Shown one piece after another: positions 1 through 59,154 of a stretch of DNA of 59,154 bases. How positions within the stretch are numbered: position 1 is the first letter of the stretch; the number at the start of each line of letters is the position of its first letter. Under the pieces are notes generated by a model. It saw only the letters and a list, made by a program, of their open reading frames with translations. It was not told where the DNA came from and searched no databases. The DNA is taken from assembly GCF_015207035.1 (NCBI RefSeq), contig NZ_JADEXQ010000028.1, positions 1-59,154 on the forward strand, in the 5' to 3' direction. Both the position numbers and the translations under genes were made by a program. Origin of the DNA: Romeriopsis navalis LEGE 11480. GTDB taxonomy: Bacteria > Cyanobacteriota > Cyanobacteriia > Leptolyngbyales > Leptolyngbyaceae.

Positions 1-2
1 AA

Positions 3-659
3 GATTTGACGGTTCGGACGCGGCATTATGCACCGGCGGCCAGTTGGATGCAGCGATTTATTATTAGCGTTCAACAATATTTTGAGGCTTGCCGCCAAGA
101 GGCTTGTAATCGACAGCAAGCGATTCCTCCGAACCCGGATGAATTTATTTCACTCCGCCAACATGCTGGAGCACAAACGATCGTCATTGCTTTGCTTGAG
201 ATGATGGAAGGCTTTGTGCTCCCTGATGCAGTTTTGCAGCATCCCCGGATTGAGGCACTGTCGGAAATCACGATGAACTTGATGGGCTGGGGCAACGATG
301 TTTTGTCCGTGGATAAAGAGTTGCGGGCGGGTGATTTTCATAACCTGATGCTGATTTTTAAGCATGGTTATTGTCTGAATCATGAAGACGCTTATACTTG
401 GGCAATCGAAACGCATAATCTTGAGATGCGTCGCTTCCTCTTGTTTGAAACGAATTTGCCAGACTTTGGTGCCGATACGAATCGTGACGTGCAGCGATTT
501 ATTCGAGGACTGCGGGCGTTGATTCGGGGGTCGGTCGATTGGACGTTGATTGATGCGCCGGTGCGGTATGCCGAAGTCAATCCACAACCATCGACATTGG
601 CCGCGCAAGATAGCTTAGTTCACCATGCAGCGACTGGAGTGGCCTTGAGTGCAGGTTGA
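3..659 (+). CDS. Class I terpene (sesquiterpene) synthase, 3' part
   Basis: The reading frame is open from base 3 with no convincing start, so the gene begins upstream of the window and about 218 C-terminal residues are present. The metal-binding NSE triad is intact as NDVLSVDKE (bases 294-320). An Arg lies exactly 46 residues before the triad Asn, where class I cyclases carry the diphosphate sensor, and the Arg-Tyr pair of the C-terminal helix appears in DAPVRY. The Asp-rich first metal motif must lie upstream. Family knowledge: these enzymes ionise a prenyl diphosphate, usually farnesyl diphosphate, and cyclise it in the cytoplasm to a volatile terpene. The product cannot be predicted from this fragment. 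The stop overlaps the start of the following histidine kinase by 11 bases, so the two are probably co-translated. Confidence 0.88.
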   Translation, partial: DLTVRTRHYAPAASWMQRFIISVQQYFEACRQEACNRQQAIPPNPDEFISLRQHAGAQTIVIALLEMMEGFVLPDAVLQHPRIEALSEITMNLMGWGNDVLSVDKELRAGDFHNLMLIFKHGYCLNHEDAYTWAIETHNLEMRRFLLFETNLPDFGADTNRDVQRFIRGLRALIRGSVDWTLIDAPVRYAEVNPQPSTLAAQDSLVHHAATGVALSAG

Positions 660-1797
660 TAATCAGCTTCCCGATATTGAATTGCTACTTGGGGAAATTC
701 AAACGTTACGTCAGCAGCTTGATCATACGCGGGCGGAGTTGCAGCTGGTCCGCTCCTTGATGGACTCGGAGTTGACGGGGATTGATTTACAGTCGTTGGT
801 CACTTTGGTCCATAACAGCCCTCATATGATTTCCTTGGCGGATTTGAATGGCAATATGCTGTATCTCAATCCGGCGGGGAAGTCTTTAGTGGGATTGCCA
901 GCGGACGCGGCGCTGCCCACCTTGATTAGTGATTTTATTTACCCGGACGATATTGAACAGTTGTCCCTGATTTTGTCAACCTTGGTGGAACAGGGGACAT
1001 TGAATGGTGAAGTGCGAATGCGAAACTTTCAGGTTCCCGCCGAACCAATTTTAGTGGCGTTCGCGGCTTTCTGTGTACATCATCCCCAGACGAATGAAGT
1101 GATTGGTCTGGGGTCGATTAACCGCGATATTCGGCAGCAAAGACAAACAGAGGAGGATATTAAGCTGGCGTTGCGGGAGAAAGATATGCTGATGCAAGAG
1201 CTGCATCATCGTGTCACCAACAATTTTCAATTCGTCAGTAGTTTGCTGAATTTTCGAATTCGTCAGACGGGTGACGGGGCTGTGGTCGAAGCGTTACAGG
1301 AGAGTCGTCAGCAGATTCGCGCGATCGCGATGATTCACCAAATGCTGTACCAAGCCGATGGGGTGAAGCTCGTCCGGTTTGATACGTATTTTGCGCATTT
1401 GAACCGGCTTTGGTCGGAGGTCTACCGTGCCAAAGCCACAATCACCTATCAGGTGGCCCCGGATATTAGTCTCGATTTATCCCAGGCGGTGCCTTGTGCC
1501 TTGATTATTAACGAATTGGTGAATAATGCCGTTAAATATGCCTTTGCGGATGATGTCCTCGGCGTGATTCACATTGACATTCAACTGTCGGAATACGATT
1601 ACGTCAAGATTCGGGTCCAAGATAATGGTCAAGGGTTGCCCGAGGGCTATTACACCCAGGGTAAGGGGTCACTGGGACTATATTTAGTGAATGAATTGGT
1701 GCTGCAGTTGCAGGGTGATTTGGAGTATCAGCTAGAGGCTGGTTCGTTATTTAAGATTCAGTTTCCGCGAGTCGTCCGTGGTGAAACTGCGGTTTAA
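649..1797 (+). CDS. PAS sensor histidine kinase (HisKA_2 type)
   Basis: 382 residues starting at a GTG inside the end of the terpene synthase gene. Order seen: N-terminal coiled coil (about 5-45), PAS domain (about 50-165, with the NSPHMISLADLNGNMLYLN stretch), HisKA_2 phosphoacceptor segment ELHHRVTNNFQ (His near 186-187), then HATPase with N box NELVNNAVKYAF, G1 box VQDNGQGLPEG and a C-terminal KGSLGLYLV glycine motif. There are no membrane segments, so it is a cytoplasmic kinase. No receiver gene lies next to it. The overlap with the terpene synthase gene suggests that it senses a condition tied to terpene production, but its ligand and partner are unknown. Cyanobacterial terpene synthase genes have been seen next to two-component genes before, which supports the link. 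Confidence 0.88.
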   Translation: MQVDNQLPDIELLLGEIQTLRQQLDHTRAELQLVRSLMDSELTGIDLQSLVTLVHNSPHMISLADLNGNMLYLNPAGKSLVGLPADAALPTLISDFIYPDDIEQLSLILSTLVEQGTLNGEVRMRNFQVPAEPILVAFAAFCVHHPQTNEVIGLGSINRDIRQQRQTEEDIKLALREKDMLMQELHHRVTNNFQFVSSLLNFRIRQTGDGAVVEALQESRQQIRAIAMIHQMLYQADGVKLVRFDTYFAHLNRLWSEVYRAKATITYQVAPDISLDLSQAVPCALIINELVNNAVKYAFADDVLGVIHIDIQLSEYDYVKIRVQDNGQGLPEGYYTQGKGSLGLYLVNELVLQLQGDLEYQLEAGSLFKIQFPRVVRGETAV

Positions 1798-1874
1798 CCG
1801 CATCCGGGTTTTGTTTGGTCATGCGGCCGCTTAACCGTAAACTGAGAAGCGATCGTCTATCGCTGAAATTGCCC

Positions 1875-2804
1875 ATGCGTTCTTGCCAACTACCCCCACC
1901 GCTTCAGCCGGGTGATTTGCTTCGGGTGATTGCGCCGAGCGGCGCATTGCGTGAGCGTGCGGCCCTCGATCAGGGGGTGGAAATTTGGCGATCGCGGGGT
2001 TATCGGGTGGAATTTGTGGCTGGTTATGGCGATCGTTGGGGCTACCTGGCTGGTACGGATGCCGCTCGTCGGGCACAGCTGCAAACGGCATTAACCGATC
2101 CAGAATGCAAAGGTATTCTTTGTCTGCGCGGCGGTTGGGGGGGATCGCGGTTATTAGAAGATTGGATGACATTGCAACCGCCTGCGATGCAGCTGCCAGA
2201 CGGGATTAAGCCGGAATCACTGGCCAAATGGTTAGTCGGATTTTCCGATATTACCAGTCTGCTCTGGGCTTTTAGTCAATTTGGGGTCGCAGGCCTGCAT
2301 GCACCATTGCTAACGACGATCGCCCATGAGCCAGACTGGTCGTTACAACGTTTATTTGACTGTGTGGCGGGTAAACCGCTGCCGACAATGCATGGCAATG
2401 GCTGGGGGGGAGGCAAAGCGACGGGTTTACTGCTGCCAGCCAACCTGACCGTGGCGACTCACCTACTGGGGACGCCGATTCAACCTGCTCTCGATGGCGT
2501 GATCTTGGCGATCGAAGATGTGGGAGAAGCGCCCTATCGGCTAGATCGACTGTTAACCCATTGGCGGATGAGTGGTGCATTGCAAAATGTCGCTGGGATT
2601 GCGTTGGGGCGGTTTAGTCAATGTCAGGCACCGGCAGGTTATGAGAGTTTGTCGATCGAGGAAGTGCTGCGCGATCGGTTAGGTGATTTGGGTTTACCGA
2701 TCGTCGCTGATTTACCGTTTGGGCATGACGGGGAAAATGGGGTGTTGCCTGTTGGGCTAAGCGTCGAGCTTGATGCGGCGGCGGGAACTTTGAGTTTCTG
2801 TTAG
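1875..2804 (+). CDS. ldcA: LD-carboxypeptidase, peptidase family S66
   Basis: 309 residues from the ATG at 1875; the frame is open further upstream (TTG at 1815, ATG at 1821), but the family N-terminus (LPPPLQPGDLLRVIAPSGAL) fits the later start. The catalytic triad of S66 peptidases is visible: Ser124 in VGFSDIT, Glu214 in LAIEDVGEAPYRLD and His284 in PFGHDGENGV. The CLRGGWGGSRLL loop is also typical. The family cleaves the L,D-bond before the terminal D-Ala of murein tetrapeptides during peptidoglycan recycling; MccF-type immunity peptidases share the fold, so self-immunity is a less likely alternative. There is no signal peptide, so it is cytoplasmic. It lies 77 bases behind the kinase gene. 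Confidence 0.87.
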   Translation: MRSCQLPPPLQPGDLLRVIAPSGALRERAALDQGVEIWRSRGYRVEFVAGYGDRWGYLAGTDAARRAQLQTALTDPECKGILCLRGGWGGSRLLEDWMTLQPPAMQLPDGIKPESLAKWLVGFSDITSLLWAFSQFGVAGLHAPLLTTIAHEPDWSLQRLFDCVAGKPLPTMHGNGWGGGKATGLLLPANLTVATHLLGTPIQPALDGVILAIEDVGEAPYRLDRLLTHWRMSGALQNVAGIALGRFSQCQAPAGYESLSIEEVLRDRLGDLGLPIVADLPFGHDGENGVLPVGLSVELDAAAGTLSFC

Positions 2805-3047
2805 CGGTCAACTACGAAATAGTTAGTGGATGCGATCGGCCCAAACTTATCGCCTAAGGTCTGGTCAAAGATGCCAAACCAGCAAAATGTGACCCGGACG
2901 GCGCTGAGGATTGATCGCGCAACCGCAAAATTCCGCCAATTAGCGCGTGGCGTTTATGTAATTTGACGGAATTGCTGGATATTTTGCAACTTTGATCATC
3001 AGTAGTTACGTCTACATCTCTACGTGGATGTATGTGCCTGAGTTATG

Positions 3048-3098
3048 GGGAATTCGGCATATCGGATGAGATGACTGTATCGGATGTGGAGAATTCCC
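3048..3098. promoter_or_regulatory. Nested repeat element upstream of the TPR gene
   Basis: The 437-base gap between ldcA and the TPR gene holds no gene that I can support. In it, an 8-base inverted repeat (GGGAATTC at 3048-3055, GAATTCCC at 3091-3098) encloses two direct copies of TATCGGATG (3060-3068 and 3078-3086) spaced 18 bases start to start. Tandem half-sites on nearly the same helix face are how many response regulators and other activators bind. The element sits about 145-195 bases before the GTG of the TPR gene. Binding of a regulator is an inference. Confidence 0.35.
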
Positions 3099-3241
3099 GT
3101 TTCTTGATGATGCAGATCACAGGCATTCTGGGGTTGGCATTGTTACCTTGGCGGCAGGGTGCCGCATATTGATCACTGTATAAATTGACATAAATTGACG
3201 TTATTTCAGCAAAATATTTTGATTGCGGGAGTCGATGACCG

Positions 3242-4615
3242 GTGAAAATTTGGCCAATTACTGGCACCCTTGTGGGCCTATCTAGCAGTTTACTCATTGC
3301 CCCGTTGCTCGCATCATTACCGGCACGGGCAATGGCGGTGAATGTGTCGAACCCGCAGAAGCAGACAATCGCGAAGGTGGCGATGCCGGCCGATCGCGCG
3401 GGGCTAGCGGCGATTAATCGTGGTTATGCTGCTTTGAAAAAAGGTTGGGCGGATGCGGCGATCGAGGCGTTTCAGCAAGCGATCAAAACTCAGCCGCAGT
3501 CGGTGAAGGCGCACCTGGGTTTGGCCCAGGCATATCAGAAAAATGGGGCGATCGAAGGTGCTTGGACTGCATATCAGCAAGTGGTGCAGCTCGATGCGAC
3601 GAATCAAGTTGCATTGCGGCAAATTGGCACAATGGGCGAGTATCGCCCTGACTGGCAAACTGCTGGCATTGCGGCATTAACGCAGTTATTGAAGCAGCTG
3701 CCCGAAGATATGGCGGCGCAGACGCAGCGGGCGCGTTTGTTGGGATTTCAAGGCAAATTTGAGCAGGCTTGGGCTGACTATAGCCAGTTGGACCCGGCGA
3801 AGCTGTCGGTGGATACATTGCTGAAAGCGGCTGAAACGGCTGGGTTTAGTGGCAGATCGGAGGTTGCCGTGGGATTATACGATCGGGCATTGCAGCAAAC
3901 CCCCGATGATTTGACGGCCCAGATCTACCGCGCTTATTTTGGCTTGCAGTCGCGGCAAGTGGCGCCGACCGATGCGGCACAAGTGCTCGATCGGTGGCAG
4001 TCGCAGCCCCGTAAACAGATTACGGCGGCGGTAGCGAATCTGGCTGGGGCATTACCGGCAGATGTGCGCTACCAGTTGCTCTATAACAAGATTTTGGCGA
4101 AGTTTCCGCAGCAGCTCAACGTGCATCAGCGATCGTTGCAAGTTTTAGCGCAGCAAAATCCAGCGGCGGCTAAAACATCAGTCATGCAGTTGGTAAAAGC
4201 GAATCCTGATGAGGCGTTTGTTTATTTTATTCAAGGTGATGTGGCGAAACAAATCGGTGATCAGGCCTTGGCGGCGGCGGCTTATGAGGCATTGATTCAG
4301 CGTCAGCCAAGTAATTTGGATGGTTTGATGGCATTGGGTGGTGTGCGCTTTGAGCAGCGGCGCTACCAGGCTGCGGAACAATTGTTTAACCAAGTTTTAC
4401 GGCTTGACCCGCAGCATTTATTGGTGCGGCAGGTTTTGGCTGACCTTTATGCGAGCCAAGATCAGCCTCTACAGGCTTTGAAACTGTTGCGGGAAGCAGA
4501 GAAAATCCAGCTAGCGCAGGGAATTCAGGATCGTCAAATTCGCGATCGTATGGCCCAAATCCAATTTAGTAATCTAAAGCGGCGGAGTTTCCAGACGCCA
4601 TGGGAAGGCTATTAA
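3242..4615 (+). CDS. Secreted tetratricopeptide repeat protein
   Basis: 457 residues from a GTG start. The N-terminus is a Sec signal peptide (hydrophobic stretch TLVGLSSSLLIAPLLASLPA followed by ARAMA, cleavage near residue 30-32). TPR helical pairs follow, clearest at about residues 55-125 (ALKKGWADAAIEAFQQAIKT) and 340-430 (RYQAAEQLFNQVLRLDP). Between them is a more divergent helical repeat region. TPR arrays act as protein-binding scaffolds; nothing here points to a specific partner or an enzyme activity. It is exported to the periplasm or a thylakoid-facing compartment. It ends before a strong terminator shared with the convergent pentapeptide gene. Confidence 0.8.
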   Translation: MKIWPITGTLVGLSSSLLIAPLLASLPARAMAVNVSNPQKQTIAKVAMPADRAGLAAINRGYAALKKGWADAAIEAFQQAIKTQPQSVKAHLGLAQAYQKNGAIEGAWTAYQQVVQLDATNQVALRQIGTMGEYRPDWQTAGIAALTQLLKQLPEDMAAQTQRARLLGFQGKFEQAWADYSQLDPAKLSVDTLLKAAETAGFSGRSEVAVGLYDRALQQTPDDLTAQIYRAYFGLQSRQVAPTDAAQVLDRWQSQPRKQITAAVANLAGALPADVRYQLLYNKILAKFPQQLNVHQRSLQVLAQQNPAAAKTSVMQLVKANPDEAFVYFIQGDVAKQIGDQALAAAAYEALIQRQPSNLDGLMALGGVRFEQRRYQAAEQLFNQVLRLDPQHLLVRQVLADLYASQDQPLQALKLLREAEKIQLAQGIQDRQIRDRMAQIQFSNLKRRSFQTPWEGY

Positions 4616-4652
4616 GCTGATTGATTAAACCACTCCACAAATTGCTCCAAAT

Positions 4653-4684
4653 AAAAAGCCGGTCCAAAGACCGGCTTTTTATTT
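4653..4684. terminator. Bidirectional rho-independent terminator
   Basis: A perfect 12-bp stem (4653-4664 pairing with 4669-4680) with a CAAA loop; the outer arm is five A on the left and five T on the right, so it works in both directions. It lies between the convergent TPR and pentapeptide genes. Confidence 0.9.
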
Positions 4685-4731
4685 GGGAAACTGGGTTGTA
4701 GCGATCGCGCTTAAACTACTGTCGCAGCAAA

Positions 4732-5262
4732 TTAATCGTCGCAGCCGAGGCTTTCTCGGGTCGCGATGCCGGTGGTGGAATTGGTGCCACTGGCGGTTTC
4801 GCAGAGGCGTTTGGCGACGTAGCGATCGACGAGGGCATCGGTGAAGTCGGCCCCGGTGATGTCGGTTTTTTCGATCATGGTGTTGGTCAGCAAGGCTTCG
4901 GTGAGAATTGCGTCGCTGAGGTCGGCTTGATAGAGGGTGACGCGATCGGCGAGGGCACCGCTGAGGTCAGCCCCTTTGAGGTTGGCCCCGTAGAGGTTGG
5001 CCATGGTGAGCATGGAATTTTTGAGGTTGGCGCCTTCGAGATTGGCGTCGCGCATTTCGGCGGAAACAAATACCCCCCGTTCGAGGTCTTGGTGTGAGAA
5101 GTCGCGATTGGTCAGGTTGGTATTGGTGTAGTTGATGCTGTTGGCTTGGGCGAGGGCGCTGGGTTGAAAGCCTAAAAGTGTCCCGCATAGGGCGATGGTC
5201 AGGATCAGCAGCCCACCGAGGCATCGGCTAATTGTGACTTTGAGAGAGGTGAGTTGGATCAT
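4732..5262 (-). CDS. Lumenal-type pentapeptide repeat protein
   Basis: 176 residues. A signal peptide with hydrophobic core GGLLILTIALCGTLLGF ends at SALAQA near residue 40. Pentapeptide repeats of the A(D/N)LXX type run from about 55 to 145 (for example DANLEGANLKNS, GANLKGADLSGA, ADLSDAILTEA), predicting a right-handed quadrilateral beta-helix. The tail CETASGTNSTTGIATRESLGC, with two cysteines that could form a disulfide, matches the end seen in thylakoid-lumen pentapeptide proteins of cyanobacteria and plants. The biochemical function of that family is not settled. Likely location is the thylakoid lumen or periplasm. Confidence 0.85.
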   Translation of the reverse strand: MIQLTSLKVTISRCLGGLLILTIALCGTLLGFQPSALAQANSINYTNTNLTNRDFSHQDLERGVFVSAEMRDANLEGANLKNSMLTMANLYGANLKGADLSGALADRVTLYQADLSDAILTEALLTNTMIEKTDITGADFTDALVDRYVAKRLCETASGTNSTTGIATRESLGCDD

Positions 5263-5438
5263 TGCGCGGCAGTCCTATGGAGCGGATAGTCTTTAGCATA
5301 ATGCATCCATTTGGCCTGATCCAAGGGCGATCGGGTGATCGATTTTCGAGATCTGCCGCTATCGTGGAAGGCGCGTTTGGATCGGTTTGGCGAAATCTGT
5401 AGCCGCCACCGTTTTAACTGTATTGAGTCAAGGTGTTT

Positions 5439-5837
5439 ATGGCTAAGTGGCAAATCATTGTGGGTGGGGTCGGCGTGCTGGCGGGTTTGGGGGCGTTGTG
5501 CTTCTGGACAAATCCGAAGTCGGAGGCGTTTGAGACGTTTGCGATCGAGCGGGTTAAGGATGAGCTGTGTCCACAGGTGCCGCTGGGGTTGGCGAAGGAT
5601 TGTCCCCGGTTGGTGGATGAGAATCAGCCGATGCTGAAGGGTTGGATTCGTCAGAATACCCAAACTCAGAATTATGGTTTGTTTACGCAGTATGAGACGA
5701 CGCTTTCGGTGCGGGAGCTGGTGCCGGAACCGGCGAGGCCGTTTTTGGGACTGGTGCCGTTGCCGGAGAGTTATCGGTTACGGACGATCGGAGTGTTGGG
5801 CCGGTTTGTGATTTATGGCGCGGAGTCGCCGCGGTAG
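5439..5837 (+). CDS. DUF4359 family protein
   Basis: 132 residues from ATG 5439 (an in-frame GTG lies two codons earlier). An N-terminal hydrophobic segment (IIVGGVGVLAGLGALCFW) acts as an uncleaved anchor or signal. The body shows features of the DUF4359 family, which is largely cyanobacterial: TNPKSEAFETFA after the membrane segment, and QNYGLFTQYET in the middle. Two cysteines (in DELC and KDC) may pair in the periplasm or lumen. No function is known for the family. It is transcribed alone, divergent from the pentapeptide gene across a 176-base gap that must hold both promoters. Confidence 0.75.
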   Translation: MAKWQIIVGGVGVLAGLGALCFWTNPKSEAFETFAIERVKDELCPQVPLGLAKDCPRLVDENQPMLKGWIRQNTQTQNYGLFTQYETTLSVRELVPEPARPFLGLVPLPESYRLRTIGVLGRFVIYGAESPR

Positions 5838-5893
5838 GCGAAAGTGGGGTTGTAGAATAGGGCTATGATCCGTGAGATGTAAGGAGGCAGCCA

Positions 5894-6478
5894 ATGACCA
5901 TTGCCACCAGTAGTCGGATGACGCTGGAGCAGTATCTGTCCTATGACGATGGGACGGATGCGCGGTATGAGTTGGTGAATGGAGTATTGGTCGAGATGGG
6001 CGCTGAGAATCCAATTAATACGACAATCGCGAGTTTTTTGTTTTCGATCTTTTTAGGGATGGGGATTCCTTATTATTGTTTGGCGATCGGACATCAGCTT
6101 CAGGTGGAGTCGGCCTATGCGAGTGCAAGGCAACCGGACTTGATTGTGCATACGGAGTCGTCGGAAGCGGCGATTTCGACGGATAAGGTTTTACGGTTGG
6201 AACAGCCGAATCCGCAGTTGGTGGTGGAGATTGTGTCGAATAGTGTGAATGATCAGAAGTCGCGATCGCGCGATTATGAGGAGAAGGTGCAGGAGTATGC
6301 AGCGCGGGGGATTGCGGAGTATTGGATTGTTGACCCCGATCGGGCTTTAGTCCGGGTTTGTCGGCTGGTGGATGATGTTTATACGTTTGAGGACTTCCAG
6401 GCAGAGCAGGTGATTGTTTCTCAGGCGTTTCCGAGTTTGGGGCTGACGGCGGAGCAGGTTTTGAAGGCAGGGCGTTAA
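5894..6478 (+). CDS. Uma2 family (DUF820) PD-(D/E)XK nuclease-like protein
   Basis: 194 residues preceded by an unusually good ribosome binding site (AAGGAGG at 5881-5887, 6 bases before the ATG), which fixes the start. The family opening MTLEQYLSYDDGTDARYELVNGVL is followed by the nuclease-fold active-site pieces: an early Glu (YELVNG), Asp in RQPDLIV, and E in LVVEIVS. Uma2 proteins occur in many copies in cyanobacteria. A PD-(D/E)XK endonuclease fold is established; the biological target is not. Cytoplasmic, single gene, no toxin or antitoxin partner next to it. Confidence 0.85.
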   Translation: MTIATSSRMTLEQYLSYDDGTDARYELVNGVLVEMGAENPINTTIASFLFSIFLGMGIPYYCLAIGHQLQVESAYASARQPDLIVHTESSEAAISTDKVLRLEQPNPQLVVEIVSNSVNDQKSRSRDYEEKVQEYAARGIAEYWIVDPDRALVRVCRLVDDVYTFEDFQAEQVIVSQAFPSLGLTAEQVLKAGR

Positions 6479-6524
6479 TCGGTGTTGATCGGTGCTGAGT
6501 AATGGTCATTGGAAACGCTATCAC

Positions 6525-6991
6525 TTAATCCACCATATTCCCCATTGCCAGACTAAAGCCAATCCAAAAGATTAACGGTTGAATTTTGAGTCGTTTTTGG
6601 ATTTGGGTGAATGGGGCGAGGATCAAGCGGCAGCCGAAGAGAAGGTCGGACATTTGCAAGAGAAGCCATTGCCATGTTTGCTCATTGGCAATTTGTCGAT
6701 CGATCCAGTTATCCCCGAGAGACTGTTTCAGTCTCTTTTGAAAGTCCGGTAACGTTAGGTCTGTAGGTTTGCGCGTGGTAGCTGGAGTTCTTGCCAGATA
6801 CGGTAGGCTTGATGGCTATATTGTATTGCCAGTTTGACGCGGCTTTGATCTTGATAGATCCGGCTGATATGCCAAAGCGAATTGGCTCCACAGTCTGATG
6901 CATGCTGCGCTCGTACGGGCGCGCATTCCACTAAAAAATTGCCCAATTCTGTACCCGGTTCCATATAGAAGATAAAGTGATAAATGATCAC
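6525..6991 (-). pseudogene. Frameshifted remnant of a helical (TPR-like) protein gene
   Basis: Two minus-strand frames join into one sensible protein if a single-base shift near 6755-6775 is allowed. The upstream frame (6991 down to 6755) has a TPR-like helix, SLWHISRIYQDQSRVKLAIQ, and HQAYRIWQELQLP. The downstream frame carries on with DLTLPDFQKRLKQSLGDNW, then DRQIANEQTWQWLLLQMSDL, and ends ILAPFTQIQKRLKIQPLIFW and a TAA at 6525. Both halves have coding character, and neither alone has a normal start and stop. The N-terminus is poorly defined, so it may also be truncated. It fills the 539-base gap between the Uma2 gene and trpD. A sequencing indel would give the same picture. Confidence 0.5.
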
Positions 6992-7017
6992 AGCCGTAAT
7001 GCGCCTGAAACCGAGCC

Positions 7018-8064
7018 ATGACCCAAGCCACCCCCGACCTCAGCACTTGGACCACCTTCCTGCAACAGTTGATGGATCGCCAATCACTGTCGAACGAGCA
7101 GGCGACGAATCTGATGGAAGGGCTGCTAAATGAAGCGATTCCCCACGAACTCGCCAGCGCAATTTTGATTGCCTTACAGATGAAAGGTGTATCAGCGGCA
7201 GAACTGGCAGGTATGGCGCGGGTATTGCGATCTCAGTCCGTCCAACAAGACCTCCCCGAAGACTTGCCCACCCCCCGCATCGATACCTGCGGCACTGGCG
7301 GCGATGGTGCTTCCACCTTTAATATTTCCACCGCCGTCGCCTTTGTTGCTTCCGCCGCCGGTGTCGCCGTCGCCAAACATGGCAATCGATCGGCCTCCAG
7401 TAAAGTCGGTTCCGCCGATGTGCTCGAAGGCTTAGGCATTAACCTTGGGGCACCCCCCGAAAAGATTCGGGCGGCAGTCAAGGAAGTCGGGATTACCTTT
7501 CTATTCGCCCCCGGTTGGCATCCCGCCATGAAAGCCGTCGTGCCCTTGCGTAAGCTGCTGAAAGTGCGGACGATTTTTAACCTGATGGGGCCATTGGTCA
7601 ATCCGTTGCAGCCCACGGGGCAGGTGATTGGGGTCTATAGCCCCGCCGTGCTGAGTGAGATGGCCGAAGCGTTGAACCAGTTGGGCATTGGCAAGGCGAT
7701 CGTCCTCCACGGGCGCGAAAAGCTCGACGAAGCGGGTTTGGGTGACTTAACGGATCTAGCCGTACTGACCAATCAGCAGGTGACAACGCAGACGATCGAC
7801 CCCAAAGAATTTGGCATTACCCCCGCACCGATTACTGCCCTCAAAGGTGGGGAATTAGACGAGAATAGTGCGATTTTGACGGCGGTGCTGCAAGGGAAAG
7901 GCACCCAGGCGCAGACCGATGCTGTGGCGCTGAATGCCGCGTTGGCGCTGACGGTAGGTGACGTGGTGGCGGATACCGCAGCGGGTGTGGCACTGGCGCA
8001 GGATGTGCTGAAGAGTGGCGCGGCTTGGGATAAGTTGGAAGCGTTGGTGCAGTTTTTGAAGTAA
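7018..8064 (+). CDS. trpD: Anthranilate phosphoribosyltransferase
   Basis: 348 residues, normal full length. Transfers phosphoribose from PRPP to anthranilate in the second step of tryptophan synthesis, in the cytoplasm. The signatures are complete: the PRPP loop [17 protein letters not shown] (about residues 90-106), [18 protein letters not shown], and the anthranilate-side [17 protein letters not shown] segment. The start is the ATG at 7018; no strong ribosome binding site precedes it. It stands alone with no other trp genes nearby, as is common in cyanobacteria where trp genes are scattered. Confidence 0.97.
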
Positions 8065-8472
8065 GTTGCCTCGATCATCCTGTGCAAAAGATCTAGGGAA
8101 ATCCGGTCAGGGGGAATTGGCACAGTGATTCCTCCCCCTAGCCTGTAAATCGGCTTCGAAGAGTCTTTGTCAGCAACGGGGGGAGTCGCTCAAAGTCCTT
8201 CATTTGATGGGTTTCCCTCGGCTTAAAATCGCTAACATTGCTCAATCTCACGCATTGTTTTGGATAGTTCCAGAATCTAGCTGGGGTGACTCGATCGCTG
8301 GCACATTGCTGTGGAACGAATTTGCCGCATGGTCATCGCTGATTTGTACGGCTTAAGCAGGAAATTGAATATCCCCGTTTATCCGATTCCTCAAATTCCT
8401 TGACGCCGCACTATACTTCTGAGCAAAATTAATCGACACATTAGCCCGATCGCCCAAGCCCCGGAGAATTGC
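8065..8472. other. Intergenic region trpD-mscS
   Basis: A 408-base stretch with no supportable gene. An imperfect GC-rich inverted repeat (AGGGGGAAT at 8109-8117 against ATTCCTCCCCCT at 8128-8139, with a three-base bulge) follows trpD by 45 bases and could slow or end transcription, although no T tract follows. The rest must carry the promoter of the channel gene; I cannot assign boxes with confidence. Confidence 0.35.
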
Positions 8473-10080
8473 ATGTCAAAGTTGTGGTGTCTGATCAAGC
8501 CCTTACGACAATGGTTGATGATTAGCCTCTGTAGCTTGCTGTTTGTTTGCCTCAGCAGTGGGTCACGCCAGACGATCGCCCAAACCTTGCCACGCGTGAT
8601 CGATCAACCCACGCCCCAAGCCGAAGTCATCTTCGAAGGCCAAACCCTCTTTCGCCTCAGCAACGCGGGTGATTTCAAAGCCGCTGATCGGGCCGAACTC
8701 GTCATGCTGCGGCTTAACCAAGCCCTCAAAACTGGCGATGCCAACAATCTGCCCCAAGTGACGATCGTCCCGCAAGATCGGCTGCGCGAACTCGAACTCA
8801 ACGGCAAAACCCTGCTCACCGTCACCAGCCAAGATCTCCAAGGCACCGAAACCATCGTCCAACAAGCCGACCTCTGGGCTGAACAAATCCGCGCTGTACT
8901 CAACCGCGCCATCATTCAACGCAGTAGCGACTATATCAACCGCGCCATCTGGCTGGCGATCGGCATCTTCGCGGGGACGATCGGGCTACAAGTTTTGCTC
9001 AGTTGGCTGCGGCTGCGGCTGATGCACCAGATTGCCAAAATCACCGACAGCCACCCTGATAATCCCACCCCCTCCGTCTGGGCGATCGACCTCCTCATCT
9101 GGATTGTCCGCACTGGCATCTGGATCGCCTCCCTGCTCTATATCACCAACCAATTTCCCCTCACCCGGCGTTGGAGCTACGAATTCTCCCGCACCTTCGG
9201 CAAGAGCATCTCCGCGCCCATTCTGACCCTCGGCAACATCTCCTATACCCTGGTTGAGCTGATGACCCTCGGCGTCATCATCATCGCCTGGATTATCGTC
9301 ACCAGTCTGCTCTCCAGTTGGTTACAAAAAACCGTCCTCAAAATCATCCGCATCGATCGTGGCACCCAAGAAATCATCACCACCTTTGTGCGCTATTCGC
9401 TCATTCTCGTCGGGATTCTGGTGCTCCTACAAGCCTGGGGTGTGAATATCAGCTCCCTCGCGATTATTGCCAGCGCCCTGGGTTTGGGGATTGGCTTTGG
9501 CTTACAAGACTTAGCCAAAAATATCAGCGGTGGCTTTGTTCTATTGTTTGAGCGGTTGATTCAAGTCGGTGACTTCGTTGAAGTGAATACTAACAAAGGC
9601 ACGATCGAACGCATTGGCACCCGCAGCACCCAAATTCGCACGACCGATAATATCTCCATCATCGTCCCCAACGTCCGCTTCCTCGAAGAAGAAGTGATTA
9701 ACTGGAGCCATAGTAATCCGATCTCCCGCTTGCATATTCCGATCGGGGTTGCCTATGGTACCGATCCCTACCAAGTTAAAACGGTCTTGCTGGAAGTTGC
9801 CGATAGCCATGCGGACGTACTCAGCGGCCCGGCTCCCCAGGTATTCTTCAAGGAATTTGGCGATAACTCCCTCAACTTTGAATTGCTGGTCTGGACTGAG
9901 CATCCCGATCGCCAACTCACCCTGATCAGCGACCTCAACTACCGCATTCATGACATCCTCAAAACCCAAAATATTGAAGTGCCTTTCCCCCAGCGCGACC
10001 TGCATATTAAATCGGCCCAGCTCTCCCTCTCGCCGGAAATCGAGCAGGCATTACGCAAGCACTTAGACCCCGAGGCTTAG
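8473..10080 (+). CDS. MscS-family mechanosensitive ion channel with secreted N-terminal domain
   Basis: 535 residues. A signal peptide (core WLMISLCSLLFVCLSS, then IAQT) is followed by a soluble domain of about 110 residues (35-150), then membrane segments near 160-180 (AIWLAIGIFAGTIGLQVLLS), 205-230, 255-285 and 310-330. The pore-lining helix is recognisable in ASALGLGIGFGLQDLAKNIS, followed by the MscS beta domain start LIQVGDFVEV and the alpha/beta vestibule up to RDLHIKS. The family opens on membrane tension and releases solutes after osmotic downshift. The extra N-terminal domain makes it longer than E. coli MscS (286 residues) and similar in plan to larger cyanobacterial members. It sits in the inner membrane. 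A role in releasing the glucosylglycerate made by genes at 38-42 kb is possible but inferred only. Confidence 0.92.
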   Translation: MSKLWCLIKPLRQWLMISLCSLLFVCLSSGSRQTIAQTLPRVIDQPTPQAEVIFEGQTLFRLSNAGDFKAADRAELVMLRLNQALKTGDANNLPQVTIVPQDRLRELELNGKTLLTVTSQDLQGTETIVQQADLWAEQIRAVLNRAIIQRSSDYINRAIWLAIGIFAGTIGLQVLLSWLRLRLMHQIAKITDSHPDNPTPSVWAIDLLIWIVRTGIWIASLLYITNQFPLTRRWSYEFSRTFGKSISAPILTLGNISYTLVELMTLGVIIIAWIIVTSLLSSWLQKTVLKIIRIDRGTQEIITTFVRYSLILVGILVLLQAWGVNISSLAIIASALGLGIGFGLQDLAKNISGGFVLLFERLIQVGDFVEVNTNKGTIERIGTRSTQIRTTDNISIIVPNVRFLEEEVINWSHSNPISRLHIPIGVAYGTDPYQVKTVLLEVADSHADVLSGPAPQVFFKEFGDNSLNFELLVWTEHPDRQLTLISDLNYRIHDILKTQNIEVPFPQRDLHIKSAQLSLSPEIEQALRKHLDPEA

Positions 10081-10115
10081 TCGGTCATGGCTAAGTCGGT
10101 CCCTGCCGCGTTGCG

Positions 10116-10547
10116 TTACTTGTGATACGCTCCATTCTGCAAAATATTTTGGGCCCGATATAGCTGCTCAATCAGCAATAGCCGCGCCATATCGTGGGTA
10201 AAGGTCATTGGCGATAAGCTAATGCAGTGAGCCGATGCTTGCTCTAAATTGGCGCTAATCCCTTCCGGGCCACCGATCGCGAACACCAGCGATTCATCGA
10301 GGGTTTCCTGGGCTAGGAACTTAGAAAAGGCGATCGAATCCATGAGCTTGCCTCGCTCGGTCATGGTGATCAGCTTTTCCCGTGGCTTGATTAACGCTGT
10401 TATTTCTTGGTATTCCTTATCCTTGTTGCTGTCTTTAATTTCGACAACAGTTAGTCCCGGCAAGCGTTTGCTATATTCTTTGACCCCAGCATTAATCCAA
10501 TTGTGTTTTACCTTGCCAACGGCGATAATCTTCAGCTTGCGATTCAT
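10116..10547 (-). CDS. rlmH: 23S rRNA (pseudouridine1915-N3)-methyltransferase RlmH
   Basis: 143 residues, normal for this SPOUT methyltransferase. It methylates the modified base at position 1915 of 23S rRNA with S-adenosylmethionine. The knot signature VFAIGGPEGIS (residues about 87-97) binds the cofactor, and the C-terminal SPMTFTHDMARLLLIEQLYR segment and the YHK end are family hallmarks. The start ATG overlaps the stop of the upstream ABC substrate-binding gene as ATGA, so the two are translationally coupled although functionally unrelated. Confidence 0.96.
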   Translation of the reverse strand: MNRKLKIIAVGKVKHNWINAGVKEYSKRLPGLTVVEIKDSNKDKEYQEITALIKPREKLITMTERGKLMDSIAFSKFLAQETLDESLVFAIGGPEGISANLEQASAHCISLSPMTFTHDMARLLLIEQLYRAQNILQNGAYHK

Positions 10548-12139
10548 GATGCCTTTTTCAACTTCCAGAACGGCACTTTTTGTGTCACTTCCAGACTGGC
10601 GCCAGTAATCCCTTTTTGGACAAATAGATAATCCTTACCTTGCCACATGGGGATAAATGGCACTTCTGTCGCGACGATTTGCTGGAGCTGTTCGAGCAGC
10701 TTTTGCCGCTTGGCGGGGTCTTGTTCCTGCCGGCTGGCGGCGAGAAGCTGATTCGCCTGATCGCTAAAGTAAAATGACCCCCAAGCGGCGGACTGGCCGG
10801 ATTCGCAGAGTGTCTCAGCATTGCCTTTACTACATTCTAAGAATGGATAAAGGTAAGTATCTGGGTCAAAATAATCGCCACTCCAATCCAGGATAAACGT
10901 CGGATAAACGCCTTGTTCTAAGCGATTGTAGGCGGTGGTGGATTCAACGCTATTCAGTTCGATTTTGAGGATGTCACCCAAGTTCTTTTTGATCAGCGCT
11001 TTCAGGGTTAGCGCTGCGAGTTGATCATTGGTGATATTCGATCGATACCACAGCTCGATGACGGCGGGATTTTGGGTCGAGAAACCGGCTGCTTGCAATC
11101 GCGCTTTTGCCTGTTCAAACTTGCCGTCACCATAGGCTGCCTGGAATACCGGTTTCTGGCCTTTCATATGGTTGGGCAAGAGGCTATACAGTGGATCGAT
11201 TTGTCCGGCGAAGACGCGGGATTGGAGCAATGGCCGATCGACGGCTGCGGCTAGGGCTTGGCGGACTTCCAGTTTGTCGAGGGGGGCCGATCGTAAGTTC
11301 GGTACCAAGACACTAATGCTGCCCCCCGGCTGTTCAATCATTTGCCAGCCCCGGTTTTCTGCATCATCACGCAGGTTGCGAATTTGCTCGATCGCCAGTC
11401 CTTGGATGGCCAGATCGATCGAGCCGGTGCGAAATGAGTTGTAGAGGTTGGCCCCACCGGAAAGGAGCTGAATATCCACGCCGGGATTCGCGGGTTTGCC
11501 GCCCCAATATTGGTCAAACGCTTCCATGCGAATGCGATCGGTGCCAAATTTCGTCAGCTTGTATGGCCCGGTTCCGACGAATTCTTTGGGCTGAAACGCA
11601 TCGGCTTCAATTTTGTAGGCTTTGGGTGAAACGGCACAAGCGCCGGTGAAGGTGAGCAGCGTCGGAAAGGCGGTGAAGGGTTTTTCGAGCTTGATGGTGA
11701 GTTCGTATTCCCCCGAAGCGGTGACTGCTTCAACTTCGGATAAGCGGACGGGGGCGGAGCCCTTATTTTCGCGCAGGCGATTTAGCGAAAACGCCATGGC
11801 CTCGGCATTGAAGGGGGTGCCGTCATGGAAGACAACGCCTTGGCGCAGAGGAATTGTGTAGGTAAGGCCGTCTGCACTGACTTTGGGCAGCGCCGTGGCG
11901 AGCTGCGGTTCCAGGTCGTTGGTGCCGAGTTTGTAGGTGTAAAGCCGATCGCTGAGGTTGTAGAGCAGCATGCTGGCGAAGCTGCTGCTGGCGTCAGCGG
12001 GGTCGATCGTGCTGATTGTGGCTGTTGTTCCCAGCACGATGCGACCGTCGGGGGAGGCTGTCGGTGTCGATTGGCCACAGCTGACGGCCAAAAACGCACA
12101 GAGACAGAATAAAACTAGGGAACGCCACCACTTCATCAT
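10544..12139 (-). CDS. ABC transporter substrate-binding lipoprotein, SBP_bac_5 family
   Basis: 531 residues. A lipoprotein signal with lipobox LAVSC gives a lipid-anchored mature protein from Cys21 or 20 (two adjacent ATG codons). The family-5 fold of peptide, nickel and opine binding proteins is shown by RIVLGTTATISTIDPADASS at the mature N-terminus, FHDGTPFNAEAMAFSLNR near residue 105-122, FVGTGPYKLTKF near 190 and WSGDYFDPDTYLYPF near 420. It would deliver a solute, probably a peptide or similar small molecule, to an inner-membrane ABC permease; no permease or ATPase gene is in the window, so the partner is encoded elsewhere. The 3' end overlaps rlmH by four bases. Confidence 0.9.
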   Translation of the reverse strand: MMKWWRSLVLFCLCAFLAVSCGQSTPTASPDGRIVLGTTATISTIDPADASSSFASMLLYNLSDRLYTYKLGTNDLEPQLATALPKVSADGLTYTIPLRQGVVFHDGTPFNAEAMAFSLNRLRENKGSAPVRLSEVEAVTASGEYELTIKLEKPFTAFPTLLTFTGACAVSPKAYKIEADAFQPKEFVGTGPYKLTKFGTDRIRMEAFDQYWGGKPANPGVDIQLLSGGANLYNSFRTGSIDLAIQGLAIEQIRNLRDDAENRGWQMIEQPGGSISVLVPNLRSAPLDKLEVRQALAAAVDRPLLQSRVFAGQIDPLYSLLPNHMKGQKPVFQAAYGDGKFEQAKARLQAAGFSTQNPAVIELWYRSNITNDQLAALTLKALIKKNLGDILKIELNSVESTTAYNRLEQGVYPTFILDWSGDYFDPDTYLYPFLECSKGNAETLCESGQSAAWGSFYFSDQANQLLAASRQEQDPAKRQKLLEQLQQIVATEVPFIPMWQGKDYLFVQKGITGASLEVTQKVPFWKLKKAS

Positions 12140-12228
12140 GCTTACCCGTAAACCAAGGATGTATAGGAGTTATACCGCATTCAGCGGGACCAGGTCGATG
12201 CGGTCGATCGCCGCTGGTGATGACTGGT

Positions 12229-12600
12229 TTAGATTTCTTTTTTGGCTGCTTGCTCAAACCACTGTATGACTTGGGCGACGCTCAGGTCTTCGACGGTGCC
12301 TCCGGCGTTGGCAGCGGCTTCACTGAGGAGCTTCATGGCGGACAACACCAGCTTGGTCCAGAAGCTGCGGAAGTGGTCATCGCCGGCGTCTTGGAGGCTG
12401 GGATCGGCTTCGACCCATTTGGCGATCGTCGCGGGTTGTAGATGGGCGATCGGGGTGCCGGTTTCGCTGCTAATTTGCTTGAGCGATCGGAGGGCATAGA
12501 TCGCAACACGGGCGTTGAACTTGCCGTGGGATGTCAGCAGCGCGGCATCAACGGCGTTGCATTCTTCGACGGAAAGGAGTTCGGTGTTGCTGTCTAGCAT
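12229..12600 (-). CDS. Conserved-looking small soluble protein, function unknown
   Basis: 123 residues, acidic to neutral, no signal peptide or membrane segment, predicted mostly helical. I do not recognise a domain. The pattern of a helix-rich body with a hydrophobic C-terminal pair of helices (FWTKLVLSAMKLLSEAA, then VAQVIQWFEQAAK) looks like a real protein, and codon use resembles the neighbours. It lies 89 bases upstream of the ABC substrate-binding gene on the same strand and could share its transcript. Confidence 0.65.
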   Translation of the reverse strand: MLDSNTELLSVEECNAVDAALLTSHGKFNARVAIYALRSLKQISSETGTPIAHLQPATIAKWVEADPSLQDAGDDHFRSFWTKLVLSAMKLLSEAAANAGGTVEDLSVAQVIQWFEQAAKKEI

Positions 12601-12746
12601 GAAAAATTCGTGGGACTGATGAAAAACGTTACAGCTCTGGGCTGTTGATTGAGTATAGAAGGAAATGTCGGTTCTTTGGAATTCCTGACGCGGGATGAAA
12701 ACCTCGCTTATATTGAGAAGTGTAAAGTTGATTGTTCGTTCGACTC

Positions 12747-12944
12747 ATGAAACGCACGCGCCAAGATGGGGTGGAAAGCCTCGAAGATGTTCAGGATTTG
12801 GATCAGTTGGTGGTGGATAAGCGATCGAGCTGGCGGGCGAATAGTGCGAAGGGACGGCGGCGCAATCGCCGTTATGAAAATCGGATTTTGAGCCATGCGG
12901 ACGTGGCTGAGTACGAGGATTTGGCAGTTTTGGATGAGTTGTAG
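12747..12944 (+). CDS. Small basic protein, function unknown
   Basis: 65 residues from ATG 12747 (a TTG lies five codons earlier). It combines an acidic N-terminal part (GVESLEDVQDLDQLV) with an Arg-rich middle (KGRRRNRRYENRIL) and an acidic end (EYEDLAVLDEL). The basic patch could bind nucleic acid or the ribosome, but I recognise no family. It is divergent from the 123-residue gene. Antisense frames over the same bases look like shadows, being rich in Pro and low-quality sequence. Confidence 0.55.
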   Translation: MKRTRQDGVESLEDVQDLDQLVVDKRSSWRANSAKGRRRNRRYENRILSHADVAEYEDLAVLDEL

Positions 12945-12997
12945 TGGGGGTTGACTGCGGTGAATCGAGCCTTGAGTCAGCTTTTTTGATTTCATAG

Positions 12998-13304
12998 AAA
13001 ATATACGGAATTGCTGCCAAAATCCTTACCGTACTTGCGACCTTGCTCGTTTCGTTCATGCGCCGCAAACAGATTGCCAACTGGGGTTTAGAACTAGCTG
13101 ATGCAATGCATATTATGGTGGGTGGTTTCAGCGCATTGTTCCGGTGGATTTTTAATTTATAAATTGCTTACGGCCTTTGACCAACTTGAACCAATCGTGG
13201 ACCTCAAAGGGCTTGTCAGGATGTGTCTAGGTAGCGTTGCAACCATGTGGTTTGGCTTGACGGAAATTGTTAGCCTGATTCCCCCAAGTCAAAATACTCC
13301 TTAA
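12998..13304 (+). pseudogene. Broken gene for a small membrane protein
   Basis: Two overlapping plus-strand frames make one plausible membrane protein when joined. The first (12998-13162) lacks a start codon after its upstream stop at 12995 and reads AAKILTVLATLLVSFMRRKQ, then IANWGLELADAMHIMVGGFS and ALFRWIFNL before a TAA. The second frame (stop at 13304) continues with GGFLIYKLLTAFDQLEPIVD and later GSVATMWFGLTEIVSLIP. Hydrophobic segments and a basic loop fit a two- or three-helix membrane protein. A one-base shift near 13145-13160 and loss of the 5' end would explain it. Alternatively the second frame (ATG at 13101) is a small real gene. Confidence 0.4.
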
Positions 13305-13465
13305 AGCGACGTACTTGCAGTTGATTATGTGATCCCCCTGACATAATTGCCGCTCGATCGAGGCATCATAAGTTCTGATAGACTTTAAAGCCTAGATATT
13401 TACATTCTTTTCAGATATCCGTATCTCTACCTTTTTCGTTCCCTTACCTCTCCACGCACGCCGGT

Positions 13466-16400
13466 ATGGTCGCAATCCAATCAACCCCCGAGTCTCGTCT
13501 TGACCGCTACTATCAGCAAGTCAAAGCCGTCATTCTCGATCGCCAAAATCCGATCTCCGGCCTCCTGCCTGCCAGTACCGCCGTCAATGATCACGGCGAC
13601 TATACCGACGCCTGGGTAAGGGATAACGTCTACAGCATTCAAGCCGTCTGGGGCTTGGCCCTCGCCTACGGTAAGGCCGAAGTTGACCCAGGCCGCACCT
13701 TTGAACTTGAGCATTCAGTCGTCAAGCTGATGCGGGGTCTGCTGTTCGCGATGATGCGGCAGTCCGAAAAAGTGGAAGCCTTCAAGCATACGCAGTCGCC
13801 AATGGACGCGCTGCATGCAAAATACAACACGGCGATCGGCGCAACCGTCGTCCCCGATGATGGTTGGGGACACTTGCAGATTGATGCGACTTCGATTTTC
13901 CTGCTGATGCTGGCCCAAATGACCGCTTCCGGGTTGTCGATCGTTTTTAACCAGGATGAAGTCAACTTCGTGCAAAACCTTGTCTACTACATTGGCCGCG
14001 CTTACCGCACCCCCGACTATGGCATTTGGGAACGCGGCAATAAGGTAAATCACGGTAGCCCCGAACTTAACGCCAGCTCGATCGGGATGGCCAAAGCTGC
14101 ACTCACGGCAATGGACGGGTTCAACGTGTTTGGCATCAATGGAGGACCGGCCTCGGTGATCCATGTAATGCCCGATGAAATTGCCCGCTGTCGGATGATT
14201 TTGGAATCACTGTTGCCTCGGGAATCAAGTTCCAAGGAAGTCGATGCCGCCTTGCTGAGTGTGATTAGTTTCCCGGCCTTTGCGATCGAAAATCTCGATT
14301 TGCTCGATCGTACCCGCAGTAAAATTACCGATTGCTTAGAGGGCGCCTATGGCTGTAAACGTTTCCTGCGCGATGGCCATCAGACCGTGATTGAAGATAC
14401 GACCCGCCTGCATTATGAGCCAAGGGAACTGAAGCAGTTCGAGCATATTGAATGCGAATGGCCGTTGTTCTTCACTTATCTCGCACTCGATGGCATATTC
14501 CGGGGCGATCGTGATCAAGCCGCTGACTATCTCGCCAAACTGGATAAAGTTGCTGTTGAGCAGGATGGGATCAAGCTGCTGCCCGAGGTTTATTACGTTC
14601 CCGAGGAATTAGTTGACGCCGAGAAAGCCAATCCCCAGACCCAAATCCGTCAGCCAAATGATAACCTGCCGCTAGTCTGGGCCCAGAGTTTGTATTACAT
14701 GGGGCAAATGCTGCATGAGGGATTGATTGGCCCCAGTGACGTTGATCCGCTGAATTTGCATAAGCGCTTGGGTTCGACGCGGCGGGTAACGGTGCAAGTG
14801 GCCTTGCTGGCCGAAGACGAATCGTTGAAAGATCGCTTGGCTGCGTTTAATGTCCCGACCGAAACACTGCAAGAGATTGCGCCGGTACAGGTGCGGCAGG
14901 CCAAGGAACTGTCGATGGCCTATACCCAATTGGGCCATAACGACAAGCTATCCCTGACCGGGCGACCCCAGCGTTTGATGCGGAGCATGTCCACCTCGAA
15001 GGTGTACAAGTTTGGCAATGATACCTTTGTCTTTCTGCCCACTTCCTTGGAGCGCGATCGGTTCTATATCACCCTGGACTATCACTTCCTGATTTCTAAC
15101 TTCAAGAGTGAGCTGTCCTATATTCAGCGTCATTGGCGGCAGTTGGGTCGGCCCTTGGTCACGCTGATGATCACCCATGACATGCTGGATAAAGGCATGG
15201 ACACCCTGCTGAAAATGGTTCAGGAATTGCAGGATGGGATTTGCGCTGAGGTGCCTGTGAAGCTAGGGCCGATGAAGCAAATGATGCTGACGGCCAGCCG
15301 TGATCGGCTAGATTTCCTCCCAGATTTTGATGGTGCGGCCTATACCGAAGCGGCTTTTTATAAGCCTTACTTGCAGTACGAACCGAGCCAAACCGCCCCA
15401 TTGAGCAGTTTGCAGGAATTTATGTTGGAGCAGGAAACCGATGAATCGGCTCTGGCTCAGCGCTTGCAGGCGTCACGAAATTTGTATGAGAAGGTTGAGA
15501 TTCTGGCCACATTGGTCAACCTGAAGGGGTTGATGTTCGATACCGGCATCGGTGAGGACGGCGAATCGGTGCGGGTGGGCCGCTTAATCGATGAGCTATA
15601 CCGCAAGGCCAGTCGGGGTGATGCGAATGGTCGTCCCTATTGGGGAATTGTCCGCCGGGCTGCGGGTTTACTTGATAAAGTCGATGCCGCATTGACCGAT
15701 GCGGTGGCGGAAATTCTTGTACGACAAAAGCAAATTGCGGTGGGTTTGTCTTATTCTGAAGCGGCGTTAATTACCCAGCCGCTACCCCATAACGAACTGC
15801 TGGAAAAACTGCGGACGCTTTGCCGGGAAGATATTCGTGATCGAGTATTAACCCAGGAAATCTTGATCTATCTCAGTTCCCTGATGAAAGCGGAACCGAC
15901 GATGGTGCAGGGGTTGCTGACATTGCGGGTCGGGTACTTCATTGTATTGATGACCAATGACTTAGCTCAGGAACTCGAGGTGACTCAGGATGAAGCCTAC
16001 GAAAAACTGATGCAGCTTAGTCCCTACGAAATTAAGATGCGCTTGGCGCAAATTTTGTTGGGTTACGAGCAACGTACTCGCAGTGTCTTCCAGCGGGAGT
16101 CATTGCAATTGGGACTCAAGGAAGCCGAGATCGATTGGATTGTTCCGATCGACGAACCCGAAGATGCCCAGGATTGGCTGCGCTACCGCCAGATGGAAGG
16201 GGGGCGTGGGGGTGTGCCCCAGGATTTCTACCCCAGTGTTTGGAAGTTGTTGCATCACTGCAAGGGCTTGATTATTGGTGATAAACTCGAACGCCGGAAT
16301 CGCCTGGAAAGTGAATCCCTCGTGTTTGAAATGACCGCTGGAGAGAAAAACTTTGCGCTGCAAGTCGATCACCTGCTGAACAAAATTCCTGCCCCGGAAT

Positions 16401-16726
16401 ACCGGCATGTGAATATCGAAGCGTTGATGGAACTGTCGGTAATTATGGAGAAGAATCCCGATATCAAAATTCCGGACTACATTGTGCTGGATATTCTGAT
16501 CGGTCACGCGGTGCGTTTGGCTTGGCTCGATCGCCATCCCGAACATACGGATTGTTATGACGAATATAAAACTTCGGCTTGGTCGTCGTTTTATACCAGT
16601 TCGACCTATGCCTGTGCGGCTTTTGTCGCGAAGGCACTGCAATTCCTGACACGGTTGGGCCAAACCAGCGAAGGCCTGGATCATTCAGAAACCAGCGAAA
16701 CGGCTGAAGTTGCGGAATCCATTTAG
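13466..16726 (+). CDS. GH15-like protein resembling phosphorylase kinase alpha/beta subunits
   Basis: 1086 residues. The N-terminal half is an (alpha/alpha)6 glucoamylase-type domain: DYTDAWVRDNVYSIQAVWGL near residue 46-65, PDDGWGHLQIDATSIFL near 130, and YGIWERGNKVNHGSPELNAS near 185-205 match the pattern of the eukaryotic phosphorylase kinase regulatory alpha and beta subunits. The C-terminal half contains the long helical region also found in those subunits. The family is known in cyanobacteria as GH15-like proteins without a proven substrate. A role in glycogen or other alpha-glucan metabolism, either as hydrolase or as regulator, is an inference. No signal peptide: cytoplasmic. It is monocistronic. 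Confidence 0.85.
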   Translation: MVAIQSTPESRLDRYYQQVKAVILDRQNPISGLLPASTAVNDHGDYTDAWVRDNVYSIQAVWGLALAYGKAEVDPGRTFELEHSVVKLMRGLLFAMMRQSEKVEAFKHTQSPMDALHAKYNTAIGATVVPDDGWGHLQIDATSIFLLMLAQMTASGLSIVFNQDEVNFVQNLVYYIGRAYRTPDYGIWERGNKVNHGSPELNASSIGMAKAALTAMDGFNVFGINGGPASVIHVMPDEIARCRMILESLLPRESSSKEVDAALLSVISFPAFAIENLDLLDRTRSKITDCLEGAYGCKRFLRDGHQTVIEDTTRLHYEPRELKQFEHIECEWPLFFTYLALDGIFRGDRDQAADYLAKLDKVAVEQDGIKLLPEVYYVPEELVDAEKANPQTQIRQPNDNLPLVWAQSLYYMGQMLHEGLIGPSDVDPLNLHKRLGSTRRVTVQVALLAEDESLKDRLAAFNVPTETLQEIAPVQVRQAKELSMAYTQLGHNDKLSLTGRPQRLMRSMSTSKVYKFGNDTFVFLPTSLERDRFYITLDYHFLISNFKSELSYIQRHWRQLGRPLVTLMITHDMLDKGMDTLLKMVQELQDGICAEVPVKLGPMKQMMLTASRDRLDFLPDFDGAAYTEAAFYKPYLQYEPSQTAPLSSLQEFMLEQETDESALAQRLQASRNLYEKVEILATLVNLKGLMFDTGIGEDGESVRVGRLIDELYRKASRGDANGRPYWGIVRRAAGLLDKVDAALTDAVAEILVRQKQIAVGLSYSEAALITQPLPHNELLEKLRTLCREDIRDRVLTQEILIYLSSLMKAEPTMVQGLLTLRVGYFIVLMTNDLAQELEVTQDEAYEKLMQLSPYEIKMRLAQILLGYEQRTRSVFQRESLQLGLKEAEIDWIVPIDEPEDAQDWLRYRQMEGGRGGVPQDFYPSVWKLLHHCKGLIIGDKLERRNRLESESLVFEMTAGEKNFALQVDHLLNKIPAPEYRHVNIEALMELSVIMEKNPDIKIPDYIVLDILIGHAVRLAWLDRHPEHTDCYDEYKTSAWSSFYTSSTYACAAFVAKALQFLTRLGQTSEGLDHSETSETAEVAESI

Positions 16727-16741
16727 TAGATCGTCTGTATT

Positions 16742-16762
16742 AAAAAACGCTAAGATTTAGCG
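16742..16762 (-). terminator. Probable minus-strand terminator
   Basis: A 6-bp stem CGCTAA/TTAGCG (16748-16753 with 16757-16762) around a 3-base loop. On the minus strand it is followed by six T (A tract at 16742-16747). It would stop minus-strand transcripts running from the MHYT kinase gene antisense to the VOC gene, and sits just after the GH15-like gene. Confidence 0.4.
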
Positions 16763-16890
16763 AGATTGTGCGGGGAAATATTAGGCTAGGAGCAGCAAGC
16801 CGGTTGCGTCGAATACAGGCTTGTTGTGTCCAGTGCGTGTGTGCATCATTTTTCCGATGACATTTTCCCTGATGACTGAGGTGACAACCG

Positions 16891-17307
16891 ATGGAAACCA
16901 ATCCCAGCATTCTCTCCCATATTTCGATCGGCACGAATAACTTCGATCGTGCTGTCGCGTTTTATGATCAAGTTCTACCGACGCTGGGCTGTCAGCGGGT
17001 GATGGAACATCCGGGGGCTGTCGCCTACGGCAAGCGTTATCCCGAATTTTGGGTGCAGACCCCAATTGATGGGCAACTAGCGAGTGTCGGGAATGGTTTC
17101 CATGTGGGCTTTATCGCCGCGACCAAGGCGGAAGTCGACGCCTTTTATCAAGCCGCACTGGCGGCGGGGGCGAATGATGACGGTGCGCCTGGTGCCAGAC
17201 CGGACTATGGCGAACCCTATTATGGTTGCTTTGTGCGTGACCCCGATGGGCATAAGATCGAGGCGAACTATTGGGATATGGCGATGATTGAGGCGATGTA
17301 TGCGTGA
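16891..17307 (+). CDS. VOC (glyoxalase/bleomycin resistance) family protein
   Basis: 138 residues covering two beta-alpha-beta-beta-beta modules. The first module opens with SHISIGTNNFDRAVAFYDQV, giving the first metal-site His; the second has GFHVGFIAATKAEVDAFYQA and ends VRDPDGHKIEANYW, which gives the second His and the metal Glu. These features match small VOC proteins of the lactoylglutathione-lyase-like type often found in bacteria. The substrate is not determinable. The start is the ATG at 16891; it converges on the MHYT kinase gene with only six bases between stops. Confidence 0.87.
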   Translation: METNPSILSHISIGTNNFDRAVAFYDQVLPTLGCQRVMEHPGAVAYGKRYPEFWVQTPIDGQLASVGNGFHVGFIAATKAEVDAFYQAALAAGANDDGAPGARPDYGEPYYGCFVRDPDGHKIEANYWDMAMIEAMYA

Positions 17308-17313
17308 CTCGAC

Positions 17314-18975
17314 TTAACTGGTTGTTGCGATCGTTTGTGGCGGAGCGATCGCAACGTTTTGTTGGAGGGGCAGCTGGATTTGAAACTCGCAGCCTTGTCC
17401 GGGTTCTGACGAACAAATCAAATGCCCATTGTGGCCCTCTGTAATGATTTGGTAACTCACCGAGAGGCCAAGCCCTGTGCCTTGATCCGCTGATTTCGTG
17501 GTGTAGAACGCGTCGAAAATCTGTTTCCCAACGGTCGCTGACATGCCCTCTCCATTGTCGGCAATGTAAATTACGGCAGTTTCCTGTTCGCAGGCAGTGC
17601 GGATGGAAATCACACTCGGAATTTGCTGTTTTTCCTCGGTGCTACGAGTTTGATCTCGTGACTCTAAGGCATCGATCGCATTACTGATGATATTTAAGAG
17701 GACCTGATTGATTTGGCCCGGTAGACATTCCACATAGGGGACCTCACCGTAATCGCGAATCACTTCAATGCCGCTGACTTTGAGGCGATGATGCAGGAGT
17801 AATAAAGTGCTGTCGATATTGTGTTGTAGATCGGTGGGCCGCATTGCCGTATCCGTCTTTTCCATGCGTGAAAAACTGCGCAATGTGAGGACAATCTCGC
17901 GCACCCGATCGACCCCAATGTCGATCGATTTGATCACTTTTGGATAGTCTTCAAGCACAAATTCTTGATCAAAGCTTGTGAGATAAGTTGCGATTGCCGG
18001 TGGTAAGGGTTCAGGGGATTGTATGCAATGCTCAAGCAGTTCGATCAACTGTTCCGAATAGCTTTTGAGATAAGACATATTTCCCGCTAGCACGGTGGTG
18101 GGATTTTTAATCTCATGGGCGATGCCCGCGACCATTTCACCAATGCTCGACATTTTCTCACTGTGGACCAGCATGGTTTGGGTCTGTTTCAAATTCGCTA
18201 GGGTATCCGTTAGTTGGGCGTTACTACGGGAAAGCGAAGCGGTGCGATCGCTGACTTGAACTTCCAGTGAAATCAGCAAGGCACTCCCAATAATCACAAA
18301 GCTAATAACACAGACTAATCCAGAGAGAAATTCCAAGTTACTTTCAATCGTAGTCTGTCCAGTCGGCAGTGCCGAGAATTCGACTGCGGCCATGCCGATG
18401 TAGTGCATCAAGGGAATCGCCGCACCCATCACCACCGCACTACCGAGCTTTTGCCAACTGCTGCTATCAGGTTGACAGAGCCGAAATACGATCTTCAACG
18501 CAATCATTGACACAACGATCGCGACGCCAATGGAGAGGCTGACTAAATAACTGTTGTAGTGGATATGTGCGGGGACTTGCATCGCGGCCATGCCGGTGTA
18601 ATGCATGGTGGAAATCCCTGCGCCCATGCTGCTGCTGCTGAGTAACCAGTCACGGGTTGTGAGAATTGGCGCGCTGACGGTTTTGAGGGCGATGGCCGAA
18701 GCGCTGATGGCGGCCAGCATGGAGAAAATGACGATCGGCAGACTATAGCTAATTTCAACTGGCAATTGAAACGCCAGCATACCGACAAAGTGCATTGACC
18801 AGATCCCGGTGCCCATGGCGATCGCCCCACTCCCGAGCCAGATGGGCCGGGCCGCTGCGGGTGTCTGGGTTACATGATTGGCAAACGTGAGTGCGGTATA
18901 GGCGGCGAGAATCGCAATAACAATCGAGATGGCAACTAGTTGAAAATCGTAGGTGCTGACAAGTGGATTCAGCAT
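17314..18975 (-). CDS. MHYT-domain membrane sensor histidine kinase
   Basis: 553 residues from the ATG at 18975, which gives the usual MHYT N-terminus (STYDFQLVAISIVIAILAAY); the frame is open to an ATG at 19041. Seven membrane helices carry three MHYT-type motifs: MHFVGM near residue 61, MHYTGM near 124 and MHYIGM near 190. The motif is thought to bind copper and sense oxygen, CO or NO. A coiled-coil linker precedes the kinase: H box GIAHEIKNPTTVLAG (His about 287), N box QVLLNIISNAIDAL, G1 IADNGEGMSA and G2 GTGLGLSVSYQI. Inner-membrane sensor with a cytoplasmic kinase; no receiver gene lies nearby. Divergent from the YdcF pair. Confidence 0.92.
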   Translation of the reverse strand: MLNPLVSTYDFQLVAISIVIAILAAYTALTFANHVTQTPAAARPIWLGSGAIAMGTGIWSMHFVGMLAFQLPVEISYSLPIVIFSMLAAISASAIALKTVSAPILTTRDWLLSSSSMGAGISTMHYTGMAAMQVPAHIHYNSYLVSLSIGVAIVVSMIALKIVFRLCQPDSSSWQKLGSAVVMGAAIPLMHYIGMAAVEFSALPTGQTTIESNLEFLSGLVCVISFVIIGSALLISLEVQVSDRTASLSRSNAQLTDTLANLKQTQTMLVHSEKMSSIGEMVAGIAHEIKNPTTVLAGNMSYLKSYSEQLIELLEHCIQSPEPLPPAIATYLTSFDQEFVLEDYPKVIKSIDIGVDRVREIVLTLRSFSRMEKTDTAMRPTDLQHNIDSTLLLLHHRLKVSGIEVIRDYGEVPYVECLPGQINQVLLNIISNAIDALESRDQTRSTEEKQQIPSVISIRTACEQETAVIYIADNGEGMSATVGKQIFDAFYTTKSADQGTGLGLSVSYQIITEGHNGHLICSSEPGQGCEFQIQLPLQQNVAIAPPQTIATTS

Positions 18976-19140
18976 AATGCACAGTGGTATAGAGCGGACT
19001 TTATCCTTCAGTGTGCCCATGCTTGCGACGCCGCTCAACATTGAACGAATTTGGGTTTTGTGCTGATCGGCTGTGAAAAATGTAGAATTTAGCTTGGCTA
19101 CTCAAACGCCATATCTAATTTTTCTGCCTAAATCCTAAAA

Positions 19141-19926
19141 ATGTTTGTATTTTTGTCTCAACTAATTCAGCTATTGTTCTATCCCTTAGGACTCTCAATT
19201 TTTCTGACGCTTATTGGTTTGTTATTGCTGAAACGGCGGGGATTGTATAAGTTTGGCATTACTTTACTGGTGTTTGCCCTGAGCTTGCTCTGGATTAGTA
19301 GCACCAGTCTTGTCGCACGTTCGATGGCGCAATCATTAGAGTTTCAGAATTTGCCGAAGGAAGTCGCTGCTGCTGATGCAATTGTTGTTTTAGGTGGTGC
19401 AACGAAGTCACATCAGGCTCCACGGACAATGCCGGAAGTCAATGATGCGGGCGATCGGATCATTTATGCCACGCGGCTTTATAAAGATGGTAAAGCCCCC
19501 AAAATTATTGTCAGTGGTGGCCGTATTCCCTGGCATGGTGATGTGGGGACTGAGGCTGATCATATGGCCAGTTTGATGGAGTTATTTGGGGTTCCACGAT
19601 CGGCATTATTGGAAGAATCTGACTCGATGAATACGCGCAAGAATGCTGAAAACATCAAGCAGATGCTCGAAAAAGAGCAGTTGAATAAACTGATTTTGGT
19701 GACTTCTGCGATTCATATGCCACGTGCGCTGGCGATCTTCCGGCGGCTAGAAATTGATGTTGTGCCCGCTCCCACTGATTTTTATTCGGTGTTTCCTTAC
19801 AAAGGTAAAAAAGCTTCATTTCAGCTATCAAGTCTGCTGCCCCAGGTGGGAAATCTTGATCTGACAACACGCGCGATGAAGGAATATATTGGTCTGTGGG
19901 TTTATCGGCTCAGGGGTTGGGCTTAG
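19141..19926 (+). CDS. YdcF/ElyC-like (DUF218) membrane protein, copy 1
   Basis: 261 residues. Two N-terminal hydrophobic helices (about 5-28 and 35-55) are followed by a DUF218 domain: AVVVLGG-like ADAIVVLGGATKS near 80-92, YKDGKAPKIIVSGGR near 118-132, ESDSMNTRKNAENIK near 160-174 and LVTSAIHMPRALAIFRRL near 187-204. The same plan is found in E. coli ElyC and SanA, envelope-biogenesis factors that affect peptidoglycan and polysaccharide lipid carriers; the molecular activity is not settled. It is anchored in the inner membrane with the domain outside. A second copy follows 71 bases downstream. Confidence 0.88.
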   Translation: MFVFLSQLIQLLFYPLGLSIFLTLIGLLLLKRRGLYKFGITLLVFALSLLWISSTSLVARSMAQSLEFQNLPKEVAAADAIVVLGGATKSHQAPRTMPEVNDAGDRIIYATRLYKDGKAPKIIVSGGRIPWHGDVGTEADHMASLMELFGVPRSALLEESDSMNTRKNAENIKQMLEKEQLNKLILVTSAIHMPRALAIFRRLEIDVVPAPTDFYSVFPYKGKKASFQLSSLLPQVGNLDLTTRAMKEYIGLWVYRLRGWA

Positions 19927-19997
19927 TTGCACTGGCGATTGAGCCGCTGTTTGCAAGCGACTTTTAGTTTGGCAATTGTTCACTGGCAATTTTAAAT

Positions 19998-20780
19998 ATG
20001 TTTCTCTTTCTGTCGAAGCTCATCCCACTGTTGTTTTATCCAGTGGGGGGCTCGATCGCCGTCATTCTGATTAGTCTGATTTTACTGAAACGACGGCGGC
20101 GCAGGCTGGCTAGCGCCCTGCTAATTCTTGCGATGTGGCTGTTGTATTTCAGTAGTACGGAGTTCGTGGCCCATGGCCTGACGCGATCGCTCGAATCCCA
20201 AAATTTACCCCAGACGATTCCAGTGGCGGATGCGATCGTTGTTTTGGGTGGTGCGACGAAAACGCCTCAGTCTCCACGGACAATGCCGGAAGTGAATGAA
20301 GCGGGCGATCGTGTGATTTATGCCGCGAAACTCTATAAGGATGGTAAAGCCCCGAAAATTATTTTGAGTGGTGGACGTGTAACTTGGAACGGTGAAACTG
20401 GTTCAGAATCGAGTGATATGGCAAGTTTGTTGGATTTATTTAGCATTCCGCGCAGCGCCATAATCGAAGATCCAGCATCGTTAAATACAAGACAGAATGC
20501 TGAGAATGTCAAAGTTATTGTGGCGCGCGAAAAGCTGAAGCGCTTAATTTTGGTCACTTCGGCGACACATATGCCCCGCTCCCTGGCAATCTTTCGACGG
20601 TTAGGGATGGATGTGACACCGGCTCCAACGGATTTTTATACCGTTCAGGTCGACCAACGCAAAAATGCCCAGGGACGTTTGCTGAGTCTTCTACCGGACG
20701 TCGAACATCTGGCTTTGACGACGCGATCGCTGAAGGAATACGTCGGTTTATTCGTGTATCGATTACGCGGTTGGGTTTAG
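19998..20780 (+). CDS. YdcF/ElyC-like (DUF218) membrane protein, copy 2
   Basis: 260 residues, colinear with copy 1 over the full length and sharing long identical blocks (such as the segment around PRTMPEVN and GKAPKII and the final EYVGLFVYRLRGW/EYIGLWVYRLRGW). The same two N-terminal helices and DUF218 motifs are present, including LVTSATHMPRSLAIFRRL. This is a tandem duplication; differences are spread along the gene rather than concentrated, so the duplication is not recent, and both copies look intact. Codon use is richer in HIP1-like GATCGC sites than in copy 1. Likely function as for copy 1, possibly with divided substrate or timing. Confidence 0.88.
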   Translation: MFLFLSKLIPLLFYPVGGSIAVILISLILLKRRRRRLASALLILAMWLLYFSSTEFVAHGLTRSLESQNLPQTIPVADAIVVLGGATKTPQSPRTMPEVNEAGDRVIYAAKLYKDGKAPKIILSGGRVTWNGETGSESSDMASLLDLFSIPRSAIIEDPASLNTRQNAENVKVIVAREKLKRLILVTSATHMPRSLAIFRRLGMDVTPAPTDFYTVQVDQRKNAQGRLLSLLPDVEHLALTTRSLKEYVGLFVYRLRGWV

Positions 20781-20829
20781 TCTGGGATGCCGATCACCGC
20801 TTTGGGGTCGGCGATCGCCCTGTACTTTC

Positions 20830-21609
20830 CTACTGAATGGCTTGGAAGCTATCGATTAAAGTTGCGGCGGCATTGGGAACTTGATTCGCCCCCGATTCCG
20901 TCGCGGCAATCAGCAGTAGTAAAACCTGTGTGCCCGTCGGTTTGGCAATGATCACACCGTTCACCGGCTGCGTATTCCCGCCGATCGTTAAACTGCCACT
21001 CCAGTCGAGTTGGGCGCCACCGGGAATTTGCTGCGATGAACCAGCCTGGAAGCCTTCTCCCCGCTGGAACACAGTTTTCGCAATTTCGGCGAGGTTCTCT
21101 GGTGCGAGTAAGCCCCCCGTTGCGGGTTGCGCTAGGGCGGTGTATGCGAGCGCGCCCGTCTTGTTCTCGATCAGGACGGCATCACCGATTGAACTAACCC
21201 GATAGTCTTCCAAAATCGCAATGCGGAAACGTCCACTGGGGTCAGAGAATTCCCCTGCGGTTGGTAGTGGCTTGGCGGCGGGAATTGGTGTCACTGGCGG
21301 AGCCAGAGGAAAGGTTTGGGTGGGTAATCCGCCGGGTAATGGAAGCGGTGAAGCGCCGGGGGATGGCACGGCTGTGGGACTGGGCGTCGGGGGATTGTAC
21401 TCGGTCGCCGATCCGGGTAGCGGTGAGACTGGCACGGGTTCAGCGGTTGTGGGCGAGGGTGATGCCGTTGGTGATGCCGTCGGTGATGCTGACGTTGTGG
21501 GTGAAGGGGCGGCGGGCGGGGTTTCCTGGGCGTGCAGCCCATAGCCGCAGAGCATGGACAGGATGAAGGTAAGCGTTGCGAGGGCGGTGAGCCAGGTGCG
21601 TTTGGTCAT
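20830..21609 (-). CDS. Secreted protein with Pro/Thr/Ser-rich linker and C-terminal globular domain
   Basis: 259 residues. A signal peptide (LTALATLTFILSMLCGYGL, cleavage near HAQET, residue 28) is followed by about 100 residues of Pro, Ser, Thr and Ala with imperfect SPTA repeats, then a globular domain (about 120-259) beginning FSDPSGRFRIAILEDYRVSS. The domain resembles the PsbP/Mog1-like or DUF1795 type in its opening (a short exported domain that starts with a phrase like DPSGRFRI), but that is a suggestion only. The flexible linker suggests it spans the periplasm or peptidoglycan. It converges with the YdcF pair and lies downstream of the CNT transporter gene. Confidence 0.65.
   Translation of the reverse strand: MTKRTWLTALATLTFILSMLCGYGLHAQETPPAAPSPTTSASPTASPTASPSPTTAEPVPVSPLPGSATEYNPPTPSPTAVPSPGASPLPLPGGLPTQTFPLAPPVTPIPAAKPLPTAGEFSDPSGRFRIAILEDYRVSSIGDAVLIENKTGALAYTALAQPATGGLLAPENLAEIAKTVFQRGEGFQAGSSQQIPGGAQLDWSGSLTIGGNTQPVNGVIIAKPTGTQVLLLLIAATESGANQVPNAAATLIDSFQAIQ
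21458..21493. repeat. 12-base tandem repeat within a coding region
   Basis: Three near-identical 12-base units (21458-21469, 21470-21481, 21482-21493) encode the SPTA-type repeat of the secreted protein's linker. Such in-frame repeats can change copy number by slippage without breaking the frame. Confidence 0.7.
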
Positions 21610-21687
21610 GGGAATGCGGGGTTGAAGATGGGTGGGATTGCCAGGGTTTGTGCGCTTGATTGCAGCGGCGCGGTCGATGGCCAGCTT

Positions 21688-23109
21688 CTAGCCTCGACCT
21701 AAAATCGAGGCATTGCCAGAGAAGAATACACCTGCAATACAGCCAGTCATAATGGTGGCTAAGGTTGCCGCCCAAAGTGCTTTCCAGCCGAGTTCGGTGA
21801 TGTCTTTGCGCCGTGAGGGAATCAGGCTACTGAAGCCACCCACGAAAATCCCGTAGGAAGGTAAGTGGGCAAAGCCGCAGAGAATATAGCTAATAATTAC
21901 TAAAGCCCGATCGCTGATCGCCCCTTTTTGGGCCAAGCTCGCGAGGGATAGATAAGCCGGAATCTCAGTTTCGACTAAGCGAGAACCGATTAAGACGGAA
22001 GATTGCCAGATTTCGGTCCATTGATTGGAGATGCCAGTCAGGGAGACAAGGGGAACAAACAGTGCGCCCAAAATATTTTTGACATTCACGACTTGGAAGA
22101 ATTGGCCGATTTGTTTCAATACGGCATTGGGACTTTGGGCTAGCCCCGCGAGATTCCCGAAAAATAGGTCAACGAGGGCGACAAGACCGAGGATGGCGAT
22201 CAAGAGCGCGGCGATCGCGATTGCCAGCTTCGCGCCATCCATCGCCCCTTGAATAATGCTCTCCATCGCGTTTTCTGGTTCGGCTTCATCTGCTTCTGCC
22301 GTTGGCATCCCTCCAAGGGTAACGGGCACCTCAGTTTCGGGAACGAGAATCTTCGAGAGCACAAAGCAGGCGGGAATTGACATCAGCGATGCGGAAACTA
22401 AATGTCCCGCGATCGTCGGAAAAGTGGGGGCGAGGAAGAGTGCATAAATCGCTAGTACCGTCGAGGCAATGCTGCCGTAGCAGGCACTCAAGATCGAGCA
22501 GAGTTCACTGCGGGTCATTTTTTCGAGGAATGGGCGAATGACCAGACCCGATTCAATGCCGACGAAGATATTCGCCGCGCCGCTGAGGGCTTCAGCGCCG
22601 CTCAGGCCCATCGTCCAGCGAAAGATTTTGCCGAAGAAATTGATGATCGGCTGTATCACATGCCAGTGATACAGCAGCGACATCAGTGAAGAGAAGAAAA
22701 CCACCAAGGGCAGGGCGCGGAAAGCCAGAATATAGCCGAGGGAAATATTCTCCGGTGCCAGGCGATCGCCCGGTACGGGCACATAACCCGGCGTAATGGC
22801 CCGGGCAATCCAGCGGCCCGCGCCGACCGGTCCAGGGGCATTGATGGGGTCCGGCACAATTAGATTGCCGAAGAGAAACCGGGCGCCGGCTTCAGTCGCG
22901 TTAATAATGGCATTAATATTTTTGCTGATCAGCTCGATAATCCGCCGACTGAGGGGAAACTGAAAGACAACGAGACCAAAGATTAGCTGCAGTCCAATGC
23001 CCCACAGAATCACCTTCCAGGGCACTTGCTTGCGGTTTTCTGAACCAACCCAAGCAATCAAGCAGAGCGCAAAAATTCCAAAGAATGAAACCAAATTTAA
23101 CCAGGACAT
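21688..23109 (-). CDS. nupC: Concentrative nucleoside transporter (CNT/NupC family)
   Basis: 473 residues with about ten membrane helices. The start at 23109 (MSWLNLVSFFGIFALCLIAW) is supported by a one-base overlap (TAATG) with the upstream glycosyltransferase gene. CNT signatures are visible: GLSGAEALSGAANIFVGIES with the re-entrant hairpin near 165-185, PFLEKMTRSELCSILSACYG near 200, and the second half GLTGIS-like PLVSLTGISNQWTEIW with AHLPSYGIFVGGFSSLIP near 430. The family couples inward nucleoside transport to a sodium or proton gradient across the inner membrane. An insert of about 40 residues near 80-125 is longer than in E. coli NupC. Confidence 0.9.
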   Translation of the reverse strand: MSWLNLVSFFGIFALCLIAWVGSENRKQVPWKVILWGIGLQLIFGLVVFQFPLSRRIIELISKNINAIINATEAGARFLFGNLIVPDPINAPGPVGAGRWIARAITPGYVPVPGDRLAPENISLGYILAFRALPLVVFFSSLMSLLYHWHVIQPIINFFGKIFRWTMGLSGAEALSGAANIFVGIESGLVIRPFLEKMTRSELCSILSACYGSIASTVLAIYALFLAPTFPTIAGHLVSASLMSIPACFVLSKILVPETEVPVTLGGMPTAEADEAEPENAMESIIQGAMDGAKLAIAIAALLIAILGLVALVDLFFGNLAGLAQSPNAVLKQIGQFFQVVNVKNILGALFVPLVSLTGISNQWTEIWQSSVLIGSRLVETEIPAYLSLASLAQKGAISDRALVIISYILCGFAHLPSYGIFVGGFSSLIPSRRKDITELGWKALWAATLATIMTGCIAGVFFSGNASILGRG

Positions 23110-24008
23110 TACCGATACCGCCCGACCCAATTGTTAAAATATATCCGCATCAGATCTTTTAGCATCCAGAGGTGATCTTTGACGAGTTTCACCTGAGAAA
23201 CTTTAAGCTGGTGGGGTTGGCTGACTTGTGCGGGAATCTGTGCAACGGAAAATCCATACTTTTTCGCCAGATAAAGCAGTTCTAGGTCAAAGCTAAAACC
23301 GGTGAGTGATTGACGATCGAAGAGCAGTTGGGCGGCGGGCTGGCGAAACCCTTTGAGTCCGGCTTGGGGGTCAGGATAAGCTAAACCCAAACCTTTGCGC
23401 GCAAGCTGGGTGAAGAATTGGCGGATTTTGCCCCGGAGCCAATGGCGCTTTGGCTCGGTCGTGATGCCGAGGGCACGATTGCCGATCGCGATATCAGCAC
23501 TTTGCAAGGCGATCATCAAATCATCGAGGTGGTCCAGGGAGTAGGCCAGATCGCCATCCAGCAGGCAGAGGTATTCACAATGCATCACCGCCGCGCGCAT
23601 GCCCATTCTGACGGCATAGCCTTTCCCTGCCCGTTGCTTGTAGGTCAGCATCTGGAGTTGTGGGGTTTTGGCATTGCGGATGCCTTGGGTCAAGATGTCG
23701 CAGCTGCGATCGACTGACCCGTCATCAATGAAGACAAAGGTGACGTGGGGATGACGATAGATGTACTGGGTGACTTTTTTGAGCGTTCCCGGTAGGGAGG
23801 CTTGCTCGTTATGAATCGGTAGAATCACGACGATCGGCGTCAAGCACTGTAGCGCGGGTTGTGATTGAGTCGGAACCGAAGATTGCGCGGATGGTCCCCA
23901 AAACCAATGCTTCTTTGCGGCTTGATTTGGTTGCTTGGGGTTCTTTGTGGGCTGCCGTTTGGGGCGATTTGTGGGTTTACGCTTTGTTTGGGGAGGCTTT
24001 CTCAGCAT
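23109..24008 (-). CDS. Family 2 glycosyltransferase, dolichyl-phosphate mannosyltransferase type
   Basis: 299 residues from the ATG at 24008; the open frame runs to 24167, but the part upstream reads poorly. A very basic N-terminal stretch of about 35 residues precedes the GT-A domain: PIVVILPIHNEQASLPGTL near 58-76, FIDDGSVDRSCDIL, GKGYAVRMGMRAA, and the metal site LLDGDLAY near 155. FDLELLYLAKKYGF and the late SQPHQLKV motif match polyprenyl-phosphate glycosyltransferases. No membrane helices, so likely peripheral on the cytoplasmic face. Such enzymes load a sugar on a lipid carrier for export. The start of the CNT gene overlaps its stop, although the functions differ. Confidence 0.85.
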   Translation of the reverse strand: MLRKPPQTKRKPTNRPKRQPTKNPKQPNQAAKKHWFWGPSAQSSVPTQSQPALQCLTPIVVILPIHNEQASLPGTLKKVTQYIYRHPHVTFVFIDDGSVDRSCDILTQGIRNAKTPQLQMLTYKQRAGKGYAVRMGMRAAVMHCEYLCLLDGDLAYSLDHLDDLMIALQSADIAIGNRALGITTEPKRHWLRGKIRQFFTQLARKGLGLAYPDPQAGLKGFRQPAAQLLFDRQSLTGFSFDLELLYLAKKYGFSVAQIPAQVSQPHQLKVSQVKLVKDHLWMLKDLMRIYFNNWVGRYR

Positions 24009-24205
24009 GACACACAACCTATAGCCGCAAAGAACAATCTTCACTAGGGTACAGGGGATTGACGAAAGTGACGCTCCAATCTTTTGCAGCCCGCCGGATG
24101 ACATTGATCGCAGTTTGATTCGGGGGGCAACCCGATCGTGGGTGCTTGGCATTATTTGGGCAATCACCGATTGCCTGGTGTGATCACCTTATCTGCAAGC
24201 GCAAG

Positions 24206-26488
24206 CTAATTCAACTTATCAATGAACAACATATGGGGTAAACCCACTGCATCCCCTTGGGCATAATCAACGCCGAGGCTGCGCAGGACCTGAAGAATCT
24301 CCGGTGTTTCGACATATTCGGCGATCGTTTTGAGATTCATCACGTGGGCAATCCGGTTAAAGCCCTCTACCATGGCTCGATCGACGGGATTCTTGACGAT
24401 TTGACGTACGAAGCTGCCATCGATTTTGAGGTAATCAACCGGTAAATGCTTCAGGTAGGTCAACGAACTCATGCCGCTCCCGAAGTCATCTAAGGCAAAT
24501 TGACAACCGAGTTTTTTGATTTGGCGAATTGACTTGGCCGCTGAAGTGAGATTGGCGATCGCCGCCGTTTCCGTAATCTCAAAACAGATGGATTCGCTCG
24601 GTACGGATGATTCCCACAGGATCGTTTCCAGGGCATCGACAAACTTCGGTTTATTGATACTCGCACCGGAAAGGTTGATGGTGTAGCGTCCAGGATTCTC
24701 TTGCTGACACTTTTGACCGTAGTAGCGTAGAAAGTTTTTAACCACCCACAGATCGATTTCTGGCATCAGATCATAGCGTTCAGCAGCGGGAATAAATGAC
24801 ATCGGTGGGACAATCTCGCCATCCTCATCAATCATCCGAATCAACACTTCTTGATGACTTGGAATCAATCCAGTCCCCATATTCATCGGTTGATTGGTCG
24901 TGGGTGGCTGTAAGGCCATAATGGCCTGACCATAGAGGCAAAAGCGTGCTTCTTCCAAGGCCAAATTTAAGCGACTAATCCAGCGTGTATCAACCCGGCG
25001 CTGGGTAAAGGCTTGAATATCTTCACGATAGACTTGAACCTGATTGCGGCCTTGTTCCTTGGCGCAATAGCAGGCGGCATCGGCACAATTAATCACATCA
25101 GTTGTGTCACGATGTGCTTCATCGAGATGCACGATGCCAATACTCACCCCAATCTTAAAGGTTTGAGCTTGCCATACAAAGCGGAACTGTTGGACCGCTT
25201 CACAGATCACATGGGCTAAGGCTTCTGCCTCAGTCGCGGTGCGATTGAGCAAAATCAACGCAAATTCATCCCCACCGACTCGCGCAAAGATATCCTGTGT
25301 TGTAATCTGCTGCTGAATCATCAGCGTCACTTGGCGCAGCAACTCATCACCGGCTTTATGGCCACAGGTGTCATTTACCACCTTAAACCGATCCAAATCG
25401 AGATAGCAGAGCGTCGCAGTATGTTCTTGCCGATGCACCTGCTTCATCACGGTGATTAGCTGACGCTCAAGTTCACTGCGATTGAATAAATTTGTGAGCG
25501 GGTCGTGGGTCGCTTGCCAAGAGAGCCGGCGCGCCATTTGACGTGCTTCGGTCACGTCGCGGAATACCATCACTGCACCAATAATGCTGCCGGAGCGATC
25601 GCGAATTGGGGCGGCTGAATCACTAATTGAAAATTCTGTACCGGCTTCATTGACCAAAATACTTTCCTCGCCGAAGGAAACCACCTCACCGCTCTCTAAT
25701 GCGACCATCACTGGATTATTGATGATGGTATGGGAGCGCTCATCGTAGAGTCGAAACAGTTTTTCGATCGGCTGCCCCTCCGCTTCATGTCGATCAATCT
25801 GTAGCAGCTTTGCGGCCAATGGATTGATACTACTGACTAACCCTTGGGCATCAGTCGTTACAACGGCATCCCCGATTGATTGTAATGTGACTTCGGCAAG
25901 TTCCTTTTCCTGAAACAAAAGCTGTTTAAGGCAGCGATGTTCATTGAGTAAATTTTGCTGGTGCTCATTGCGTTTTTGCAAGCGTCGCCATAGCACTTGA
26001 ACTTTCAGCTGATTTTGAATTCGCGCTAGAAGTTCAACCGTTTCGAAGGGTTTAGAGATAAAATCAACGCCACCGACGCGGAAGCCTTTGGCTTTCGAAC
26101 GGATTTCATCATGTGCACTCAGGAAAATCACGGGAATGTGACTCGTCGTGGGGTCAGCTTGCAGCTGCTCGCAAAATTCAAAGCCGGTTTGGTCGGGCAG
26201 CGAGACATCGAGCAAGATTAAGGTGGGTGGCTTCAGCAAAATTGACTGTAGACCTAAAGCCGCAGTGGGTGCAACGCGCACATTCAGACCATGACCACTC
26301 AAGATTCGTTCTAGTAACGCTAACGATTCTGGCTGATCATCAACCACCAAGATTTCTGGGGTTTCTCCTGGCTGAAACTTATCGACTTGCCGGAGATAGC
26401 GTTTGAACTTCTTCGATACGCCGAGGGACTTATTGATATTGGCAATTTCTAAATTCTTTTGATGCTGGGGGCTTTTAAGCTGATGCAT
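24206..26488 (-). CDS. Response regulator with PAS, GGDEF and EAL domains
   Basis: 760 residues from ATG 26488 (open to 26560). Order: receiver (about 45-160, phospho-Asp in LILLDVSLPD, Lys in SKPF), short coiled coil, PAS (about 195-315), GGDEF (about 320-490) with intact RVGGDEFALIL, and EAL (about 505-760). The EAL domain starts with EVLIRM in place of EALLRW but keeps NLSGAS, the DDFGSG metal site, KIDGSF and IAEYVE, so phosphodiesterase activity is plausible. The protein could make and break cyclic di-GMP under phosphorelay control. It lies next to the giant hybrid kinase in the same orientation, a likely signalling partner. Cytoplasmic. Confidence 0.93.
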   Translation of the reverse strand: MHQLKSPQHQKNLEIANINKSLGVSKKFKRYLRQVDKFQPGETPEILVVDDQPESLALLERILSGHGLNVRVAPTAALGLQSILLKPPTLILLDVSLPDQTGFEFCEQLQADPTTSHIPVIFLSAHDEIRSKAKGFRVGGVDFISKPFETVELLARIQNQLKVQVLWRRLQKRNEHQQNLLNEHRCLKQLLFQEKELAEVTLQSIGDAVVTTDAQGLVSSINPLAAKLLQIDRHEAEGQPIEKLFRLYDERSHTIINNPVMVALESGEVVSFGEESILVNEAGTEFSISDSAAPIRDRSGSIIGAVMVFRDVTEARQMARRLSWQATHDPLTNLFNRSELERQLITVMKQVHRQEHTATLCYLDLDRFKVVNDTCGHKAGDELLRQVTLMIQQQITTQDIFARVGGDEFALILLNRTATEAEALAHVICEAVQQFRFVWQAQTFKIGVSIGIVHLDEAHRDTTDVINCADAACYCAKEQGRNQVQVYREDIQAFTQRRVDTRWISRLNLALEEARFCLYGQAIMALQPPTTNQPMNMGTGLIPSHQEVLIRMIDEDGEIVPPMSFIPAAERYDLMPEIDLWVVKNFLRYYGQKCQQENPGRYTINLSGASINKPKFVDALETILWESSVPSESICFEITETAAIANLTSAAKSIRQIKKLGCQFALDDFGSGMSSLTYLKHLPVDYLKIDGSFVRQIVKNPVDRAMVEGFNRIAHVMNLKTIAEYVETPEILQVLRSLGVDYAQGDAVGLPHMLFIDKLN

Positions 26489-26661
26489 GGTAACGTGACG
26501 TGTCCTTTCCTGGTGACATGAAAAAATAAATTTATCAATCGACTGATGATGTCGGAACACGGTGTGACGTCATTAACGGCAAGCATAGAATTAATGCGTT
26601 AATGATTTTTATACAACTTACGCAGTAAAGAAGCAAGGAAAAGCACATTTGCCATTCGTAT

Positions 26662-26693
26662 AAGCACTTTTCGTAAATGACCCTAAAGTGCTT
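26662..26693. promoter_or_regulatory. 9-bp inverted repeat between the two signalling genes
   Basis: AAGCACTTT (26662-26670) and AAAGTGCTT (26685-26693) pair perfectly around a 14-base spacer in the 409-base gap between the hybrid kinase and the GGDEF-EAL gene. It lies about 175-205 bases upstream of the latter's start. No T tract follows on the minus strand, so an operator or leader structure is as likely as a terminator. The rest of the gap is AT-rich with several T runs and holds no gene. Confidence 0.4.
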
Positions 26694-26897
26694 GATGCAG
26701 GCTATTTTGGGTTTTTATACCGAAAATTTAATTACGTAATAACACATAGGGGAAATCAAAGATTAAATAAACCTTTTTTTTGTCTTTTTTGTGTGATTGT
26801 ACGCAGGAAAATATCCTTATTCTAGGATAGGAATTGCGGGCAAAATAGGGTCGTGCGTCGTGCTGTAATTCCGGTCATTCAGATGTTGTGGCCCAGG

Positions 26898-29800
26898 TCA
26901 AGAGGCGGACTCGGCTGTATGACAAAACGGTTCCAGTAAATCGAGTAATGCTTGAAACTGATACTTTGAAACTTGATTTTCTAACACAATCGCGACTTCC
27001 GAAAATTCGACTGGTAGCTGATCGAGTAACTGGTAAATCTGCTTCGTCGAGCCCGTTGCGAGGGCATGATGGAAGTCGAGCAACCAGACTTTTGGCAGAT
27101 TTTGGAGTTGTTCGACCGATAGCATCGCCGGCGTATCCGGAATTACCGATAGGCTCGGTTCAAGCGCAATCGGTGAACTCGGGGCATAGCTGTAGCGCAC
27201 TGCTAAATGCCGCTGAATTTCGCTCAGAATTTGTGCTGCTGTTACGGGTTTAACCATATAGCCATCACAGCCGATGGCTAAGCCGACCGCGAGAATTTCG
27301 GTTTGTTGGCGTGTCAGTGTCTGGGTTGTAATGACGACTAATGGTCGGGCTTGGCCGTCTATGCCATGATGTTTCAGCGATTGCACGATCGCTTCTGCAT
27401 CGTGATTGAGTAACTGAATATCCACAAAAATCAGATCGGGTTGCCAGTCTTCACAGATCTGCAGCACGGATTCAGCGCAGTGCACCGCCTGTGTTTCAAA
27501 TCCGACTTGTTGCAGGAGTGAGCGCAAATATTTCTGATTATCGACATCGTTTTCGATGATCAAGATGCGGGCAGCGGCTTGTCCTGGGGCTAATCCGATG
27601 ATCGTGCTGGATGCGCTAGTGGTGGTATTTTCGGCCTCGGTGGAGAGCTGTACAGGGAGCGTTAAGGTGAATGTACTACCTTGACCGACTTGGCTATGGG
27701 CGACAATACTGCCACCGAGGAGTGTGGCTAACTGCTGGCTAATGTTTAAGCCTAAACCGGTGCCCGTGGGATGATGGATGGTCTCGGATTGGGTAAAGGC
27801 TTCAAAGATATTGGGTAAGATTTGGGGGGCAATCCCTACACCGGTATCTTTGACCACCAGCCGGAGCAAGTGACTGGGTGTATCGGTTGTTGACGTTTTA
27901 TCATTATCCAAAATCGGGACGGCGGAACCCTGGATGGTGATCTGGCCGTGCTGCGTAAATTTGATTGCATTGTCCAGAAGATTCGTCAGAATCTGACGCA
28001 GTCGAGCGAGATCGGTGTAAACGTACTGGGGGACCGAATGATCGAGCTGAATTTTGAAGGTTAACTGTTTCGATATCGCCTGGGGCTGGAAGATGTTGGC
28101 GATATCTTGTTCGAGTAGGGTGTAGAGGTCAAAATGTGTATTGACTAAGGTAAATTGCTCGGCTTCGATTTTGGAAAGATCCAGGACGTCATTAATCAAG
28201 CTGAGCAGATGATGGCCCGATCGCCGAATGGTGGTGATTTCTTCTTGTTGATCGGGGTTAAGCGTGGTGTCGCGGCTAAGTAACTCACTAAAGCCCAAAA
28301 TTGAATTGAGCGGGGTGCGGAGTTCGTGGGTAATACTGGCTAAGAAGCGGTTTTTGGCGCGATTCGCCAAGTCGGCTTTGGTTTTGGCCTTAGCTAAGGC
28401 TTGGGCCTGTTGTAGTTCGTGCTGGAGGCGGCGGCTTTCTGTCACATCAACCATGACGGCCAGGGATTGGATAATCTCGCCGGTGGCGTCTTTTTCGGCG
28501 GTCGATGACAGCAACACATCTAAGACTTGACCATCTTTCCGAATGAATTGGTAGGGAATATCCCAACAGACACCGGCTTTCAAAAATTCCGGTAGGACAA
28601 CTCGCTGAGCATAGAGCTGTGAAGCCTCGGTCATGAATACTGTGGCTTGTTGACCGAGTACGGTTTCGCGGGTATACCCCATTTTCTCAAGCCAATAGTC
28701 GCTCACACTCAGTAAACAACCGGCTTGATCAATCGAATGCAGCATCACGGGTGTTTCGTTATAAAGCCGGCGATACATCGCTTCTTGTGCTTGGAGAATT
28801 TGATGCGTCCGTGATTGGGAAATTGCATCAAGCAGACTGATGGCAATTAATTCTAAAATTTCAAAATCCGTTTGCTCGAAGTCAGTCGTTCGGACATCTT
28901 TTGAGACAAATTCTAAAATTCCGACGCAGTTGCCTGCCATTTGGAGCTGTGTTGCAAAGTAAGTTTGAATGCCGGCATTGCCGTACAGGGGATGTTGATC
29001 GAGATCGAGGGGGTCGATCGGGGTCAGCGCAATGGCTTTTTGGTTGAGTTCCCAAGGGAGCCAAGCGTCATTTAGATCGAGGGAGAATGTCTGACCGACG
29101 TTGACGGATAGGGGTTCGGATGAACTGACCGCAGCCAGTCGGAGATCATGCTGTTCTAGACAAAACAAGCTGGCCTGCGATAGGCCAAATACCGATTTCC
29201 CGACTTCCAAGTATGCTTCTAGTTGTTCAATCTCGGAATTATAGGTGCTGGCTTTGACTTGCAGCAGCATTTCCAGACTCTGGCTAAAGGATTGCAGTAC
29301 TTGTGTGCGTTCTTGCACCCGTTGCTCAAGTCCTTCATTGGTCGCGGTGAGTTGGACTTGGGTTTGGCGAAGTGATTGTTCGGTCACCTTCAGCCGACTA
29401 ATATCAACAAAACTCACGACAATTCCATCGGTATCCCGGCCCAGCAGATGATAGGGGTGCATCCGAATCAGTAAATATTGATCAGCTAGGTCATTGGCCT
29501 GGAGTTTGATCTCGCGGCTCAGGGGACGATCGCTGCCCAGTACCGATAAGGCTAATTCCTCAAAGTTATCCAATTCCATATTGTGCGATAGATCGCCGAT
29601 CGCCCGGCCTAAGTCGGAGTCAACGAGTTTGAAAACGGTGCGAGCGGCGGGGGTGAACTTACGAATTGTTAGATGTTTATCGAGAAATACCACGCCAATT
29701 TCAGTGCTTTCGAGCAGGTTATCCATATCGCTGTTGAGTTCTAACAGTTCCTGGATTTTCGCTTGGTATTCAGAATTGACGGTGTAGAGTTCTTCGTTGA

Positions 29801-31928
29801 CGGAATGCAGTTCTTCGTTGGTGCTTTGGAGTTCTTCATTGGAGGCAACGAGTTCCTCGTTCGTGGCTTGCTGTTCCTCGTTGGTTGTTTCTAATTCTTC
29901 GATCGTCGCTTGGAGATTTTCCCGCGTTTGTTGCAGCTCATATTCCACTTCGGCAATTTGGTTTTGGGCTTCATCACCGGGTTCAAATACGGTGATCGTC
30001 GCAGGAATAGACACTGGCTCATCGGCTTCGATTAAGACAATCACACAGTCGCCGGCGGGTGTATTGCCCTCCTGATGCCAAACTTCCAATTTGACGGTCT
30101 TCAGGGGTGGATTTTCGCGTAGGGCAATCCCGCGATAAAATACCCCTTCTTCCCCTGCCCGTCTGGCCCGGTTAATTGCGGTGCTTAACGGTAAACGGAG
30201 TGAGGGCACAACACGGTCACTCAATTTATTAGTGAGGCGACCTTCTGGGACAACAAGGATGTCGGTTGACCCCCCAGCAACATGCACCAGCTCATTATGG
30301 CGATCGATGACTAAACAGGTGGCCGATCGGCGCATCACAATACTGCGCAAGGTGCTTTCTAAAATCGGATCGAGGGACGAGGTGGGACGGGGGGCAGTGC
30401 GTCGCGTCGGTCGTAATTGCATCGGATTGATTTGTGGCAGGTTGAGTAACCCGGTGCCACGGAACTTTTGATATAGTTTCCAGCGTGGTTGAAGAGTGAC
30501 AAATGCATTCTCGACATCGCCGAGGTTTTCGGATTCGCCGAGAAATAAAATCCCATTGGATCGTAAGGAGAAATTCAGTGAACAAAGTACTTTTTGTTGG
30601 AGCTGTGCTTGCATATAAATCAGCACATTACGACAGCTAACCAAGTGCAACTTGGTAAATCCGGCATCGGTGACAAGATTATGATTGGCGAAGATCACGA
30701 TTTCGCGAATTTCGCGCTTGATTTGGAAGGTGTCATCGCCCTTCTGATCAAAGTATTTTTTGAGTAAATGACTGGGCAATTCATTCCGAATGGTCTCGGG
30801 ATAAATGCCTTGAGATGCCTGATCTAAAGCGTCTTGATCGAGATCTGTGGCAAAAATTTTGGCATGGACTGGCTTATTGGCGTGGTCGGCCAGTTCATGG
30901 AGCAGTAGAGCTAAGGAATAGGCTTCTTCGCCAGTCGCACAGGCCGCACTCCACAAGCGCAGTGGATTATTCGGCTCCATGATGTCAATTAGGCCGGGAA
31001 GAATTTGCTTTTCCAGAAATGACCAGGCTTCGGGGTTTCGGAAGAAATGGGTCACTTTGATCAGCAGATCACTCCGCAGTAGCACGCGTTCTTCTTCCGA
31101 TTGTTGTAAGTGTTGCACGTAGTCTTCTAAAGACTGAAACCCCGTCGCGATGCAGCGTCGATGAATTCGACGTGAAAGCGTTTTTTCGCGATAGTAGGAG
31201 AAATCAACTTTCTCTTTTTCTGCGAGTGTTTGGATAATCTGCTCTAAGTATGGCTCCGCCCGCTTATGAAATTTGGTTTCTGCCCGTAGATCGTTAATCA
31301 GCGGCAATGAACCCATCAAACTGGTAATCCGTTGAGCCAGTTTATCTGGGGACAGAATTTGATCAATGATCCGCGTATTGATGGCACTATTGGGCATTCC
31401 ATCAAATTCGGCACTTGTGGGCTCTTGGACAAAGGTGAGTCCACCGGCTTCGTTAATTGCTTGCAGTCCGCGTGTGCCATCAGTCCCAGTTCCCGATAGG
31501 ATTACCCCCATTGCCTGGTCGCCATACTCTTCCGCGAGGGACTGGAAGAATAAGTTAATCGGATATTGTGGTGCGGGTAAGGCCAAATCGCGATTTTGAC
31601 TAGATAGATGAAAGTGGCGATCGCGAAGAACTAAGTTGTGTCCTGGTGGGATTAAGAAAATTGAGTTGGGTTTTGGTGCCATCTGATGTTCGACTTTGCA
31701 GATCGGCATCGAAGTACTGCGTTCCAACAGCTCCTTCATCAGACTTTTAAAGTCGGGGGACAGATGCTGTACGACAACAAAACAGGCGCCGGTATCGAGC
31801 GGCAGATTGGCAAAAAAGTCTTCTAGGGGCTGGAGCCCACCGGCGGAAGCGCCAATTCCCACAACGTAAAAGTCGGATGGCTGATCTGAGTCTACGACAA
31901 TCTCCGGCGTCACCTGTTGCTCAGTCAT
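26898..31928 (-). CDS. CheB-CheR-PAS-GAF hybrid sensor histidine kinase
   Basis: 1676 residues from ATG 31928 (open frame to 31961). Order: CheB methylesterase (about 20-200; Ser in [13 protein letters not shown], His in [11 protein letters not shown], Asp in [15 protein letters not shown]); CheR methyltransferase (about 215-480; [18 protein letters not shown] binds [13 protein letters not shown]); a PAS-like stretch; a long coiled coil built from NEELxSxNEEL repeats (about 655-735); PAS (about 740-860); GAF-like (about 900-1060); PAS (about 1080-1200); His[20 protein letters not shown]; HATPase with [12 protein letters not shown]; a receiver (about 1490-1610; Asp in IFVDIQLL); and a C-terminal tail with [20 protein letters not shown]. 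This is a known architecture in cyanobacteria and other bacteria, of unknown input. Soluble. No che cluster surrounds it. Confidence 0.93.
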
Positions 31929-32316
31929 AATGTAAGGCCCTATGTTTAAATTAAGCCCCAAGGCTGTGAATTAATAATTGAAATTAGTGCATGTATTACG
32001 GCAAACTCTTTAGCCTGGACACTGAATTGAATACATTTTTAGTTAGCAGTGTGGCATATATTCCTCGTTCAGTATTTTTACCTTACTCAGTATCTTCACT
32101 ATTCTTAATTTAACATGGTTAAACTGAGCAATGGTGGCTATTTGAAGTCCATTTCTAAAGCAAATCTTAAGAAGTTTCAAAAATGTACTTATCCGTCAAT
32201 ATGATGCTAAGAAGCTAAATTAAACTCGGTCTGGAGAAGCTTTATATGAGGCGCTTTGAGTGCTTCTGTCGTTGTTGGCAAAGTGCTAATATGCAAGTTT
32301 GGTGTGGAATATGATA

Positions 32317-32361
32317 TTGATTTTGCATCTAAATTAAGCCTAGGTTTGGATGCAAAATCAA
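32317..32361. repeat. 13-bp inverted repeat (long hairpin)
   Basis: TTGATTTTGCATC (32317-32329) pairs exactly with GATGCAAAATCAA (32349-32361), and inside the loop AAGCC (32336-32340) can pair with GGTTT, so the whole folds as a long interrupted stem. It lies about 390-430 bases upstream of the hybrid kinase start. No T tract follows on either strand. It could be a regulatory RNA, an operator or a remnant of a small repeat element. Confidence 0.45.
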
Positions 32362-32529
32362 GTTTGGGAAATCAGTAGGCTTACGGTAATTTTGATTTGT
32401 TGAGCGATATGCTATCAACCTGAATTTAGGCGAATTTTGACTTTGGCGACATTTGGAGAAGTCAAAACTGTTTTCATTGTGTAACTTTGATAATTACTGA
32501 TGTAGTTGAGATTGAGATTTGGGGTGTTT

Positions 32530-32775
32530 ATGGATGTATCAGCAAGGCCTGATTTGGCTTTGGGCGTAGGAGAGTATTTCCATCACATCAAGTGATTGAG
32601 GCATGAGCGATGTGCGAATAGTGAATGGTTGTGCAAGCATGGTGCGCCTCCGGACAATACACCGGTTCAGTTGGATGAATATTCGGCGTGGTTTAATAAA
32701 CGCAATGTCGATGTCAGGTTTGCGTAGTTCGATGCACTGGGCAATGAACTACTGGATTGTCCTGTGGTGCGTTGA
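32530..32775 (+). pseudogene. Stop-interrupted frame, function unknown
   Basis: From an ATG at 32530 one frame reads 81 codons to a TGA at 32773 with only two stops inside: a TGA after HHIK and a TAG after DVRFA. The pieces between stops look like protein (LDEYSAWFNKRNVDVRFA, then FDALGNELLDCPVV), unlike random sequence. Downstream (32940-33010) another short coding-like piece, WTAINVLCDIHAHHCEAQNA, appears in an unrelated frame. The simplest reading is a decayed gene. I do not recognise the family. The whole 1.4-kb stretch 31929-33354 holds no intact gene that I can support. Confidence 0.4.
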
Positions 32776-32789
32776 TTCATGAATGCTGA

Positions 32790-32823
32790 AGATGCTTATC
32801 AGGCAATCGCCTGATAAGCATCT
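32790..32823. repeat. 15-bp perfect inverted repeat with 4-base loop
   Basis: AGATGCTTATCAGGC (32790-32804) and its exact complement (32809-32823) are separated by AATC. This is the strongest hairpin in the window that is not followed by T residues. It lies 15 bases after the interrupted frame on the plus strand, where it might have served as its terminator. Confidence 0.6.
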
Positions 32824-33295
32824 GACTCAAACACGACAACTTACTGAGGGTGCAAAGTCTGGCATTCGATTTAGCCCGAGTGGCGATCAGGGGACATAAA
32901 AGGCCAGCCCCGACGGACTTGGTGCAAGGTCGAGCATCCGTGGACTGCAATTAATGTACTCTGCGACATTCATGCCCATCATTGTGAAGCCCAGAATGCC
33001 GCGATTTGATGACGCTGAAGTGCGTTTTGACGATGCTAGAACTTGTCTGCAAAAAAAACTTTAGGACTTGGGACGAAACGCTTATGCTCCAACGCTGAAC
33101 TCACGGTTCGGCTCGGCCACATTCGTCCGGAAAAACAACGCCCGCCGTTATCATCTCAACCTGATTCACCGAGCTTTATCCCTCGACGTAATGCGACACC
33201 AAGGGGCTGGTTTGATTTTCTGATTTAAGCACCCAGTTCTTGTAGGGCACGAATAGCTAAATTTTTACCCGATCGATTTATGCTTCATCTCTAGT

Positions 33296-33328
33296 CATTG
33301 GCTCCAGTTTAGTGACAGTGAGCCAATG
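33296..33328 (-). terminator. Hairpin after the cytochrome b561-like gene
   Basis: CATTGGCTC (33296-33304) and GAGCCAATG (33320-33328) form a 9-bp stem with a 15-base loop, 27 bases past the stop of the minus-strand cytochrome gene. No T tract follows, so termination is uncertain. Confidence 0.4.
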
Positions 33329-33354
33329 GCTAATTACTCTATATCGTGATTGTT

Positions 33355-33960
33355 TTAATCCTTTTGTCGCCGTTGCAAAAACTTTTGGATCTGTCCCGGC
33401 CACTGCATCGGGGTGTCATTGTGGCGCAGCCTGACAGAGAAGATCGACATGAGTAATGGCATGCCCCCAATTTTGAGATTCATCAAAATATGGAAAATAA
33501 AGCCGATCCCGATCGCGCTCCAAGCCGATAAATGAAATAAGTATGGCAGGTGATCAAATTCCTCATTGGCCAGCCAGCGGCCCTCCATTTGTTTCCCAGA
33601 GACTAAGGCCAGAATTGCCGCGCCCATGATGAAGGTATTGGTGAGGCGGTGCAGACTGTACCACCAGGCTGGACGTCTGGGGTGGGCCAGTTGTTTAAGA
33701 CTGGATAGCTGAACCAGCTTGCTCCGACCCAGTGTCAAGCTATATAGCACCAAGAGCAACATAATCAGGGTCGCGATTTCCCCGATCGTATGGTGTAAAC
33801 CCATAATATTATCGGTCGCCGGTAAGCCTAACTTGCCCCAGCGGCCATCAAACTCTTCATAGATCAAATAACCGGATGTGGCTGCACCTAAAATAATCAA
33901 CGCTCCGAGACCATGCAGTAATCGGAGCAGAGACGGCTGATAGGGAGATTGACGTGCCAT
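33355..33960 (-). CDS. Cytochrome b561/b-type diheme membrane protein
   Basis: 201 residues with four membrane helices (about 10-30, 55-80, 105-125, 140-165). His residues fall at positions expected for heme ligands: LLRLLHGLGALII in helix 1, LHHTIGEIATLIML in helix 2 and HLSAWSAIGIGFIFHILMNL in the last helix. This is the fold of bacterial cytochrome b561 and of hydrogenase or formate-dehydrogenase cytochrome subunits. It would carry electrons across the inner or thylakoid membrane; the partner is not encoded nearby. Cyanobacteria often have a stand-alone gene of this type. The start ATG at 33958-33960 is the only good one. It is divergent from the GAPDH gene. Confidence 0.8.
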   Translation of the reverse strand: MARQSPYQPSLLRLLHGLGALIILGAATSGYLIYEEFDGRWGKLGLPATDNIMGLHHTIGEIATLIMLLLVLYSLTLGRSKLVQLSSLKQLAHPRRPAWWYSLHRLTNTFIMGAAILALVSGKQMEGRWLANEEFDHLPYLFHLSAWSAIGIGFIFHILMNLKIGGMPLLMSIFSVRLRHNDTPMQWPGQIQKFLQRRQKD

Positions 33961-34122
33961 ATTAAATCACCATGAGTCCAGGCCGCTGAGTTAAATGTGG
34001 CTCAGCTAGCTCTATTATGTCGTCTGATTGAGCAAAGATTTCAAAATATCAAAGCCCGTAACGCCACATAGCGGAATGTAAAAAATCGTACGCTCAAACA
34101 CAAAGAAAATAGATGCATTCTC

Positions 34123-34188
34123 GATCCCCGAGTGGGGATCAAGTAATTTGGGGTTCAGCAACGTTACTTTCAAAAACCACTGCGTGGT
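34123..34188 (+). promoter_or_regulatory. Two hairpins upstream of the GAPDH gene
   Basis: The 391-base gap 33961-34351 holds no gene. Within it GATCCCC (34123-34129) pairs with GGGGATC (34134-34140) around GAGT, and CTCG/CGAG offers a competing fold; ACCAC (34176-34180) pairs with GTGGT (34184-34188) around TGC. They lie 165-230 bases before the ATG. They may be leader structures or operator sites for the strongly expressed glycolytic gene; no promoter boxes can be assigned safely. Confidence 0.3.
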
Positions 34189-34264
34189 GAATTGATATCG
34201 ACCAAAAAAAGCTTCAGACTGCGGTTCGGTTGACTACGCTACGAAACATGTCACAAGTGAGTAA

Positions 34265-35407
<1,143 letters not shown>

Positions 35408-35474
35408 AAGTTGAGTTTGGGATGTGTTCGCCAGTAATCCATCCCATGCGTTAAGTAATCTACAAGACTAAATC

Positions 35475-35508
35475 AAGCAATGAGATGATGATCTCATTGC
35501 TTTTTTTT
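35475..35508 (+). terminator. Rho-independent terminator of the GAPDH gene
   Basis: A 12-bp stem (35475-35486 with 35491-35502) around GATG, running directly into eight T (35501-35508). A textbook intrinsic terminator 68 bases after the gene. Confidence 0.95.
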
Positions 35509-35562
35509 GCTGAAAATTACGAATGATTCAATTGATCTGTTTTGTCTTGGTGAGCCAATATT

Positions 35563-36078
35563 TCAGGCATTTGCTAATTTCTTCCAGAGCATTTCACCAA
35601 TTGTCCAGCCGATGATGCCAACGACTGCTGCACCGATGGCCATCCCCCCCACTAAAAGTGGATTTTGTAGTAGGGCTAACCATTTTCCACCCAGAAATAA
35701 CCCGGCACTGATCACCGCGAGGAGAGTGGAGCTGATGAAGAATGTGACGATCGTGAATGCCCGGGTGCGAGGGGTCCGATAACCGTTCTGGCGTAATCCT
35801 ACAAGTTCTGTAAAACCGACGGTGAGGCTAAGGTACCCAGCGATTAAGATTGAGCGGGGCAAGATAATTAAAATCAAAGGCAGAATTAATAATAAGATGC
35901 TGCCGCGATGTTTGAGCTTTGCCATGCCGAGAGTGAGAAATAAAGCCCCAAAGGGTGCCCAGCCCATAATTTCTAGTTTGGCTGGGGTGAGCCTTGGGAC
36001 AATGAAGCCGGTAATAATCATGCCGATCGTCATGCAAAGCGAGAATAGATAATCTTTTGGTTGCCAAGGGAGTTTCAT
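35563..36078 (-). CDS. Polytopic membrane protein, function unknown
   Basis: 171 residues from ATG 36078 (a GTG three codons earlier is possible). Four to five hydrophobic helices are visible: near 10-28 (LFSLCMTIGMIITGFIV), 40-55, 62-85 (SILLLILPLILIILPRSILI), 108-130 and 140-160. Between helices lies a basic loop (RQNGYRTPRTRAF). No family recognised. The antisense frames over it are shadows. It lies 92 bases downstream of the secreted protein gene at 36171 on the same strand, so the two may form one transcript. Confidence 0.6.
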   Translation of the reverse strand: MKLPWQPKDYLFSLCMTIGMIITGFIVPRLTPAKLEIMGWAPFGALFLTLGMAKLKHRGSILLLILPLILIILPRSILIAGYLSLTVGFTELVGLRQNGYRTPRTRAFTIVTFFISSTLLAVISAGLFLGGKWLALLQNPLLVGGMAIGAAVVGIIGWTIGEMLWKKLANA

Positions 36079-36170
36079 CGAAAACACACTTCAAACATTG
36101 GATACATTCGATCATGGCATCCAGTGTCATCTAATTCATGCTGCTTTTAACGAAACGTGTTGATTGTGGC

Positions 36171-36932
36171 CTAAGGACATGCGAATTCACCCCATTGCAG
36201 CCCGTTTCGAGCAGGGACCCCTGCTGCAACACATTTAAATCGCTGTACCTGGTTACCGAGTTTGCCGAACATCGTGTAATAGTCGGTTTCCGCGATGCCA
36301 AACTTGGCGGCATCGGTAGTTGGACAATCACGCATCAACTGCTTGCTCAGACTAAGTAGTAGCTTCGGTGAGTTCATAATGTTTTCCCCACCCATCCCAC
36401 TGAAAGTAAAGTTGAATAGGTCGCTATTCGCGCGCGGGGGATTCGCATAACCCTGAAGTTTATAGGGGCGAAACCGCACATTACGAGTGTTACGGACGTT
36501 GCGCAATTTAGTCATGGTGGCGCGAATCGCACTATCGCAGTTTGCCGTACTCTCAACTTCGCGGCCAGCGAACTCCAGTACCGCTTCTTGCACGACCGTT
36601 TTACCCGTCTGGCGAATTTCCAAATTGGTTTTATTAATAATAAATGTGCCGCCATTGGCGATAGCGGTATAGTTATCGCCGGATTTACGCGCAGTGATCT
36701 GCTGGAATTTGCGACCGAGGGGTGACATGACAAAGATCAATCGGCTGGCAACCTGCGCGTCTTTACAGACCCAGATGCTGTAGTGGTAGGTGCGAAAGTA
36801 AGCCTCGCGTAAACCAATTCCGCAAGTGGTTTCATCCCCATCACCGCCTTGGGCAATGGCGGGTATCATATGGGCGCTGCATAATCCGACGATCGCCACG
36901 GGCAAACATAAGTAGCGGTAAATGAGTTTCAT
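36171..36932 (-). CDS. Secreted Cys-containing protein, function unknown
   Basis: 253 residues. Signal peptide MKLIYRYLCLPVAIVGLCSA ending near IPAIAQG (residue 28). The mature protein has five scattered cysteines (in TTCGIG, WVCKD, ANCDS, RDCPT, RFKCV) plus a C-terminal FACP, an arrangement that could give disulfides in the periplasm. No domain recognised. The central part is rich in short beta-type patterns (IRQTGKTVVQEAVLEFAGR). Secreted to periplasm or beyond. It is divergent from the TetR gene, and its promoter shares the 195-base gap with the TetR operator. Confidence 0.65.
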   Translation of the reverse strand: MKLIYRYLCLPVAIVGLCSAHMIPAIAQGGDGDETTCGIGLREAYFRTYHYSIWVCKDAQVASRLIFVMSPLGRKFQQITARKSGDNYTAIANGGTFIINKTNLEIRQTGKTVVQEAVLEFAGREVESTANCDSAIRATMTKLRNVRNTRNVRFRPYKLQGYANPPRANSDLFNFTFSGMGGENIMNSPKLLLSLSKQLMRDCPTTDAAKFGIAETDYYTMFGKLGNQVQRFKCVAAGVPARNGLQWGEFACP

Positions 36933-37092
36933 AACGCAAATTGAAATATTGAGGTTTGTGCAAGATTTACCTTAATTCCAAATCATTGCTTGAGTATTGG
37001 GGCAAAAATATCAGACTTTTTTCCGATTTATGGGTGATCGCCCGTGAGCCAAAATTGCGGTTGCGCTATCCAGCGATCTCCCCTATGGTTTA

Positions 37093-37112
37093 AAAAGACC
37101 GATCGGTTTCTT
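37093..37112. promoter_or_regulatory. TetR operator upstream of the regulator gene
   Basis: The palindrome ACCGATCGGT (37098-37107), inside AAGACCGATCGGTTTC, lies 20 bases before the TetR start. The same core recurs before the GST gene. It resembles the NemR-type operator pattern TAGACC-N4-GGTCTA. It probably mediates autorepression. Confidence 0.75.
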
Positions 37113-37127
37113 GTTTTTGTTTAGCCC

Positions 37128-37736
37128 ATGTCAAAAGCCGAAATCACCAAACGCAATATTATCGAAAAAGCGGCGAACCTGTTTAATCAGCAGGGGTTTG
37201 CTGGTGCTTCGATGGCGGATTTAATGGCGGCGACCGGACTGAAGAAAGGTGGAATTTATAATCACTTTTCCAGCAAAGAGGCGTTAGCAATCGCCGCATT
37301 TGATTATGCTGTATCGCTGTATCAGCAGCGTTATCGTCATGTCTTGCGAGAGCAACGTCATAGTGTCGATCGCATTAAAGCGATCGTTACGACATTTTGT
37401 GGGACGATTCATAATCCTCCCTTACAAGGTGGTTGTCCATTGATCAATACAGCGATTGATAGCGATGATACGAATCCAGTATTGCGCGATCGAACACGTC
37501 AAGCGATGGATCAATGGCGATTGATGATTACTAAGGTTGTTGATCGTGGCACTAAATCGGGTGAACTATCTGAATCCGTTGACTCAGATGAGTTAGCTTC
37601 AATTTTAATTTCAACGATGGAAGGAGCGATCATGCTCACGAAGCTCTATGATGATCCCTTGCACATTGAGCGGGTCGAAAAACATCTGTTGGCTTACGTT
37701 GAGCAGTTGCGGCAGCATCAGCCTCACCAGACTTAA
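37128..37736 (+). CDS. TetR/AcrR family transcriptional repressor
   Basis: 202 residues. The N-terminal helix-turn-helix domain (about 5-52) contains IIEKAANLFNQQGFAGASMA and LKKGGIYNHFSSKEALAIA, the standard TetR recognition helix region. The C-terminal ligand domain (60-195) has QGGCPLINTAIDS with a Cys near residue 104 that might sense electrophiles, as the NemR and AcrR-like families do. The regulator and the next gene each carry an ACCGATCGGT palindrome upstream, so it likely represses both itself and the GST. Cytoplasmic dimer. The inducing ligand is unknown. Confidence 0.93.
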   Translation: MSKAEITKRNIIEKAANLFNQQGFAGASMADLMAATGLKKGGIYNHFSSKEALAIAAFDYAVSLYQQRYRHVLREQRHSVDRIKAIVTTFCGTIHNPPLQGGCPLINTAIDSDDTNPVLRDRTRQAMDQWRLMITKVVDRGTKSGELSESVDSDELASILISTMEGAIMLTKLYDDPLHIERVEKHLLAYVEQLRQHQPHQT

Positions 37737-37812
37737 GTCAGGCTTGGGCATGATTCATCCGATCTCGTTTTGCAACATCTGACCTTTACGTGCCATCTTT
37801 TTTTGCAGAAAA

Positions 37813-37830
37813 ACCGACCGATCGGTCTTG
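37813..37830. promoter_or_regulatory. TetR operator upstream of the GST gene
   Basis: GACCGATCGGTC (37816-37827) is a perfect 12-base palindrome, 26 bases before the GST start. It shares the core GACCGATCGGT with the site before the TetR gene. Binding there would block GST transcription. Confidence 0.78.
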
Positions 37831-37853
37831 AATTGATTTAGAGGCAGAGTTTC

Positions 37854-38504
37854 ATGTTGAAGTTTTACTACCACCCACTTTCCCCCCTATCGCGGCGGGT
37901 ATGGTTGACGCTCTTGGAAAAGCAAATTCCATTTGAAACGCAAGAAATTAATCTGATGGGCGAACAATTCCAGCCAGAATTTCTGGCCCTGAATCCGTTT
38001 CATCATGTGCCGGTGATTGAAGATGGGGATGTGCGGTTAATTGAGTCATTTGCCATTATGGATTACTTAGATGCGGCTTATCCAGCGGTAAAAATGACGC
38101 CGAGTCGACCCGTCGCACTCGGTCAAATGCGGACAATTCAAATGATTGTGGCCAATGAATTAGTGCCGACTATCGTCGCTGCGGTGCGCGCTGAGGGTGA
38201 TTTTACTCAGGCAAATGCGCGATTCGATCAGATGCGGATTGCGCTGAAATTTTTGGGTGAACAATTGGCTGATCGCCCCTTTATGACCGGTGAGACCTTT
38301 ACCTTGGCCGATATTGTTGCAGGGGCGGCGGTGCCATTGTTCCAGCGTCTGGGAGTGGCGCTGGGTGAGTATGGTTCGCTTGAGGCATGGCAACAGCGCT
38401 TAAGCGATCGCCCGACATGGCAAGCAACCCATCCTCAAGATGCCGATTTCGAGCGTTGGCAACGCTACGTTAAGACGATGGTCAAGCGACAGCTTAAAAA
38501 TTAG
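37854..38504 (+). CDS. Glutathione S-transferase
   Basis: 216 residues. The thioredoxin-like N-terminal domain (1-78) has YYHPLSPLSRRVWLTLLEK, where Ser8 or Ser11 sits at the usual activating position, the cis-Pro in HHVPVIEDG and the glutathione-binding pair ES in RLIESFAIMDYL. The helical C-terminal domain (90-210) has FMTGETFTLADIVAGAAV with the conserved Asp. It conjugates or reduces electrophilic compounds with glutathione in the cytoplasm. The operator and neighbouring TetR gene imply induction by a toxic electrophile or oxidant. A strong terminator follows. Confidence 0.93.
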   Translation: MLKFYYHPLSPLSRRVWLTLLEKQIPFETQEINLMGEQFQPEFLALNPFHHVPVIEDGDVRLIESFAIMDYLDAAYPAVKMTPSRPVALGQMRTIQMIVANELVPTIVAAVRAEGDFTQANARFDQMRIALKFLGEQLADRPFMTGETFTLADIVAGAAVPLFQRLGVALGEYGSLEAWQQRLSDRPTWQATHPQDADFERWQRYVKTMVKRQLKN

Positions 38505-38529
38505 TGGAATTCTGCTATTTTGCCAAAAT

Positions 38530-38557
38530 AAAAGCCCCCAACTGGGTGGGGGCTTTT
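38530..38557. terminator. Bidirectional terminator between GST and gpgS
   Basis: A perfect 11-bp stem (38530-38540 with 38547-38557) around ACTGGG. It starts with four A and ends with four T, so it can serve both the plus-strand GST gene and the minus-strand gpgS gene. Confidence 0.88.
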
Positions 38558-38596
38558 GGTGTCAACCATATTGCATTAGGAGGGGCAATTTCAGAT

Positions 38597-39865
38597 CTAG
38601 GCGCTCATGAGCGTTGGGAGCTTGCAGCTCATGGCCTCGATATCCGTTGGGGATTCCAGCTTCGCTTCTGCCATATCCGTTTTCACTGCGGCAAGGAGAC
38701 GCTCACGCAGGTCAGGCATGACGGATAATGCGCGCGTCCAATCGGGAATTCGCGATCCGGCTGGTTCATTCAAGTATTTTTTGAACGCGACGGGAATCAC
38801 CTGCTCAAAGGATTCAACCGTCGTTTCTTCTCGATGACGATCGTAGGGAATCCCGTTACAACTAGCGTCAACGAAATACTGGCGAATGAGATCCTGTGCG
38901 ACCCGTCGGAACTTGACCCGCATTGCCATCTGGTGGGCATCAGAAATAACAACAGATTCAGTTTCCGTCAGGGTTTTGAGTATTGAACCCAGAATCTCGG
39001 TACACATTTTCTGCAAGCCGTCACTGGGCCCTTCACCCACTTCCTTATGTTTGTGGTCAAAGAAGCCAAGGTCAACCTGCGAAACTCGCTTGGGTGCGAC
39101 ATTCCGATAAACTTCGGCCAGTAAGCCAACTTCCAAGCCCCAGTCACAAGGCACGCGTAGATTTAAGGCTAAATCCGATGTCATCGCAAATTCTCCGGCC
39201 AAGGGGTAACGATATGCCCGGAGGTATCGCAGGTAAGCATTATGTCCTAATACATCCTGCAAGGCCGATAGAATTGGTGCCACAAACAGCCTCACTGCCC
39301 GGCCATTCATGCTGCGATCAGCTAACCCTAAACGGGTGTAATAGGCTTTATTATAAGCCAGTCCAAATTCTTTCTCGGCAATCGGGTAAAACAGCTTAGC
39401 CACCAGTGAGCGATCAAACGTCACAATATCCGCATCATGTAATGCGATCGTCTGTGCATCTAAGCTCGATAGCCCCAGTCCTAACCAGACGGCCCAACCT
39501 TTACCTTTATAGTCCAGTAAATTCAGCTTCTGTTCCGCTAAAATCTTTAAGAGTTTGCGAACACGTGGGCCATTGGTCCAAATTACGTTTACAGTCTGTG
39601 GAAGTTCACTAAAAAAAGCAACAGCATTGCGGTATTGCTCAACGGTCTCGGCATACAAACAAACATTGATCACCTTGATATAATGGCAACTCTTCAAGTG
39701 CTCACGAATCCGTGATAGAGCGGGGCGTTCAAGTTCTTCATAGAGCGATGGAATCAGTAAAGCCATCGGTGAAGTTTGACTCAGCGCCATTAATCGCTGC
39801 TCCAAATGTTCTACATCTACGCCAAAATTATGAATGGTTGTAATGAATTCCTGCTGAAAGTCCAT
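38597..39865 (-). CDS. gpgS: Glucosyl-3-phosphoglycerate synthase
   Basis: 422 residues from ATG 39865 (MDFQQEFITTIHNFG, typical family start; a second ATG lies five codons upstream). A GT-A fold glycosyltransferase of the GT81 group that joins glucose from a nucleotide sugar to 3-phosphoglycerate. The metal-binding ALHDADIVTF (Asp144 and Asp146) and the early PSLYEELERPAL, the acceptor-site motif YPLAGEFAMTSDLAL and the WGLEVGLL segment are all present. Together with the divergent phosphatase gene at 41876 it forms the two-step glucosylglycerate pathway. This compatible solute builds up in some cyanobacteria under salt or nitrogen stress. Cytoplasmic. GT81 also holds mannosyl-type enzymes, so sugar specificity is inferred from family. 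Confidence 0.88.
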   Translation of the reverse strand: MDFQQEFITTIHNFGVDVEHLEQRLMALSQTSPMALLIPSLYEELERPALSRIREHLKSCHYIKVINVCLYAETVEQYRNAVAFFSELPQTVNVIWTNGPRVRKLLKILAEQKLNLLDYKGKGWAVWLGLGLSSLDAQTIALHDADIVTFDRSLVAKLFYPIAEKEFGLAYNKAYYTRLGLADRSMNGRAVRLFVAPILSALQDVLGHNAYLRYLRAYRYPLAGEFAMTSDLALNLRVPCDWGLEVGLLAEVYRNVAPKRVSQVDLGFFDHKHKEVGEGPSDGLQKMCTEILGSILKTLTETESVVISDAHQMAMRVKFRRVAQDLIRQYFVDASCNGIPYDRHREETTVESFEQVIPVAFKKYLNEPAGSRIPDWTRALSVMPDLRERLLAAVKTDMAEAKLESPTDIEAMSCKLPTLMSA

Positions 39866-40106
39866 CGTTAAAAAGCTCACAACAACATTGACGTCTTTAC
39901 AAACATAACTTGATCAAAGTTTGATGTTTGTAAGCATCGTTACGACATAGCGACAGATCAAGCGCTAAAAGTAATGTAGGCTACACAAAAAACATTAATT
40001 TTTTATGCATACATTGATTTTCAAGGATGGTAAGCAGCATTAAATTTTCATAATACTAGATAAAAAACTGTAGCCAATTTGACCTGATTTTGAATTACTA
40101 CCCGGA

Positions 40107-41882
40107 ATGATTGCAACAGATTTTTCACAATCACCGTTCTGCCAGCAACTGAGCGATCGCCTCAGTCCCTTGGTACAGCGCCTCTATCCCGATCACGATC
40201 AATCAGCGTTGCTCCAAAAAATCTGTGATGTCGCTTCTCCCCATGCGCGCGATGGATCAACAGTGACCGAAAAGTGGGATGAGCAAACGTTATTTTTGAT
40301 TACCTATGGCGATAGTTTATTAAATCAGGCGACTGGCGAAGCACCGCTGCAAACCCTAGCCGAATTCCTTGAGCAACACCTGCGTGATGTTTTGAGCGTG
40401 GTGCATATTCTGCCGTTTTTCCCCTATAGCTCGGACGATGGGTTCTCGGTCATTGACTATCGTCAAGTCAATCCACGTTTAGGCGATTGGCAAGATATTG
40501 AACGGATTGCCCAAACCTTTGATGTGATGAGTGATTTAGTGATTAATCACGTTTCGAGTCAGTCCGAATGGTTTCAGCAGTTTATCCAACAGCAACTGCC
40601 AGGCCGTGATTACTTCATTACTTGTGATCCAGAAACCGATTGCTCCGCAGTTGTTCGACCGCGCAGTACTCCACTACTCACGCGTGTCCAAACCGTCAAG
40701 GGCTTGCAGCATGTTTGGACCACTTTTAGCCCCGATCAAGTGGATCTGGATTTTCGCAATCCTGCGGTGCTATTGGAATTTATTGATATTGTGCTGGATT
40801 ATTGCCATTATGGCGCGCGGTTTATTCGATTAGATGCCGTCGGGTTTCTATGGAAGCAACTCGGCACTTCCTGTATGCATTTGCCCCAGACCCATGCCGC
40901 GATTCGCTTAATTCGCGAGGTATTGGCGATGACCTATTCGCGCGCGGCGATCGTCACCGAAACAAATGTGCCGAACCGTGAAAATCTCAGTTACTTCGGG
41001 AATCGCAATGAAGCGCATATGATCTACAACTTCAGCTTGCCGCCGCTGTTGTTAAATGCGCTAATTCGAGGTGAAGCACAACACCTCAAGACGTGGATTA
41101 TGAGCATGCCACCGGCGCCGGAAGGCTGTGCTTATTTTAACTTTACGGCTTCCCATGATGGCATTGGCATGCGTCCAGCGGAGGGATTACTGGCCGATAC
41201 GGAGTTAGCCGAGTTATTTGACACGATGCAACAGTTTGGGGGCAAGATTAGCTATCGTCGTCATGGTGATGGGCGGCAAACCCCCTATGAAATTAATATT
41301 TCACTGTTTGATGCCTTACAAGGGACGCTTAAAGGCCCTGATCAATGGCAGCGGCAACGTTTTCTCTGTTCGCAATTAGTCATGCTTTCATTGGAGGGAA
41401 TTCCAGCATTCTACATCCATAGTCTGTTAGCGACGTCGAATGACTACAATCGGGTTCAACAAACCGGACAAAATCGCAGTATCAATCGGCATCAATGGGA
41501 CTATGAACTGTTGCAGCAAAAACTTGCTGATCCAGCCTCTGATCAAGCTTGGATTTTTGGCCAACTGAAGAAATTAATCCAAATTCGGCGGGAACAATCA
41601 GCATTTCATCCAAATGCCACACAATATACCCTTCATCTACACCATCCGGCAATTTTGGGTATGTGGCGTCAGAGCCGCGATCGCGCCCAAAGTATTTTCT
41701 GTCTACATAATTTGAGTGACGCACCACAGTCACTTTTACTTAGCGAGATTAATCTAATTTGCACCGATGAATGGCATGATCTGCTTAGTGGTGAAAAGTT
41801 TTCTGAAGATTGCACGACGATCGAACTTGCACCTTACCAAACCGTTTGGATTACTAATTCCGGGGGAGAAAATCTGTGTTGA
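40107..41882 (+). CDS. GH13_18 sucrose-phosphorylase-like enzyme, probable glucosylglycerate phosphorylase
   Basis: 591 residues. The GH13 catalytic triad is intact: nucleophile Asp243 (FIRLDAVGF), acid/base Glu285 (VTETNVPN) and Asp351 (TASHDGIGMRP). HILPFFPYSSDDGFSVIDYR is the subfamily-18 signature. Subfamily 18 contains sucrose phosphorylases, glucosylglycerol phosphorylases and glucosylglycerate phosphorylases. The context between gpgS and gpgP favours glucosylglycerate plus phosphate to glucose-1-phosphate plus glycerate, which recovers carbon when the solute is no longer needed. Sucrose phosphorylase remains possible. It overlaps gpgP by seven bases and is divergent from gpgS over a 241-base AT-rich gap. 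Cytoplasmic. Confidence 0.85.
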   Translation: MIATDFSQSPFCQQLSDRLSPLVQRLYPDHDQSALLQKICDVASPHARDGSTVTEKWDEQTLFLITYGDSLLNQATGEAPLQTLAEFLEQHLRDVLSVVHILPFFPYSSDDGFSVIDYRQVNPRLGDWQDIERIAQTFDVMSDLVINHVSSQSEWFQQFIQQQLPGRDYFITCDPETDCSAVVRPRSTPLLTRVQTVKGLQHVWTTFSPDQVDLDFRNPAVLLEFIDIVLDYCHYGARFIRLDAVGFLWKQLGTSCMHLPQTHAAIRLIREVLAMTYSRAAIVTETNVPNRENLSYFGNRNEAHMIYNFSLPPLLLNALIRGEAQHLKTWIMSMPPAPEGCAYFNFTASHDGIGMRPAEGLLADTELAELFDTMQQFGGKISYRRHGDGRQTPYEINISLFDALQGTLKGPDQWQRQRFLCSQLVMLSLEGIPAFYIHSLLATSNDYNRVQQTGQNRSINRHQWDYELLQQKLADPASDQAWIFGQLKKLIQIRREQSAFHPNATQYTLHLHHPAILGMWRQSRDRAQSIFCLHNLSDAPQSLLLSEINLICTDEWHDLLSGEKFSEDCTTIELAPYQTVWITNSGGENLC

Positions 41883-42715
41883 TCTGTTTTACCGATCTTG
41901 ATGGCACTTTGTTAAATCACGATGATTATCGCTATGATGCCGCAATCCCGGTAATTCGACAGCTACAAGCTGCCGGGGTGCCCGTGATCCCGACGACGAG
42001 TAAAACCCGAGCAGAAGTAATGGGTTTGAGATCGGCACTGGGGCTCAACGCCCCGTTTATTGTTGAGAATGGCAGTGGGATTTTCTTAGAGCCCAATGAT
42101 CAGCGGTTTCGGTTTACCTATTACGGCGAAGTCGATGGCTTTAAAACGATGCAGTTAGGTGTGAGCTATGCAGAAGCGCGGGCCGGATTAAAGGCCATTG
42201 CGCAGCTAATTGGGGAGCCGTTGTCGGGGTTTAATGATATGACTTTAGCCGAGCTACAAGCATCGACTAACCTATCTTTTAAGGATTTACAGTTAGCTTG
42301 TAATCGCGAGTTTAGTGAGCCCTTTCTGCGGCCCCAAACCGCACTTGATCAACTCGAAACGATCGCGCGACGCAAGCGCTTCAAGATTTTGGTGGGTAAT
42401 CGCTTCTGTCATCTTTTAGGCGCTGGTGCATCCAAAGGTGAGGCGGTAAATCTGATTAAACAAGCGTGGTGTGAAGCAAACCCCGATCGGGTAGGGGATG
42501 TGCTTACCTTGGGCTTAGGTGATAGTCCCAATGACATTTCGATGTTGGATGCGGTGGATATTCCCATCGTGGTACCGGGGGTAAATGGAGCCCATCCCGA
42601 ATTGCGTGGCAGAGCCGGTTATCAGATTGCACCGGCAATGGGTTGCCAAGGATGGGCCGCGGCGGTGACGAAGGTGATGCAGGAAGTTGGCGTCCCAGTG
42701 AAGCTAGCGGTCTAA
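41876..42715 (+). CDS. gpgP: Glucosyl-3-phosphoglycerate (mannosyl-type) phosphatase
   Basis: 279 residues from a GTG at 41876, preceded by GGGGGAG and overlapping the phosphorylase stop. HAD superfamily, MPGP family: motif I CFTDLDGTLL (Asp7 and Asp9), motif II TTSKTRAEV (Thr/Ser 41), and motif IV LGLGDSPNDISMLDAV. The cap segment and FIVENGSGIFL match mannosyl-3-phosphoglycerate phosphatases. It removes phosphate from glucosyl-3-phosphoglycerate, giving glucosylglycerate, so it completes the step after gpgS. Overlap with the phosphorylase gene means that synthesis and breakdown genes share one transcript, which is noteworthy. Confidence 0.9.
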   Translation: MLICFTDLDGTLLNHDDYRYDAAIPVIRQLQAAGVPVIPTTSKTRAEVMGLRSALGLNAPFIVENGSGIFLEPNDQRFRFTYYGEVDGFKTMQLGVSYAEARAGLKAIAQLIGEPLSGFNDMTLAELQASTNLSFKDLQLACNREFSEPFLRPQTALDQLETIARRKRFKILVGNRFCHLLGAGASKGEAVNLIKQAWCEANPDRVGDVLTLGLGDSPNDISMLDAVDIPIVVPGVNGAHPELRGRAGYQIAPAMGCQGWAAAVTKVMQEVGVPVKLAV

Positions 42716-42784
42716 CCAGATGTAACCGGTCGTGATTCCGTTGCTGGCTCCGGTGATCTGGCTCCGGCGATGCGGCTGTCGAAA

Positions 42785-45475
42785 TTAATTAACTTTGACT
42801 TCAAAGCGCACATAGCCGTAAGCGTTATTGGGGGTGCCGGGTGCCGTGGCGGCAGGAAGTTCATTATTGGGCGCCGCATCACTGTTGCGGACAATCTGGA
42901 CCGCAACCGCTCCATTGCTGTTAATTCCCGAACAATTCATGCTGGGAATTGCCCCGGGTTGGAAGTATTCGCCGCGATCGCCATCTGGTACGTTGGTTAA
43001 CGCGAATGCCGTGTTGCCAATCACTAGTTCAATGCCAGACATGGCGGAAAACGTTGTGGGTAAAAATGTCGTGTTTGCAGGCACTAAATCACAGAAATTG
43101 ATGTTTTTCGCCGCTGATTTGCCACTGGATAGAAAATAGATTGTGTATTGCAGGACATCATTAGATTTTACTGTACCCGCATTAATCCGCCCCTTGAGGA
43201 ATTCACTCATGACCGTCGAACCATTCGCGCTGTTGGCATTGAGTGGCGTGGGCCAATTCGGATGATTATCTTCAGCTTGTTTACTCGATGTTGTATCGTC
43301 ATCGTAGAAATCGATCGGTTGCCCGTTAATTGCGGTAATGCGTTTGACCAGCAATAACTCTGGAGCTGATGGTTTAATCCCAAAGTCGCGCTCTGTCACG
43401 TCTGCGGTTCCGATATTAAATGTAGCGGTGGCTAATGGACTTGTATTGGTCCAACCGTTGGGTAAAGACGCCGTGGGTGCTGGTTGACCGATCGTCCCGG
43501 CTGTAGGACTTAAACGGATACTCAGATCATTCTGGTTGGATGCCAGTCCTAAGAAGCTATAGGTACCATTGGCCGCAACCGAGGAAGTTGCCAGAACATT
43601 ACCGGATGAATCGACCAAAATCGCATGTAAGCCACCGGCATCAGTACCCACTTCTGCCCCATTTTGAATATTGCTAAATGTGTTGTTTGCACTGTTATCA
43701 ATATCATTCCAGATGGTTCCCGAAATATCCACTGGGCCAATGATATTGAGCTGTGTCGATGACGCTCCACTGGGAAAATAAGTCCAGAGGTCAAGCCCTT
43801 TTGTATCACCAAATGCACCACGGCATTTGGTGTTGGAGTTGCCGCCGCTGGCGCCACCAAATTTGCGTGCGTTGGTTGTCGTATCAAAGCCAAGTATGGG
43901 ATCGCTAAAAGCGGGATTAGGTGGATTGCTCCCGCAAAGCGCATTGGCTAACTTTTCGGCATCGGTATTACCTTTTCCAACTACGGTCCCATTGAGGGTA
44001 CGATAACCGCGATCGTCAAAAAAAGCAGTTGTGTTACCCAGGGGATTTGCCCCGTTGAGCAGTGTAATCGTGGGACCGCCGTAGAAGTTATTCTCACCAT
44101 CAATGAATGGGAAGTGATATTCACCCGCATGGATTTGGACGTTGGCGGGGTAATTGGTGCCAACCGGAAAGTTATTGCCGCTGTTGTCTTGGCCATTCCA
44201 GGTAACGGTTTGAACGCCGTTGGTGATCATTGTGCCGCGCAGCACTCGGTTTAGGGGGTTGGTGGGATCGAAGTTGACGCCATCACGGCTAATGACAATT
44301 TGGTAGTTCCCGCTGACGTTGGTATTGAATTGGAAATTACCGCCTGTCCCTTGGGTAGAGGTATTGCCACTAGCTGTACCCGTAAAGCTCAAACCATTTA
44401 CAGTGGGTACTGTCGGAATCAGCGGAATACCTACTCCATCGAAGCTACCGTCGGCGCGATAGCGCTGAATACTACCCAAAACATCCGGATCGACCGGGTT
44501 CAAAAATGTCGGATATTGTGGATTCGAGAACGATACGCCCCCTTCCGGATTGAGGATTTCAAATCCATCCCCATTCACATCATGATATAGGGGCGTTTTG
44601 CCATCGCTATCGAAGAATCCTACCTGGTTCCCATAGAGCAAAAAGCCATTGGGGTCAGCACCGCGTAGTTCCATCTTGTAACGGAAACCATCGCTCGTCA
44701 CGGGATAAGTGGGGAAATTGAGTGGTCGGCCATTGCCACCAGTGGATAGTGCGTAGTAATAAGCAAATAGGCGGCCATTGCGATCGACCGTTGAAGTCTG
44801 ACTATCACGCACAGTGACATCCCAGGCGGCCACACTCCCTTTCTGTTGGTTGCTAAAGTTATTGCCGCTGCTGAGGGAAATATCACCGGCAACGCTGCCA
44901 TCACGACTGCTATCGAGCCCATCTGTGCCAGTAATGACGACATCATAAATGCCGGTGGAAGGTGCTTGGTAATAGCAAGGGGTATAACCCGTCGGATTAT
45001 TGTTGCCCGTGATCGAATTCGGTCCAGCAAGCTCTTGGGTGCGGCTGGTAATTTGGCCTTGGCCAGAGGGTTGGTCACTACATTTAAAGTCCGGTGTTCC
45101 AGGGATCGTTTCGGCCCCGATCGCCCCACTCACACGGCCAGGATCAAAGATCATGATCTCACCCTTGTTGACATTCATCGCGCTAGAGCCGACCAAGATG
45201 TACTCGTCTTTTTTGGCATAGACTTTGAGCAATGTGCGGCGCAGTACCAGCGAACCGTATTGGTTCGTCCGCCATTCGATATTTGCTCGGTTGCCTGTTG
45301 CGCCAGCCGGGTAAAGCGTGCGACTCCCTTCCGCTTTTGCCGCCGGCGTCCCGCTAGCCAGTAAACAGATGGCCATCAAAATGCCGACACTCCATTTGTT
45401 GCCCTGGACCACTTCAGATTGTGCGGCATGTGATGATTTGAAAGCGCGGGCGAGTTGATGAAGAAATGACTGCAT
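42785..45475 (-). CDS. Large secreted protein with SdrD_B-like and DUF11-like domains
   Basis: 896 residues. Signal peptide (core WSVGILMAICLLASGTPA, cleavage near AKAEG, about residue 49). A long, beta-rich extracellular region rich in Asn, Gly, Ser and Thr follows, with eight or so cysteines in pairs (such as FKCSDQ and PCYYQ). An SdrD_B-like prealbumin domain lies near 590-700 (DISGTIWNDIDNS, DAGGLHAILVDSSGNVLATS), and a DUF11-like domain near 705-896 (PELLLVKRITAINGQ, NVLQYTIYFLSSG-like) ends in YVRFEVKVN. The calcium-like DVNGDGFE motif near 295 may bind a metal. Last gene of the minus-strand surface locus; 78 bases after the beta-helix gene. Exported to the surface or matrix; function unknown. 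Confidence 0.85.
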   Translation of the reverse strand: MQSFLHQLARAFKSSHAAQSEVVQGNKWSVGILMAICLLASGTPAAKAEGSRTLYPAGATGNRANIEWRTNQYGSLVLRRTLLKVYAKKDEYILVGSSAMNVNKGEIMIFDPGRVSGAIGAETIPGTPDFKCSDQPSGQGQITSRTQELAGPNSITGNNNPTGYTPCYYQAPSTGIYDVVITGTDGLDSSRDGSVAGDISLSSGNNFSNQQKGSVAAWDVTVRDSQTSTVDRNGRLFAYYYALSTGGNGRPLNFPTYPVTSDGFRYKMELRGADPNGFLLYGNQVGFFDSDGKTPLYHDVNGDGFEILNPEGGVSFSNPQYPTFLNPVDPDVLGSIQRYRADGSFDGVGIPLIPTVPTVNGLSFTGTASGNTSTQGTGGNFQFNTNVSGNYQIVISRDGVNFDPTNPLNRVLRGTMITNGVQTVTWNGQDNSGNNFPVGTNYPANVQIHAGEYHFPFIDGENNFYGGPTITLLNGANPLGNTTAFFDDRGYRTLNGTVVGKGNTDAEKLANALCGSNPPNPAFSDPILGFDTTTNARKFGGASGGNSNTKCRGAFGDTKGLDLWTYFPSGASSTQLNIIGPVDISGTIWNDIDNSANNTFSNIQNGAEVGTDAGGLHAILVDSSGNVLATSSVAANGTYSFLGLASNQNDLSIRLSPTAGTIGQPAPTASLPNGWTNTSPLATATFNIGTADVTERDFGIKPSAPELLLVKRITAINGQPIDFYDDDTTSSKQAEDNHPNWPTPLNANSANGSTVMSEFLKGRINAGTVKSNDVLQYTIYFLSSGKSAAKNINFCDLVPANTTFLPTTFSAMSGIELVIGNTAFALTNVPDGDRGEYFQPGAIPSMNCSGINSNGAVAVQIVRNSDAAPNNELPAATAPGTPNNAYGYVRFEVKVN

Positions 45476-45552
45476 GGCGTGTCAACGGGTAGACAAACAA
45501 GTGGGATGGGGAATGCGGATGGCCGGTGGGAGCATGAACCGGTCAGTTGTGG

Positions 45553-47064
45553 CTAGTCAATAGCGCGAATCACACTGCTGCGACTGGCTTCGGACGTACC
45601 ATAGTCAGGGTGAGAGACCGTAGCACTAATACGTTCTGTTGCTTTTAGAGTGCCCAAGGTGATTTGGAACTGTCCACGGGCATCAGTGGTGACGGTGTTG
45701 AGTGGTTGGCTCAGGACCGCATGACCGGCCTGATCCGATGTTGTGCGATACAACTCGATCGTTGCATTAGGCATCGCTTTGCCGCGGATCTCGACTGTGC
45801 CATCGAGGCCGATGATAAATTCGCGACTGAGGAACTGTGGCGCGTCAATTCCCCCATTGGCAAAATCCCAATGGCTGGGATAATTCGCGGTGGCTAAATT
45901 GCGACCATCGCCTTGAAAGTAGTGATTGACTCCAACATGACGTTGACTGACGAGATCAACGCTCAAGCCATTTTGCGTTTGAAATCGATTCTGCCGAATT
46001 TGGTTCCGCCGACTCCGGGGATAGGCGGCAATAATTACGCCACTCCCAACTGACTTGATATTATTTTGGCGGACTTCGTGGCCATTGCCCATGAGGTAGA
46101 TCGCGGCGCGTGTGGCAGCCGTATTGCGGATTTTGTTCTGCGCAATAGTGACACGCCCTTGAGGTTTGAACAAATAAATGCCGCTGCCACTGTTGGCGTT
46201 AATCTCGTTGTTCTGGATGTTGGTGCGATCAATATTCCCTTCAAGGCGAATGCCATCGGCCATGCCAAACTGACCATTTTGGTTAATTCGATTGCCGTGA
46301 ATATACAGATTCGTTGCCGTCTTACCGGTAATGATGCCACTGCCTCGCTGCTGGGTAATCCAGTTATCACGAATCTCGATTTGTTGGCCATTGAAGATGT
46401 ATACACCAAAGCCCGATCGGAAAGCATTCGGTAACGGCAGATGTCTGGATGTCCCCAGCCAGTTTTGGGCAATTACGACATCTTGAACAACTTGCTCTGG
46501 CGCATCATTGGTTTCCCATTGGCCGATCACAATATCGCCAGCGGGCTCTTGATAGGTTTGTAGTCCAATATCACCAAAACCCGTGAAACTCAGACCTTTG
46601 ACGGTCACACCACTGGCTTTGATGTGTAAACCGCGCATGATCGGCACATTCGTCGCCGGTGCCAAGCTGATGAGTGGTGTTTGCTGGGAACTTAACTGCG
46701 ATGTGCCATCAATAATTGTGCCGTCCGTCTGAATTGCGGGTAGGGATGTTTGGATGCGAATCTGAGTTTGATCTTGGGGCAAGGCAAATTTGACGTGCGA
46801 TCGCACTTTGCCGTGATACCAATCTTGATCGTTAACGATGATGGAGCGGGTAATTTGCGACTTCTCAGCCCGCGTGAGTTTTTCGTAATTTAAGTCGCCA
46901 TTGGTGAGGGCGATCGCTTCGCGCAATGTGATGACTTGATCTGCTTGAATGTTATCGGCATTGCTGTTCACGGTGATGTTGAGGGGTTCCGCCGCAGGCG
47001 TTTGGGCAGCAGATAAAACCACGGCGCTAGTTGCCAGTAGAGTCAGTTGAATGAGATGACGCAT
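45553..47064 (-). CDS. Secreted right-handed parallel beta-helix protein
   Basis: 503 residues from ATG 47064, which sits one base past the stop of the upstream barrel gene; the open frame runs farther upstream but that part overlaps the barrel gene. Signal peptide LIQLTLLATSAVVLSAAQTP. After ITVNSNADNIQADQVITLRE, a CSLREA-like exported-protein opening, repeated beta-helix turns run from about 170 to 420 (ASGVTVKGLSFTGF, IQNNEINANSGSGIYLF, QIEIRDNWITQQRGSGI), rich in Asn ladders. The C-terminal 90 residues form an Ig-like or carboxypeptidase-regulatory-like domain (GTVEIRGKAMPNATIELYRT). The helix fold is shared by pectate lyases and adhesins; catalytic residues are not evident. Exported. Confidence 0.85.
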   Translation of the reverse strand: MRHLIQLTLLATSAVVLSAAQTPAAEPLNITVNSNADNIQADQVITLREAIALTNGDLNYEKLTRAEKSQITRSIIVNDQDWYHGKVRSHVKFALPQDQTQIRIQTSLPAIQTDGTIIDGTSQLSSQQTPLISLAPATNVPIMRGLHIKASGVTVKGLSFTGFGDIGLQTYQEPAGDIVIGQWETNDAPEQVVQDVVIAQNWLGTSRHLPLPNAFRSGFGVYIFNGQQIEIRDNWITQQRGSGIITGKTATNLYIHGNRINQNGQFGMADGIRLEGNIDRTNIQNNEINANSGSGIYLFKPQGRVTIAQNKIRNTAATRAAIYLMGNGHEVRQNNIKSVGSGVIIAAYPRSRRNQIRQNRFQTQNGLSVDLVSQRHVGVNHYFQGDGRNLATANYPSHWDFANGGIDAPQFLSREFIIGLDGTVEIRGKAMPNATIELYRTTSDQAGHAVLSQPLNTVTTDARGQFQITLGTLKATERISATVSHPDYGTSEASRSSVIRAID

Positions 47065-47065
47065 G

Positions 47066-50000
47066 TTATTTATCCCCCGCTGATTGAACCTGTGATTGCG
47101 CGATTTGCGTCTTTTGGGGAGCAGTGGTGGGTCGCTTTTGCAGCCCAAACCCATTGAATAGTTCATTCACTTTGAGCGTCAAACCGAGATAGGGACCACC
47201 GGCGGAGCGTGAACCACTAAAGTCACGATCGTTAACCCGGCCAAAGGCATAGCCACCGGAGAGTCGCAGGTTGGGTGTAATGTAATATCCGGCTTCGACG
47301 GCAAAGCCCGTTTCGCTAAAATTGGCACTGGGCTGAGCGATCCAGCGAACTTCACCGGAAAGATCCCAGCTATAGTTCAACCGGTAGGTGGCGCGCAACT
47401 GAGTCAAGGTCGCGGTACTAGATCCAACTAAATCTTCAGCGAGGTAGGTGCGACTGTTCCGAAGGGCAAATTTGCCATAGAATTCCCAGCGCCAATCCGG
47501 TGCATAGATTGCTTCGGCCCCGAAGAGGTGTTCAGTCGCCCCTGTGCCACTGGAAAAGAGAATGCTATCCGGTAAGGTCGAAGGATTTTTGCGGTATTCA
47601 TAGCGGAGGAGTGCATTGAACTGATCGTGGCTTGGATCACGGTAAGCTAATCCGAGCTTCAAATTTGCCGTATTACCTAAGTTGATAATGTTTTGATTTG
47701 CCGCACTCGCTTGCTGGAAACTCATCAGACCCGTGAGTGACGGGCTGAGTTTGCCCGTTGCCCCAGCCGAAATTACGGTATTAGTGCCGCTGCCGGAGCT
47801 CCGGTGATCAATCCGGGCGCTCGCTTGGAAATTCGGGCTGTCATTATATTCAATCCCGGCACTAAAACTATCACCGCCCTGAATCCCCAACGCTGAGGCA
47901 GCTTGTCCGGCAGCGAACGGTTGAGAGAACTGCGGGCCAGTTGCAGTTTGATTTTGGAAGCGGCCGAAGACACGTTCGTAGGCTAGATCCATCCGCAAGC
48001 CAGGAGAGAATTGTATGCCTTGTTTAATGCCCAGAGCGCCGTTGCTTGTCCAGCTACCACCATCGCTATACATGCCATAGCGAGCATTCACCGTGGTTTC
48101 AGGGAATAATTGGTATTCGCCACCCACGGCAAGGCTCGTCAGTGATCGTCCCGCTAGTTGACCGCGGGTAAAGAATTGCTGTGCCAGTTGGAGATTCACG
48201 CCCGGCATCAGTTGCCAATCCAGTCCCACGAGGGTGCGATCGGGATAAAATGCATCCGCGCTATTCGATAGCGTTGTTTCATTTTGGGCCACAAACTGGA
48301 GTCGCTTGCTGATTGGCGTCGTGAACCGGGTGCGGAGTTGATCCGAAACGCTGCTGAGGCTAGGGGTAAGACGATCAGTGCGATCGCGGTGAATCCAGTC
48401 AATGCTTAAATCTGATGCGCCAATTTTTTGGGTTATGCCAGCAGTGATTGTCGTTAGGCGATTATCCAGCTGACTGCCTGGTAGCGCTTGTTCCCGTGGC
48501 GTAAATAAATCAACCGGATTGACGAGAATTTGGGGCGCAACACCAAAGTTGTTTTCACGATCAAATTGCACCTTGGCGTTTGTCGTATCGCCTAACTTGG
48601 CATTGACCTGCGCACCATAACGCGTTTGGCCGGGGACGAAGCTGACTGTGGCATTGTTGGCAAAACCCGCATCCGTCGAACGATAAAAAGCGCGGGCTTC
48701 AACTCCCTTAAATAAGGTGCCTTCGGCTTCCACCCGATAGGCACTACCACTCGCTTCACCCTGCAAATCTGCAACATTTTTGGAGCGGGCGTATTCGGCA
48801 ATCAGTGAACCGTTTTTGCCAAGGGCGATATAAGCATCCGCACCAAATAGCTCAAAATTTCTGGCACCGCGATTTTCCTTCCAGTAAGTCCCACCAATCC
48901 AGCTTTCTTGATTCTGCTTGCGTGAGAAATGATACCGGGCACGCGCCGCATAAATCTTGTTATCACTCCCCGGCTCTTCGTATTGATATGTTGTGACAAT
49001 TCGGCGGACTAGCGGGGTGCCGTCCGATTTGACATCGGTGCGGAGAACCGGTTTGCGAAAGAGAATTGTGCCCCGGTCGTAGTCAATTTCATAATCCGCT
49101 CCCCGTTGGAGCTGCTCTCGTTCGATCACGGTACCGGGTCGATCGAGTTCTTCTAGCTCGAAGAAGATACTTTCGCTGCCCTCAGTCATCAGTCGGCGGG
49201 AAACAAAGTAGTAGCCACGTGTTCCATCCGGGGCGATCGTGTCACGCTGAAAACCTTCGACGTTATTGGCGAACAAGCCAGAAACTTGCAGATTCCCGAA
49301 GTTGTAATTCAGCTTCAGGCCATGCAGTTGTCGGGTCAGGCTGGTGAACTGCTGGGATTTACTGGAGAATTCGCCGGTGCGGTAGTCGCCCCACATGCCA
49401 TAGTCAATCACCCCTTTCCCGTTAATATTTTTCGAGCGCTCTAACCGTAGGTAAACGCTATCAATCGACGGTGTAACTCGCTCCGTACTTGAGCCATCGC
49501 CATAGGTGGGATACTGATTCTCACAAACTTGCTTCTCGCCGAAGAGCGGAATGGTACCTTCACAGCTTTGATTAATTGGACGATCGCTATTGTATGCACC
49601 CGTGAATAGCCAGCTCCCGAGTTTACCCGTGGTAAACACCGCGGCATTCGCATCAAGTTGCCACTGGTTATCGCCATCAACGGGCAGAAAGTCGCGCAGT
49701 GACCCATAGAAATTGGTGCCGCGTTTGCCCAGGCGGAGATTAATCACGCCAGTCGCGATCGCGGGGCGAAGATTCGTTTCAAATAGAACTTGGGCAAAGG
49801 ATTCGAGTTGATTCAGTTTGGCCCGGACGTTGACAGTACCGGCAGTGCGACTCGATTGGAGTTTGACCGTGAACTGACCATTCTCGGCTTTGACCTGGAA
49901 ACCGGGTTGGGCCGGACTGGCATCAACGCCGAGAAATTTGCCTTGCTTCGTTGCCAGACTCACGAGCGCCTCTCGGTTCGATCGGTTCCCTTGGGCATCG

Positions 50001-50830
50001 AGCAACTTACCGTAAAGCGTTGCAACGGATCGACCATCCGCTGGAATCCGACTTTCAACCGTCGTCAACTTGAGGGTTTTGATATCACCTCGAACACTGA
50101 CCTGGGCGACATCGCGACTCACAACTTGATCGTTTAGCGTTGCGGTGGCCGTGATTTGGTTCTCCCCTTCATTTAGGGTCACGCCATACCAGGTCTGTCG
50201 GACGCGCTTGTTTTTGCGATCCTGCTCAATCCGGCCAATTAATTTCGGATCAATGGTCTGCCCATTGACTTCCAGTTTCAGAAATGTCCCCTCGGGGTAA
50301 ACAACCGTAACGGTGGCTGCTGGTGTACTTAAAACCTCCCCCAGCTTCGGGGTGATAATTTTGACGCTATCCGCAGCAGACGCATTTGTCTGACTACCCG
50401 GAGCGGTTACGGTTGGAGCAATGGTGGCTGGAGTCGGGCGTTGCGGTTCGACGGTTGGTTTAATCCTTGGTTCAACGCCGATCGACGGCTTCGCGCTCAT
50501 TACAGGAACGCCTGTCGGTAAACTGGGGGTGGCTATAACAGTTTTGCCTAATTTCGTAGCAGTTGCTTTGATGCCGCTGGCTGTCTGGGTCAGGCCGTCT
50601 GTGGCAGTCGGTGTTGTGACGGCGGCGATCGTCGTGGGTGATAATTCATCCCCACTGGCCTGTCGATCTGAAGATTCCGGGGCAGTTACGGTGACCGTTG
50701 CCGTCGTCACATCTGATGTCTCAGTTGCTGCTTGCGCTGGCAAGGCCGTGAGCATGCAGCCCGTTATCTGAAGTAGGATTGCCGTACCGAGCAGGCTTGG
50801 TTGAAATTTCAATTGATTGTGTTGTGTCAT
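47066..50830 (-). CDS. Large outer-membrane-type protein: Ig-like domains plus beta-barrel
   Basis: 1254 residues. Signal peptide (LLGTAILLQITGCMLTALPA, AQAAT). A Pro/Thr-rich spacer (35-150) leads to two Ig-like domains (155-245 with NEGENQITATATLND; 245-350, Big_1-like, with SRIPADGRSVATLYGKLLDA). From about 350 to 1230 it is built from alternating beta strands with aromatic ends (FELEELDRPGTVIEREQLQR, YGMYSDGGSWTSNGALGIKQ), as in a large beta-barrel, with many Tyr/Trp/Phe at strand ends. The last strands (PYLGLTLKVNELF) are followed by a Gln/Thr-rich tail of about 25 residues. No TonB box or plug recognised. Its start overlaps the stop of the upstream DUF11 gene (ATGA). Probably the outer-membrane component of the locus. 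Confidence 0.82.
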   Translation of the reverse strand: MTQHNQLKFQPSLLGTAILLQITGCMLTALPAQAATETSDVTTATVTVTAPESSDRQASGDELSPTTIAAVTTPTATDGLTQTASGIKATATKLGKTVIATPSLPTGVPVMSAKPSIGVEPRIKPTVEPQRPTPATIAPTVTAPGSQTNASAADSVKIITPKLGEVLSTPAATVTVVYPEGTFLKLEVNGQTIDPKLIGRIEQDRKNKRVRQTWYGVTLNEGENQITATATLNDQVVSRDVAQVSVRGDIKTLKLTTVESRIPADGRSVATLYGKLLDAQGNRSNREALVSLATKQGKFLGVDASPAQPGFQVKAENGQFTVKLQSSRTAGTVNVRAKLNQLESFAQVLFETNLRPAIATGVINLRLGKRGTNFYGSLRDFLPVDGDNQWQLDANAAVFTTGKLGSWLFTGAYNSDRPINQSCEGTIPLFGEKQVCENQYPTYGDGSSTERVTPSIDSVYLRLERSKNINGKGVIDYGMWGDYRTGEFSSKSQQFTSLTRQLHGLKLNYNFGNLQVSGLFANNVEGFQRDTIAPDGTRGYYFVSRRLMTEGSESIFFELEELDRPGTVIEREQLQRGADYEIDYDRGTILFRKPVLRTDVKSDGTPLVRRIVTTYQYEEPGSDNKIYAARARYHFSRKQNQESWIGGTYWKENRGARNFELFGADAYIALGKNGSLIAEYARSKNVADLQGEASGSAYRVEAEGTLFKGVEARAFYRSTDAGFANNATVSFVPGQTRYGAQVNAKLGDTTNAKVQFDRENNFGVAPQILVNPVDLFTPREQALPGSQLDNRLTTITAGITQKIGASDLSIDWIHRDRTDRLTPSLSSVSDQLRTRFTTPISKRLQFVAQNETTLSNSADAFYPDRTLVGLDWQLMPGVNLQLAQQFFTRGQLAGRSLTSLAVGGEYQLFPETTVNARYGMYSDGGSWTSNGALGIKQGIQFSPGLRMDLAYERVFGRFQNQTATGPQFSQPFAAGQAASALGIQGGDSFSAGIEYNDSPNFQASARIDHRSSGSGTNTVISAGATGKLSPSLTGLMSFQQASAANQNIINLGNTANLKLGLAYRDPSHDQFNALLRYEYRKNPSTLPDSILFSSGTGATEHLFGAEAIYAPDWRWEFYGKFALRNSRTYLAEDLVGSSTATLTQLRATYRLNYSWDLSGEVRWIAQPSANFSETGFAVEAGYYITPNLRLSGGYAFGRVNDRDFSGSRSAGGPYLGLTLKVNELFNGFGLQKRPTTAPQKTQIAQSQVQSAGDK

Positions 50831-52425
50831 TTCGCCCCCCGGCTAGTTGCATTCTGAGCAACAGGTGTGACGGCAAAATTCATCCGGGCCAAACCACTGG
50901 GAGCGAGATGAATTAAACGTGACTGACTATTGCGTTCTTTAAATTTTTGGTTGGGGGCAAGGGTATAACCGGGAATGCTGCTGAGATCCAGCACGCCCGA
51001 GCGATATCCGGGTAAGACATTTGCAACGGAGAAGAGGCCGTTCTCATCTGTCGTAATACGATTACCGTCTTCGAGAAAGACAACGGCATTGGGGATACCG
51101 GGTTCGCCACGTTGTTGTTCACCATCGAAATTTTTATCAACAAAGACGCGACCCAGAATTGTGCCGCAGTCCGCGATGACGCCGGGCCGGACGAGCAACT
51201 GGTGGGCCGATGGACCATCTTGGATGGCTTGACCATTGTCGGTGCGGCGGGCAGAGACAACGGCAATATTCCGACCACTGCCCCGCATTGCATCTGGAGT
51301 GAGAGTGGCCGCATAGGCCACATTCAATGTGGGGGTCTGATCAATCGATGCTGCGGGCAGATTCGAACCGGGTAATCCAATCAGGACACTCCGACCTTGC
51401 TGTTGTACAGAAACCGGAATTGATTGACCTTGAAATTCCGCTTTAACCGAATTGGGTTGGAACTGAAAGCCGTTGGGGAATTGGTCGCTCAGCAGGAGGT
51501 TATTCACCGCCGCACTGGAGAGATTGCGGACCGAGAGCCGATAAACAACGGTATCGCCGGGGGCAGCCACGGCACGATCGGCAGATTTCACCACCTGAAT
51601 CTCTTGGGCTTGGCAGATACTGGACTGTAAATCCAGGGCAGTTAACGTTAATTTTGTGGTGGCCGCATCGTTAACCTGAACACTACCCGTAACACTTTCT
51701 TCAATGCTATCGCCACTGATTGGTCGACCATCAACTGAGCTGGCAGTGTAGGTTACTAATCCACCATTGCGTGAATTAATGACAATCCGAATACGCCGCT
51801 GACTATAAATTGATTGACTGGGTGGATTAATCACCAAGATATAGGCGCGACCGACATCCAGTTGTCCTTTAGCAGGATCAAGGAGGAAGTTATAAACCCC
51901 ATCGCCCCGTTCTGCCAAGAAATAGGGGTTGGCATTCGTCGAGTTGGGTGCGAGCCCGGCCGAGATGCCATTCCCTTGAATATCTGGCAACTCCGTTGTG
52001 GTTAGCGATACGAGTGAGCCAATTCCTGCCCCTGTTGGGTCGCTTGGATCAGCATTGTAGATTGCAATATTAAACCCAGCATAGTTATCTAAAATCTCAC
52101 CCCGACAGCCAACAATCCGGCCTAAGGGGTCAATCAGCTCACTCTCAAAAGTTGTGGAAATTTCCCCCGTCAAGCCAACGTAGCTCGGTGGCTCACTGGT
52201 ATAACCAGTTTGCTGTTCTGTCTCATAAACGTAGGCAGCCTGATTTTTGATTTGGCGCTGATTTCCTGCCACCTGATTAGGCGCAACTTGGGCGATCGCC
52301 GATGTCGCCTGGAGCAAATTGCTGCCAGCACTGACCAGCAACAGAAGCAGGACAGTCGTATTCCGCCCGACAGTTTGAATGTTTGTTGGACGGCTCAAGC
52401 GCCGCCGCTGCTGATGCACTATCAT
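50827..52425 (-). CDS. Secreted DUF11/SdrD_B protein
   Basis: 532 residues. Signal peptide core TTVLLLLLVSAGSNLLQA, cleavage near SAIAQ. A beta-rich N-terminal half (45-265) ends before a DUF11 domain (about 265-400: QVVKSADRAVAAPGDTVVY, then SVRNLSSAAVNNLLLSDQFP). The C-terminus (about 415-520) is a SdrD_B/CNA_B-like domain with RVFVDKNFDGEQQRGEPGIP and FLEDGNRITTDENGLFSVAN, which in Gram-positive stalk proteins forms rigid repeats. Overlaps the barrel gene by four bases, so the two are translationally coupled. Exported; likely a partner of the barrel protein. Confidence 0.87.
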   Translation of the reverse strand: MIVHQQRRRLSRPTNIQTVGRNTTVLLLLLVSAGSNLLQATSAIAQVAPNQVAGNQRQIKNQAAYVYETEQQTGYTSEPPSYVGLTGEISTTFESELIDPLGRIVGCRGEILDNYAGFNIAIYNADPSDPTGAGIGSLVSLTTTELPDIQGNGISAGLAPNSTNANPYFLAERGDGVYNFLLDPAKGQLDVGRAYILVINPPSQSIYSQRRIRIVINSRNGGLVTYTASSVDGRPISGDSIEESVTGSVQVNDAATTKLTLTALDLQSSICQAQEIQVVKSADRAVAAPGDTVVYRLSVRNLSSAAVNNLLLSDQFPNGFQFQPNSVKAEFQGQSIPVSVQQQGRSVLIGLPGSNLPAASIDQTPTLNVAYAATLTPDAMRGSGRNIAVVSARRTDNGQAIQDGPSAHQLLVRPGVIADCGTILGRVFVDKNFDGEQQRGEPGIPNAVVFLEDGNRITTDENGLFSVANVLPGYRSGVLDLSSIPGYTLAPNQKFKERNSQSRLIHLAPSGLARMNFAVTPVAQNATSRGAK

Positions 52426-52575
52426 CGATCGCTGCCTAAAAAAAGTTGTTATGAGCTGTCGCAGGCGGGGGGAAATAGCCGGAGCTAGCGAAGGGGAATC
52501 AGTAAAGCCATGAGGCGATAGCGTTTACTGCGCTAAGAATTGGGGAATTTAGGGGATGTTTTGGGATGCTTTGGG

Positions 52576-52609
52576 GAACGACCTTTGCTGGGAAAAGCAA
52601 AAGTCGTTC
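52576..52609 (-). promoter_or_regulatory. 14-bp hairpin between two genes of the DUF11 locus
   Basis: Arms 52576-52589 and 52596-52609 pair with a single mismatch around GGGAAA in the gap between the 181-residue gene and the next DUF11 gene. There is no T tract after it on the minus strand. It may protect the upstream message or cause partial termination, giving more of the upstream gene products than of the downstream ones. Confidence 0.6.
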
Positions 52610-52635
52610 TAGGTCACTTAAATTGTCAGGTGTGA

Positions 52636-53181
52636 CTAATTAACTTTGACTTGGTAAGCCACGTTGACGTCCTGATTGGCGGCAATCTTCTGATCAAACT
52701 GCCATTTCACGTGGGTGTAGGCTTTCGCGGGTGCCGGCTGTGTTTCAAATTTGCCATCAGTTAATTTGACCCTGACGGTGGGGTTTGCCACAAAAGTTTT
52801 ACCGCCATCGATACTGAACGTAGCCTGCGTCCCTTCACCAGTTGCGGTTTTCAAAACGTAAACGGTACCTTGAGGCACAGGCTGGGTCAAAGCTAATTTA
52901 CGCGCACCCGCTTTACCTTGGTTTTTACCAGAGAGGCGATAGCGAATGACATCACCCGGTTTAGCGGCATCAAGGGGTTTCCAGGAAACTTCTTCCTGGC
53001 CAGTTGTACTGCTTGCAACCACTTTCTTCTCTCCCACTAATTGGAGGCGAATATTGGGCTTTTGGGAGCTGTCGGCGATCGCCGAACCACCATTACCCAG
53101 TGCCGATGAGAGCGTGACTCCGGCGACTGGTACTGCGACTAGCATTAGCGCGCTCAAACCCAACATCAATGAACGTTTCAT
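52636..53181 (-). CDS. Small secreted DUF11-like protein
   Basis: 181 residues. Signal peptide (SLMLGLSALMLVAVPVAG), with the mature protein beginning near residue 30-36. The rest is one DUF11-like beta domain: LQLVGEKKVVASST, then AAKPGDVIRYRLSGKNQGKA (the DUF11 phrase for gap between strands), PVPQGTVYVLKTATG, and an end of NVAYQVKVN. Similar to short cyanobacterial DUF11 proteins of unknown function. It lies 125 bases behind the 834-residue gene and 210 before the next one. Confidence 0.85.
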   Translation of the reverse strand: MKRSLMLGLSALMLVAVPVAGVTLSSALGNGGSAIADSSQKPNIRLQLVGEKKVVASSTTGQEEVSWKPLDAAKPGDVIRYRLSGKNQGKAGARKLALTQPVPQGTVYVLKTATGEGTQATFSIDGGKTFVANPTVRVKLTDGKFETQPAPAKAYTHVKWQFDQKIAANQDVNVAYQVKVN

Positions 53182-53230
53182 AATTGAATTTCCTGTTTCT
53201 ACGACTTAACTGACGGAATATTTGGGGAGG

Positions 53231-53299
53231 AATGGTTTCAATGATTAAGGCCAATCAATCCTGGCACTCGCCTCACCGAAACCATTCAGAACCGTGAGG
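53231..53299 (-). promoter_or_regulatory. Interlocking inverted repeats between DUF11 genes
   Basis: AATGGTTTC (53231-53239) pairs with GAAACCATT (53278-53286), while CCTCAC (53271-53276) pairs with GTGAGG (53294-53299). The second stem's loop contains an arm of the first, so the two folds would form a pseudoknot or exclude each other. They lie in the 125-base gap before the 181-residue gene. This is the architecture of a switch or attenuator, but function is inferred. Confidence 0.4.
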
Positions 53300-53306
53300 T
53301 TACGGT

Positions 53307-55811
53307 TTAGTTCACCTTGCGACGGAAGACGAAGTCACCTTGCGCCTGGGGTTGAATCACCACGCCCGGCGTATGCTCATACTTCGCGACGTCAGCGGCT
53401 TTCGTGGTACCCGCTTGTTCACCGGCGGGGAAGTACTGTGTTGTCCCGAAAGTCGCTGTGACACTATTCATTACGTGGCTTGTGGTAATTTCACCGGCGA
53501 TTTCCGCAGCCCAAGTATTAGTTGCAGTATCACCATCCTCCGTAATTACCGTATTCCGTGCGTTTAGGGTAATGTTGCCAGTACCGACCGGCGCAATGGA
53601 GACGTTCTTGTAGGTAATCTTGTATTCAATGAAGCGACCGTTCGTCATTGCTGCATTTAACAAGTTACTGTCATTCGTAAATGGCTGCACTTCCGTGGAA
53701 CCATCGGTATCGATAATCCGGGCTAACTTTGTGAGTTTTAGGAAGCCGGTATAAACTCGATCGATTGTCCGGTTTTGAGTGGGTTCATCAACGATTGAGT
53801 CCGGACGCGAATCGCCATCGTTATCTTTAAAGATGTAGATGGGAATTGAAAATCCTTCCTCAGTATCGGTCGAAAGCGGTGTATTGATTGGCAAGTCCAC
53901 CTTAACGGTGTAATCAACAACCTGATTGGGGGCCAAGGTCGGGATGATGATATTGGTGCCAGAGTCGAAGATAAAGTTTGTGCCATTAAACTTATAGACT
54001 GCTGTATTGCCACCATAAGTTAGCGTGACCAGCGTATCCGTTGGTGGGAGTGTCTCTCCGGGGCCAGCGGTAAAGTTTGCCGCATCTGGCACCAACAGTA
54101 GATTGGTCAATGTATCCGTGGTGCTGGGGTTCGAGATGGTATTTGTAAATGTGACTTCCGCTGGATCGATGGTTGAACCCGGTGCGGTATTGGCTGGGAC
54201 TAACGCGCCACGATTCGTAAAGTCATCATTATTATTATTCGGACCAACGGCACCCGGTGTGCTGGCGGGGCCATTCAGGACTTGACCAGGAGCAGCGATC
54301 GTCACGACATTATCTTCACCACCAGGGCCAGAACCATCGTTTTGGTTGGTATTATCAACACCATCATTCGTTGGGTCTGAAACACCATTTGGAATAGTTG
54401 GCGCACCGGGTGTGAGGCTGCTAGTCGGCCCCGGAGTACCATTGTCATTGAAGTTTGTGGGACTTTGGTCACCCGATTCATCATAGATTAGCGGCGCCGT
54501 AGGACCCTCATTTCCTTGAGTCTGACCAAAGACCTGAGCAATGTTGGTAATATTTGTCGGGGCGGTTCCAGTGATGCCACTAGTTACAACGGTGAAGTTG
54601 AAGCCATTAACAGTTTCACCCTCATTAATCGGCGTTGTCGTTGCATCGTAGATAAAACCAACACGAGTAACCGGATTTGTCAGAGTTGCGGGGTTAGTCA
54701 CCCAAGTTGCTTGGGTTGCATCTGTACTGGTTGCGACATCGGTGTATACCGGCGTCCAATTGGCATTCGCAGCGGTGGCAGAGTTTGGCACATAAGCTGT
54801 GAGTGCGGGGATTGCATCGGCAATCAAGACGCGATTGACCGTACCGCCATCAACATTAATCGCCGTACCGACTAACTTACCAGCGGTAACGCCAACACTA
54901 CCAGCGGGCGGATTTGATTCAACGCGCAACGCTAAGTTATAAGTAATCTGGTCGTCCGTCAGGATGCTTGGTGTGCCATTGCTATTGATCGGCGTGCTAT
55001 GTGTCTTGAGCAGAGTGGCGAGGGCGATCGCTTCCGAACCCACAGTTAGCGGTGCGGAAGCACTGGCTTCCTTCTCTTGTGCTACGGCCCCTTGACTTTC
55101 ACCTAAACCACCATCAGCTGCATCTTTAGTCGAAACGTCATTCGGACCATTATTATTTGGCTGGTTTTGGGTGCCTGGCGTATTATCGTTCGCACCGGTA
55201 TCACCTAACTGTACAGTGACGTTGGAACCAGAACTGGCCAAGCCGTCAATTTTGACGGGGACGCTGACAATGTAGGAATAACCCGCTGGTAAAACACCCG
55301 CTGGATGGGTACCAGCAGCGTTAGTAATGGCTGGAAGGCCGAGGGTATCAGTCGCCGCATTTGCAGTAACGTCAACTGGTGCAAACGTAGTGCGATTCCC
55401 CTGCGGATCGATAAAGCCAACAATTTGAATATTTTTTGTGCTATCTTGCGTCGCTGGACCACTGACTGTGGCATCCCTTGGCACGTTGATTGCGGTTGTA
55501 TCGTTACCGCTGTTCGTGACTTTAAATTCGAAGTTGACATCATCATTCGGCAAGACTGAACCACCGTTGACATCCACCGTAGAGAGGGATGTGACAAATA
55601 AGCCAGCCACCTCTTGAACCGTAACGGTGACTTCATTCGATGTGGCATCAAAGGTTGTGCCATCGTCATCTTCGTAAGTCGCGGTCGCCGTGTTCTTAAT
55701 TTCAGTTCCCGCAGGTGTTGAGAATACCGGTGCGGCGAGGATAAAAGATGAACCAACAGCTAAGGTTGCAGCTAGATAACGTTGGTATTTGGAACGAAAT
55801 TTGATGGTCAT
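53307..55811 (-). CDS. Large secreted DUF11-repeat protein, first gene of the surface locus
   Basis: 834 residues from ATG 55811; the open frame extends upstream, but the lysine-led signal MTIKFRSKYQRYLAATLAV supports this start. The signal ends near FSTPAG. The mature protein opens with GTEIKNTATATYEDDDGT, the usual beginning of DUF11 proteins that hold a domain-repeat array, and then has four or so DUF11-type beta domains separated by Asn/Gly/Thr-rich stretches (for example SGNDTTAINVPRDATVSGP; PGSTIDPAEVTFTNTISNPS). It ends GDFVFRRKVN. Asp-rich DNDGDSRPDS near residue 680 could bind calcium. Exported; no membrane anchor is visible. Confidence 0.85.
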   Translation of the reverse strand: MTIKFRSKYQRYLAATLAVGSSFILAAPVFSTPAGTEIKNTATATYEDDDGTTFDATSNEVTVTVQEVAGLFVTSLSTVDVNGGSVLPNDDVNFEFKVTNSGNDTTAINVPRDATVSGPATQDSTKNIQIVGFIDPQGNRTTFAPVDVTANAATDTLGLPAITNAAGTHPAGVLPAGYSYIVSVPVKIDGLASSGSNVTVQLGDTGANDNTPGTQNQPNNNGPNDVSTKDAADGGLGESQGAVAQEKEASASAPLTVGSEAIALATLLKTHSTPINSNGTPSILTDDQITYNLALRVESNPPAGSVGVTAGKLVGTAINVDGGTVNRVLIADAIPALTAYVPNSATAANANWTPVYTDVATSTDATQATWVTNPATLTNPVTRVGFIYDATTTPINEGETVNGFNFTVVTSGITGTAPTNITNIAQVFGQTQGNEGPTAPLIYDESGDQSPTNFNDNGTPGPTSSLTPGAPTIPNGVSDPTNDGVDNTNQNDGSGPGGEDNVVTIAAPGQVLNGPASTPGAVGPNNNNDDFTNRGALVPANTAPGSTIDPAEVTFTNTISNPSTTDTLTNLLLVPDAANFTAGPGETLPPTDTLVTLTYGGNTAVYKFNGTNFIFDSGTNIIIPTLAPNQVVDYTVKVDLPINTPLSTDTEEGFSIPIYIFKDNDGDSRPDSIVDEPTQNRTIDRVYTGFLKLTKLARIIDTDGSTEVQPFTNDSNLLNAAMTNGRFIEYKITYKNVSIAPVGTGNITLNARNTVITEDGDTATNTWAAEIAGEITTSHVMNSVTATFGTTQYFPAGEQAGTTKAADVAKYEHTPGVVIQPQAQGDFVFRRKVN

Positions 55812-55913
55812 TGTATGTTTCCCTGCAAGGGGCAATCGTCGAGCCGTGTGAATCGCAGCTCGAAATCTTCCCGGCAATGTGATTGAGTAGAATGATTGAC
55901 TAAGAAAGCAGAC

Positions 55914-56070
55914 GATTTGGTATCGCTATTTCGATACCGCCGACCAAATCATGAACCCCTAGTTCCCACGTACATTAACTAAACCGGTGTCTACAAGACA
56001 CGCGATTAGCCAAGCGAGTACGCGTCGACAATTGCTGCACAATCGAGGTAAGGCAGCTAATTATTGTCGA
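55914..56070 (-). promoter_or_regulatory. Structured leader and promoter region of the DUF11 locus
   Basis: The 887-base gap 55812-56698 holds no supportable gene. Close to the first DUF11 gene lie a hairpin GGTATCG (55919-55925)/CGATACC (55932-55938), with an outer GATTTGGT/ACCAAATC pair (55914-55921, 55943-55950), and an imperfect one TCGACAAT-GCTGC (56025-56038)/GCAGC-ATTGTCGA (56053-56070). On the minus strand these would be in a long 5' leader. The length suggests strict control of this costly locus and of the divergent htpX gene. Confidence 0.4.
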
Positions 56071-56698
56071 TGTTTGGATTTATCCGGATGTGACATTAAA
56101 GAGCAGTAAAATTTAGTAGATGTAGGAAATACACTGATGATGCTTAAGACAAATTGCTAGCGGATGGCTACGATCGCATATAGAAGTTTTAGCCAATGCT
56201 TCTATCAATCGTTTTGTAGCGAATTTGTCTATATCACTAACTTTCCCCCAGTCTTTCACTATTCGATCACTGGCGAATACGGAACTCTGATCGCAAAGAC
56301 GATCGTTTTTCCGTGTTTTACCGGATTGTCGAAATATTTTATGTTCGTTACATCCCTGCGGTAACAAGTGCTCAACAATCCTGCAATAGTCTTTACTTAA
56401 AGGATTTCAGACTATTTTAAGCTTTTGGATTGAGCAAGTTGGATCACGAGATGATGCATATAATTCGGCCCTAAAGTTCCGTAAATTCTCGTTTATTGGC
56501 ACTAACTTGGCTTTCCGCAATTAAAAGTTGCGCGAAGTAGAATATTTCTGAGCTAAAACTAGGCCGAACTCAGGCGGATCGGTTCCTACGCTATGCAAGA
56601 CTGAGCAATGCGCTAAAATAATGAAAGAAAAATGAAACAATTTCAAATCAGCGATCGCTTGGTTTGCCTGGCGTCATGTAGCTGATAGATGATTAGGA

Positions 56699-57586
56699 AT
56701 GGCAGAACTTATGAACCAATTTAAAACAGTTGCACTTTTAGGGTTGCTCAGCGGCCTTTTGGTGCTGATTAGCTACGAAGTCTTCGGTGGTATTGGTGGT
56801 GCGAGCACTGGTTTGCTGTTGGCGGCACTGATGAATATGGGTTCCTGGTATTTCTCGGATAAGATCGCGCTGTCAGCCTACCGGGCCAAGCCTTTAGAAG
56901 CAGATCAAGCACCGGCCCTATATCAAATGGTGCAGCGTTTGAGTGAAAAGGCCGATATTCCGATGCCGGCAATCTATTTAGTTCCCGGTCAAGCTGCCAA
57001 CGCTTTTGCCACAGGCCGTGACCCTGAACATGCCGCGGTGGCCGTGACGGAAGGAATTCTCTCCATGTTGCCAGAGGATGAACTAGAAGGCGTGATTGCC
57101 CATGAACTCAGCCACGTCCTGAGCCGCGATACCTTGACCCAAGCGGTTGCTGCAACAATCGGCGGTGCAATTAGCTGGCTAGGCGAAATGGTCTTTTGGT
57201 TTGGCATGGGCAACCGGGATGACAATGAAGGGGGAAACCCGATCGGCCTCCTATTAACAATGTTTTTGGCACCCGTTTCAGCCACGATTATCCAAATGGG
57301 TCTGTCTCGGACACGTGAGTTTGCCGCTGATGCCAGTGCAGCGCGCTTAACGGGTAAACCCATGGCCTTGGCAAATGCTTTGCGGCGGTTGGAAACGAGT
57401 GCTCAGACAATGCCGATGCAAGGAAATCCCGCATTTTCGCCACTGCTGATTGTAAATCCGCCGATGGGTAAGCAATTAATGAATCTCTTTGCGACGCACC
57501 CACCGACTGAAGCGCGGATTGAGAAGTTAGATGAGATTGCCCAAGAACTGAGCGGGACAAAAGTACCGGATGCCTTGGAAGCCTAA
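56699..57586 (+). CDS. htpX: M48 family zinc metalloprotease, HtpX type
   Basis: 295 residues. Two N-terminal membrane helices (about 8-28, 36-52), the zinc site VIAHELSHVLSRD (His135, Glu136, His139), two more hydrophobic stretches (about 148-168, 184-204) and the third ligand Glu207 in SRTREFAADASA. FATHPPTEARI near 262 closes the family pattern. Anchored in the inner membrane with the active site in the cytoplasm; degrades misfolded membrane proteins. Its start ATG at 56699 has AGGAA just before. A terminator follows directly. Confidence 0.95.
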   Translation: MAELMNQFKTVALLGLLSGLLVLISYEVFGGIGGASTGLLLAALMNMGSWYFSDKIALSAYRAKPLEADQAPALYQMVQRLSEKADIPMPAIYLVPGQAANAFATGRDPEHAAVAVTEGILSMLPEDELEGVIAHELSHVLSRDTLTQAVAATIGGAISWLGEMVFWFGMGNRDDNEGGNPIGLLLTMFLAPVSATIIQMGLSRTREFAADASAARLTGKPMALANALRRLETSAQTMPMQGNPAFSPLLIVNPPMGKQLMNLFATHPPTEARIEKLDEIAQELSGTKVPDALEA

Positions 57587-57618
57587 TCGCTAACAACACA
57601 ATCGATGGTCATATCTGA

Positions 57619-57646
57619 GGGGCAGTCAAACGGCTGCCCCGTTTTT
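57619..57646 (+). terminator. Rho-independent terminator of htpX
   Basis: GGGGCAG (57619-57625) pairs with CTGCCCC (57634-57640) and is followed after one G by five T (57642-57646). It lies 33 bases past the htpX stop. Confidence 0.92.
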
Positions 57647-57943
57647 GTGGTTGGGCCGGTTGGCCAAATTTTGAGGGCACGGCCTAACGATGCCCCATAA
57701 CATCGCACATATGCCCGAAACAAATACGGCTGCCCCAATCCTATTAGTCACTTCGCAGCCAGATTATAAAGTGGCATGCCAGGTAATTCCACGATCAATG
57801 ATTGTCACTAAACTAATAAATGTGAAAGGAAATATTCCTCTCTGCTTTACATCTACTACTGTTTGAGCTGCGACTTTTCGAGTCAGTTATTTACGACACG
57901 TTTATCTGATACCTGATGTTTGGTATGTCCTCTAGGGAGTGAC

Positions 57944-58036
57944 ATGACCGAAAATAATATGACTGTGAACCCGGCTGTAGCTGTGGAAATTGCGACGCCG
58001 ATCGGTTTGACAGTCCTATTGCGTCATCATTTTTGA
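57944..58036 (+). CDS. Possible 30-residue peptide
   Basis: An ATG at 57944 with AGGGAGTGAC before it (good spacing for the AGGGAG) opens a 30-codon frame ending at TGA 58034. The product has a polar N-terminus and a modestly hydrophobic rest (VEIATPIGLTVLLRHHF). A second small frame starts 26 bases on, so the two could be one transcript. I recognise no family; small cyanobacterial membrane subunits are similar in size, but the sequence does not match any I know. Confidence 0.35.
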   Translation: MTENNMTVNPAVAVEIATPIGLTVLLRHHF

Positions 58037-58062
58037 GAATTTGGCCGTTGGAGGCCAGTGCA

Positions 58063-58227
58063 ATGCATAGATATTTATTCGATCGTCTACGGCCATTCGG
58101 CTTGGGCATCTTGGCTGTAGTGCCCGCTTTTTTGATTGGTGTAGGCTGTACCGAAATGCTATTTATCCGCCCATTACAGCAGTCTGTTTCCCACGGAATT
58201 ATCCATGCGGAAGCCCCAAGACCTTAA
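58063..58227 (+). CDS. Possible 54-residue single-helix membrane protein
   Basis: From ATG 58063 (GGAGG 11 bases before) a 54-codon frame ends at TAA 58225. It has one membrane helix (GLGILAVVPAFLIGVGCTEM) preceded by a basic stretch (RYLFDRLRPFG), the positive-inside pattern. Its 3' end overlaps the convergent SGNH hydrolase gene by four bases. No homology recognised. The 637-base region between htpX and the hydrolase otherwise holds only the terminator. Confidence 0.45.
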   Translation: MHRYLFDRLRPFGLGILAVVPAFLIGVGCTEMLFIRPLQQSVSHGIIHAEAPRP

Positions 58228-58829
58228 AGCAACTCACCGCCTGACGGAAACCAAGTTTGCCAGGCTTCCCAGGCTTCAACTAAAGCGGCTAACGCCTGAT
58301 ACCCGGCGGCCCGTGGATGGGCACCATCATAGGCTTTTGCTTCCGTGAGCCATACAGCGTTTTGCTGTAGCGGGGTTAGCACATCAAGGAAAGGCACTTG
58401 CCGCTGCTGACAGACTATCGCCATTTGTTCAACTAGCGCCACCAGGCGATCGACATGCGCCACATCATCGACTGGACAAGGACTGACAACTAACACGGGA
58501 TAACGCGGCTGAGTCCAAGCCAGCAATGCCTCAAGATTTTGCAAACTTGCCGCCACACTAACTCGGGTCGCATCATCGTGCCAAGTCATATCATTTGTGC
58601 CAAAGGAATAGATCACACGGCCATCGCAGTCCTCCGGCAAGCGGAGTGGCAGTTCACGCGGGGCACGATCAAGCAGCGCGGAACTCGTTTCACCGCGAAT
58701 CCCTAAATTGTAGTGAGTGATGTCATGACCTTGGGCGATCGCATGCGCGCAGATCCGGCCAGGCCAACCGAGACATGCGGGATCCCCGGTACCATTCACA
58801 AAGGACTCTCCCAAGAAGCAAATGCGCAT
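58224..58829 (-). CDS. SGNH/GDSL-type hydrolase
   Basis: 201 residues. Block I reads FLGESFVNGTG, with Glu in place of the usual Asp of GDS but the catalytic Ser9 retained; block II LGIRGETSS with Gly; block III FGTNDMTW with Asn; block V DGAHPRAAGY with the Asp-His pair. Family members hydrolyse esters of lipids or acetylated sugars; substrate unknown. No signal peptide, so cytoplasmic. The start ATG at 58827-58829 is the only good one. Confidence 0.9.
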   Translation of the reverse strand: MRICFLGESFVNGTGDPACLGWPGRICAHAIAQGHDITHYNLGIRGETSSALLDRAPRELPLRLPEDCDGRVIYSFGTNDMTWHDDATRVSVAASLQNLEALLAWTQPRYPVLVVSPCPVDDVAHVDRLVALVEQMAIVCQQRQVPFLDVLTPLQQNAVWLTEAKAYDGAHPRAAGYQALAALVEAWEAWQTWFPSGGELL

Positions 58830-59076
58830 TTAATTGACCCATGGTAGTGAAACTTCAATGCTGACAGCAAATGATCAATGTCAAGCCCTAACGCGCGTGA
58901 TTTGACCGGATCAATCATTGAAACAAAATCGAACATTTGCACTACACAAAGTGTAATCCAGCAAATATCAGGGCTTTCCCAAACCGGAATTAATTCATAA
59001 GAAATTCTTATAGAGAGTTGCAAGTCGAGTGGCTGATGCCACAAAAATCGCTCAAAAACCGAGCCTACTCAACAAG

Positions 59077-59150
59077 TTTTCCACATAATACCCAAAGTTA
59101 TCCACAGGCAAAAGCGGAAAACATTACCCGATCATCCCGACTGTGGATAA
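59077..59150. promoter_or_regulatory. DnaA-box cluster, candidate replication origin or dnaA promoter
   Basis: Three DnaA boxes occur in 74 bases at the window's right edge: TTTTCCACA (59077-59085, the form reported for cyanobacteria), TTATCCACA (59098-59106) and TGTGGATAA, its complement (59142-59150). The 325 bases 58830-59154 hold no supportable gene and are AT-rich around 58985-59015. Such clusters mark oriC or the promoter of dnaA. The window ends before the gene that would decide it. Confidence 0.72.
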
Positions 59151-59154
59151 ACCC

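Follow-up and report, generated by a model that had tools for sequence, protein, structure and literature searches.

The window, the whole 59,154-nucleotide stretch of Romeriopsis navalis LEGE 11480 DNA that was analysed, contains six adjacent open reading frames on the minus strand at 42785-55811, designated g1 to g6 in order of transcription (Table 1). The first-pass annotation had placed six neighbouring minus-strand genes here, and their positions were reproduced exactly when the open reading frames were re-checked, as were the two tight junctions it had noted, the ATGA overlap of g3 with g4 and the one-base gap at 47065. Sec-like N-termini were recognised by inspection in g1 through g6, in agreement with the signal peptides previously assigned to all six. 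DUF11-type repeats were identified by Pfam and NCBIfam searches in g2, g3 and g6, and SdrD_B in g3 and weakly in g6. No DUF11 was detectable in g1 by these searches, and since g1 is a DUF7925 protein the number of proteins with detectable DUF11 or SdrD domains is three rather than the four originally counted. The parallel beta-helix attributed to g5 was recovered as a right-handed beta-helix (E 8.8e-16), and the protein described as having two Ig-like domains and a barrel was g4, with Big_1/Invasin_D3-like Ig domains and a predicted barrel.

Table 1 Positions of the six genes and their principal features in the window
Feature	Position	Strand	Description
g1	53307..55811	-	834 aa, signal peptide, DUF7925; presumed secreted passenger; ends ...DFVFRRKVN
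g1 DUF7925 domain, residues 264-454	54450..55022	-	PF25546, E 6.6e-61
g2	52636..53181	-	181 aa, signal peptide, single DUF11; presumed small passenger; ends ...AYQVKVN
g3	50827..52425	-	532 aa, DUF11 (residues 276-396) and SdrD_B-like (426-498); presumed periplasmic barrel adaptor
g3 stop / g4 start ATGA overlap	50827..50830	-	4 bases
g4	47066..50830	-	1254 aa; predicted giant outer-membrane beta-barrel and two Ig-like domains, presumed periplasmic
g4 Ig-like domains (Big_1/invasin D3-like), residues 157-352	49775..50362	-	Pfam and structure matches
g4 predicted transmembrane barrel, residues 358-1220	47171..49759	-	~38-40 strands; AF2 model
g4 small beta insert, residues 526-604	49019..49255	-	plug candidate; AF2 model; conserved across phyla
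g5	45553..47064	-	503 aa, right-handed beta-helix; optional component
g6	42785..45475	-	896 aa; N-terminal part variable; SdrD_B-like and DUF11 region; presumed to be the main passenger
g6 C-terminal domain, residues 701-896	42785..43375	-	Ig-like sandwich; candidate sorting or attachment domain

Promoter and terminator scans gave signals that were not above chance. The PHROGs search was empty and no phage record matched g4, so nothing indicates a phage element. An ITGC sequence in the g4 signal peptide (window 50830-50700) fits a lipobox ahead of the normal AQA cleavage site, and lipidation of g4 at this lipobox-like site is possible. Convergent to the locus is an alpha-amylase-type, sucrose-phosphorylase-like gene with a 7-base overlap with a HAD phosphatase gene, a pair that looks like a small sugar-solute operon (window 40107-42715).

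Conservation of the gene set

Searches for paralogous loci in the genome of the window located three further copies on other contigs, two with the order g1-g2-g3-g4-g6 and one with g3-g4-g6. The g6 protein of the latter (C23) has seven to eight DUF11-type units, whereas few are detectable in the g6 of the window. Relatives of g4 were present in 45 of 58 related genomes and DUF7925, the domain of g1, in 29 of the 58. Forty neighbourhoods from related genomes had either a long layout, g1-g2-g3-g4-(g5)-g6, or a short layout, g3-g4-g5-g6. A scan of GTDB genomes gave 389 g4 relatives, and the 80 of these that were examined were all cyanobacterial (Nostoc, Calothrix, Fischerella, Leptolyngbya and others); the long layout was seen in nearly all of them. 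The gene set noted at the single locus co-occurs both in the three paralogous loci and in most of approximately 110 cyanobacterial loci, where the gene order is the same. Genes g1 to g4 were together in 94 of 113 distinct loci and the 4-base overlap of g3 and g4 was retained in 83, while g5 was absent from many loci and g6 was in some not beside the barrel.

Co-occurrence was tested in a phylum-wide sample of 107 genomes, searched with one alignment for the barrel (A2) and another for the g6 C-terminal domain (A4). The barrel was found in 14 of the 107 and the g6 domain in the identical 14, with either one alone in none, these genomes and the 58 related ones being phylogenetically non-independent. 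Within genus g50 one genome had both and two had neither, which indicates that the barrel and the g6 domain come and go together. The two were also concordant in 56 of the 58 related genomes; of the discordant cases, G034 is a 69% complete genome with its g4 on a contig of 3.8 kb and G036 is a weak partial match. Distance matrices of the loci correlated between g3 and g4 (r 0.90) and between g4 and the g6 domain (r 0.71), values that include shared species descent and are as would be expected for parts inherited together. The six-gene arrangement is far beyond chance, and the set is solidly conserved and linked.

Two genomic settings were noticed from genes recognised by eye. Short-layout loci in several genomes were downstream of an apparent DUF3007-like gene and an apparent trpA (L077:4092-5392 and L080:12225-13586, the second also with ndhL), a position that looks like a fixed chromosomal site. 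Many Nostocales loci (for instance at L096:1919-3580) were divergent beside an apparent threonine synthase gene and a MoaD/ThiS-like gene.

Relatives of g4 were also identified by tblastn against plasmids in Thermus, Deinococcus, Acinetobacter, Sinorhizobium, Roseovarius, Eleftheria, Devosia, Vibrio and others. A DUF11 or SdrD protein was located directly upstream of the barrel in most of the plasmid relatives inspected, the Vibrio record being unannotated. A profile of six Thermus, Deinococcus and proteobacterial barrels was aligned by hhalign with the cyanobacterial g4 profile over 964 columns (E 6.1e-70), and these proteins can be assigned to a g4-type barrel family, whose members resemble one another along the whole profile and have a g3-like partner either fused to the barrel or encoded immediately upstream. 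Plasmids pTT27 of Thermus thermophilus and pDFI1 of Deinococcus ficus carry counterparts of g1, g2, g3, g4 and g6, arranged almost as in the cyanobacterial loci, and a D. ficus beta-helix protein matches g5. Relatives of g2 were found in both Thermus and Deinococcus, and TTHA1873 (PDB 7wwn) was among the fold matches, with no sequence relation to the Thermus g2-like protein tested. In Acinetobacter a single 2008-residue protein (L162:9133-15159) consists of g3 fused to g4 and is followed, in the g5 position, by an OmpA-family gene. In alphaproteobacteria the barrel is preceded by a giant DUF11 protein (3362 to 4306 aa) with a g3-like part near its C-terminus. The proteobacterial g4 relatives terminate in ...GKF or ...AKF, a C-terminal Phe being usual in outer-membrane barrels, and some Thermus and Deinococcus passengers end like the cyanobacterial ones, for example FRVKIN. 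The gene set is real, ancient and conserved, with related sets in Thermus, Deinococcus and Proteobacteria.

The predicted barrel and its presumed passengers

An AlphaFold2 model of moderate confidence covering residues 157-1244 of g4 (pLDDT 75.8, pTM 0.59) placed two Ig domains ahead of approximately 39 long strands and predicted an outer-membrane barrel, as had been supposed from the sequence. The predicted number of barrel strands is about 38 (38 to 40 if closed with both ends periplasmic), with both count and closure uncertain. Inserted after the first seven or so strands of the model is a beta domain of approximately 80 residues; no other part of g4 is as well conserved as this insert (residues 526-604), which by its size and place is a plug candidate. 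Foldseek and VIA-align matched the model to the outer-membrane barrels SlpA, SprA, FimD ushers and LptD, all partial matches that do not establish homology. A PDB sequence search with the g4 profile returned just Ig-type domains of glycosidases and intimin, and the barrel therefore rests on structure prediction. The Ig region matched 6qud (Z 15.6) and intimin D0-D1 (6tpl, Z 12.4, rmsd 2.3 over 94) by structure, and these domains would be on the periplasmic side of the membrane.

A terminal beta-strand motif, basic or polar, hydrophobic, then N/K/R, was present in 92 of 105 g1, 90 of 94 g2 and 76 of 91 g6 proteins. The same motif ended one of 118 g3, none of 126 g4 and none of 39 g5 proteins, and 11 of 620 other ORFs. 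The products of g1, g2 and g6 are presumed on this basis to be passengers. Those of g3 and g5 more closely resemble components of a periplasmic machine than proteins displayed at the surface, g3 because in Acinetobacter it forms one protein with the barrel and g5 because its homologues often end in a peptidoglycan-binding OmpA domain (E 3.4e-16 in the one scanned, others by eye). An OmpA domain is also present in the N-terminal part of the Eleftheria barrel, which together with the g5 homologues suggests that a peptidoglycan tether recurs; the window's own g5 has no OmpA domain. The earlier view of the DUF11 set as surface products is narrowed at g3 and g5, and g1 belongs with DUF7925 instead of DUF11.

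Proteins of the g6 type with a full C-terminal domain were between 284 (partial ORFs) and 2203 residues long and differed in their N-terminal parts, having in common a C-terminal domain of approximately 190 residues. In 105 of 106 full-length matches this domain ended no more than two residues from the C-terminus. Its model (pLDDT 90.1, pTM 0.88) was a complete Ig-like sandwich in which the final strand closes the fold, nearest in structure to the D2 domains of sortase pilins (CppA, 5xcc, Z 9.0, rmsd 2.9, 115 residues), and a PDB sequence search with the domain gave chance matches only. The g6 C-terminal domain was matched by g2 in hhalign (97%), and for the g1 C-terminus the comparison did not support the same domain (probability 12%). 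A reading of g6 as a donor-strand pilin was rejected as the one Ig domain modelled is predicted to be complete.

All four g6-domain copies in the genome of the window are at barrel loci. In the single-contig genomes G013 and G022 one g6-domain gene is more than 1.5 Mb from the sole barrel locus, even if measured around a circle, and in one genome a g1-g2-g6 set without g3 or g4 (L177:6483-12433) is accompanied by barrel loci elsewhere. The domain looks like a sorting or attachment signal, since it is common to g6 proteins of very different length and is found on genes unlinked to a barrel. The C-terminal strand is, however, also the one that completes a normal Ig fold, and in the passengers it may be structural instead of a signal.

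Stand-alone g6-domain genes with no barrel locus adjoining were observed at L173:7183-9189, L174:6895-9000, L175:7127-9145, L179:2837-4714 and L181:2148-4082, and such genes are candidate remote passengers. DUF7925 was likewise seen in a 2110-residue ORF with no barrel adjoining (G005:C1:2062500-2080500; L178:7157-13489).

Proposed export and display at the outer membrane

The first-pass annotation had suggested that the barrel protein exports or anchors the DUF11 proteins. This agrees with the gene order of the operon, the terminal strand or domain shared by the passengers, the fusion of g3 to g4 and the perfect co-occurrence of the parts. These features, like the breadth of the family, were observed directly, and we infer the direction of transport, the attachment and the final structure of the product as follows. 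All six proteins would cross the inner membrane by Sec. The g4 protein would form an outer-membrane barrel of some 38 strands, its two Ig domains lying in the periplasm and its small insert being plug-like, and g3, with its DUF11 and SdrD_B domains, would dock on the periplasmic side as an adaptor or gate, while g5, where it bears OmpA, would tie the assembly to peptidoglycan. The C-terminal strand or domain of g1, g2 and g6 would be recognised by g3 or g4, and these proteins would then leave the cell and remain bound to it, making up a coat or fibres of Ig-like domains, with g4 acting as both channel and anchor. Unlinked carriers of the g6 domain would be further passengers of g4. No ATPase or TonB-type partner is encoded in the operon, and no energy source is visible there. 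Export would thus have to be powered by proteins folding or assembling once outside, as happens with ushers. We put the chance that the locus encodes such an outer-membrane export-and-display system on a giant barrel at about even.

The main rival is that g4 is an SlpA-like connector without export, serving as an anchor or large porin like SlpA/OmpM, and that the DUF11 proteins and the beta-helix form a periplasmic scaffold between the outer membrane and peptidoglycan. SlpA (30 strands) was among the top Foldseek matches, with a VIA Z of 13.6 over 392 residues, and the recurrence of OmpA domains in the g5 homologues and on the Eleftheria barrel would suit a connector. Passengers of up to 2203 aa, and of 3362-4306 aa in the alphaproteobacterial relatives, are however long for a periplasmic scaffold, g4 has neither an SLH domain nor a coiled coil, and the presence of the C-terminal domain on unlinked genes is more in keeping with a sorting signal. 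We consider such a connector unlikely.

It is less plausible that the passengers are secreted by another route and that g4 only holds them at the surface, receptor-like, in the way of an S-layer anchor. That they have signal peptides of their own and that one genome has the g1-g2-g6 set of L177 without g3 or g4 would both be in keeping with a mere holder, but the same genome has barrel loci elsewhere and a gated pore would require just such a conserved insert of plug size; this account is improbable. DUF11 and Ig domains are common and spread easily, and ordinary neighbouring surface genes could share them with no joint function. Such an explanation is contradicted by the perfect co-occurrence in 107 genomes, by the conserved order with the overlap kept in most loci and by the g3-g4 fusion, and we regard it as highly improbable.

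Few routes for large surface proteins are known in cyanobacteria, which rely on proteins of this kind for their sheaths, mats and motility slime. Should g4 prove to be a translocon, the secretion system would span deep-branching and proteobacterial diderms and would account for many genes annotated as hypothetical, DUF11 or TonB-dependent receptor, and the C-terminal tag would allow passengers to be picked out in any genome. It would also become a testable question how closure is maintained in a barrel with some 38 strands.

Comparison with known systems

The locus resembles the type IX secretion system (T9SS) of Bacteroidota in having a giant barrel, a C-terminal signal domain and an OmpA-type part, SprA being a weak structural match to g4. 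In the T9SS the giant barrel SprA has 36 strands, passengers have a signal peptide and a conserved C-terminal domain, and PorE has an OmpA-family peptidoglycan-binding part (PMC7192894). No SprA_N was detected in g4 by Pfam at E values up to 1, no SprA was among the PDB sequence matches, TIGR04183 was on none of the six proteins and no GldL/GldM or other T9SS motor gene was within the operon. The g6 C-terminal domain is also larger, at about 190 residues, and is not TIGR04183-like. A genome search for SprA_N (PF14349) was silent, as were its controls, and so carries no weight. A marginal TIGR04183 match (23.8 bits) was noted elsewhere, at G000:C93:4583-4786, a T9SS being unexpected in a cyanobacterium.

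The insert predicted in g4 after the first barrel strands has the size and place of an usher plug, chaperone-usher systems are similar in Ig-like passengers and in needing no ATPase, and usher chains were among the top VIA matches of the g4 model (FimD, 9fx8, Z 15.1, 336 residues). The g4 barrel differs in its predicted 38 or so strands, compared with 24 in ushers; PF00577 (Usher) had no match in g4 at E values up to 1; the operon includes no pilus chaperone; and the passenger Ig domain, in the model of one g6 domain (pLDDT 90), is complete with no missing strand. A true chaperone-usher usher is present in the genome at G000:C22:50803-52410 (PF00577, E 3.2e-24) and is its only usher match.

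A very large single-chain barrel and peptidoglycan tethering within the system are features in common with SlpA/OmpM, although in Pfam searches g4 had Ig domains in place of an N-terminal SLH domain or coiled coil. A paper on SlpA lists another three barrels of D. radiodurans, predicted to have 38 strands and given no function (PMC9388160), which may be relatives of the g4 family. The g6 C-terminal domain folds like the D2 (CnaB) domain of sortase pilins, but g6 ends at the last strand without an LPXTG tail and the cell is Gram-negative. Strings of DUF11 Ig-like domains form grappling-hook filaments in GhpA of Aureispira (5,898 aa) and GhlA of Litorilinea (6,596 aa), which in the available portion of that report are single giant proteins with no barrel partner named (PMC13319060), while here smaller passengers go with a dedicated barrel. 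By analogy, these filaments would favour a surface fibre as the product. A DUF11-repeat protein of Methanothermobacter has been implicated in aggregation, which its authors credit to another part of the protein (PMC6759345).

The gene set was described nowhere in the open-licence literature searched (DUF11, cyanobacterial, outer-membrane, Deinococcus, SdrD and T9SS topics), consistent with the initial impression that no named system has it. As it fails the tested defining features of each known system that it resembles, the gene system is set apart from those systems and, as far as searched, undescribed. We consider it somewhat short of an even chance that it represents a separate diderm secretion and surface-assembly system, unrelated by sequence to T9SS or ushers and distributed from cyanobacteria and Thermus/Deinococcus to Proteobacteria, in which a translocon of about 38 strands, a DUF11-SdrD adaptor either fused to it or encoded next to it, and a peptidoglycan tether would serve linked and unlinked passengers bearing a C-terminal Ig-like sorting domain.
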